Shown: piece after piece, positions 1 through 34,583 of the stretch
Position numbering within the stretch: the stretch's first letter is position 1
Layout: each line of letters begins with the position of its first letter
Virus record (IMG/VR): IMGVR_UViG_3300029309_000146
Coordinates: 1-34,583 of that record
Reading direction: 5' to 3' (one strand)
Source of the DNA: a virus
Length of the DNA: 34,583 nucleotides
Program-made: the position numbers and the translations under genes
The notes under the pieces: generated by a model
The model's input: the letters and a program-made list of their open reading frames with translations, nothing else
Told to the model about the DNA's origin: nothing
Database searches by the model: none

Positions 1-14
1 TGTCACGAATAACC
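1..14. repeat. Left copy of the terminal 13-bp repeat
   Basis: GTCACGAATAACC at 2-14 matches 34570-34582. The bases on each side differ, so this is not a simple long assembly overlap. Bases 1-44 hold no gene and lie after the stop of the first minus-strand gene. Confidence 0.5.
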
Positions 15-44
15 CACGTTGCGTTGCTAGGAAGAACCTACACA

Positions 45-656
45 CTAGCGTATACCTCTCTTAGCTTCATTAAATGCTCTTACAAAATTCCTTTGAAACT
101 TAGACCTTATGTAACCTCTGCCTATTTTAAAAAAAGGAAATTTAGGTTGATAATCTGCTGTTTTATGAAATCCAACAATAAGTTTTAATGGAGACTTTGA
201 CTGACTAGTAGACTTAACCTTTACTCTTTCCCAAACACCAGTAATTCCTTTTACAGTTCCAATAAACTGACTCTTCTTTTTGATTAATCCAGATCTTTTT
301 CCAACAATATTTCCATACTTATTTAATCTTGCGTTTGGTGTATATGGTATTGGTATTTTCCTTTCGCTTGTTCTAACTCCACCTGTTATTTGAAACTTTA
401 AATATTTTTCTACAAATTCTTTTATAAACAATATACCACCCAATTTATTTTTGTGTGCTTTTGATACAAGAAAACCTTTTATTGTTGCTGGTGTAGGTCT
501 ATCAAGTTTTTTTGGCAATTGCTTCATCATCTCTTTGCGTAAGCCAAATAAAGTTATGTTTATTGATTTTGCTGTAGCTTCAGGTAAATGTCTTTTATCA
601 AAATTGTTAATAGCTTTTACAGCTTTATCTATATCATGCTTGACAATTATCTTCAT
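45..656 (-). CDS. Putative virion-associated protein with a DRPTP motif (minor tail / neck type)
   Basis: The product is 203 aa, very basic (many Lys and Arg) and has no membrane segment. The segment around residues 48-60 (KKLDRPTPATIKGF) resembles a motif I associate with small structural proteins of tailed phages, some annotated as minor tail protein Z-like. The family assignment is tentative. The ATG overlaps the TGA stop of the upstream HTH gene as ATGA, so translation is probably coupled. The stop codon lies 45 bases from the left edge of the window. If the genome is circular, the next gene downstream is the small terminase, which would place this gene directly before the packaging and head genes. 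It could instead be a DNA-binding protein, given its charge. Confidence 0.45.
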   Translation of the reverse strand: MKIIVKHDIDKAVKAINNFDKRHLPEATAKSINITLFGLRKEMMKQLPKKLDRPTPATIKGFLVSKAHKNKLGGILFIKEFVEKYLKFQITGGVRTSERKIPIPYTPNARLNKYGNIVGKRSGLIKKKSQFIGTVKGITGVWERVKVKSTSQSKSPLKLIVGFHKTADYQPKFPFFKIGRGYIRSKFQRNFVRAFNEAKRGIR

Positions 657-817
657 AAGTTTCGCCAGGTTGATTTACCTTTAAACTGCAAACCATATTG
701 TTTTGCTCTTCTAATGACTGTTGATTGACTTACACCAAAAGTTCTTGCTACATCATAGCTTGACGCACCACTATCAATTTTCTTCTTTAGAATAGTAGCA
801 CTAATTAACTTACTCAT
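653..817 (-). CDS. Small helix-turn-helix DNA-binding protein (54 aa)
   Basis: This short gene encodes 54 aa. Residues about 18-43 read as a compact homeodomain-like/resolvase-type helix-turn-helix (SYDVARTFGVSQSTVIRRAK), with the usual Ala-x-x-x-Gly-Val-Ser turn followed by a recognition helix. Both ends overlap neighbours as ATGA (at 814-817 and 653-656), so it sits in a tightly coupled cassette. That arrangement, together with conserved reading-frame features, supports it as a real gene. Possible roles are transcriptional control of the early-to-late switch or help in DNA packaging. The sequence does not decide between these. Confidence 0.7.
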   Translation of the reverse strand: MSKLISATILKKKIDSGASSYDVARTFGVSQSTVIRRAKQYGLQFKGKSTWRNL

Positions 818-1077
818 TCCTGCTCTATTTCATCTATAAGGTTGCAACCGATAGTACCATAACCTTTTATATCTAAAAAACTGTCAAAATGATCTGGTTT
901 ATTGTAGCCACGCAATGCTTTAGCGGCTACATACATAGCAACTACTTGATTTGTGCTGATTGTCTTACCCAACATAGCACCCCATATCTGAGCTAGCTGA
1001 CTCATATAATCTATTGGCTCACCATAATCTTTTGCTTTTTCAGCTAAAAGCTTATCAATACTTTGTATCTTTTTCAT
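814..1077 (-). CDS. Conserved phage protein, DUF6378-like
   Basis: The product is 87 aa. It has the order of motifs I associate with a small conserved phage family: KDYGEP near residue 16, an IWGAMLG stretch near 31-37, a helix rich in Val/Ala, and PDHFDSFLDIKGY near 61-73. In related proteins the DYG...DS..DI.GY pattern is strongly conserved, but the biochemical role is unknown. It is preceded by a good ribosome binding site (GGAGAG six bases before ATG) and overlaps the next gene by ATGA. It lies among small early-region genes downstream of the helicase. The family name is from memory and the function is unknown. Confidence 0.7.
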   Translation of the reverse strand: MKKIQSIDKLLAEKAKDYGEPIDYMSQLAQIWGAMLGKTISTNQVVAMYVAAKALRGYNKPDHFDSFLDIKGYGTIGCNLIDEIEQE

Positions 1078-1145
1078 CTAATGCTCTCCTGTGTAATCTA
1101 TCTTCTTGCTTTTGTAATGATCTCTCAACATGATTATCAATAATT

Positions 1146-1268
1146 TTACTTACGATTTTTGTATAGTTGATTATTCTTTTCTTTAAGTTTGTCATTCTTA
1201 AATATTTTATCCCAATTTATATCTATTTTCTTTTTATCTTCAGGCCTGCGCTTACTACCTTTTGACAT
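1146..1268 (-). CDS. Small basic protein starting MSKGSKRRP (40 aa)
   Basis: This 40-aa, highly charged, Lys-rich protein begins MSKGSKRRPEDKKKI. Short phage proteins with the same N-terminal pattern (M-S-x-G-S-K-x-R-P) recur in marine and T7-like phages, which argues that it is real despite its size. Its ATG lies inside the end of the upstream gene (14-base overlap), consistent with reinitiation. A conserved WDKIF segment follows. The function is not known. A nucleic-acid-binding role is possible from charge alone. Confidence 0.55.
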   Translation of the reverse strand: MSKGSKRRPEDKKKIDINWDKIFKNDKLKEKNNQLYKNRK

Positions 1269-1782
1269 AATCTATTTTATTAAAAGTTGGACTAAAGTTG
1301 CTTTGTGTAAGTTCTTCTTTAGCATCTATGCAATGTTCTGGAATGCATCTAAACAATTCTTCAATACTAAATATAATGCAATCTTGTTCTTGCTTATATT
1401 TATCATATACATTTTCTAACTCATAGTCATTACCAACTATGAGGACATACTTATCTTTATTGTATTTGTAGCAAGATACATTTGGATCAAGCTCTACATA
1501 TCCATTATCTGTAGCAGCTTCAATAATTGCATCATATGCTCTTTGCATCATCTCACACATAGAAAATATCTTTTTATAATTATGTTCTTTCAATGACTCT
1601 TTAAACATCCACTCTGCTCTTTCAAACTTTAATGCAACATTGCTTGGTATTATTTTTAATAATCTTTTCTTACCACCCCACTTGTTTGCAATTTCAGATT
1701 CAATCTTCCTAAGTATTTTAATCTGTAACAAAGCATTATCTTTAAATATTTGTTTCATGGATATATCAAAAACTTGGATCAT
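1255..1782 (-). CDS. Hypothetical protein downstream of the iteron cluster
   Basis: This 175-aa soluble protein was not recognised. It is helical and mixed-charge in the N-terminal two thirds (KILRKIESEIANKW, ALKFERAEWMFKESL) and has a beta-type C-terminal third containing YVLIVGNDYELENV. The longest start is ATG at 1782; the second Met (MKQIFKDN, eight codons later) is equally possible because neither has a clear Shine-Dalgarno sequence. It is the first gene after the phased TATCCAC repeats and follows the primase/helicase, so a role in replication initiation or its control is worth testing. Nothing in the sequence shows a known domain. Confidence 0.6.
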   Translation of the reverse strand: MIQVFDISMKQIFKDNALLQIKILRKIESEIANKWGGKKRLLKIIPSNVALKFERAEWMFKESLKEHNYKKIFSMCEMMQRAYDAIIEAATDNGYVELDPNVSCYKYNKDKYVLIVGNDYELENVYDKYKQEQDCIIFSIEELFRCIPEHCIDAKEELTQSNFSPTFNKIDYVKR

Positions 1783-1785
1783 TGA

Positions 1786-1906
1786 TGGATATATGGATAT
1801 ATCCTAAAGGATATATATCCATTATATCCACTACAAGTTGATTTTGGATAGAAAATAGCCAATTTATATCCACTTTATATCCACATCTATCCACTTTTCT
1901 ATCCAC
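1786..1906. repeat. Iteron cluster, candidate replication origin or regulator-binding array
   Basis: On the plus strand the heptamer TATCCAC occurs at 1825-1831, 1867-1873, 1878-1884, 1888-1894 and 1900-1906, with a TATCCAT variant at 1816-1822. The last four copies start 11, 10 and 12 bases apart, close to one helical turn, so all would face the same side of the DNA. Inverted copies (GGATA) lie at about 1788, 1795, 1809 and 1846. The stretch is AT-rich, non-coding, and sits directly after the primase/helicase stop codon, which touches the last repeat. This matches the general form of iteron-type origins. A transcriptional operator array is the alternative. Confidence 0.55.
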
Positions 1907-3777
1907 TAAAACACTCCCTCATCCCATTTTTTAGCCTGATAACCGTAATTTTCTTTGTAATGTACTAAACCTTTTTCTTTTAATTGCTTTAATCTTCCCT
2001 GCGCAGTCTTACGTTTTACCTTTAATATGCCCTCTAAATCTGCCGCATTTAGCCACACGCTTACAGGATCGTCAGGGCATTGTTGTTCAGCAACAGTTAT
2101 AAGTGCCTTGATAGTCTCTTCATTGACTGTAGATTCTTTAATATCTATTGGCTTATCTTCTGGTATCAATACACCACTTGTTAAATTATCAAAACCAAGC
2201 AAATTTACTTCATGGAACTTGTATTGCATTTTGGCCATACCCATACCGTCCTTGTTAAGTGTTTGTTCAAAATCAAGCCACATCTCATCAATAATATCGT
2301 CTCTGGTTACTTTAAATTCATAATCCAGACTTGCTTGTATAACGCTTGAACCTCTTGCTCTTGCATTTGCACCATGACCTGTATGATGTACAAAGCAGCA
2401 TGTCGCACCAAACTCAGCAACTAACTTATCTAGACGTTGTATAAATAAACCCACATCTTCACTAGAGTTTTCATTACCAGAGAAATTACGCTGAAACGTA
2501 TCAAATATAATGAATCCAATACTGCCATATTCATCCTCTATCTCTTTGCAGGTGTCAAGCAGCTTATTAAACTCATCTTCTTCTGTGATCCTAGAACCTC
2601 TATTAGAAAGCAGCAGAGGTGCTTTAGACAAGTCTTTATTAAAGTATTGTTCATAAGCCTTGATACGTCTACCAATGCCTCTCTGGCCTTCTCCACATAA
2701 ATAAAGTGTAGTTGCCTGTTTGCTTGGACTTCCATAAAACTCCTCTCCCATCGCAACAGCACACGCCATAGCGATAGCTACAAAAGATTTACCTGATTTA
2801 GCAGCACCAAAGATAGACATTACTGATTCTTTTTCAAACATATCTTGTATCAACCAGTCAGGCTCTTTAACCTGTGCCATTACTTCGTCAATGCGTTGGA
2901 AGTAAATATCACTTTTAGGCGGTAACATTTGATTACCTTTTATATATTGCTCTAAAGCAAAACTATTATCAAAGTAATTACTTACGTTGGCATCCCAAAG
3001 ATCGTCCTTATCTGCAAAGTCTTTAGGTGGTAAAGCTATCCTTACACTACATCCGTTCTTCTTCAGATACTTCCCTAACTCCCATGCAGCTTCTTTACCT
3101 ACATCATCATTGTCTGGAAAGATATAAACATCTCTATTAAATATAGGCGACCAGTCTGATTTCTCCCAAGACCTAGCTCCACCATGCCAGCAAGCCACAT
3201 CCCAATCATACATCTTGCCTGCTCCTAAGCACGCCTTCTCTCCCTCATTGATGAGGATTGGCTTATCAAGATGGTTGCACTCACTATATATAGGCAACTT
3301 GCCCTCTGGTCTACGCATAAACCAACTATCACCAACCTTAGTAAAAGGTGCGTACTTTTGTTTGATTGGATGATTGTCTGGAAAGCGTAAGACTATAAAG
3401 CTGTCATTATATTTAAGTTTTACAACAGCTTCAGACCAAAGCTGAAGTAATTTATCTCTAGAGATCGGCTTTGCACCCACTATGTTAGGAGTAGCTATGG
3501 CAACATCTTTTCTAGTGGAGGTAATTATGCTGTTGCCATTTGGTGCAAAGCCTAGATCAAACTTTTGCAAAATGTCTTTATCTACATTCTTTATCTCTAA
3601 TAACCAGGCTACACCTCCGCCTTCGTCATTTTCAAAGTCAAAGAAAGTACCTGCTTCTTTGTTAAATACAAAGCTCCCCTTTGATCCCCACCGCCATTCT
3701 TTATCTGTTTTAGTTTTCGGTTCTCCTAATACCTCTAAAGCAATCTGTGGAGCTACATTAACCCACTTATCTTGCAT
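1906..3777 (-). CDS. Primase/helicase: TOPRIM domain plus RecA-like (RepA-type) ATPase
   Basis: The product is 623 aa. The N-terminal part (1-160) resembles phage primase N-termini but lacks zinc-binding cysteines. Residues about 174-226 form a TOPRIM core: ILINEGEKA supplies the glutamate, and FPDNDDVG supplies the DxD acidic residues. Residues about 305-500 are a RecA-fold ATPase with Walker A FGAAKSGKS (323-331), Walker B FIIFDTF (Asp426) and a conserved HHTGHGANARARGSS segment, as in RepA-like hexameric helicases. The C-terminus (about 550-615) looks like a winged helix (AADLEGILKVKRKTAQGRLKQL). It would unwind DNA and prime synthesis at the fork. It follows the SSB-like gene by three bases and precedes the iteron cluster. 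No DNA polymerase gene is present, so host polymerase is presumably used. Confidence 0.88.
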   Translation of the reverse strand: MQDKWVNVAPQIALEVLGEPKTKTDKEWRWGSKGSFVFNKEAGTFFDFENDEGGGVAWLLEIKNVDKDILQKFDLGFAPNGNSIITSTRKDVAIATPNIVGAKPISRDKLLQLWSEAVVKLKYNDSFIVLRFPDNHPIKQKYAPFTKVGDSWFMRRPEGKLPIYSECNHLDKPILINEGEKACLGAGKMYDWDVACWHGGARSWEKSDWSPIFNRDVYIFPDNDDVGKEAAWELGKYLKKNGCSVRIALPPKDFADKDDLWDANVSNYFDNSFALEQYIKGNQMLPPKSDIYFQRIDEVMAQVKEPDWLIQDMFEKESVMSIFGAAKSGKSFVAIAMACAVAMGEEFYGSPSKQATTLYLCGEGQRGIGRRIKAYEQYFNKDLSKAPLLLSNRGSRITEEDEFNKLLDTCKEIEDEYGSIGFIIFDTFQRNFSGNENSSEDVGLFIQRLDKLVAEFGATCCFVHHTGHGANARARGSSVIQASLDYEFKVTRDDIIDEMWLDFEQTLNKDGMGMAKMQYKFHEVNLLGFDNLTSGVLIPEDKPIDIKESTVNEETIKALITVAEQQCPDDPVSVWLNAADLEGILKVKRKTAQGRLKQLKEKGLVHYKENYGYQAKKWDEGVF

Positions 3778-3780
3778 GAT

Positions 3781-4374
3781 CTAAAATGGCAAATCATCTT
3801 CACGCAAATCACCGCTCTTAGCGACCTGTTCATCAACCTTATCACTAAGACCTGCATTTGGACTAACCCAATCATCATCATTAGGCGCATCAAACGTAGG
3901 AATAACAAACGTATCTTTTCTTGGTTTCCAATCTACAAAAGAAAAGTTAGCTCTGTTAAAGTCATTCATCTTACCTTTTATAGTTTCTGTACCTGTAAAT
4001 GCAAAACATGGTAACGCAGGCTTTTTCTCATTCCATTGGTTATAGCATCCTCTAAGTATCTCTAACATAGTTTGATACTCATTTACGCTGTTGCGTTGCC
4101 AAAGTAAAGGTCTATCCTCTACGCCATCAACCATCACCCATATACTAAATGCTCTTGTCCAACCATGTCCTGCTGGTGGTTGTGATTTAGCACCAACAAC
4201 ATCATCCCAGACAAACTCATAGCCACCCTCATATCTTCCCCAACCTGTTTGCAATGTATCTAGATCAAGTTGCATATATTTAAACTTACACTCCTGGTCT
4301 GCAAGCTTAAAAGTCTTTTCTTTGCTTATAAATTTTAGATAAATTGAATTATCTGATTCTTGTAGTATTTCCAT
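3781..4374 (-). CDS. Putative single-stranded DNA-binding protein
   Basis: The product is 197 aa, predicted mainly beta in the first 150 residues and followed by a low-complexity acidic tail. It ends in EDDLPF, the acidic-hydrophobic C-terminal tip typical of bacterial and phage SSB proteins, which recruits partner proteins. Residues 40-75 (GWGRYEGGYEFVWDD...) and the motif LPCFAFTGT fit a family of phage ssDNA-binding proteins by general character, though I cannot name the family. It lies immediately before the primase/helicase and downstream of nuclease genes. The ATG has an ideal ribosome binding site (AAAGGAGATATATATG), suggesting strong expression, as expected for an SSB. Confidence 0.7.
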   Translation of the reverse strand: MEILQESDNSIYLKFISKEKTFKLADQECKFKYMQLDLDTLQTGWGRYEGGYEFVWDDVVGAKSQPPAGHGWTRAFSIWVMVDGVEDRPLLWQRNSVNEYQTMLEILRGCYNQWNEKKPALPCFAFTGTETIKGKMNDFNRANFSFVDWKPRKDTFVIPTFDAPNDDDWVSPNAGLSDKVDEQVAKSGDLREDDLPF

Positions 4375-4385
4375 ATATATCTCCT

Positions 4386-4574
4386 TTAATGAACTACCTT
4401 TTTGGTAGCAATACTGTCAAAAACTGCTTTAAGAACACTAGCATTTGTATCCTTAAAACTACTAAAATCTTCTATGGTTGACATCCCTAGATACTCTGCG
4501 CTTCTCCTAGCTTTGCAGAACTCGTCCCAGCAAAACTTCTCAAACTCTGGATCAAAGTAGATTAGTTCTTCCAT
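4386..4574 (-). CDS. Hypothetical small acidic protein (62 aa)
   Basis: This 62-aa protein is rich in aromatic and acidic residues at the N-terminus (ELIYFDPEFEKFCWDEF) and has no recognised domain. The start is supported by GAGG seven bases upstream of ATG and by a 13-base overlap with the upstream nuclease gene. The SSB-like gene begins 11 bases after its stop. The position suggests a recombination or replication accessory role, but no function can be assigned. Confidence 0.55.
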   Translation of the reverse strand: MEELIYFDPEFEKFCWDEFCKARRSAEYLGMSTIEDFSSFKDTNASVLKAVFDSIATKKVVH

Positions 4575-4981
4575 GAACTAACCTCATATTTAAGGATTTC
4601 CAAAAACTGCTCAAAAGATGTGAAGGCAACAGGATGATGCAATTCTCTATCGCTTATATTAGAGTTAATCATACTCAAGGGGAAAGCCACTCTGATTGGT
4701 AAGTGGTTAAACTTAAAAATCAAAATAGGTACATTATCATCTCCTGCTGCTTCACAAACTTGTTGCCACCATTTATCTTTGTACCAATTATTGCTACTTC
4801 TAGCATAATTTTTGCACTCAAAATAAAGGTAACGTAACTTTAAATCTGGTTGATTTTTTTCTTGGTATTGGTTGAGGTTTCTACTGACTCTATCTTCTAC
4901 ATGTGTTGTCTCAAGCATAGCATTTATCTTCTTTGCACACTCTCTTTCAAACGCAGCGCCTTTAGCTCTAGCGTTTACCAT
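4562..4981 (-). CDS. PD-(D/E)XK nuclease, Holliday-junction-resolvase-like
   Basis: The product is 139 aa. The N-terminal helix ARAKGAAFERECAKKI carries a conserved glutamate, followed by the pattern NQPDLKL (acidic residue in a beta strand) and YLYFECKNY (E-x-K). Together these make a small PD-(D/E)XK nuclease core like that of archaeal-type Hjc resolvases and related phage enzymes. It would cut branched DNA during recombination-dependent replication or before packaging. It begins right after the stop of the RHH-like gene and overlaps the next gene. VRR-type or other small restriction-fold nucleases are alternatives. The nuclease fold is well supported; resolvase activity is inferred. Confidence 0.7.
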   Translation of the reverse strand: MVNARAKGAAFERECAKKINAMLETTHVEDRVSRNLNQYQEKNQPDLKLRYLYFECKNYARSSNNWYKDKWWQQVCEAAGDDNVPILIFKFNHLPIRVAFPLSMINSNISDRELHHPVAFTSFEQFLEILKYEVSSWKN

Positions 4982-5200
4982 TTATAAACCCTCCACGTCA
5001 AAATCAACATTTGTCAAATCATGTTTTACAGAATTAATACCTAGTTTTAAAAAGTATTCTGCAAGTTGTCCCATAGGTTTACCAGTTTGTGCGGATAACA
5101 CCTTAAGTTCTTTATGCACATCTTTATATACCCAAATAGCCTCCTTGCCCACTTTCTCCATAGTCTTATCATCCATAAAGTCTGTTGTTTTAGTCCTCAT
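4982..5200 (-). CDS. Putative ribbon-helix-helix-type small protein (72 aa)
   Basis: The 72-aa product contains a stretch (residues about 21-57, AIWVYKDVHKELKVLSAQTG then MGQLAEYFLKLGINS) that fits a ribbon-helix-helix pattern: a short strand, a helix beginning with HKELK, a Gly turn and a second helix. Such proteins usually bind operators as dimers. The gene overlaps the exonuclease gene by 11 bases and abuts the resolvase-like gene. It could regulate the early operon, for instance at the inverted repeat upstream of 6312, but that is inference. The fold call is from pattern only. Confidence 0.5.
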   Translation of the reverse strand: MRTKTTDFMDDKTMEKVGKEAIWVYKDVHKELKVLSAQTGKPMGQLAEYFLKLGINSVKHDLTNVDFDVEGL

Positions 5201-6143
5201 ATTTCTTAATACTTAAAGTCTTTCTTCTAACACTATAGGCTTCTTTTGCTGGCACTATCTTTTCTTCTTTTGCTTTGTAATGTGTCATACCCCAATTTAT
5301 AACATAATTTCCTGCTTTTGCCTTGCTATGATTACCCATAGCTTCCATCAATGCTGCTGTTGCTCTTTGTTTATTTGCTTTTGCATTTTTTATAGCTTCA
5401 TCTGATAACATTATCTGTTTTGCATGATCCTCACATATCATATCTAAATCAATAAAGTCTTCTTCTGTGGCCTCTGGATGCACTAAAACACCATCATTGC
5501 GCTTTTCATCTAAAAGCTCAAATGGAAAGTAATCCTCTTCTTTAATACGCACGTTCCAATCTTCTACTGCATCTCTAAGTTTGTCTGCAAAAGCAGGATC
5601 ACGTTTATAGACAAATATTCTAAAAGTTGTTGATTGGTACAACACACATAAAACACCCCAATCAACACCAGCACACTCCATTTGTGCTTGCAGTTGCAGC
5701 ACACCACGCCACAAAGCTGGAGGGTTTTCAGGATATGAGTTTGTAACCTTATTCTCAACTACCCCTTGACCATCCAGCTTCACCTCTGTCGCATTTGGTA
5801 AATAAATACCTTTGCTTTCATCCTCTTTTATGAGTAAGTTGTCTGCATGAGCCATACCATCTAATGATGCTTCAAATAACAAATATGGATGTTTGGCTAC
5901 AACATTAATATCTGTTTGCACATCGGTCAAGCCTAGTATGTTGCAAGCTTCTTTTATGCAGGGTGCTTCTAAAACATCACCCATTCTTTGTATGCCAGTC
6001 TGTTCAAACCTTGTAGGCTTACCATGTTTTGCATCTATACACCTTTTTAGTGCTTCATTCCTTGAGCCATACTTATACTCATTGAATAGGTAAGGTGATA
6101 TAGATGCAGTTGGTATATCGTCTCTTGTAAGCTTACCTACCAT
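5190..6143 (-). CDS. YqaJ-like / lambda-exonuclease-type recombination nuclease
   Basis: The product is 317 aa from ATG at 6143; a TTG two codons further upstream is also possible. It has the ordered motifs of YqaJ-type PD-(D/E)XK exonucleases: an N-terminal SPYLFNEYKYGSRNEAL region, GDVLEAPCIKEA (conserved acidic residue), FEASLDGMA (catalytic Asp), VVENKVT (E-x-K) and a Gln-rich helix WRGVLQLQAQME. This class degrades one strand of duplex ends and works with an annealing protein or SSB in phage recombination. No Redbeta/RecT-like annealase was seen, so the SSB-like protein or the host may fill that role. It overlaps the small upstream gene by 11 bases. Confidence 0.82.
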   Translation of the reverse strand: MVGKLTRDDIPTASISPYLFNEYKYGSRNEALKRCIDAKHGKPTRFEQTGIQRMGDVLEAPCIKEACNILGLTDVQTDINVVAKHPYLLFEASLDGMAHADNLLIKEDESKGIYLPNATEVKLDGQGVVENKVTNSYPENPPALWRGVLQLQAQMECAGVDWGVLCVLYQSTTFRIFVYKRDPAFADKLRDAVEDWNVRIKEEDYFPFELLDEKRNDGVLVHPEATEEDFIDLDMICEDHAKQIMLSDEAIKNAKANKQRATAALMEAMGNHSKAKAGNYVINWGMTHYKAKEEKIVPAKEAYSVRRKTLSIKKYED

Positions 6144-6312
6144 CTGCAATCTCTACAGACTTCATATAGCTGCGCTTACCTTTTGCCAGTTCTCGCAACA
6201 CTCTTAGCTTTGCTTTGTCATAGTCTTTATACCTAGCTATCATAGTAAAGTCTTGCCTATGAGCATTTGCTTTTGGCTCTTGCATAATCCAATAATTGTA
6301 TATTGTTTCCAT
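6133..6312 (-). CDS. Small hypothetical protein, first gene of the replication operon
   Basis: The gene encodes 59 aa (begins METIYNYWIMQE, with a basic centre DKAKLRVLRELAKGKRS). It has a strong ribosome binding site (AAGGAG seven bases before ATG) and is the first gene after the promoter-like sequence at 6349-6376. It overlaps the exonuclease start. The helical, basic C-terminal half could bind nucleic acid or protein, but no family was recognised. Its support comes from the ribosome binding site, position and coupling. Confidence 0.6.
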   Translation of the reverse strand: METIYNYWIMQEPKANAHRQDFTMIARYKDYDKAKLRVLRELAKGKRSYMKSVEIADGR

Positions 6313-6340
6313 GTGAACTACTCCTTTTTTTTGTTAAACA

Positions 6341-6376
6341 TGACAAATGATATATACATATATATAAATATGTCAA
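6341..6376 (-). promoter_or_regulatory. Sigma70-like early promoter with overlapping inverted repeat
   Basis: On the minus strand a perfect TTGACA (-35, 6376-6371) is followed after 16 bases by TATATC (-10, 6354-6349). The spacer is almost pure A/T. The same stretch is bounded by an imperfect inverted repeat, TGACAAAT (6341-6348) and ATATGTCA (6368-6375). This overlaps the -35 and abuts the -10, so a repressor bound there would block transcription. It lies in the longest gap of this part of the genome (6313-6397), between the lysozyme stop and the first replication gene. It is probably the main early promoter, and no other motif in the gap competes as clearly. Confidence 0.6.
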
Positions 6377-6397
6377 TATATATTTGTAATTATTTTT

Positions 6398-6841
6398 TTA
6401 GACTTCGTGCCACTCTTTGCCTTCAAACAGCAAAGCTTCTGCTTCTCTTCTTCTTACTAGACCTTCTAACACCTTACCGTTAGCCTTATTCCATCTACGC
6501 ATTTGATGCGGTACATCTTCTTTTTGATTTTCATTAAGAACTCTTAGCATCGTAGAGTTGTTTAAATTTGTTGATCCTAGATTATATGTCCAGGCTACTA
6601 AGGCATCAAACTCATTTTGTTCTAAGGTAATCAGCACAGCATCATTAACATAAGCACCAAAAACTACTAACTCTTCGTTTAGCCACTTTTCAGCTTCTTC
6701 TTGCGTGCAAGTATCGCCCTCTTCAACATTAGTAGTCCTGCCATAACCTATTGTCCATACACCAGCACTACACTTATAGGCCTCTAGCCTACACCCTTCA
6801 AACTTCTTAATTAACTGTTTGCCTTCCTCTGAAATTTGCAT
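6398..6841 (-). CDS. Endolysin: GH24 lysozyme (T4/P22-type muramidase)
   Basis: The product is 147 aa from ATG at 6841, chosen because GGGGAGAATAAC precedes it; the reading frame stays open 34 codons further upstream without support. Residues near 14-31 carry the GH24 active-site region, KKFEGCRLEAYKCSAGVWTI. Glu and Thr occupy the usual catalytic positions with T4-lysozyme spacing (9 and 6), but Cys stands where T4 lysozyme has Asp, as in some P1-type lysozymes. A GYGRT motif follows. It hydrolyses peptidoglycan at the end of infection. No signal peptide or anchor is visible, so export should depend on a holin. It overlaps no neighbour and follows the nuclease gene by one base. Confidence 0.9.
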   Translation of the reverse strand: MQISEEGKQLIKKFEGCRLEAYKCSAGVWTIGYGRTTNVEEGDTCTQEEAEKWLNEELVVFGAYVNDAVLITLEQNEFDALVAWTYNLGSTNLNNSTMLRVLNENQKEDVPHQMRRWNKANGKVLEGLVRRREAEALLFEGKEWHEV

Positions 6842-6842
6842 G

Positions 6843-7220
6843 TTATTCTCCCCATACTTTAGTTTTTGTGCCACCGTCATAATCGACTGCAAGATTTTCT
6901 TTTTTAAGCAAATCTGCAACATTGCCTTTTTCACAAAACACATCGCCTAAAATCCTACCATACTTATCAACACCGTAGGATTTTATAGTTATTTCACCTA
7001 CAAGCCATTCTTTTAACTTAGCTTTTGCTAACAAGCCAAGCTCTTTTTCTTTTGCTCTATATGGGTATCTTTTTGTGTTAATGCGTGATTCTGGAGTGTC
7101 TATACCAGCAATTCTGACCACCTTGTTATACAGCAAGACAGAAAAACCTAGATCAATAGTTTCTAGGCGTATGGTGTCGCCATCGGTAACAGACCGAAGC
7201 GTGCATTTATACTCATACAT
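6843..7220 (-). CDS. Thermonuclease-family (SNase-like) nuclease
   Basis: The product is 125 aa and covers the SNase fold. DGDTI (13-17) begins the barrel, VRIAGIDTPESR gives the catalytic Arg36, metal-binding Asp41 and Glu44, and DKYGR gives Arg89, matching the Arg35/Glu43/Arg87 arrangement of staphylococcal nuclease. It is a calcium-dependent nuclease for DNA or RNA. No signal peptide is present, so it acts in the cytoplasm unless released by lysis. It lies between a small basic protein and the lysozyme, sharing a base with the previous stop (TAATG), so it is expressed with the lysis genes. Host DNA degradation for nucleotide salvage, or clearing of released DNA, are possible roles. Confidence 0.88.
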   Translation of the reverse strand: MYEYKCTLRSVTDGDTIRLETIDLGFSVLLYNKVVRIAGIDTPESRINTKRYPYRAKEKELGLLAKAKLKEWLVGEITIKSYGVDKYGRILGDVFCEKGNVADLLKKENLAVDYDGGTKTKVWGE

Positions 7221-7375
7221 TACTTTTTCTTCTTTCTCTTCTTAACAGTCTTGTAAGCTTCGTTCTTTGCAGTAGTAGGATCGTCCGCTATATACCTACC
7301 TTTTTTGTCCCTAGTTCTGACTTCCTCTGATTCTACTAAACCCATTTTTGCCAACATATTACCAAACCATTTCAT
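7220..7375 (-). CDS. Small basic hypothetical protein (51 aa)
   Basis: The start at 7375 (MKWFGNMLAKMG) is chosen because GAGG lies six bases upstream. The longer frame has 17 more codons inside the holin gene and no ribosome binding site. The N-terminal 14 residues form a short amphipathic or hydrophobic helix, and the C-terminus is strongly basic (TVKKRKKKK). This architecture occurs in small phage proteins of lysis cassettes. A membrane-associated or nucleic-acid-binding role is possible, but no family was recognised. It is coupled to the nuclease by TAATG. Confidence 0.5.
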   Translation of the reverse strand: MKWFGNMLAKMGLVESEEVRTRDKKGRYIADDPTTAKNEAYKTVKKRKKKK

Positions 7376-7376
7376 A

Positions 7377-7850
7377 TTAATCCTCTTTAGTATGTGATGC
7401 TCCAAAATAAAAAGATATGATCGCACTAGCTAATCCACCTAAATATCCTAGAACTAAGTTAATTAAAGCTTCACTATTTTGCTCTGGTGGTTGTAAGGTT
7501 ACTAAAAATATATAACCTAAAAAACCACCTATAGTGAATAACCCAATGATTCTTGCTGTCCAGTCTTTACTAAACATGCTTCTTGCATGTTGTTTGTCTT
7601 GCGTTTCTAATTTAAATATATCAACGTCTAACTCTTTCATTTGTGTCTCAAACTGTTGCTCTGCTTTCTTAAGTTCAAGCATTTGTTCTGGCGTTGCATT
7701 TTGTAATGCTTGTTGAATTGATTTTTGATCATTAGAAACACCAAGAGTCTTAGCTATAAGATTTGCTGCCATACCACCCATAGGAGTACCAAGCGCTGTT
7801 CCAAGTGTCGGTGCTACTGCGCCAACTATATTTTTAAGTATTGCTTTCAT
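7377..7850 (-). CDS. Holin, 3-TM type (GTA_holin_3TM-like)
   Basis: The product is 157 aa. The N-terminal region (about 5-40) is small-residue-rich and hydrophobic (VGAVAPTLGTALGTPMGGMAANLI). A soluble helical part follows (QKSIQQALQNATPEQMLELK...), then KDWTARIIGLFTIGGFLGYI and a last hydrophobic segment LINLVLGYLGGLASAIISFY, ending in a charged tail. This order matches 3-TM holins of gene transfer agents and related phages. It would permeabilise the inner membrane to release the lysozyme. Its start lies 17 bases inside the end of the cyclase gene, tying the cyclase to the lysis cassette. Confidence 0.8.
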   Translation of the reverse strand: MKAILKNIVGAVAPTLGTALGTPMGGMAANLIAKTLGVSNDQKSIQQALQNATPEQMLELKKAEQQFETQMKELDVDIFKLETQDKQHARSMFSKDWTARIIGLFTIGGFLGYIFLVTLQPPEQNSEALINLVLGYLGGLASAIISFYFGASHTKED

Positions 7851-9585
7851 AGGTATATATCTTTAATTTATTACTTTTGCCTTTAACTTTAATAGGCTTT
7901 AGAGATTTTAACCTATATTTGGTATTTTTTTTAGTATTGTGACCAATTACTAAATCTGCGCCTACATCCTTAGTGGCACTTTCAAACCTTGCTGCTGTGT
8001 TTACAGCATCACCTATTGCACTATAATCAAAGCGTGTGTCGCTTCCCATATTACCTATTATTGCTGCTCCTGAGTTTATGCCTATACCTATCTCTATACC
8101 TAGATCGGCTTGCACCATATCTTCCTGTATTTTCAATGCTGCTGCTATGGCTTTATTCTCATGTTCAGGCAAATCTATAGGTGCATTAAATATAGCCATC
8201 ATCGCATCACCTATATACTTATCAACCATGCCACCATACTCTTTAACTGCATTTGCTTGTATTGTCAAAACTTGGTTCATAATGTTTGTAACTTGTTCTG
8301 GCTCAAGTCTTTCTGATAAAGATGTAAACCCACGAACATCCGTAAATAAAAAAGTGCAATATTTTCTCTCACCGCCTAGTTTTAACTGTCCTGGATTATC
8401 TTGTAATAGCTTAACCTGTCTTGGATCAAGATAATGCTCAAACTGTTTTTTTATTAATTGTCTTAATTTGTACTGTTCCATAAAGCGTAAATAGAAAGCT
8501 GTAGCACTTGTTATAAATTGTGATATTAAAGTCCAGGTTACGTCTATTAAAAGACCTTTTTGAATCATTATGTAGCCACCAGAAGCCACACAAAGCATTA
8601 AAAAACTACCTATACCTAAACCCCATGCAAACCCAAAAGAAGTTAGTACAAGCCATGACAAAGCGACAAAAATTGTAAAAATAGCTATTTCTAACCCAAA
8701 ACTCCAATCAGGTATGCTTGGCGAATCAGGTATTAATATAGATTCTGCTAACGCAGCTTGTATCTTGTGTGGCTCAAGTAGATTGTTTGGTACTGCTATT
8801 TGAGGCATTATGCCAGCAGCAGTAAAACCGACAAAAACATATCTACCCTCAACATCCATTTCTTGCAAGGTTGTTTGTTGCGTATCAACCCAAGTTATCC
8901 ATTTACGTCCAAAACTATCTGTTTTTACAGGAGCTAAACCTTGTACAGTAATTTCTTCTATACCAAGATCACTTGTTTTTATGATGTATGAACTATTGCC
9001 AGCTAAAACTTTCATTACCTCAGTTCCATACGCAGAAACAAAACCATCTGGTGTTTGTAACATGAGAGGTATCCTTCTTACCAAGTTATCAACTTCTGTT
9101 GGTGCTACTGCTATCCCTTGATTTGCGCAATCTGCAAGTGCATCTATATTTTGCACTACACCTGTTGATGGTATTCCTGTAACCGCATTATTGCCAAGTA
9201 TTACTGTGCCAGATGTTGCAGGATAATTACTGCTACCATCTTCAAACATTGCCAGCACAGAACCACCATAACAAAGAGCTTCAGCAAAAGCTGCATCACC
9301 GCCAAATCTGTCTGATTGTGGAAAGGATAAAACCCATCCAACACCTAAAGCTCCTCTTTGTAAAAGCTCTATATGTATCTCTGCTAATCTTTGTCTAGGT
9401 AGTGGGTATCCGCCTTCTCTTGCTACATCTTCTTCAGTAATATTAAGAATTGTAAAGAAACCAGACTCGTCATATTCTTTTACTAAAGCATCAAAAGTTC
9501 TAAGCTTAATAACTTCTACAAAAGTCCATTGAAATATTAGAGGTATTGCTAACAATGGCAAAATGATAAATATTAGTTTTTTCAA
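7834..9585 (-). CDS. CHASE2-domain class III adenylate cyclase, membrane-bound
   Basis: The product is 583 aa with a TTG start. Topology is typical of CHASE2 proteins: TM helix at 3-20, a large extracytoplasmic sensor (about 25-290, opening VEVIKLRTFDALV), then three TM helices at about 297-315, 320-340 and 347-366. The cytoplasmic class III cyclase domain spans 405-580. Metal-binding Asp416 (FTDVRGF) and Asp460 (DKYIGD), Lys456 at the purine-specifying position, Ser522 in the partner position, and Asn529/Arg533 (NTAARF) are all present, so the enzyme looks active and adenylate-specific. It would make cAMP in response to a periplasmic signal. It begins two bases after the FecR gene stop. A full sensor cyclase in a phage of this size is unusual. 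Confidence 0.93.
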   Translation of the reverse strand: MKKLIFIILPLLAIPLIFQWTFVEVIKLRTFDALVKEYDESGFFTILNITEEDVAREGGYPLPRQRLAEIHIELLQRGALGVGWVLSFPQSDRFGGDAAFAEALCYGGSVLAMFEDGSSNYPATSGTVILGNNAVTGIPSTGVVQNIDALADCANQGIAVAPTEVDNLVRRIPLMLQTPDGFVSAYGTEVMKVLAGNSSYIIKTSDLGIEEITVQGLAPVKTDSFGRKWITWVDTQQTTLQEMDVEGRYVFVGFTAAGIMPQIAVPNNLLEPHKIQAALAESILIPDSPSIPDWSFGLEIAIFTIFVALSWLVLTSFGFAWGLGIGSFLMLCVASGGYIMIQKGLLIDVTWTLISQFITSATAFYLRFMEQYKLRQLIKKQFEHYLDPRQVKLLQDNPGQLKLGGERKYCTFLFTDVRGFTSLSERLEPEQVTNIMNQVLTIQANAVKEYGGMVDKYIGDAMMAIFNAPIDLPEHENKAIAAALKIQEDMVQADLGIEIGIGINSGAAIIGNMGSDTRFDYSAIGDAVNTAARFESATKDVGADLVIGHNTKKNTKYRLKSLKPIKVKGKSNKLKIYTYESNT

Positions 9586-9586
9586 G

Positions 9587-10750
9587 TTAGTTCTCTTGTT
9601 TTATTCTTATAATACTATCACTTCCGCCATTAATTTTAATAGTTCTTGAAACGCCATTCTGGATAATAATAACTGTATAGCTATCATCTGAATTTATGTC
9701 TAACCTTGCTGTGCTATTAATACTTCTTAGAATAGTAAGTTTTTCACCAGTAAGAAATGTTGTGATTTGTGTATCTAAATCTTGGCCAAAATTTGTACCT
9801 GCTATTTGTACAGAGCTTACATCTGCTTGTAATTGGTCTTGTTCTTCTTGTATTTCTAATTCATCTAATATGTTTAGCAAATCTTCTAAAAAATTCACAT
9901 CTAAGTAATTTATATCTAATTCTGTAAATTCTAATTCACTCTCATTGTCTAAAAAATCTTCTTCTAAATAATCAATATCAAGATCATTAAAATCAAGAAT
10001 ATTTTTTGACTGTGTGATTATTTTTTCTTGTTCTAAAACTTTTTCTTCTGGTGGCGAAACTATTAAAATATTATCTATTAAGTCCAAAGATAAATCTAAA
10101 ACTACAGGCTTGCTAGGTGCATTTTCAAACACAGAAACCGTAGTAGCTTCAAATGGTTTATTAAGTATGACACTTCCTGTTGCTGTTATAACTTCTATTT
10201 CACCACTAGATAATCCATACTTATCAGGCAAAAGTATAATCAAACTTTCACCAAGCTCATTAACTGTTGCTGTAAAGTCCGTGCCACGAATAGCAATATT
10301 TGCTGTTGGTGTTTTCAATGAAATATTTTTTTTGTTTATTTTATCAATGTTGCCAGATATAAACCTGGTCGTTCCTAGTGCGAAAGTAAGAGCCATTTTA
10401 GATTTTGCAGGGTTAGGATTGTAAACATATTCGTTAATTAGTAACTGACTATGTTCTGTAAGTCGTACAATAGAATCATCAAGAAATGTAATAGCCATAC
10501 GACCATTTGATGTAATTGCTTCATCGTTGCTTTGTATATCAAAATCTACAAAAGCATTTAAGGGTGCATCCCTTATTATCTTTGCGTTACCTCTTAGTTC
10601 AGAGACATCACCAATACTAGCATCCTGTTGTTGTGCCTTGATCGTTTTGAACGACACAAATAGTGGAATTAGAAGTATTACTAATAATTTTAAGATAATC
10701 TCTTGCAAGCGTAGATGCTTGCGTAATGTCAATATCATTTGAACTACCAT
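9587..10750 (-). CDS. FecR-domain periplasmic protein
   Basis: The product is up to 387 aa. A basic N-terminus leads into a signal peptide (about 19-40, ILKLLVILLIPLFVSF...) ending near IKAQQ. Residues about 46-220 form a FecR domain: SIGDVSELRGNA, the G-x-x-AITSNGRMAITFLDDS strand pair, and TPTANIAIRGTDFTATV. The 245-320 region is very acidic with Leu-Asp repeats (LDIDYLEEDFLD, LDINYLDVNFLED). FecR domains bind periplasmic ligands and often pair with CHASE2 or sigma/anti-sigma partners, and here a CHASE2 cyclase follows two bases later. The start is uncertain: the first 134 bases, including the whole signal peptide, overlap the end of the curlin-like gene in another frame, and no clear ribosome binding site was found. 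Confidence 0.85.
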   Translation of the reverse strand: MVVQMILTLRKHLRLQEIILKLLVILLIPLFVSFKTIKAQQQDASIGDVSELRGNAKIIRDAPLNAFVDFDIQSNDEAITSNGRMAITFLDDSIVRLTEHSQLLINEYVYNPNPAKSKMALTFALGTTRFISGNIDKINKKNISLKTPTANIAIRGTDFTATVNELGESLIILLPDKYGLSSGEIEVITATGSVILNKPFEATTVSVFENAPSKPVVLDLSLDLIDNILIVSPPEEKVLEQEKIITQSKNILDFNDLDIDYLEEDFLDNESELEFTELDINYLDVNFLEDLLNILDELEIQEEQDQLQADVSSVQIAGTNFGQDLDTQITTFLTGEKLTILRSINSTARLDINSDDSYTVIIIQNGVSRTIKINGGSDSIIRIKQEN

Positions 10751-11342
10751 CTAAATCAAGATAAAAATATGCAGAATCAGCAGATGTAGTGCCACCATAA
10801 CCGCTACCACTAAAATCTAAATCGTTTGAATTACCGTTTATGTCAACGTAATTAATTGCGTTTGCATAATCAATGTCAAAATTTAGATTATTACTATCAC
10901 CTAAAATAATCCAGTCTAAGTCAAGATATGATGAATCTGCATTTTCTGCAATTGCTAAATCAATTTGATTACTGCCACCTGTTACATCAATATTTAAATC
11001 AATATAATCTGCTGATATAAGTCCTGTACTATTTAGAAGTATATCTAATATGTTGCTGTCACCCTCAAATTCAAAAAAGCCTGTAAAGTTATCACCATCA
11101 ATTGCATCTGATCTAAATATGTTAGATGATCCTATTTGGTTTATGTCAAGTGTCATAGAAACACCATCAAGATCAAGAGCAGTCATTGTTCCAGAAGTGG
11201 CCTCAGAGCCACCAATTAAGTTTGATCCGCCCAACTGCTCAAGATCAATATTTGCTGTGTTACCAGACTGATCTACATATATCTCATTATCTGCAAGTAC
11301 AGATAACGACAAAAATAAAGCTATATTTAATAATTTATTCAT
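10617..11342 (-). CDS. Secreted curlin-like repeat protein (CsgA/CsgB-type)
   Basis: The product is 241 aa from ATG at 11342 (MNKLLNIALFLSLSVLA signal peptide, cleaved before DNE). The mature protein consists of about seven degenerate units with an alternating-strand pattern and a G-x-S-N turn: VDQSGN, EQLGGSN, NQIGSSN, FEGDSN, VTGGSN, ILGDSN, INGNSN, LDGSSN. The first units keep curlin-like Gln and Asn; later ones replace Gln with Asp, giving a very acidic protein. The tail carries two Cys residues. Curlins polymerise into amyloid fibres outside the cell after export by CsgG. The start codon overlaps the csgG stop, so the substrate and its channel are coupled. An acidic beta-solenoid rather than an amyloid is the alternative. 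Confidence 0.78.
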   Translation of the reverse strand: MNKLLNIALFLSLSVLADNEIYVDQSGNTANIDLEQLGGSNLIGGSEATSGTMTALDLDGVSMTLDINQIGSSNIFRSDAIDGDNFTGFFEFEGDSNILDILLNSTGLISADYIDLNIDVTGGSNQIDLAIAENADSSYLDLDWIILGDSNNLNFDIDYANAINYVDINGNSNDLDFSGSGYGGTTSADSAYFYLDLDGSSNDIDITQASTLARDYLKIISNTSNSTICVVQNDQGTTTGC

Positions 11343-12147
11343 ATTTCCAATACCCTCTATCATATCCTATTTTTATAAGTTGTAAAACTGCGCCTTCAAT
11401 TGCTTTCATTAAAGCTATAGTTGTACTTTCATTAGAAGCAGAGCCAATCTCAACTTCTACAAGCTCTGTACCCATTTCTATAAATTTAAAAACATCTTGC
11501 GATTGTCCATAACTATAGATAGTTTTTTGTGACATCACTTCTATTAGTATCTCTCCTGTAGCAACAGATACCATACGCAGACTGACGGTTATTGAATCTT
11601 CTCTATATTGCATGCTTGAGCCTAGTCCAAGCCATCTTGCACCGATACCTCCTGTTTGCAAGTTACTATCCAGGCTAACTACAGCACCTTCAAGCAATAC
11701 ACCTGCAAAAAGTAATGGAGATAGTACATTTTCATCACTCAACTGCTCTCTGGTACTTCTTATAAGCTGTCTTTCTTTAGTAAGATTATCAAGACCAACT
11801 CTTTCTACAACGCGAAAAAAATTACCATTAGCTGCGTGTTTTAAAGATCGTATTAGTATTGTGTGTGGTGCTTGAGTAATAGCAGATGAAAATAATGCAA
11901 ACTCACTATTGCTTTTACGTTGGCCTGTTTGATCTGTAAAAGACGAAGGATATACAGCAACGACAGGTTTTACAATCGGAGCTTCTACAAATGCAAGCTC
12001 TTTTGATTGTAAGTCAAATATTGAATATTTATTAAGTCCTTTGCTTTCAAACCTTTCAGGTCTAGTATCTTTGACAACATCAAAGACCGCGCAACTAGAA
12101 AGAGAAATCGCCAAGAGGCAAAGATATTTCAGTTGTTGTCCCATCAT
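11335..12147 (-). CDS. csgG: CsgG-family outer-membrane curli secretion channel lipoprotein
   Basis: The product is 270 aa. A lipoprotein signal ends in LSSC (Cys19), followed by features found along the length of CsgG: VVAVYPSSFTDQTGQRK, SSAITQAPHTILIRSLK, FFRVVERVGLDNLTKERQLIRSTRE, LLFAGVLLEGAVVSLDSN, the GGIGARWLGLG segment, ITVSLRMVSVATGEIL and a C-terminal EGAVLQLIKIGYDRGYW. Length and order fit Escherichia coli CsgG closely. CsgG forms a nine-subunit outer-membrane pore for unfolded curli subunits. It overlaps csgF by 53 bases and the curlin-like gene by eight. No csgE or csgC homologue is present, so gating and chaperone help would come from the host or be unnecessary. Confidence 0.94.
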   Translation of the reverse strand: MMGQQLKYLCLLAISLSSCAVFDVVKDTRPERFESKGLNKYSIFDLQSKELAFVEAPIVKPVVAVYPSSFTDQTGQRKSNSEFALFSSAITQAPHTILIRSLKHAANGNFFRVVERVGLDNLTKERQLIRSTREQLSDENVLSPLLFAGVLLEGAVVSLDSNLQTGGIGARWLGLGSSMQYREDSITVSLRMVSVATGEILIEVMSQKTIYSYGQSQDVFKFIEMGTELVEVEIGSASNESTTIALMKAIEGAVLQLIKIGYDRGYWKYE

Positions 12148-12583
12148 TTGTATTAAATATAGTTAAAATAATCATGCCATCTTCTATTTTGTAAGAAATA
12201 ATATTACCTTCTAGCTCAAAAGTTCCTTCTGTAGATTGTGTTTCACCAAACATGTTTTCCACAATCTGTCTGGATATCTGTGCATAAATACGACTCTCTA
12301 GGTTTCTAATGAACCTAGCTAAAGTTGTGTTCTCTGCATCTCTCTCAAGTTCATCTTGCAAAGCTTTTATTTCTTCTTTGATTGTCATTTTTCGCATGTG
12401 TTCTTGGTTCTCAATCGTAAGATAATGTGAGCTTGTATTTACGCCTGAAAAAGATGGTGACTTAAACTTAAAGGTTATTTGGTCTGCCTTTAAATTTAAA
12501 GCAATTATGCCTATAAACATGACAATTGCCCAAACAATAACAATTTTATAATGTGTTGGTAATTTAATCTTTTCTTTGGTCAT
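12095..12583 (-). CDS. csgF: CsgF-like curli assembly factor
   Basis: The product is 162 aa from ATG at 12583 (AAAGG nine bases upstream); the frame is open 11 codons further. A signal-anchor or signal peptide (IVIVWAIVMFIGIIALNLKA) precedes DQITFKFKSPSFSGV, which corresponds to the mature CsgF N-terminus (TMTFQFRNPNFGG in E. coli), the part that plugs into the CsgG pore. A helical middle (IKEEIKALQDELERD..., LESRIYAQISRQI) and a beta C-terminus (ISYKIEDGMIILTIFNTNDG) follow, as in CsgF. It would couple subunit export to fibre nucleation at the cell surface. It lies directly before csgG and partly overlaps the preceding small membrane protein. Confidence 0.87.
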   Translation of the reverse strand: MTKEKIKLPTHYKIVIVWAIVMFIGIIALNLKADQITFKFKSPSFSGVNTSSHYLTIENQEHMRKMTIKEEIKALQDELERDAENTTLARFIRNLESRIYAQISRQIVENMFGETQSTEGTFELEGNIISYKIEDGMIILTIFNTNDGTTTEISLPLGDFSF

Positions 12584-12914
12584 TTCTATCTGCCTTTGCA
12601 ATTTTGTTGCTATCAATTAATTGTGGTACACCTAATATAGTCTTAATTAAAGTATCTTGTCTAATAATTTCATTGTCAACACTTCTTACTCTGTCTATAA
12701 GAGAGACTAATATTTTATGTTGTGAATCTAACTTTGTGCCTAATCTGCCTTCTATTGCAGCTATCTGACTTTCTACTTTTTCATCAACAGTATCAAGTTT
12801 TGTCTCCATGCCATCAACAATACGCATAATAAGTTTGTAGATAAACCACCCAAGACCAAGTGCTGCTGCAATAGGAAACCCAACTTCTTGAATTACTGTT
12901 ACAGCAGACTCCAT
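12564..12914 (-). CDS. Small membrane protein with N-terminal TM and coiled coil, possibly holin-like
   Basis: The product is 116 aa. Residues about 8-32 form one membrane helix (VGFPIAAALGLGWFIYKLIMRIV), followed by a long heptad-like helical region (METKLDTVDEKVESQIAAIEGRL..., DSQHKILVSLIDRVRSVDNEI). The VGFPI-TM-coiled-coil layout resembles small YvrJ-like or haemolysin-type holin accessories, so it may be an antiholin or a second holin. It ends inside the start of csgF by 20 bases, and the preceding 50-aa gene stops three bases before its ATG. A link with the curli genes cannot be excluded. The function is inferred only. Confidence 0.55.
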   Translation of the reverse strand: MESAVTVIQEVGFPIAAALGLGWFIYKLIMRIVDGMETKLDTVDEKVESQIAAIEGRLGTKLDSQHKILVSLIDRVRSVDNEIIRQDTLIKTILGVPQLIDSNKIAKADRNDQRKD

Positions 12915-12917
12915 TAT

Positions 12918-13070
12918 TTAATTAGCTTTTTTCTTTCCTGTATCTTTATCGGCTAGTTTTTTTTCTAGTTCTGCATGTGCTACAGTTAAGACTCTTAATG
13001 CGTGTCGCAATTCGGAGTTTTCTTGCAATGCTAATTGATAGACACCCTCTAAATTAATTTCTTTTTCCAT
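12918..13070 (-). CDS. Small helical hypothetical protein (50 aa)
   Basis: The gene encodes 50 aa that are almost entirely predicted helix (LEGVYQLALQENSELRHALRVL..., HAELEKKLADKD) with a basic end. It starts one base after the stop of the 90-aa gene and stops three bases before the next ATG, so it fills the gap exactly. The conserved coding style and tight packing support a real gene. A coiled-coil partner for the neighbouring membrane protein is conceivable. No family was recognised. Confidence 0.55.
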   Translation of the reverse strand: MEKEINLEGVYQLALQENSELRHALRVLTVAHAELEKKLADKDTGKKKAN

Positions 13071-13071
13071 A

Positions 13072-13344
13072 TTAACTCCACACAGCAGTTGCTACTGTTT
13101 GCACTAAGGCATCTTCGCCAGACATGTCAGTAGCAGAGCCACCATCTTCAACAAACTTTGTAAAGTTCTTAACCTGTGTGCTTACAGAACCATTAAGACC
13201 TGCATCTGTACCTGTACCTGATAATGTATTGTTATATACAACCATCAATGTTGGGTGTTTTGCATTTGCTGTATCATCGGCAGAACTATCTGCTAATGGG
13301 TAAACTTCAATCCTTTGGACTGAAACTGTATTACTTATTGCCAT
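13072..13344 (-). CDS. Small conserved phage protein next to the tail fibre (90 aa)
   Basis: The product is 90 aa, beginning MAISNTVSVQRIEVYPLAD with a likely beta core (HPTLMVVYNN). It resembles short proteins of uncertain function that sit next to tail-fibre genes in marine phages, but I cannot name the family. Its ribosome binding site, AGGAG followed by ATATAT and ATGG, is identical over 15 bases to the one before the SSB-like gene, so it should be strongly translated. A structural or fibre-associated role is plausible by position. Confidence 0.6.
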   Translation of the reverse strand: MAISNTVSVQRIEVYPLADSSADDTANAKHPTLMVVYNNTLSGTGTDAGLNGSVSTQVKNFTKFVEDGGSATDMSGEDALVQTVATAVWS

Positions 13345-13353
13345 ATATATCTC

Positions 13354-13491
13354 CTAATATGAATTAATCTTTGCCTTAATTTGTTTTTCTACATCATACC
13401 ATACGCCAGGCAAGTAAGCGTTTGGTTTGTTTTCCTTTGCATCATACAAATCCTGTAAAAATTGTTCAACTTCTTGTTTGGTATAACTCAT
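13354..13491 (-). CDS. Small hypothetical protein (45 aa)
   Basis: This short gene encodes 45 aa (begins MSYTKQEVEQFLQDLYDAKE, with an aromatic PGVWYDVEKQIKAKI segment). Its ATG overlaps the stop of the upstream structural gene as ATGA, and its own stop precedes the strong ribosome binding site of the next gene. It probably makes a small helical protein. The sequence gives no functional clue beyond late-operon placement. Confidence 0.5.
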   Translation of the reverse strand: MSYTKQEVEQFLQDLYDAKENKPNAYLPGVWYDVEKQIKAKINSY

Positions 13492-14204
13492 AATTTATCA
13501 ACTAAAATTCTGTTTGTGGGTGAGCTTGGTGGCGTAGATGAGCTACTTGTCAATCTTGTAAACGTCATTATATTGCTTCCTGTTATAAAATTAGGTGAAC
13601 TAGCAGATGGTTGCGTTGCAGAAAAAGCAAAACTCACAGTAGAATTATTCCCATCTGCAAAAGAACAAAATCCAGAAGGTAATGTTATTTTTGAATTATC
13701 GCTTGAGTTTACTGACGCACCTGAAGGTGTAGAAGATATATTTGTTATTGTTCCACCATCAATACTGACTGTTGTTAAAAATGGAAAACTGCCACTTGTC
13801 GTTTCTGTAACATCACAAGTGAATTGAAATATTTGTGTTCCAGATGAATTTTGGAAAGTTACTCTCATAGAATCTCCATCTGCAAAATTTGATATTATTG
13901 GATTTGGATTACTACTGTTATTAAAGCCAAAACCATAAGTCTGTGTCTGAAAATCACTACTTGCAGATGTTGCTGTTACGTTTGTGTCAAGAACATTAGC
14001 ACCTGCTGATTTACCATAGAAATCAGAAAAAGAAATAGTAGCAGGTGCATTTCCAACTCCTGCTAAATTTCTACAAAGTTGATTACTCAAACTCAGTTGT
14101 TGTGTAAGTGTTCTGCCAAGTTCTTCGTTTATTGATCTTTTTGGTGTAAGACCTGAACCTGCAAAACCACCTATTGACAAAGCACCACTTGTAGCAAGAG
14201 CCAT
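13488..14204 (-). CDS. Virion structural protein with N-terminal adaptor-like region (fibre-associated)
   Basis: The product is 238 aa. The first 70 residues carry a pattern common in marine phage structural proteins: short repeated segments GALSIGG, SINEELGRTL, QQLSLSN and ISFSDFYGKS. I associate this with an adaptor region found at the start of fibre-tip or decoration proteins. Residues 75-238 are Ser/Thr/Asn-rich and predicted beta-sandwich-like (FADGDSMRVTF, FADGNNSTVSFAF), suggesting a host- or surface-binding domain. It overlaps the giant fibre gene by one base (TAATG-type junction). A distal tip of the tail fibre is the most likely role. Confidence 0.65.
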   Translation of the reverse strand: MALATSGALSIGGFAGSGLTPKRSINEELGRTLTQQLSLSNQLCRNLAGVGNAPATISFSDFYGKSAGANVLDTNVTATSASSDFQTQTYGFGFNNSSNPNPIISNFADGDSMRVTFQNSSGTQIFQFTCDVTETTSGSFPFLTTVSIDGGTITNISSTPSGASVNSSDNSKITLPSGFCSFADGNNSTVSFAFSATQPSASSPNFITGSNIMTFTRLTSSSSTPPSSPTNRILVDKL

Positions 14205-17200
14205 TATGCAACCTCCTCTAGTTTAGCTTTCAGTTCTTCTATTTGTTCTTGTTGTTCTTTAATAGCTTCTACCAATAATCCAACTACATTGCCATATCTA
14301 ATAGCTTTGATTTCTTTATCATCATTAATTTCATTAGTGGTAAATATTGCATTAGGTAAAACCTTTTCAAGTTCTTGTGCAATCAGACCTGTAGATTTTC
14401 TTCCATCTTTTTTGTAAGAGAAGTTTACACCTCTTATTTGTTTTACTTTATCAAGTGGATTTTCTATAACTTGGATATTTTCTTTAAGAGTAATATCAGA
14501 TAATGTTCCAAAAGCTGCAACGTCATTAGCACAATTAAATACACCTGCTGTAGTTATCTCTGCTCTTGCTACATTATTTGTTCCAAAAGTAAGTGGTGCA
14601 TTACCTCTTTGAAAAACAAAAGCACCTGCACTATTTTGAATTAGATCAAAACTTGTAGAGCCATAAGTAGTGCCATTCCCTGATATTTGTATTGACCCTG
14701 CTCCACTTGTGCCACCACGAACACCAATTGTTGCAATTCCAAAAGCACCATCATCTCTGACATCAAGCTCCATAGAAGGACTTGTAGTTCCTATACCAAC
14801 TCGCCCTGAACTATCAATACGCACTTTTTCAGAACCATTTTGATAAAACATAAGATTATGTGATTTTAAATGTATATCCTCATGAGCAGAAAAACCTGTA
14901 GTCTGTGAAGATATTGTCAGTTCACTTGTTGAACCTTTTATTTCCAAAAGTGCATTTGTTCCATCATCACAATAAATATACTTGTTTGAATTACTGGATT
15001 TTATGTCAAGTTGTGCAACACTTGGCGTACCACCAATTCCAACTTTTCCTGAAGAATCAATACGCATCCTTTCTGTTGATACTGTATTGTTTGCACTTGC
15101 TGTATTGAATTGGATATGAGAACCACCATCATTACCACTTATAATTATTCTAGCGTGAGACTTGTTAGCATCTCCAAAAGCACCAGTTTCAGGATGTCTA
15201 TTAACATCTAACTCTAAAGCTGTGCCATTTGCATTTACAAAACCACTTGCACTTGATTCAGTTAGTTGCAATACTCCATTAGCATCAATACGCATTCTTT
15301 CTGTAGAACCATCAGCATCAACAAAAGCTAAACCATCAGAACCATTTAATGTATGTAATCCAAATCTTCCTGTACCATTTTCAAAAAATGTTAATTTTGC
15401 TGCTCCACTTGTGCAATCTAAATTTATAAGTGATGAGCTAGAATCTTTTACAATAAACTTGCCGTATGCTGCTGGATTTGTTAAACCCACCCCAACATTC
15501 CCTGAAGAATCAATACGCATTCTTTCATTATTAGCACCATTACTATTTGTTTTGATAATTAAATCTTGACCTACAGCAGTTCCGATACTGGTAGAACTAG
15601 ATGATGAAAATGCAAAAAAGTCAAACTGTGAACCACGACCTAATAGTATTTGACCACCATTTGTTGCTCTAATATCTAAAGTTTTATAGTTAGAAGAATT
15701 TGTAGGAGTACAACCAATTCCAATATTTCCTGAAGAATCAAACCTTGCATACTCTGTTGTGCTACTTGCAGTAAATCCTTCAAAAGCTATTTGACCATTA
15801 CTAGCATTATTTCTTGAAGATATTTTAGTGATACCTGAAGCTTGTTGTATTTTTGATTGTCTTCCTGTTTCATCACTTTTCTTTAATGTAAGCAATGGTG
15901 AGGTATCTGATATTTCAATATCACCACTATTGATAGTTCCTATGTTTATAAGGTTTCTGGAATTATCAATAACAGTAGATGCACCAACTTTATAAGATGC
16001 AGATGTAACTGTTCCAAAAGTTGATGTGCCTGTAGATGTGATTGCACCACTAGAGATAGTTGAATTGAAAGTTGCAGCACCTGCATTAGACATATCAAGG
16101 GTAAGAGCAGTAACGCTTGAGCCACCATCATTACCAGTAAATATAATATCGCCATCAGAAGCATTATTTGTAAGATTAAGATTGCTACTAGCCATACTTA
16201 AGAAGCCAATAAAACTTCCTCCATCTTTAAATAAAATATCTCCACCATCAGCATCAAGAATAATGTCATCAGCAGAATCAATAATGATGTTTTCGTTTGC
16301 ACTTCCTGCTATGAGTAAATTATCATCAGCATCATCACCAATAGAATGACCATCTCCAAAAGTTATATTGCCTGTAAAGGTGGCGTTTTGAGAACTGTTT
16401 ATTGTTAACCCATTAGAGCCATTGGTTTTGAGAATGACATTTCCTGCATCCTGTGCTTCTACAAATAAACTTCCTGTTCCTCTATGAATTAATTTTGAAG
16501 CTGTATTTGCACCACCATTAAATCTTATTAGACGTAGACCATAATCGGTATAAGTAGTATCGCCTACAAGATCAATAAAGGCATTATGATTAGCAAGAGG
16601 ACTTGTTCCTATTTCTATTCTAGTATCGTTTGTGCCATTAGAAGGTATATCTATTGCACCTGCTGTTAAAGTGTTGTTAACAGTAAGCGTAGATGCAGGT
16701 GAAGATAAAGGTGTAAAGAACTCTAATTCAGTCGTACCAGATATATCTGCATCAACAGGAAATCTAAGTGCTTTACCACCTTTAGATGAAGGCACGGAAG
16801 CAGGTATCGTAATTACACTATTGAATGTAGCTTTATTTGAATTATCAATTTTAAAAGAATCGGAACTTCCTGTTTCATTTCTTATAGTAAATGTTTCATT
16901 ATTTGTACCAACACTAAAACTTCTTGCAACACCCTGTGAATCATTTAGAAATAGTTTTGGATATGTGCCACTTGAAGTTATATTACCACTACTGATAGTT
17001 CCTATATTTGATATGTTTCTTGAACCATCTATCACAGTAGTAGAATTAATTAGTAAATTACCTACAGAAAGAGATTGTGATTGATTAGTTGTACCTGATT
17101 GAAATATTACTCTTTCAGTAGCAGTCAAAACTGTACCTGTTGGAGCAGAAGCACCTGTATCTGATCCATCATGTGTCCATGTTCCAGAATCATGTTCTAC

Positions 17201-20200
17201 TATATAAATAGAACTAGAACCTGTAAAACTGCTAAATAGACCATAAAATTGAAATTCTGTAGTTGATACCTGTTTAACTAAAACTGAAGATGGTGCATTA
17301 ACATTGTTTCCAAAATCATACTTTTGACAATCACCATAAAAACCACTTTGATTTGAATTATTGTTAGATGTTTTGAATCTAATTATAGTTTCTTGATTTT
17401 GTGCATCTGCTGCATTGAAGCCATTGTTAGAATGCACTTTAATTACTACAGTTCTTCCATTTTGTGCAATGCCACTAATTGTTCCAAATTTTATATATCT
17501 TCCAGAATTAGAACTTGTATCTGCAATACTGAAAATTTTTGGTGTCATTGTAGCGACACCTCTACTATTTAGATTTAGACTTGTTGCACTAATAGCACCA
17601 CTAGAGATAGTTCCTATTTCGCTTAGGTTTCCATTGTTAAACTCAAAGTTACCTGTATTAGTTATTTTTAGTCTTTCTGTTGTTGCTGTTTGTAGCGTAA
17701 GAAATGCACCAGAACTGTTTGATCTAATATCCAGACTTGTTCCGTCAAATTTTATATCTGCATTACCTACTGAACCAGTAGGCACTAATTCAAACTCTGG
17801 AGTTGCAACACCAGATGATGATATGTTTCCAGAAGCTGTTATTGCACCACTATTGATAGTTCCTACTTCAGTAAAATTACCATCGTTAAATTCAAAATTG
17901 CCACTTTCAGTTATAGTTAAAGTGTCAACCCAACCACTTCCTGAAGATTTGTTTTCAGCGTTATACCCAAAATAAATATTACCTGTTCCTGATTGATTAG
18001 ATTTTGCACCTATTAAAATATCGTTTAGACTGATTAAAGATAATGAGTTGCCTGTAACTCCTAAATTATCTGACCTTAGTAATAGATGTGAACCACCACT
18101 TGATTCAGCAGTTTTTATTTTATCGTTTTCAGTAAGTGTTATATCTCCATTTACTGTAAGAGATGATAGCGTTCCAAGACTTGTGATATTTGTTTGTGCT
18201 GCTGTTGATAAAGTTCCTGCTAGTGTAGTTGCTGTAAGTGTTCCTGTAACATCTACACCTGCTCCAAAAGTTGCAGTGCTATCGTGATTTAAAACCAACG
18301 CTTCACTAAGAGTTCCAACAGTTGTATCTGGATGCACTAAAAAAGCAATACCTTGTCTATTTGCAGAAGTATGTGTTTGTTTGGCTGCAATTGCTGATCT
18401 TACATTATTAGTAGTTCCAGTCGTAAAACCTATTGCTCCTTTATAGTCTCCATTATTGTTAGATGATTGTGATGAATTTTTTATTTGTGCTGAAATACCA
18501 ATAGTCGTTGATGCAGTTGTATTGAAATTACCACCTGCTGCGTCAAGGCGATTGCCATTTGCTAGTGTTGAAAATCTTAAATTTCCACTATGATAAAGTT
18601 CAACTGCTCCACTTTTAACTGCTCTTATGTATGTTTGTGATCCTGTATTTGAACCAAGATGTAGTGTATTTTCAGCTAGAATTTGAAGTTGTCCTGTTCC
18701 TGCATCTTGTATAATAGATTGAAATCCATCGTGATATATTTTTAAATCATTACTAGCTCCAATCTGTAATTTTTGATTATCAGGCAAAGTAATACCATGT
18801 GAAAAATCAAACTCATCATTAGTTGCATCCCAAAGAATCGTTGCATCATTACCCTGACTAACTGCATCTTGAATAGTTATACCTGCTCCATTTGCATTTG
18901 CAGAAGAATCACCTGTTGAGAAGTTAAGTGTTATGTTTTTATCTTTTACATCTAAGTTAGTAGTGTCAATGGTTGTAGTTGTGCCTTGAACTGTAAGATC
19001 ACCACCAACTATGAGGTTGTTTGAAAACGTATGATTGCCTGTGATGGTTGAATCTAAATTAAGCGTAACACTTCCAGAAGTTCCACCACCATTGAGATTT
19101 GTACCTGCAACAACTGCTGTTATATCACCTGTACCTGTGCCAACAGCAGAGCCATTGAACTGCAAAGCTCCATTGAGTAAATAAAGACTGTTGGTTTGAG
19201 CAGAACCACTTGGAGCAGAACTTAGATTTGATAAAGTTATTGAGCCTTCTTTATTAACTATAGTTTCTTTTTGACTATTACCTGCTGCTGTAGAGAAAAA
19301 TCTAAAATCAGTTCCATTGGCTAAAAATGATTCAAAGCCAATACCAGAGCCAGAAGTGCTTTGAGCTAGATATTGTAGACCTACATCTGTTATTTTTAAT
19401 TGGTTATTGGCAACAAAACCTAATGACATTATTCTATTAGCATCTGTTGTTCCTGCTAGAGCAAATATTTCATCTAAAGGTTTTGTATTCAAAGTAATTA
19501 CACTTGCATCTAGTGTTCCTGTAACAGTTGCACCTGTAACATTTAATGATGAAGCTGTGATTGCACCTGATACTGTTGCTCCTGTTGCAGTCATAACACC
19601 AGAAGAACTTACTGTAAAAGCTCCTGATCCAATGTTTATGCTTCCTGCTGTTATTGATCCCAAGTCTGCTGATATTGCAGATAAATCAGTTACGTTTATT
19701 TCATTTGCTGTAATTGCATTAGCTTGAATGTCACCTAGCTTTACAGGTTGTTGTGTTACGTTAAAAGTTATTGTGGCTGCATCTGATTCAGCACCAACAC
19801 TATTAATTGATGTTATAGATGCAACATAACCATTTGCAACTGCAATAAAATCAAGATCAAGAAAATCATTACTTACAATTCTGTTATGGACTTCTTGACC
19901 TGAAGAGTTTGTAATTACTACCCTAAATTCTTTTGCAGGATAATTAGTTGCAGCAGACCAAGTTAAAAAAGCTCTTCTTGAAGAAGTTGCATCAGTAAAT
20001 GATAAATTTGTTGGTGGCTCTGCTTCTGTTCCTGTTGGTAAGTCTGGATCACCACCTACATTTTCTTCTGGTGGTGTAGCTGACCATGTATAAAGATCAA
20101 AATATTCTATTGCTTGTACACCTACTAATCCATTATCTAATAAATTAATTGTTTCTATTCTATAAGCAGCATTTGATAAATTGTAAGGGGTGTAGGTTAT

Positions 20201-22090
20201 TGTAACTACATCTCCTGCTGTGAGATTTAATAATCTTGGCGTACCAATAAAGCTGATAGTTTTTTGTCTTCTACTTCTTTCAAGTATGCCTTTACCCATA
20301 TTAAAGGCGTTATAAGGATTAGTTATATATTGAAATTCTGCTGTGGTTTCAAGCTCTTCACCACCATCATCATTTTTATAAGTTGAAGTGCTATTATTAT
20401 GAAATACAGTTTTAGTATCTGATTCGTATTTCTTCTGTGCGTTAAAAAACTGTACTACAACTTTATTAAGTTTTTCTGCTTTATCTTCATAACGTATTTT
20501 TATACCCTGATCTATTATATGGTCATCGGTAATACTAAAGGATGATGATGTTGCATCTTCTACTAGAACGCTATATTTACCATCTATGTAATTTAAGAAT
20601 CCTCGCATATTAGATAGTAAATCTCTTGCGTTATCTAATACAGTTTCATTGGTATCTAAAACACCATCACATTGCAATCTTCTAGTTTGTGCTAAGAAAA
20701 GACCAGATTCATCTGCATACATAAATTTACCAACAGCACTTCCACCACCATTACCTGTATCAGAACTGTTAGCTAATACAGTTGTTAAGTTTAGATCAGT
20801 TGCTTCAATCGTAAAACTGTTAGCATCTACAACTGTTGCAATGGTATAACCTTTGTTTAAAACTGTTGCTGTAATATTTCCACCAAGACTTGTTGCACCT
20901 GCAAAAAGCACTCTATCGTTAACAGATGCGCCATGTGAAGTACAAGATACAGTAATAGTTGCATCTCCATTAGTAGCAGAAAACGTAACGCTTTTGCTTA
21001 CTTTCGCAGGTGGTACATCATCTATATAAATTCTAAAATTTGTGCTTTCGGTATGTGGTGTAAATCTTTGAGCATCAATCACATTGTTTTGATTTATTAT
21101 TACAGAACCACCACTATCCTTAACGCTTAATAATTCACCACCTTTAATTTTTTTCCAAGTTGCTTCATTTACTGTAATAAAATTATCTTCGATGTCTGCT
21201 GAAAAAGTAGCAGAAGCGTATGAGCCACTATAATCAGGAACATCAACAATAGTATCTGCTGTGTTAGCTGCTGTTTGAAAAGACTGTAAATCTATTAATG
21301 ATGCCGATAAACCTTTACCATAATCTTGATGCATATAATCAAGCAGAGTTAAAGCTGCATTATTAGACCATTCATAAGTAGTTTTATCAGCTATTCTATG
21401 TGTACCTGTACCACCAGTTATTGAGCCATCAAGTCTAGGATCGTAAAGTTTTCTTCCCTTAACAACTACTGTTAATTCTGGAACAGAAGTAAACATGCCT
21501 TTTGTGTCATATTCAAAAGATGCAGCTATGTAAGCTATTCCTCTAAGTCTGTGATTGCTTGTAAATTTAGTAGACTGTGAAGCGTTGAGCATAGGATCAA
21601 CTGTTTGGTCGTCTGCTCCATGATGTGCATTAAAAACCATTCTATATCTTTTACTTGGATCAAGACCAGAACGCCCACTAGATGTTTTGCTATTAACATT
21701 GCCTAACTGACTTGCTGTGTTAAGTGATCCTGCACCACTAGATATTTTATCTGATCCTGCATAATAACCTTGTCTAAAAACTTTTGTATCAGATATAGGA
21801 ACACCATTAATTTCTATTGTATCTAACTCTATCGAATCAACCTCGCCTAAACACAAACCATATATTACAAATAATTCTTTTGAGTTGCCTGAGTCTGTAT
21901 CCATGTAAAGAAGTGTTGAGCCAACTCTTCTTCTTCCATAAATAATTGGAATTTTGCCACCTTGAGCAGTTTTAGTGGCTAATATATCTTGTCCTTGATC
22001 TTGTAGTTTCTTTGCTGCTTTATAGTTTTTTATGCCAACAACAGTTGTTACTACATAAAAAGCTATTTCTAAAAATTTCAATATACCCAT
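14204..22090 (-). CDS. Giant J-like tail tip/fibre protein with C-terminal S74 chaperone domain
   Basis: The product is 2628 aa. The N-terminus (1-690) is J-like tail hub: a hydrophobic first helix, QGGKIPIIYGRRRVGST, and a phage-tail domain near 500-690. A fibronectin-III-like domain follows (about 695-785, PTNLSFTDATSS...RAFLTWSAA). The shaft is repetitive: TTTIDTTNLDVKDKNITLNF, several GTISSGAI blocks and five variants of RMRIDSSGNVGIG. The C-terminal 98 residues match the S74 intramolecular chaperone: Ser2531 and Lys2536 in SDITLKENI, then GLIAQELEKVLP and a final coiled coil. The chaperone trimerises the shaft and cuts itself off just before Ser2531. It recognises the host receptor and closes the tail tip. 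It shares TAATG with the upstream gene. Confidence 0.93.
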   Translation of the reverse strand: MGILKFLEIAFYVVTTVVGIKNYKAAKKLQDQGQDILATKTAQGGKIPIIYGRRRVGSTLLYMDTDSGNSKELFVIYGLCLGEVDSIELDTIEINGVPISDTKVFRQGYYAGSDKISSGAGSLNTASQLGNVNSKTSSGRSGLDPSKRYRMVFNAHHGADDQTVDPMLNASQSTKFTSNHRLRGIAYIAASFEYDTKGMFTSVPELTVVVKGRKLYDPRLDGSITGGTGTHRIADKTTYEWSNNAALTLLDYMHQDYGKGLSASLIDLQSFQTAANTADTIVDVPDYSGSYASATFSADIEDNFITVNEATWKKIKGGELLSVKDSGGSVIINQNNVIDAQRFTPHTESTNFRIYIDDVPPAKVSKSVTFSATNGDATITVSCTSHGASVNDRVLFAGATSLGGNITATVLNKGYTIATVVDANSFTIEATDLNLTTVLANSSDTGNGGGSAVGKFMYADESGLFLAQTRRLQCDGVLDTNETVLDNARDLLSNMRGFLNYIDGKYSVLVEDATSSSFSITDDHIIDQGIKIRYEDKAEKLNKVVVQFFNAQKKYESDTKTVFHNNSTSTYKNDDGGEELETTAEFQYITNPYNAFNMGKGILERSRRQKTISFIGTPRLLNLTAGDVVTITYTPYNLSNAAYRIETINLLDNGLVGVQAIEYFDLYTWSATPPEENVGGDPDLPTGTEAEPPTNLSFTDATSSRRAFLTWSAATNYPAKEFRVVITNSSGQEVHNRIVSNDFLDLDFIAVANGYVASITSINSVGAESDAATITFNVTQQPVKLGDIQANAITANEINVTDLSAISADLGSITAGSINIGSGAFTVSSSGVMTATGATVSGAITASSLNVTGATVTGTLDASVITLNTKPLDEIFALAGTTDANRIMSLGFVANNQLKITDVGLQYLAQSTSGSGIGFESFLANGTDFRFFSTAAGNSQKETIVNKEGSITLSNLSSAPSGSAQTNSLYLLNGALQFNGSAVGTGTGDITAVVAGTNLNGGGTSGSVTLNLDSTITGNHTFSNNLIVGGDLTVQGTTTTIDTTNLDVKDKNITLNFSTGDSSANANGAGITIQDAVSQGNDATILWDATNDEFDFSHGITLPDNQKLQIGASNDLKIYHDGFQSIIQDAGTGQLQILAENTLHLGSNTGSQTYIRAVKSGAVELYHSGNLRFSTLANGNRLDAAGGNFNTTASTTIGISAQIKNSSQSSNNNGDYKGAIGFTTGTTNNVRSAIAAKQTHTSANRQGIAFLVHPDTTVGTLSEALVLNHDSTATFGAGVDVTGTLTATTLAGTLSTAAQTNITSLGTLSSLTVNGDITLTENDKIKTAESSGGSHLLLRSDNLGVTGNSLSLISLNDILIGAKSNQSGTGNIYFGYNAENKSSGSGWVDTLTITESGNFEFNDGNFTEVGTINSGAITASGNISSSGVATPEFELVPTGSVGNADIKFDGTSLDIRSNSSGAFLTLQTATTERLKITNTGNFEFNNGNLSEIGTISSGAISATSLNLNSRGVATMTPKIFSIADTSSNSGRYIKFGTISGIAQNGRTVVIKVHSNNGFNAADAQNQETIIRFKTSNNNSNQSGFYGDCQKYDFGNNVNAPSSVLVKQVSTTEFQFYGLFSSFTGSSSIYIVEHDSGTWTHDGSDTGASAPTGTVLTATERVIFQSGTTNQSQSLSVGNLLINSTTVIDGSRNISNIGTISSGNITSSGTYPKLFLNDSQGVARSFSVGTNNETFTIRNETGSSDSFKIDNSNKATFNSVITIPASVPSSKGGKALRFPVDADISGTTELEFFTPLSSPASTLTVNNTLTAGAIDIPSNGTNDTRIEIGTSPLANHNAFIDLVGDTTYTDYGLRLIRFNGGANTASKLIHRGTGSLFVEAQDAGNVILKTNGSNGLTINSSQNATFTGNITFGDGHSIGDDADDNLLIAGSANENIIIDSADDIILDADGGDILFKDGGSFIGFLSMASSNLNLTNNASDGDIIFTGNDGGSSVTALTLDMSNAGAATFNSTISSGAITSTGTSTFGTVTSASYKVGASTVIDNSRNLINIGTINSGDIEISDTSPLLTLKKSDETGRQSKIQQASGITKISSRNNASNGQIAFEGFTASSTTEYARFDSSGNIGIGCTPTNSSNYKTLDIRATNGGQILLGRGSQFDFFAFSSSSSTSIGTAVGQDLIIKTNSNGANNERMRIDSSGNVGVGLTNPAAYGKFIVKDSSSSLINLDCTSGAAKLTFFENGTGRFGLHTLNGSDGLAFVDADGSTERMRIDANGVLQLTESSASGFVNANGTALELDVNRHPETGAFGDANKSHARIIISGNDGGSHIQFNTASANNTVSTERMRIDSSGKVGIGGTPSVAQLDIKSSNSNKYIYCDDGTNALLEIKGSTSELTISSQTTGFSAHEDIHLKSHNLMFYQNGSEKVRIDSSGRVGIGTTSPSMELDVRDDGAFGIATIGVRGGTSGAGSIQISGNGTTYGSTSFDLIQNSAGAFVFQRGNAPLTFGTNNVARAEITTAGVFNCANDVAAFGTLSDITLKENIQVIENPLDKVKQIRGVNFSYKKDGRKSTGLIAQELEKVLPNAIFTTNEINDDKEIKAIRYGNVVGLLVEAIKEQQEQIEELKAKLEEVA
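14811..15525. repeat. Imperfect direct DNA repeats in the fibre gene
   Basis: The plus-strand sequence ATCAATACGCA followed by a T-rich segment recurs at about 14814, 15057, 15285 and 15508. Three of the copies are nearly identical over about 20 bases, and two share the preceding GAAGA. They encode the RMRIDSSG-type repeats of the fibre shaft. Such repeats allow in-register recombination that changes shaft length or swaps modules. Confidence 0.6.
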
Positions 22091-22638
22091 TAACTACCCC
22101 ACCTTATATTTGATTTTGTGACATGAGCATATTCAAGGCCTTTATCGGATGTGAAGGCTAGTTGTTGAGATTCATCGGTAAAATGCCTTCCCTGTTTTAA
22201 ATTCCAATTTGACCAATGATTAGAGCAAGTAACAGTAATCTTTGAATCTCTTGCACTTTCGTCAACTTCTACATTTTTTATATTGCCTGAAAAATAGGTA
22301 AATGCATCAATAAAAGAATTATTATTATCAAAGAAACCAAGATAAATATTAACTGTGTTATCTATATAGTTTTGATCGTCAAATACAGATATAAGTGTTG
22401 AGTTTATGTTTGATAATACTATAGATGTTTCTTCAACTTTAAGTTCTCCTGTTTCTGGTGTTGTATCTACTGATATTATTTCACCAGAAGAAGAATAGGT
22501 GTTTGAATCATAAGTTACGTCAAACTGATTGTCGGTAAGTCTAAAAACTGTTGATGTATTTATTTCAAGTAAAAAACAAAATGTATTAGTAGGATTCGCT
22601 AACTGCGTTAAAAGTGTATTGCTTAGTGATCTTGACAT
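22090..22638 (-). CDS. Distal tail / hub-associated protein (DUF2163-like, lambda L/K position)
   Basis: The product is 182 aa and mainly beta: CFLLEINTSTVFRLTDN, SVDTTPETGELKVEETSIVLSNI, NIYLGFFD, FSGNIKNVEVDESARDSKITVTCSNHWS and a C-terminal AHVTKSNIRWG. The layout resembles DUF2163-type proteins of gene transfer agents and short tails, where an N-terminal beta domain binds the hub. It sits between the M-like protein and the J-like tip, the place of lambda L/K/I, so it likely joins the tail tube end to the tip protein. It has no Cys pattern for an iron-sulfur cluster, unlike lambda gpL. The precise family is uncertain. Confidence 0.65.
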   Translation of the reverse strand: MSRSLSNTLLTQLANPTNTFCFLLEINTSTVFRLTDNQFDVTYDSNTYSSSGEIISVDTTPETGELKVEETSIVLSNINSTLISVFDDQNYIDNTVNIYLGFFDNNNSFIDAFTYFSGNIKNVEVDESARDSKITVTCSNHWSNWNLKQGRHFTDESQQLAFTSDKGLEYAHVTKSNIRWGS

Positions 22639-23261
22639 TACTCAATACACTCTCGCAATGTAAAACTTATTGTAAACAAACCTGTAGTATTTGTTGTGTA
22701 GAGAATATCACTATCAAGATAAACTTTGAAGGTTGGTTGATCTACAGTTACAGCTTCACTATTTGCAAGTGTAGCAATAATACCTGGAGAAATAGTAACT
22801 GTTGCATCTCCACTTCCATCTGAGGATGGATTTACTGGTGGATCAGAATTATCTTTTGTTACCATATAAACTTTATCGTGATTTGCAAACTTAATAATAT
22901 CTCCTGCTTTGAGGACATCTGTTGTCGAATTATCAAAGCCTGATAAAGCAATTGTTGTGTCACCAACACTATGAGAGCCATTTACAACAATATCTGTTTG
23001 CGATCTATTTGCGCCTCTATTTGTAATTGGATATGTGTAATTAAATTTATCAAAAGAGTTTTGCTGTTTTTTAAGAAAAGCAAAAACATCCATTGCATCA
23101 TCTTTTGATAAAGATGGTAATGTAATATCCAAAGTAAAAAATTGTGATCCATATTTTCTAGTAACTCTTTTACCAGATACAGATTGATTGATAAGATTTG
23201 GCCTATTATCTTGTAATGATAAGCTTCTTGGTTTTATAGTTGTTGGAAAAGTGCCTGACAT
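22638..23261 (-). CDS. Minor tail protein (distal tail, lambda gpM position)
   Basis: The product is 207 aa. The N-terminus (PRSLSLQDNRPNLINQSVSGKRVTRKYGSQFFTLDITLP) followed by KDDAMDVFAFLKKQQ looks like the beta-rich distal-tail fold found in phage minor tail proteins. The C-terminus has strand pairs with GSHSVGDTTIALSG and LKAGDIIKFANHDKVYMV, the latter resembling a small beta-barrel insert, and it ends TISFTLRECIE. It directly follows the tape measure gene with a one-base overlap, as gpM follows gpH in lambda. The role is to cap or extend the tube at the tip. The identification rests on order and fold pattern. Confidence 0.7.
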   Translation of the reverse strand: MSGTFPTTIKPRSLSLQDNRPNLINQSVSGKRVTRKYGSQFFTLDITLPSLSKDDAMDVFAFLKKQQNSFDKFNYTYPITNRGANRSQTDIVVNGSHSVGDTTIALSGFDNSTTDVLKAGDIIKFANHDKVYMVTKDNSDPPVNPSSDGSGDATVTISPGIIATLANSEAVTVDQPTFKVYLDSDILYTTNTTGLFTISFTLRECIE

Positions 23262-24976
23262 TATGCTATTCCCATTTTACCTCTTGAGTTATAAGCTTGA
23301 TTTATCATGCTTACAATCATGTTTTTTCTGCTTGCAAGCAATTCATCAAAACCTGCTGCATCTACTGTGGTTATATTAAAGTTTACAGTAGCACCCATGC
23401 CTTGTCCTTTTGTGTGATCTATAACTGTTTCGTTCGGATGTAGTATTGCAGGAAAGCCACCACGTCCATCCACGCCACCTGCTCTAACACCCATGCCTGT
23501 ATAGCCACCGCCCTCATAACCAATATTACCAAGATTCAATAATTGTTCTGGGTTTGCTGAACTTGCAAAAGCAAAAGCATCTATTGAGCTTTTTATCATG
23601 CCGACTGCTTTTTGGACAATCAGCAGTTGCACTAATTCAGCAACTATAGCTCTTATAATTGAGGTTGCTAGATTTTTAAAATTACCAAATCCTTCACTTG
23701 CAATATCAAAAAAGTCAGTAAATGCATTAGTTAGCTTGCCTTCAATAGTTTCACCAAAAGTTTTAACAACTTGTATGGCATCTTTGGACTTTTCTATAAT
23801 TTTGTTATATTCATCTGTAAAAGATTTTAATGCATCTGGTGTTTCTGATATTGCTTTATTTTGTTCAATAACTAAATCTCTTAATCTTTGAACTTCATTA
23901 GATATTTCATCGTATTCTTCAAGGAAAATCCTAAATTCTGGAGAATTTTCTCCAAACTTTTTTTGTGCTTTTATAAGATTCTTTAAAGCTGTTTCTTGTT
24001 TAACTAATGCAGATTGTAGATTTTCTTGCAAAGAACTTAATTCAGGATTTAATATTTTTGCAGTAGCAACTAAAGCAGCTAGACCTGTTGCTAATGCTGT
24101 CAATGGATTTGCTCTTACAGCTACGCCTAAAGCCACAACTCCTGATACAAGTTTTGGTATTGCACTTACAGCCAATGCTGTCGCAGGTATTAATAAAAGC
24201 TCCATATTTTTTGCCAACACGCCCAATGCTGTTGCAGTAGTGCCAAAAACACCAGTTGCTTTTTCAAACTCACCAATTAATGTTGTAAAGTTTGTTCTGA
24301 GTAATGTTAGAGATTGGCCAATAGTCATATCCATATTGGCAACAGTCTTTGTTGTATCATCTACAGCATTAATTAAAATTGGCAAAATTGCTTCTGCTGT
24401 AAGTTTACCCTCTGATCCAAAATCTTTTAACTGACCTGTTGTTATACCCAAACCATCTGCAAGTAAGTTAGATAGTATGACATTATTTTCCATAACTGAT
24501 CGCAACTCATCTCCACGCAAAGCGCCAGAGGCTAAACCCTGCGCTAGCTGTCTTGCAGAGTTAGCTGCTTCAGAAGTTTCTGCACCAGCTATAACAAAAG
24601 TGTTTGCAACTGTTTGTGTTGCTTTAGCTATGTCTCTTTGTGCAACACCTAAGTCTTGAGTTGCAATTGTTAGCCTTGTAAAAAGTGTACCAACAGCGTC
24701 AAAATCTGACCTGGATTCATTAGCAATTCTTTTTATATTTGCCATTGCATCTGCTGTCTGTTCAGTTGAACCTGTAAGTGCTTGCATCCTGTTTTGTATA
24801 TTTACAAAACTATCTCCTGCTCTTACAAGCTCTCGCACAGAAAAAGCTGCAATAATTTGATTACGAAGATTGTTTATTGCATGGCTTGATGATCTTGCAT
24901 CTTTTCTAAATTGGTTGAACATTTTAGAAGTTCGGTTGTCACCAAACATTCTAATGTGTATATCTGACCTAGCCAT
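23261..24976 (-). CDS. Tail tape measure protein (short)
   Basis: The product is 571 aa. The N-terminus is a typical tape-measure domain: DSFVNIQNRMQALTGSTEQTADAM, IATQDLGVAQRDIAKATQTVANTF, ARQLAQGLASGALRGDELRSVMEN. A hydrophobic segment lies at about 250-310 (ALAVSAIPKLVSGVVALG...TALATGLAALV), then a helical rod. The C-terminal GYEGGGYTG...GFPAILHPNETVIDHTKG matches lambda H-type ends. It sets tail length and later enters the host envelope. By the family rule of about 0.15 nm per residue, the tail would be roughly 85 nm (inference). The ribosome binding site AGGGA lies eight bases before ATG. It follows the GT frameshift extension. Confidence 0.93.
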   Translation of the reverse strand: MARSDIHIRMFGDNRTSKMFNQFRKDARSSSHAINNLRNQIIAAFSVRELVRAGDSFVNIQNRMQALTGSTEQTADAMANIKRIANESRSDFDAVGTLFTRLTIATQDLGVAQRDIAKATQTVANTFVIAGAETSEAANSARQLAQGLASGALRGDELRSVMENNVILSNLLADGLGITTGQLKDFGSEGKLTAEAILPILINAVDDTTKTVANMDMTIGQSLTLLRTNFTTLIGEFEKATGVFGTTATALGVLAKNMELLLIPATALAVSAIPKLVSGVVALGVAVRANPLTALATGLAALVATAKILNPELSSLQENLQSALVKQETALKNLIKAQKKFGENSPEFRIFLEEYDEISNEVQRLRDLVIEQNKAISETPDALKSFTDEYNKIIEKSKDAIQVVKTFGETIEGKLTNAFTDFFDIASEGFGNFKNLATSIIRAIVAELVQLLIVQKAVGMIKSSIDAFAFASSANPEQLLNLGNIGYEGGGYTGMGVRAGGVDGRGGFPAILHPNETVIDHTKGQGMGATVNFNITTVDAAGFDELLASRKNMIVSMINQAYNSRGKMGIA

Positions 24977-24987
24977 TATTGAATTCC

Positions 24988-25496
24988 CTAAATTTTATTT
25001 TTTTGTTCACTTAGTTGCTTTTCCCTTTCTTCATTCTGTATCTCAAGATAAGCCATCCACCCATGAAATTCCTCTAAAGTCATTTCTTCTATTTCAGCTA
25101 GAGTTTTATGTAATTTTTCAGCTAAAACAAATTTTATTTGTAGTTGCCTATCTTCAATTACTTTTTTTTAATTTCTTCCTGGTCTATGTTACCCATAATT
25201 TCGGAAGCGACTCTTATTAAAACGCTTCTATCAACTCTATCTAAAAAAGCGCTTCTATCAGCAATGTTAAATAACTTTTCTCCATCTGCATCTAAAGCCT
25301 TGTAAATTAATACATAAGCAAGCAATTGTATTTCATCATCTTTTGCTAGCTTCATAAACTTAGAAGTCTCTGAAAGAGTAATCGGTTTACAGTAAATCTT
25401 TAACGGATTATCTGCATCCTCACCCCATTCAGGGACTTCTATAATTTTTGTATCAATGCTATCAAAATGCCTTGTTGCGTTATCTATTGCTGACAT
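24988..25496 (-). CDS. Tail assembly chaperone GT, made by -1 frameshift
   Basis: The zero-frame gene ends AAA AAA AAG TAA. The heptamer A-AAA-AAG (25167-25161, within eight consecutive A) allows a -1 slip. The new frame stays open for 57 codons from 25161 to the TAG at 24990-24988, giving a 169-aa fusion. The extension (VIEDRQLQIKFVLAEKLHKT, then EEMTLEEFHGWMAYLEIQNE) has the acidic helical look of lambda gpT, including a T-x-E-E-F-x-x-W-M-A-Y motif common in this protein. In lambda-like phages the G:GT ratio controls tail assembly on the tape measure. The slippery site, length and position between tube and tape-measure genes all agree. Confidence 0.88.
25158..25496 (-). CDS. Tail assembly chaperone G (zero-frame product)
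   Basis: The product is 112 aa: an N-terminal strand region (DTKIIEVPEWGEDADNPLKIYCKPIT) and a helical C-terminal half (LSETSKFMKLAKDDEIQLLA..., RSVLIRVASEIMGNIDQEEIKKK). The PEWG...PI.L pattern is typical of phage tail assembly chaperones. It binds the tape measure protein during tail assembly. The stop codon follows the slippery A run directly, which is the arrangement that produces the longer GT form. It starts two bases after the tube gene stop. Confidence 0.85.
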   Translation of the reverse strand: MSAIDNATRHFDSIDTKIIEVPEWGEDADNPLKIYCKPITLSETSKFMKLAKDDEIQLLAYVLIYKALDADGEKLFNIADRSAFLDRVDRSVLIRVASEIMGNIDQEEIKKK

Positions 25497-25498
25497 AA

Positions 25499-25888
25499 TT
25501 AATAAGTAGTAGTAGTTAAGCCGCCAGTACCTTGTACACTAATAGATGATTCTACAAGACCATCATGTGTAGCAGTAACAGATTTACCTGTAACAATTGC
25601 TGTACCAGTCAATTTAACAGCACCACTTCCTGTTCCTTCAGGAGCAAAGTTAAGTGTCACAGATGAACCGACAGATAAAGCTGTCTGTCCATTCGTATCA
25701 GTATCATCGTAAAGTACATCAACTGATCCACTAAAATCTTTTATAGAAGCTATGTAGCTTTTTGCTGCATCGCCCATCGATGTATCTTCAACTACGTCAA
25801 TATTTTCATCAATACTGTAACTCCTGATTTCAGCGATAGCGTTTGATCCAACCTGGACAGTTCCGCCTTTGCCTAAAAAAGTTGCCAT
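25499..25888 (-). CDS. Major tail tube protein
   Basis: The product is 129 aa, Gly/Ser/Thr-rich, opening MATFLGKGGTVQVGSNAIAE and then RSYSIDENIDVVEDTSMGDA, KDFSGSVDVLYDDTD and VTLNFAPEGTGSG. This is the strand order of the siphovirus tube fold (gpV N-domain family). It polymerises as hexameric rings around the tape measure. The ribosome binding site GAGGA precedes ATG, and the gene is the second most abundant virion component by role. There is no C-terminal Ig-like domain, unlike lambda gpV. Confidence 0.87.
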   Translation of the reverse strand: MATFLGKGGTVQVGSNAIAEIRSYSIDENIDVVEDTSMGDAAKSYIASIKDFSGSVDVLYDDTDTNGQTALSVGSSVTLNFAPEGTGSGAVKLTGTAIVTGKSVTATHDGLVESSISVQGTGGLTTTTY

Positions 25889-25890
25889 AA

Positions 25891-26037
25891 TTATTCCTCG
25901 TTTTTAGTTTTAGAAGAAGATTTAACTTTATCTTTCGATGGGGTTGCTTCTTCTTTCCAACCCTTACTTTTTAGATACTCAACACTATCAGGTTGTGCAT
26001 CTATAATAGTTTTGCCATTTGGACTAACTAATTTCAT
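25891..26037 (-). CDS. Small head-tail region protein (48 aa)
   Basis: The gene encodes 48 aa: a strand/helix start (MKLVSPNGKTIIDAQPDSVEYLKSKGWKEE) and a Lys/Ser-rich tail. GAGG lies upstream of its ATG, and its TAA is two bases before the tube gene ATG. The part ending in YLKSKGWK resembles short phage proteins found between head completion and tail tube genes. No function is assigned. Its tail composition resembles the end of the 69-aa protein at 26842-27051. Confidence 0.6.
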   Translation of the reverse strand: MKLVSPNGKTIIDAQPDSVEYLKSKGWKEEATPSKDKVKSSSKTKNEE

Positions 26038-26048
26038 AATTTTCCTCG

Positions 26049-26495
26049 CTAAACTGCCACGTCAGGATTAGTTTCCTTTACATGGTAAGTTGTTAAAAAT
26101 GTCAAAGTTGCATAACCAACAGGACTTTCGCCTTCTGCATTGAACTCTATTTCTGTTGACTCTATGTAAATATCTTTAGCCAAATTATTTAGAGTAGTAT
26201 CAGCAGCTATAGCTTCTTCAACCTCCTTGCATATTGTATCAATAGTATCATCAAAATTAGAATTTGCCTTTGCATAACACTCAACAATTAAAGATAATTC
26301 ACGTTCTGTTACTCTATCGGTGTGCATTACTAAGGGTTCTGAAGTTTCTGATTTTGAATAAATAATTAAAGCAGGAAGCTCATTATCTTGCAAAGCATAA
26401 ACTCTGCTTTGAAAGACTCTAGAAGCTGTAGTAGTAAGACCTGTTAAAACAGTACCTACTCTCTCACGAATTTGCTGGCGCACATGGTTTGCCAT
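26049..26495 (-). CDS. Tail terminator / minor tail protein (gpU-like)
   Basis: The product is 148 aa: an N-terminal helix HVRQQIRERVGTVLTGL, then RVFQSRVYALQDNELPALIIYSKSE and a beta region RELSLIVECYAKA, with FDDTIDTICKEVEEAI as the conserved helix and LTFLTTYHV at the end. The LPAL-I-Y motif and strand-helix-strand order fit gpU-type tail terminators, which stop tube growth and form the tail side of the neck. The position between the FII-like protein and the tube gene fits. A gpZ-like completion protein is the alternative. Confidence 0.75.
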   Translation of the reverse strand: MANHVRQQIRERVGTVLTGLTTTASRVFQSRVYALQDNELPALIIYSKSETSEPLVMHTDRVTERELSLIVECYAKANSNFDDTIDTICKEVEEAIAADTTLNNLAKDIYIESTEIEFNAEGESPVGYATLTFLTTYHVKETNPDVAV

Positions 26496-26842
26496 TACTG
26501 CTCCTGAAGAATAAGTTGCGTTATTCCAGTATTGTCAGGTTGCACATTTATAACTTTATAGGTAGCACCTGCCTTGATGGTAGTGCCATCAAGATTTTTA
26601 TATGCAGGAGCAACTATAGTATCGCCATGAGCAACACTAGGTACATCAGTTGTTTTGCAAAATGCTATTGGTTGAAAACCCTCAACATCTACAGTACCAA
26701 CATCAATACCAAAATATTCTTGCTCCAAGACAATATTGATAGATGATCCAGAGCCACCTTGAGGAGTATAGGTAACAGTCATACCATGACCTAAATCTGC
26801 ATCAAGATAGCCATTAAAATCCCTATCAAACTCAAGAGCCAT
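26495..26842 (-). CDS. Head-tail joining protein (lambda gpFII-like)
   Basis: The product is 115 aa and mostly beta, with a C-terminal GATYKVINVQPDNTGITQLILQEQ that matches the gpFII/ATP-binding-type attachment family: a conserved GxxYxVxxxxPDxxGxxxLxL pattern. It forms the ring to which the finished tail attaches. It shares TAATG with the upstream gene and a one-base junction with the terminator gene. Family and position agree well. Confidence 0.78.
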   Translation of the reverse strand: MALEFDRDFNGYLDADLGHGMTVTYTPQGGSGSSINIVLEQEYFGIDVGTVDVEGFQPIAFCKTTDVPSVAHGDTIVAPAYKNLDGTTIKAGATYKVINVQPDNTGITQLILQEQ

Positions 26843-27051
26843 TACTTCTTAGTTCTTTTCTTTGGCTTTGGAGCATCAGACTCTTCAAGTCCTACGCTTC
26901 TATTGGTTTCTTTTTTAGCTTTGCCCTTATACTCTTCAGCTTTGCCATAGCCAACTAATGATCTACCTTCATCAATAGGAAGTTCAACCACATCGCCTGC
27001 TTTGACCTTTTCTTTGTTTGCAACTGTGTCAGTTAATATTAAATATTTCAT
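26842..27051 (-). CDS. Small head-region protein (69 aa, lambda FI position)
   Basis: The start at 27051 (MKYLILTDTVANKEKVKAGDVVEL) is chosen because AAAGGTG lies five bases upstream; 21 further open codons upstream run through the hairpin at 27072-27091 and are unlikely to be coding. The product has a small beta core (VKAGDVVELPIDEGRSLVGYGKAEE) and a basic Lys-rich tail (PKPKKRTKK). Proteins with this L-x-D-x-x-x-x-G-x-V core and charged tail occur after capsid genes in many phages. DNA-packaging help, like lambda gpFI, is possible. Confidence 0.65.
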   Translation of the reverse strand: MKYLILTDTVANKEKVKAGDVVELPIDEGRSLVGYGKAEEYKGKAKKETNRSVGLEESDAPKPKKRTKK

Positions 27052-27071
27052 ATATTCACCTTTATTAAGTT

Positions 27072-27099
27072 GGGTGGCAATAGCGCCACCCATTTTTTT
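27072..27099 (+). terminator. Hairpin with plus-strand T-tract after the capsid gene
   Basis: GGGTGGC (27072-27078) and GCCACCC (27085-27091) form a perfect 7-bp GC-rich stem with a six-base loop. A run of seven T follows at 27093-27099 on the plus strand, the form of an intrinsic terminator for plus-strand transcription. On the minus strand, where all genes lie, the stem is followed by AACTTAATAAAGG, so termination would be weak and it may instead protect or attenuate the capsid mRNA. Confidence 0.6.
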
Positions 27100-27118
27100 A
27101 GTCGTTAAAACCACTCAA

Positions 27119-28366
27119 TTATGAACCAGCGCAGAATGAAACTGCATGTCTCACAGCGACATCAACTGATTGTAAAGCGACTATTCTCACAGTACCAGTA
27201 GTTGACTGAGAAAAAGGATCAACAACTAGGTCAAGGCCTCCAAACATACCTATAAGCAGGTCGTTAAAGTTACCAAAAACATAATTGTTAGCTGTTAACT
27301 GTGGAGAAACAACAGCACTATAGCCATTGATCTGATCGTTTTCAGCAACAAATTGTGCTGTGTTAGTTGCTTTCTCAGTAGTTTTCAATGTGCCATAGTT
27401 AGATGGATGTACTATGTAAGCTAAATCGCCTAGTAGTGCGTTATCCACTCTGACTGCTGTTTCCATTGCTACCATTTCTGCAAAAGTAGGCGCAGCAGCA
27501 CTTGAAAGTGATACTGTGTTAATTCCTGAAGTGTTAGTAATACCTGTTGGATTACCTGAACTTCCTGATCCCTCTAATGCAGCATCATCAATAGCAATAG
27601 CCATTGAAGCAGCTAGATCGTTTCTAACAAGATTTTCTACGTCCAAAGATGATTGAATCATAAGTTGTCTTGTAATGTCTGTAAACGCACCTAATGACTT
27701 AGGAGACATACTTACATTGCCAACTGTTAACTCTGATTCACCAGCAGCGCCACCTTCTGAACTAATAAAAGCAGCAGATGCAGCAGCAGTTTTCTTTGGT
27801 ATCTTAACATCGCCTGTAAGACCATTTAGCATAGTTGCTAATGGCATAACAGCAGAGTTATTTCTTAGTACATCAATGAAATCACCTGCTCTGTAATCTT
27901 GACCGATTAGGTCTCCATCACTTCCAGCAGATAAATCTCTCTGATTCCAATTTCTTAAAACTTCATCTGGCAACATAATACCTTGAGCAGTTTGACCATA
28001 CTCTCTTTGTGCTGCTTCTGAAGCTTCAAATTCAAACTTAGCATTTTCTTGAGCTTTCCTATCTGTAGGATTAGCCATCGCATTAATAGCTCTCATTATG
28101 CTAAATCTTTTAGTTTCTTTCTCTGTAAGACCAATATCTTTTGGAGTTTCTAAAGGCACATCATTAGATATGTTATCTAATAATAGACCTCTAAATTCTT
28201 CAACAGATTTGCCTTCAGATATAGCTTGGTGTGCTAAATCTCTTTTATTGTGCTTAACAGCTAAATCAAGAATCTCTTTTGAGTTTCTTGCAAATTCTTT
28301 TTTAGCAGCTTCAGCACTTTCTGATCTAACATCATCAAGATTAATTTCTTTCTTTTCTTCTGACAT
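27119..28366 (-). CDS. Nested start: major capsid protein alone
   Basis: Codon 573 is ATG (28366-28364) preceded by AAGGATAGAAATA, a usable ribosome binding site. The product, 415 aa from MSEEKKEINLDDV, has the usual length of an HK97-type capsid precursor: an N-terminal helical, charged delta/scaffold-like region (573-690), then LPDEVLRNWNQRDLSAGS, VKIPKKTAAASAAFISSEG, FTDITRQLMIQSSLDVEN and GSGSSGNPTGI, and a C-terminal VRIVALQSVDVAVRHAVSF. Initiation here would supply the many capsid copies needed relative to protease. It is the clearest capsid boundary in the fused frame. Confidence 0.7.
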   Translation of the reverse strand: MSEEKKEINLDDVRSESAEAAKKEFARNSKEILDLAVKHNKRDLAHQAISEGKSVEEFRGLLLDNISNDVPLETPKDIGLTEKETKRFSIMRAINAMANPTDRKAQENAKFEFEASEAAQREYGQTAQGIMLPDEVLRNWNQRDLSAGSDGDLIGQDYRAGDFIDVLRNNSAVMPLATMLNGLTGDVKIPKKTAAASAAFISSEGGAAGESELTVGNVSMSPKSLGAFTDITRQLMIQSSLDVENLVRNDLAASMAIAIDDAALEGSGSSGNPTGITNTSGINTVSLSSAAAPTFAEMVAMETAVRVDNALLGDLAYIVHPSNYGTLKTTEKATNTAQFVAENDQINGYSAVVSPQLTANNYVFGNFNDLLIGMFGGLDLVVDPFSQSTTGTVRIVALQSVDVAVRHAVSFCAGS

Positions 28367-29062
28367 TATTTCTATCCTTGCTTTTTCAGCAATTTCTTTA
28401 GAACGTCCGACACCGACTTTACGACTAGAATCTGCTGGCACAGCAACAGAGGATACCTCTAAAGGTGTCCAGCTTGCTCTGTAGTAGTTTTCGTCTTTTT
28501 CTTTCATTCTGGTTAATTTATCTACTCGATAGCCAACGCTAATATTCATGCGTATGCCATCAAGCACATCTCTAAATACTTCTTCAGCAAGATCAGATCG
28601 ACCAAATCTGACCACAGCAACAGTTCTTTGCGCTGCCTGATCAAGTTTAAATTCTTCAACAACACCAATTACCTGATCCATCTTATGATCAAGTAGCAAT
28701 GGCGCTCGTCCAGATTGCATAAACTCCATGTTTATTTCTTCTGGTGAATGTCCTAGAACTTCCATTCCAAAACTTCTTTCAACTGGCTCTTCACTAGAAA
28801 CACCAATCCTTACACGTCTATTTTCTTCATCGACAAATTCCGATCTTGATAAATCAATAGTTCTGTATTCAACTTTTAAGTCAACTACATTTCTATTTTT
28901 TTCATCTTCATCATCATCGCCATAATGATATGGACGTGCTTCTTCAGGCATTTCCACCTCTTCGCCTTCTTGTCCATCCTCAAGGTGCTTTGCAAACTCG
29001 ACAACAACTTTTTCGCCTGTTTCCGCAACATTGAGGATATGTCTATCGTCTTTATCATTCAT
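27119..29062 (-). CDS. Nested start: protease-capsid product
   Basis: Codon 341 of the long frame is ATG (29062-29060), preceded by AAAGAGGAGAAATCT, a nearly ideal ribosome binding site with six bases between GAGGAG and ATG. Translation here would give 647 aa starting MNDKDDRHILN, containing the S78 protease and the capsid but not the cupredoxin region. A strong internal site at a domain boundary is unlikely to be chance, so this form is probably made alongside or instead of the full-length protein. The protease would then cut the chain to free the capsid subunit. Confidence 0.6.
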   Translation of the reverse strand: MNDKDDRHILNVAETGEKVVVEFAKHLEDGQEGEEVEMPEEARPYHYGDDDEDEKNRNVVDLKVEYRTIDLSRSEFVDEENRRVRIGVSSEEPVERSFGMEVLGHSPEEINMEFMQSGRAPLLLDHKMDQVIGVVEEFKLDQAAQRTVAVVRFGRSDLAEEVFRDVLDGIRMNISVGYRVDKLTRMKEKDENYYRASWTPLEVSSVAVPADSSRKVGVGRSKEIAEKARIEIMSEEKKEINLDDVRSESAEAAKKEFARNSKEILDLAVKHNKRDLAHQAISEGKSVEEFRGLLLDNISNDVPLETPKDIGLTEKETKRFSIMRAINAMANPTDRKAQENAKFEFEASEAAQREYGQTAQGIMLPDEVLRNWNQRDLSAGSDGDLIGQDYRAGDFIDVLRNNSAVMPLATMLNGLTGDVKIPKKTAAASAAFISSEGGAAGESELTVGNVSMSPKSLGAFTDITRQLMIQSSLDVENLVRNDLAASMAIAIDDAALEGSGSSGNPTGITNTSGINTVSLSSAAAPTFAEMVAMETAVRVDNALLGDLAYIVHPSNYGTLKTTEKATNTAQFVAENDQINGYSAVVSPQLTANNYVFGNFNDLLIGMFGGLDLVVDPFSQSTTGTVRIVALQSVDVAVRHAVSFCAGS

Positions 29063-30082
29063 AGATTTCTCCTCTTTATTTTTACTTGATAAAGGATGTG
29101 ATGCAGGAAGCAAATCAGTATCATGCTTTCCTGACTTAAATCTGCCTGTTCTTAGAACACGCAAAAAATTATTTACTCTTGCCATCGCCCATTGTTCTTT
29201 TGACTTAACTGTGGGACGTACGCTTTGAGGCGATGTTTTAAAAGCACCGATTCCTCTGTTGTAAACTTTTTGTAATGTTGCATAACTTGTTCTTTTAGAT
29301 GGGTTGTCGCCAACTTCTTTGTTATGCTCTCTTGCTTTTTCTCTTAAAGTATCTTCTGTTCCTCTAACATTTCTTTCATCGTTATCTTGTATCATTATCT
29401 TATTACCCATGCCTGCGTGATTAATACAATAATAATATAGGTCTGGAGTATTTACATCAATCTCAATACTTATACTCGAATCTGCTTCGCCAGCTTTGCC
29501 AACAACTTTTACATTTGTTTTATACTCTTGACCATCATTGTGAATACCATCTTCTGTTGTTGAAAAACGCAATCCATGTGTTTTATTGGATTGATCTGAT
29601 GTATTAAATACGTAGGTGTTGCCAATCTCTAACATTAAACTTGGTGATAACTCGCCATCTAAATAAAACTTGTTCCCTTCACCATATTTGTTTTCACCTT
29701 TTTTAATTATAACTTTATACTCAATAGTCTCGTTTCTCACACTAACAATACCCTTTTCATTTTTCATTTTTTCAACAAACCTCTTTGACCAACTAAATCC
29801 TGCATCTCCACCCCATAACGCCCATGCTATCCTACCATTAGAAGGGTAGCCATCTTCACCAGGCCTAAAACCTTCTGCTTGTTTATCTACCTCATGTCTT
29901 GAGAAAAAGCTAAACATTCTCTTAACAGTATCATCTGATAAATTCTCACCATTAACAATTTGTCTTGCTCTAGTAGCTCCAACCCTAGTTCCTCCTCTAC
30001 CAAATTCAGCACGCCAATCTATACCCTTTTGCGCTTCGGCTTTCATGCCCTCATTTGGTCTAGGCATCCTCATCATCTCCAC
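27119..30082 (-). CDS. Fused head protein: cupredoxin-like accessory region, S78 prohead protease and HK97-fold major capsid
   Basis: This open frame of 987 codons starts GTG at 30082, or ATG at 30076, 30073 or 30067; GGTGGAG favours an ATG. Residues 22-105 hold a conserved phage head-region module (FGRGGTRVGATRARQI, RHEVDKQAEGF, GYPSNGRIAWALWGGD). Residues about 120-232 look cupredoxin-like: His169 and the C-x2-H-x2-M set Cys219, His222, Met225. Residues 235-335 end in DTDLLPASHP. The S78 protease spans about 400-560 with His466 (LLLDHK) and Ser515 (ISVGY). The capsid is 573-987. Whether the full chain is made or the parts come from nested starts is not decided. It overlaps the portal gene by up to 23 bases. 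Confidence 0.9.
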   Translation of the reverse strand: MEMMRMPRPNEGMKAEAQKGIDWRAEFGRGGTRVGATRARQIVNGENLSDDTVKRMFSFFSRHEVDKQAEGFRPGEDGYPSNGRIAWALWGGDAGFSWSKRFVEKMKNEKGIVSVRNETIEYKVIIKKGENKYGEGNKFYLDGELSPSLMLEIGNTYVFNTSDQSNKTHGLRFSTTEDGIHNDGQEYKTNVKVVGKAGEADSSISIEIDVNTPDLYYYCINHAGMGNKIMIQDNDERNVRGTEDTLREKAREHNKEVGDNPSKRTSYATLQKVYNRGIGAFKTSPQSVRPTVKSKEQWAMARVNNFLRVLRTGRFKSGKHDTDLLPASHPLSSKNKEEKSMNDKDDRHILNVAETGEKVVVEFAKHLEDGQEGEEVEMPEEARPYHYGDDDEDEKNRNVVDLKVEYRTIDLSRSEFVDEENRRVRIGVSSEEPVERSFGMEVLGHSPEEINMEFMQSGRAPLLLDHKMDQVIGVVEEFKLDQAAQRTVAVVRFGRSDLAEEVFRDVLDGIRMNISVGYRVDKLTRMKEKDENYYRASWTPLEVSSVAVPADSSRKVGVGRSKEIAEKARIEIMSEEKKEINLDDVRSESAEAAKKEFARNSKEILDLAVKHNKRDLAHQAISEGKSVEEFRGLLLDNISNDVPLETPKDIGLTEKETKRFSIMRAINAMANPTDRKAQENAKFEFEASEAAQREYGQTAQGIMLPDEVLRNWNQRDLSAGSDGDLIGQDYRAGDFIDVLRNNSAVMPLATMLNGLTGDVKIPKKTAAASAAFISSEGGAAGESELTVGNVSMSPKSLGAFTDITRQLMIQSSLDVENLVRNDLAASMAIAIDDAALEGSGSSGNPTGITNTSGINTVSLSSAAAPTFAEMVAMETAVRVDNALLGDLAYIVHPSNYGTLKTTEKATNTAQFVAENDQINGYSAVVSPQLTANNYVFGNFNDLLIGMFGGLDLVVDPFSQSTTGTVRIVALQSVDVAVRHAVSFCAGS
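29060..29077 (-). promoter_or_regulatory. Internal ribosome binding site within the head-protein frame
   Basis: The minus strand reads AAAGAGGAGAAATCTATG inside the 987-codon frame. The Shine-Dalgarno core GAGGAG and six-base spacing are as good as any gene start in the window. It falls between the accessory region and the protease. Confidence 0.65.
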
Positions 30083-31553
30083 CTAGTATTTTTGCTTCAA
30101 CTGGTAGTTTAGTACCAAAGGGTTGATACGCTAACTCTATGTCGTATTGTTTTGCTAGCTCTAATTCTTTTTGATGTTGTTCAAAAAGCTCTTCTACATC
30201 TCTGCCAAAGGTTGATGTAATATCACTATAAGTTATTGTGCCATTCTGCAATCCGATTACATTTGCTTGCATTTCTTTTAATGGATCAATATGCGCAAAC
30301 GATCTTGGCATATAAGTTATACCTCTAGCAAACTTGTCAAACTTACCCATTGGTAAATTTATATAACCTGTCGATATTGTCATCTCAAGCCAAGCTTTAA
30401 ATATAGGATCAACAAAATGCTCTATTACAAATTGCTGCATAATTTGATAGTTGCTTCTATCTTCTAAAGCTCCTTGTCTAATGCTTGAATAATTAACAGA
30501 TGTTAAATCGTTACTTAAGCTGTGATAAGAAATGTTTAGTCCGCTTGCAATACTTCGCAGTACACTTGTTGTAAAAGAATCAAAAGCTGAATTAGGATGT
30601 GATGGATCAAAAGCTTTAAAATCCATGCCTGCTGGCAATTGTTCAAATACACCTGCTTGAGCAGTCATTGTAGGATTAAATGTGTCCTCAAAATCACCAT
30701 CGCCAACATAGCCATCTCCGTCAGGACTTATAAAAAATCCTTGCTTAGAAGCTCCAACTCTTGCAGCTACTATCTCTGCTTCAAGATATGCGTTTAATTG
30801 TTTTACATTTGCCATTACAGGTGCAATAAAAGATACACCTCTTGTTTGTTCTGCTCTGTTTGGTAAATATGCGTGTATTATTTCTTCAGCAGGCACTCTT
30901 ATATACTCTTGAGCAGGTTTTGGGTAGGTATTGCTATAAGGATGTTTTTTAAATAAATGATAAGCAATAGGTTTATCATTTCTGTCAACCTCGACACCCA
31001 TCTTTATACTTCTACCATTTGGCAAAGTGCTGTCATTTTTTTGCTCGTCTAAATGATCTGCTTCTAAAAATTGTATTTGAAAGCCAAAAGGCGAATCAGA
31101 AGTTTTGACTTTGCGAATCAGCACTTCTCCATCTCTTAATAGAGTTTCTATAAATATTTTTTGACAGTCTAAAAATGAAAGCCTGCCATTAAGTGTACAG
31201 TTGCCAAGCTGTGACCATTCTTTCCAGCTTCTTTCAATCAGCAGGTTAGCTCCAATGTCCAACGACCTATCATCATTGTACGATTTGGAGCTTACTCTTA
31301 CGCCTTGCTTGCCAATGACATTAGATACCATCAAATTTAAGTATCTTGAGATATATGCATCATTGCGTGCTAACTCTCGACCTCTGTCTCTTAAGATTCT
31401 AAGGTTGTCTTTGACTTCTGCATCGGCACTTGTAGAGCTTGTTAAAAAGTCTGCAAATAATCTACCTGTATTTGCGCCTTGATAACTTCTTCTGAAAGTT
31501 TTTTTCTTAACTTTCTTTTTGTTATTTCCTAATAAATTATCGTACCAAGCCAT
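30060..31553 (-). CDS. Portal protein (lambda gpB family)
   Basis: The product is 497 aa. A basic N-terminus (NNKKKVKKKTFRRSYQGANTGR) leads into RILRDRGRELARNDAYISRYLNLMVSNVIG, which is typical of lambda-type portals. LNGRLSFLDCQKIFIETLLRDGEVLIRKV, RAEQTRGVSFIAPVMANVKQLNAYLEAEIVAARV and the SYHSLSNDLTSVNYSSIRQGALEDR segment follow, all family hallmarks. Twelve subunits would form the DNA entry vertex. The C-terminus is acidic (GGDDEDA). It starts one base inside the connector gene stop and its end overlaps the head-protein start. Confidence 0.93.
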   Translation of the reverse strand: MAWYDNLLGNNKKKVKKKTFRRSYQGANTGRLFADFLTSSTSADAEVKDNLRILRDRGRELARNDAYISRYLNLMVSNVIGKQGVRVSSKSYNDDRSLDIGANLLIERSWKEWSQLGNCTLNGRLSFLDCQKIFIETLLRDGEVLIRKVKTSDSPFGFQIQFLEADHLDEQKNDSTLPNGRSIKMGVEVDRNDKPIAYHLFKKHPYSNTYPKPAQEYIRVPAEEIIHAYLPNRAEQTRGVSFIAPVMANVKQLNAYLEAEIVAARVGASKQGFFISPDGDGYVGDGDFEDTFNPTMTAQAGVFEQLPAGMDFKAFDPSHPNSAFDSFTTSVLRSIASGLNISYHSLSNDLTSVNYSSIRQGALEDRSNYQIMQQFVIEHFVDPIFKAWLEMTISTGYINLPMGKFDKFARGITYMPRSFAHIDPLKEMQANVIGLQNGTITYSDITSTFGRDVEELFEQHQKELELAKQYDIELAYQPFGTKLPVEAKILGGDDEDA

Positions 31554-32185
31554 TATGTATAATCTGTTGGATTTATTGAAGATGAGGAATTACCAAACTT
31601 TACCTTGATAGTATTTCCTGATCCTTGCTTATTTCTTATTCTAGCTAATTTTATTTCTTTCAAATATTCTGCTTTGTATCTATCTCTTAGCTCCATTAGG
31701 TCAGGTATTGGAGTTCGTGAAAGTGATCTACCTGCAATTGACATAGATGCTTGATCGATTGTTGCTCTGCCTTCTAAAACACTTTCTATTGCATCAAGAA
31801 CTTTTTTTGCATGACTTCTAAGATCAGCATTTGTGTTAGCAAGATTGGTTGTAATCTCTGTTCTACCAGAATCTACCATAATGCGCTCTGAATCAGAGCT
31901 TCTTGTTACATAAGCTTCCCAAATATAATCGCCTGGAGTATAACTTGCTGTAGTTGATGAGCCAACCTCTATGTAGTATGTACTATCGGCTTCTGTTGCA
32001 GTAATTGTAAACTTTTTACTTCCGCCACCACCAACGTCAGAATGAAATTCATAGGTAAGAGCAAACGTACCAACTGCATAATCATTAGCAAGATCATCTC
32101 TTCGCCAAGTAAATCGATCACCAGCAACAAGTTTTGCAGGTTCAGCAGTTGGGTAATTTGTTCTGTCGAATCTATTGCTCAACAA
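31553..32185 (-). CDS. gpW-like head-tail connector with extra N-terminal beta domain, TTG start
   Basis: The product is up to 210 aa. Two adjacent TTG codons (32185 and 32182) are the only candidate starts; GAGG lies seven bases before the second, so 32182 is preferred. Residues 1-110 are predicted beta (FTWRRDDLANDYAVGTFALTYEF, ADSTYYIEVGSS, YTPGDYIWEAYVTR). The C-terminal part (VLDAIESVLEGRATIDQASMS, IPDLMELRDRYKAEYLKEI) has the helical pattern of gpW-type connectors. The place between large terminase and portal is that of lambda W. The N-terminal domain is an addition compared with the 68-aa lambda protein. A promoter-like element and inverted repeat precede it. Confidence 0.65.
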   Translation of the reverse strand: MLSNRFDRTNYPTAEPAKLVAGDRFTWRRDDLANDYAVGTFALTYEFHSDVGGGGSKKFTITATEADSTYYIEVGSSTTASYTPGDYIWEAYVTRSSDSERIMVDSGRTEITTNLANTNADLRSHAKKVLDAIESVLEGRATIDQASMSIAGRSLSRTPIPDLMELRDRYKAEYLKEIKLARIRNKQGSGNTIKVKFGNSSSSINPTDYT

Positions 32186-32192
32186 TAATCCT

Positions 32193-32229
32193 CATAAATG
32201 TTATAGATACACCTACATATAACATTATG
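32193..32229. promoter_or_regulatory. 12-13-bp inverted repeat before the connector gene
   Basis: CATAAATGTTATA (32193-32205) and TATAACATTATG (32218-32229) are inverted copies differing by one extra A, separated by 12 bases. The arms lie between the -10-like sequence and the ribosome binding site. They could be an operator or form an RNA hairpin in the leader of the portal/head transcript. Confidence 0.5.
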
Positions 32230-32249
32230 AACCATTTTGTTTTTGTCAA
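32222..32249 (-). promoter_or_regulatory. Sigma70-like promoter within the late gene run
   Basis: Minus strand: a perfect TTGACA (32249-32244), a 16-base spacer, then TAATGT (32227-32222). It is in a 67-base gap between the large terminase stop and the connector start, one of the few real gaps in the late region, and the -10 overlaps one arm of the inverted repeat. It may start a separate head/tail transcript. The -10 is only partly matched. Confidence 0.45.
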
Positions 32250-32252
32250 TAT

Positions 32253-34073
32253 TTACTTCCAGTTTGTAGCAAAATTGCCTCTTTTTATCACAATTCTATT
32301 AGGATTTTCACGTTTTTGTGGTTTTTTTGTACCTATTGCAAGTATTTTTTCTTCTAAAACATCAAAATTAGGATTTAGTATGTAAATAGCACCAAAATTG
32401 TAGACAAGCGTGTCCAAAGCTTCATTTCTTTTGCCTATTTGCTTCCAAACTAACTGTTTTTTACCTCTTATCCATTTAGTTATGCGTTTCTCACTTGTAA
32501 GCTGTTTAAAATATTCTTCATCTAAGTCTAAACAAAAATGCAAAGTAGAGTCCTCTGGTTCAGCAGCTAATCTATTAAATATAGCCTCTTTAGCAGTATC
32601 AACCCCTAATGTATAGAGAACAGCTTTATTTTTACCTACATAGCTTGGTCTGTTGACTATAGGTTTTCCCTGTACACTTGCACCTTTAATGGCAAACACT
32701 CGTCTTGCTTGTCTTGGTTTGGTAAAGTTATAGACTTGATTGGTGTGTAATCCACCAGAGTCTATGCAGGTGCAAGAAATAGGTACTATCCTACCTGTTT
32801 CTGTTTTAAATCTTTTTTTCAAATATGTGTCAAGCTCATTCCAAACTGTAAAAGCATTTGGATCACCCCATAAGATTTTGTAATCTAGCACCCAAGCTTC
32901 ATAGTTTTTACCCCAACCTACGCATTGCGCTTCAAGCCTATCTTTTTGGGTGTCAACTCCAACAGTAATAGCTAATACATCTTCTGGAATTGTAGTGTGG
33001 TCATAATTTAACCTTCTTTCTAACAAATTTTCATACTCTAAAGTTTGACCTTGCTCTTCGAAACTTTGACCAAGACTGGTATTGATAAATGTTTTAAGTG
33101 TTTCAGGGTTTTTCTTTGCTTCTAAAAATGCAGTTGCCATTTGCGCCCATGTTGACCAAACACTATAAAGCTCTGATAAATGAAAGCCTGCTGTATTTTC
33201 TGTATCTTTGGTTGCACGCCACTCACCATGTTTTAACATCCATTGTTTTTTTGATTCTTCTATAACTGATCCACAATGATCGCAAGCATAAGTAGCAGTT
33301 TCAGGTTTGTTTTCTTCCCATACTACATTCTTCCATTCAAGAACTTGTTTTTTATTACATTCAGGACATGGCACATAAAAGTACCGTTGATCTGATTCTT
33401 CAAAAGCAGACTCAATTGCAGACAAGCCTTTAATGGTTGGTGTGCTACACATGAATATCTTGCGATTCCAAAAAGTCTTAGTTCTAGCAATAGCTAAAGA
33501 TATTGGTGAGCCTTCAGAACCAGCAGATAATTCGTATCTATCTATTTCATCCATCAATAATATTCTTATTGGCCTTGACGCTAATCCACTTGCACTATTT
33601 GATCCGACAATAGATATATGACCGCCTGGAAACTTTTTGTGCATTGTAGTATTTCCACTATCTCTACTTCTTGCATCCTTAACGCAACCTTTAAGCTTTT
33701 CACTATCTCTTATCATTGCTGACAATCTATCTTTACTAAACGTCTGTCCCATTTGTAAAGTCGGTTGTGTTACTAATATTGGTGAAGCATCTTGATCTAT
33801 GTAATAACCTATAGCATTTAGCAATATTTCAGTTTTGCCAACTTGCGATGATGTCATAACCACAATCCTTTCTATAAAAGGATCGTTAAAAGTGTCCATT
33901 ATTTCTTTTTGATAAGGACATCTAGATGTTGACCATTGGCCAGCTTCAGAAGAAGATTCTGGTGATAGCTTTCTATATCTATCTGACCACTCTGAAATTT
34001 TTAATTCAGGCGGTGGTTTAAACGTCTGCATCGTGTTTTTCAACACGTCCTGCATATTCTGTAGGTATTCCAT
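32253..34073 (-). CDS. terL: Terminase large subunit (lambda GpA family)
   Basis: The product is up to 606 aa. ATPase: Walker A TSSQVGKTE, Walker B ILLMDEIDR with the catalytic Glu, and coupling motif FMCSTPT. A zinc-like CPEC...CDHC pair lies in the middle, typical of GpA. The nuclease domain has VGVDTQKDRLEA with the first metal-binding Asp, then CIDSGG. It cuts concatemers and pumps DNA into the prohead. Three Met codons (1, 7 and 15) could be the start. The longest overlaps the small terminase gene by 56 bases; none has a clear ribosome binding site, so coupling is likely. GpA relatives normally use cos sites, so cohesive ends are expected. Confidence 0.95.
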   Translation of the reverse strand: MEYLQNMQDVLKNTMQTFKPPPELKISEWSDRYRKLSPESSSEAGQWSTSRCPYQKEIMDTFNDPFIERIVVMTSSQVGKTEILLNAIGYYIDQDASPILVTQPTLQMGQTFSKDRLSAMIRDSEKLKGCVKDARSRDSGNTTMHKKFPGGHISIVGSNSASGLASRPIRILLMDEIDRYELSAGSEGSPISLAIARTKTFWNRKIFMCSTPTIKGLSAIESAFEESDQRYFYVPCPECNKKQVLEWKNVVWEENKPETATYACDHCGSVIEESKKQWMLKHGEWRATKDTENTAGFHLSELYSVWSTWAQMATAFLEAKKNPETLKTFINTSLGQSFEEQGQTLEYENLLERRLNYDHTTIPEDVLAITVGVDTQKDRLEAQCVGWGKNYEAWVLDYKILWGDPNAFTVWNELDTYLKKRFKTETGRIVPISCTCIDSGGLHTNQVYNFTKPRQARRVFAIKGASVQGKPIVNRPSYVGKNKAVLYTLGVDTAKEAIFNRLAAEPEDSTLHFCLDLDEEYFKQLTSEKRITKWIRGKKQLVWKQIGKRNEALDTLVYNFGAIYILNPNFDVLEEKILAIGTKKPQKRENPNRIVIKRGNFATNWK

Positions 34074-34518
34074 TTTCTGCTAATTCATTAAGTGCGTCAT
34101 ATACACAATCTTTAAGTAATTTTTCTGCTTCAGCATAATCTTCAGTTGCAATCATTTGATGTGCTAGCCTTGAAGGCATACCTAGCAGCTTTGCTCTAAC
34201 ATTTGCTACAAAATCAGTCCAGGTATCTTGAACTAATGTTGCAGGTATCAGCCTACCCTCTAATTCTGACACTTCTAGCTCCGCCCTGTCTGCTTGAGCT
34301 TTTGTAAGACGTGTCTTCTCCTCTGCAATGTCTCCTGATCCACTTTTTTTGTGATAACCAGACAATTTTCGCAGATAACTTATGTAAGCGTGCCTACATA
34401 CGTCTAAATTAAGCGGTGAACGGCCTCTTTTTGATGGTAAGACACCTTTTTTTATCAATTCTGAGATACTTGCAACTGATAAACCAAGATGTTCTGATAC
34501 TTCTCTTTGCGTTGCCAT
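34018..34518 (-). CDS. terS: Terminase small subunit (Nu1-like)
   Basis: The product is 166 aa. The N-terminus is a winged-helix/HTH (MATQREVSEHLGLSVASISELIKKGVLPSKRGRSPLNLD) of the Nu1 type, which binds cos DNA. The segment AEEKTRLTKAQADRAELEVSELEGRLIPA forms the conserved helix pair that follows in this family, and the C-terminal part should bind the large subunit. It is the first complete gene at the right end of the window, with the probable packaging site just upstream. It overlaps the large subunit gene. Confidence 0.9.
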   Translation of the reverse strand: MATQREVSEHLGLSVASISELIKKGVLPSKRGRSPLNLDVCRHAYISYLRKLSGYHKKSGSGDIAEEKTRLTKAQADRAELEVSELEGRLIPATLVQDTWTDFVANVRAKLLGMPSRLAHQMIATEDYAEAEKLLKDCVYDALNELAENGIPTEYAGRVEKHDADV

Positions 34519-34563
34519 AACTTATAAATTCAGTAAATGCATATTAACTGTCGCTAAAAAACA

Positions 34564-34583
34564 TCTGCCGTCACGAATAACCA
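34564..34583. repeat. Right copy of the terminal 13-bp repeat; candidate cos region
   Basis: GTCACGAATAACC occurs at 34570-34582 and again at 2-14 at the other end of the window. If the ends join, the two copies would be in tandem with a 15-base period, 52 bases upstream of the small terminase start, where a Nu1-type protein would bind. The 65 bases 34519-34583 hold no gene. Confidence 0.5.

Follow-up and report, generated by a model that had tools for sequence, protein, structure and literature searches.

Comparison with known replication systems

The origins and initiators of most tailed phages are unknown. The Rep protein of SaPIs has a C-terminal domain that reads iterons situated directly downstream of its own gene, and Cch2 of SCCmec does likewise (PMC7581432). 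This layout of the PICIs has been called unique among known bacterial replicons (PMC6092414). The alpha protein of P4 comprises a Toprim primase, a helicase and a winged-helix domain binding the origin repeats in one protein, pRN1 has its origin 3' of the gene of a primase-helicase with a C-terminal winged helix and requires a hairpin, and RSF1010 encodes three separate proteins, RepA, RepB' and RepC, of which RepC reads the iterons (PMC4234260). PLE RepA with its iterons and the ICP1 nuclease Odn exemplify iterons that diversify together with their reader and a plausible selective force behind this (PMC8263062).

In the current analysis we have considered a window of 34,583 nucleotides, the whole stretch of a viral record, which encodes a primase-helicase followed directly by a block of short repeats. 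The block is predicted to be the replication origin of the phage and the primase-helicase its own initiator, with a probability of roughly 0.8. The repeats are very probably the start site of DNA replication of this marine phage, as judged from their layout and conservation. The features referred to in the following sections are:

1255-1758, minus strand: gene adjoining the block, of an uncharacterised phage family; 175 aa in the gene call, 167 aa if translated from the ATG at 1758
1755-1906 (start approximate), minus strand: whole origin-like block, ahead of the likely start of the 175-aa gene (motif positions, relatives, repeat count, conservation)
1758-1791, minus strand: inverted TGGATA copies at 1786 and 1758 (motif positions)
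1794-1821, no strand assigned: hairpin TGGATATATCC-TAAA-GGATATATATCCA, with a CTTTAG apex on the minus strand and inverted iterons as its arms (folding z)
1816-1831, plus strand: iterons TATCCA (1816) and TATCCAC (1825), beginning of set 2 (motif positions)
1832-1866, no strand assigned: AT-rich spacer containing a single degenerate copy in inverted orientation, TGGATA at 1845 (motif positions, relatives)
1867-1906, plus strand: iteron set 1, TATCCAC at 1867, 1878, 1888 and 1900, GTGGATA in the gene direction (invariant or nearly so among relatives)
1906-3777, minus strand: primase-helicase, 623 aa, with Toprim, AAA_25 (RepA-like) and a C-terminal winged-helix-like domain (Pfam and profile search)
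1909-2100, minus strand: C-terminal domain, proposed iteron-reading head (weak matches to three wHTH families; covariation in relatives)
1981-2013, minus strand: candidate recognition helix RKTAQGRLKQL, residues 589-599 (alignment)
3781-4374, minus strand: SSB-like protein with DDLPF at its C-terminus, belonging to the replication module (sequence; synteny with CRP genes annotated as ssDNA-binding protein)

The element resembles the rep-ori region of SaPIs and PICIs and that of Cch2 in having the origin directly 3' of the helicase gene and iteron sets around an AT-rich region (PMC7581432, PMC6092414), and the initiator helicase would again read the iterons with its C-terminal domain, as suggested here by covariation in relatives. 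PICI Rep and Cch2, however, belong to other helicase families (PMC7581432) and have AEP-type primases, whereas the present element occurs in tailed phages and is characterised by a RecA-like helicase of the RepA family with Toprim and by a CTWWAG-like hairpin. Homology to PICI Rep (DUF927 or D5/Primase_Cterm) could not be detected in the window helicase, to which Pfam assigns AAA_25 and Toprim only.

The one-chain scheme of P4 alpha may be shared, the window chain showing a strong match to AAA_25, Toprim below the Pfam cut-off and weak wHTH matches; the helicase class differs, P4 alpha not being known as RepA-like, and in the present element the array lies next to the gene. The likeness to oriV of RSF1010 lies in the RepA-type ring helicase, the profile of a related helicase family matching RSF1010 RepA (1g8y) with an E-value of 2.6e-7, and in the iterons and short hairpins of the origin. 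Here, in contrast to RSF1010, one polypeptide would perform all the functions. Neither a separate iteron-binding initiator of the RepC type nor one like O of lambda, which had already seemed missing to the sequence-only reading, is recognised among the neighbouring genes scanned. pRN1 is similar in that its origin lies 3' of the gene of a primase-helicase ending in a winged helix (winged-helix-like, by weak matches, in the window) and in its hairpin, but is devoid of iterons and has an SF3 helicase and an archaeal-type primase. PLE differs in its RepA_N initiator without helicase and in iterons of about 30 bp.

The main text of the paper on the CRP-822-type roseophage group contains the word 'repeat' 0 times and 'origin' once and is silent on origin repeats. 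A description of the element in phages of this kind was not found in the open literature, which is not a proof of its absence.

Repeat block of the window

The repeats noticed beside the primase-helicase in the sequence-only reading are real. TATCCAC occurs on the plus strand at 1825, 1867, 1878, 1888 and 1900, with a sole further copy in the window at 27442, a partial copy, TATCCA, is present on the same strand at 1816, and inverted copies (TGGATA) are situated at 1758, 1786, 1794 and 1845. The top 7-mer in the 220 bp 3' of the helicase stop has 9 copies, whereas shuffled sequence gives 2.2 on average and 5 at most. None of the other 220-bp segments (1719 in all) attains 9 copies, which makes these 220 bp the densest in repeats of the entire stretch.

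The first iteron directly touches the stop codon of the primase-helicase. The spacing of 10-12 bases described earlier for the four-copy run was measured as 11, 10 and 12 bp, and the fifth full copy is 42 bp (4 x 10.5) away, so that the five full copies lie on one helical face. It had been stated that all copies face the same side of the DNA; this holds for the five full copies and fails for the partial and inverted ones, which are 8-9 bp apart and off the shared face. Similarly, the repeats are indeed present in the extent first assigned to them, 1786-1906, but the actual block is wider and reaches from about 1755 to 1906. Two sets, 1867-1906 and 1755-1831, flank the AT-rich segment 1832-1866 by our reading. 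The folding z of the hairpin is -1.95 in the window, and it is stronger in relatives (for instance -6.6 in L171).

Conservation in the window's own family

The first 78 bp of the block are 94-99% identical to the window in 11 IMG/VR relatives, in which the fourfold-degenerate sites of the helicase are 58-73% identical. Absence of the repeats from close relatives had been named earlier as the observation that would speak against an origin; they are present in 13 of 13 readable blocks, the sequence of a further relative (L014) ending inside the block. The iteron word is invariant across the family, with no switch seen there, and the assignment of the initiator within this family is thus based on homology and layout. 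The candidate recognition helix RKTAQGRLKQL is identical in L003, where the flanking residues differ.

Two members of the family (L002 and L009) encode a methylase-like gene, of MT-A70 type by sequence inspection, between the helicase and the block, which is intact in both. The two genes (L002:9872-10399 and L009:9869-10405) are different methylase-like genes in an identical insertion place. The outer pair of the hairpin changes from T-A to C-G in L004, L005 and L010. An RNA hairpin with a compensatory change was considered and rejected: a third iteron copy is altered as well, so the change is not an independent proof of such a structure. Close DNA matches to the block were not found in named phages.

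Occurrence in other phages

The comparison set consists of about 130 related sequences. The named relatives include the Roseobacter phages CRP-406, -811, -821, -823 and -831, connected to the window through the terminase (about 48% identical), and, linked through the helicase, Alteromonas phages PB15 and XX1924, Idiomarinaceae phage 1N2-2 and Salicola phage CGphi29. The gene neighbourhood of the window is common to the CRP phages, with a similar order of replication genes in a comparison made without the thresholds of the CRP-822-type group. All these cultured phages and most of about 100 further IMG/VR and prophage loci have the same element. The common layout 3' of the gene of a Toprim and RSF1010-RepA-like helicase comprises short iterons, a spacer and a second group of iterons placed around a hairpin, the apex of which is CTWWAG-like. 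In the named relatives the repeats of the block run in either direction, and most blocks include a hairpin with CTTTAG or a similar sequence at its apex. In L188/L189, L247, L253, L270 and ct76p945 the region 3' of the helicase gene has a weak array or none. The iteron words include GTGGATA of the window, GGTAAC, GGAAC and others, and those of the named phages are:

CRP-811 and CRP-823: ACTACAAA
CRP-821 and CRP-831: GTATAAA
CRP-406: GGCTGGAAA
PB15: GGTTCA
1N2-2: GGTACA
CGphi29: GGGGACA

The 300 bp after the helicase gene contain 2.40 perfect DnaA boxes per kb versus 0.053 per kb elsewhere, a 45-fold enrichment over 130 dereplicated loci, many of them close relatives, which inflates its p value. 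In some relatives the boxes lie mainly at both ends of the array. Together with the layout and the conservation, these boxes support the iteron-type origin proposed earlier from the letters alone. That the proposed reader is the replicative helicase points the same way. The cumulative GC skew falls monotonically, and since the genes used run on one strand, the skew minimum is uninformative as a test of the origin.

As the DnaA box TTATCCACA has TATCCAC for its core, the repeats might be bound directly by host DnaA. The five full copies agree with the box at 7 of 9 positions, one of them (ATATCCACA) at 8, and a pattern scan of IMG/VR for GTGGATA arrays recovered mostly arrays of the DnaA box TGTGGATAA, which occur in tandem at 11-12 bp spacing on many unrelated phage contigs (L022-L140). 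Against this, the window has no perfect box, the equivalent iterons of CRP phages and other relatives (ACTACAAA, GTATAAA, GGTTCA) are unlike DnaA boxes, the CRP words being without such boxes as well, and some relatives have true DnaA boxes beside a separate set of iterons. An origin driven by DnaA itself is therefore unlikely.

Covariation of the helicase tail with the iteron word

The wHTH matches of the window tail, to three families, are weak and below curated cut-offs, a profile comparison of the window tails with those of the other helicase family gave no significant match, and AlphaFold predicted the tail with low confidence (pLDDT 44), so that its model was not used. The assignment of a reading function to the tail comes from relatives. 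Where two phages have the same iteron word, the C-terminal 100 residues of their helicases match or exceed the body in conservation in most cases; where the words differ, the tail diverges. Thus CRP-823 and CRP-821 are 96.6% identical in the body and 70% in the last 100 residues, the corresponding values being 98.2 and 58.4 for L187/L190 and 90.1 and 23.6 for L178/L182. At the DNA level the divergence extends over the 3' end of the helicase gene together with the array, and in CRP-823/821, L170/L171 and L178/L182 it stops on either side of this tract. There are exceptions: PB15 and XX1924 differ at 11 of 100 tail residues with the word GGTTCA unchanged, and the tail is somewhat more divergent in L178/L180. 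PB15 and XX1924 share the segment STAKNYTKVS together with GGTTCA, although their arrays no longer align.

The tail of CRP-823 is 98.4% identical to that of CRP-811, which has the same word, versus 71.2% to CRP-821 and CRP-831. Across the CRP-823 proteome it is the only protein segment clearly tracking the iteron word; one protein of 74 aa leans in the same direction more weakly (74, 39 and 41% to CRP-811, -821 and -831).

This bears on the view that the repeats are an operator, a regulatory site for the 175-aa gene and beyond, bound by a phage repressor. Two proteins could serve as such: a 54-aa HTH protein conserved in the window's family, and a 72-aa protein (window 4982-5200), a candidate regulator weakly matching the Omega repressor (RHH) family, whose members bind short repeats. 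In favour of this view, the block is situated ahead of the 175-aa gene and remains there where other genes are inserted behind the helicase (L002, L009, ctyzp037). An operator is nevertheless improbable, given that the iteron of the CRP phages tracks the helicase tail and none of the other protein segments as clearly, that DnaA boxes bracket the array in relatives and that many other relatives have the array although the next gene is unrelated. Neither a sigma-70-like promoter nor an intrinsic terminator or Rfam RNA family was found in the block.

Residue-base correspondence in one clade

The core of the window helicase is linked by sequence to a family in which a correspondence between a tail residue and an iteron base could be read. 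Three of the 95 tail residues separate L207 from L223 (V to Q, A to S, T to P). They fall within the segment SAK-X-YIKPS or next to it, and the iterons of the two loci change in concert, GGAAC versus GTAAC. Among the loci having an SAK-X-YIKPS-type segment and three or more [CG]GNAAC words, a form chosen with the data in view, the pairing of X with N holds in 37 of 37 (V-G 16, Q-T 14, M-T 5, I-C 1, T-G 1). The class of the residue, V/T versus Q/M, changes 6 times on the tree of helicase bodies, and the independent pairs on well-supported branches agree in 4 of 4 cases (p 0.125, alone not significant). Gln is accompanied by T across distant lineages in 13 of 14 dereplicated cases versus 5 of 20 for other residues (Fisher 1e-4), in a test with a looser word form, a register chosen post hoc, after seeing the data, and loci that are related; L291 and 1N2-2 depart from this association. 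A cruder code test on the top 6-mer gave p 0.036.

Two loci with Q in the tail, L203 and L213, have no array beside the gene; matching GGTAAC arrays are situated further downstream (at about 0.3 and 1 kb), separated from the gene by inserted coding sequence, and keep the word predicted from the tail. In L213 an acyltransferase-like gene (by reading) occupies about 0-960 bases 3' of the helicase stop.

Co-transfer explains a part of the coupling, since tail and array are usually adjacent in DNA and the swapped tracts span both. That adjacency accounts for all of it, the helicase 3' end and the array merely travelling together without functional match, is very improbable in view of the three clustered substitutions with a concerted iteron change in L207/L223, the association of Gln with T across distant lineages and the words that still match after displacement of the array.

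Taken over the whole comparison, it is fairly probable that a large class of tailed phages encodes a self-contained and apparently undescribed origin unit, the initiator of which, specific to the iterons, is the Toprim/RepA-like primase-helicase itself. The reading domain would be swapped together with the array as a single cassette and, within one clade, one residue of the recognition helix would track one base per repeat. The scan of the helicase family confirmed at least 561 relatives, a large phage class in which origin and initiator could be located from sequence. The pairs Q-T and V-G provide a testable reading rule and, if true, a readable protein-DNA code that separates the origins of related phages. 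The comparison also suggests that the PICI-style arrangement, which had been regarded as unique to those islands, serves phages whose helicase is unrelated as well. Switching of iterons may stop co-infecting phages from using each other's initiators, or may evade an attack targeted to the origin.

The gene adjoining the block

The probable start of the 175-aa gene is the ATG at 1758 and not the one at 1782, as four relatives are without the upstream ATG. Its protein is predicted to fold into a helical bundle with a small alpha/beta part and matches uncharacterised phage proteins only, the family being widespread by structure (13 BFVD matches with E below 0.001); direct tblastn gave no homologues in named phages. 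That this protein is the initiator, as the sequence-only reading had proposed, is hardly credible: it always adjoins the block in the window's family and has a syntenic homologue in CRP phages and ctyzp037, but it drops to 62% identity among relatives whose repeats stay, its CRP-823 homologue is 92, 90 and 93% identical to those of CRP-811, -821 and -831 despite the different words of the latter two, and no DNA-binding fold is recognised in it. The helicase C-terminal domain appears to be a better candidate for the initiator than either the 175-aa or the 54-aa HTH protein. The steady place of the 175-aa protein beside the array hints at a role in replication, and it may be a partner, for example in loading.

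A PAPS-reductase-like gene of about 250 aa (by reading) directly follows the 175-aa gene in some relatives (L003:9414-10169, L005:10507-11262 and L012:5816-6574). CRP-831 and CRP-821 encode an annotated PAPS reductase family gene at the matching position.

Proposed initiation and neighbouring genes

From the computed anatomy, the conservation and the coupling of tail and word in relatives, we infer binding, melting, loading and priming by the primase-helicase as follows. The C-terminal winged-helix-like domain would bind the GTGGATA iterons, placing RepA-like hexamers on the two iteron sets that flank the AT-rich spacer, which would then melt. The helicase would load itself and the Toprim domain would prime, the hairpin possibly serving as entry or primer site. 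The phage SSB and the host polymerase would then take over; the latter is proposed because no DNA polymerase was found in the genes scanned.

Further along the window (7834-12147), a protein of 583 aa with CHASE2 and adenylate/guanylate cyclase domains, a FecR-domain protein and a CsgG-like protein are encoded in a row. PHROGs families exist for each of the three.
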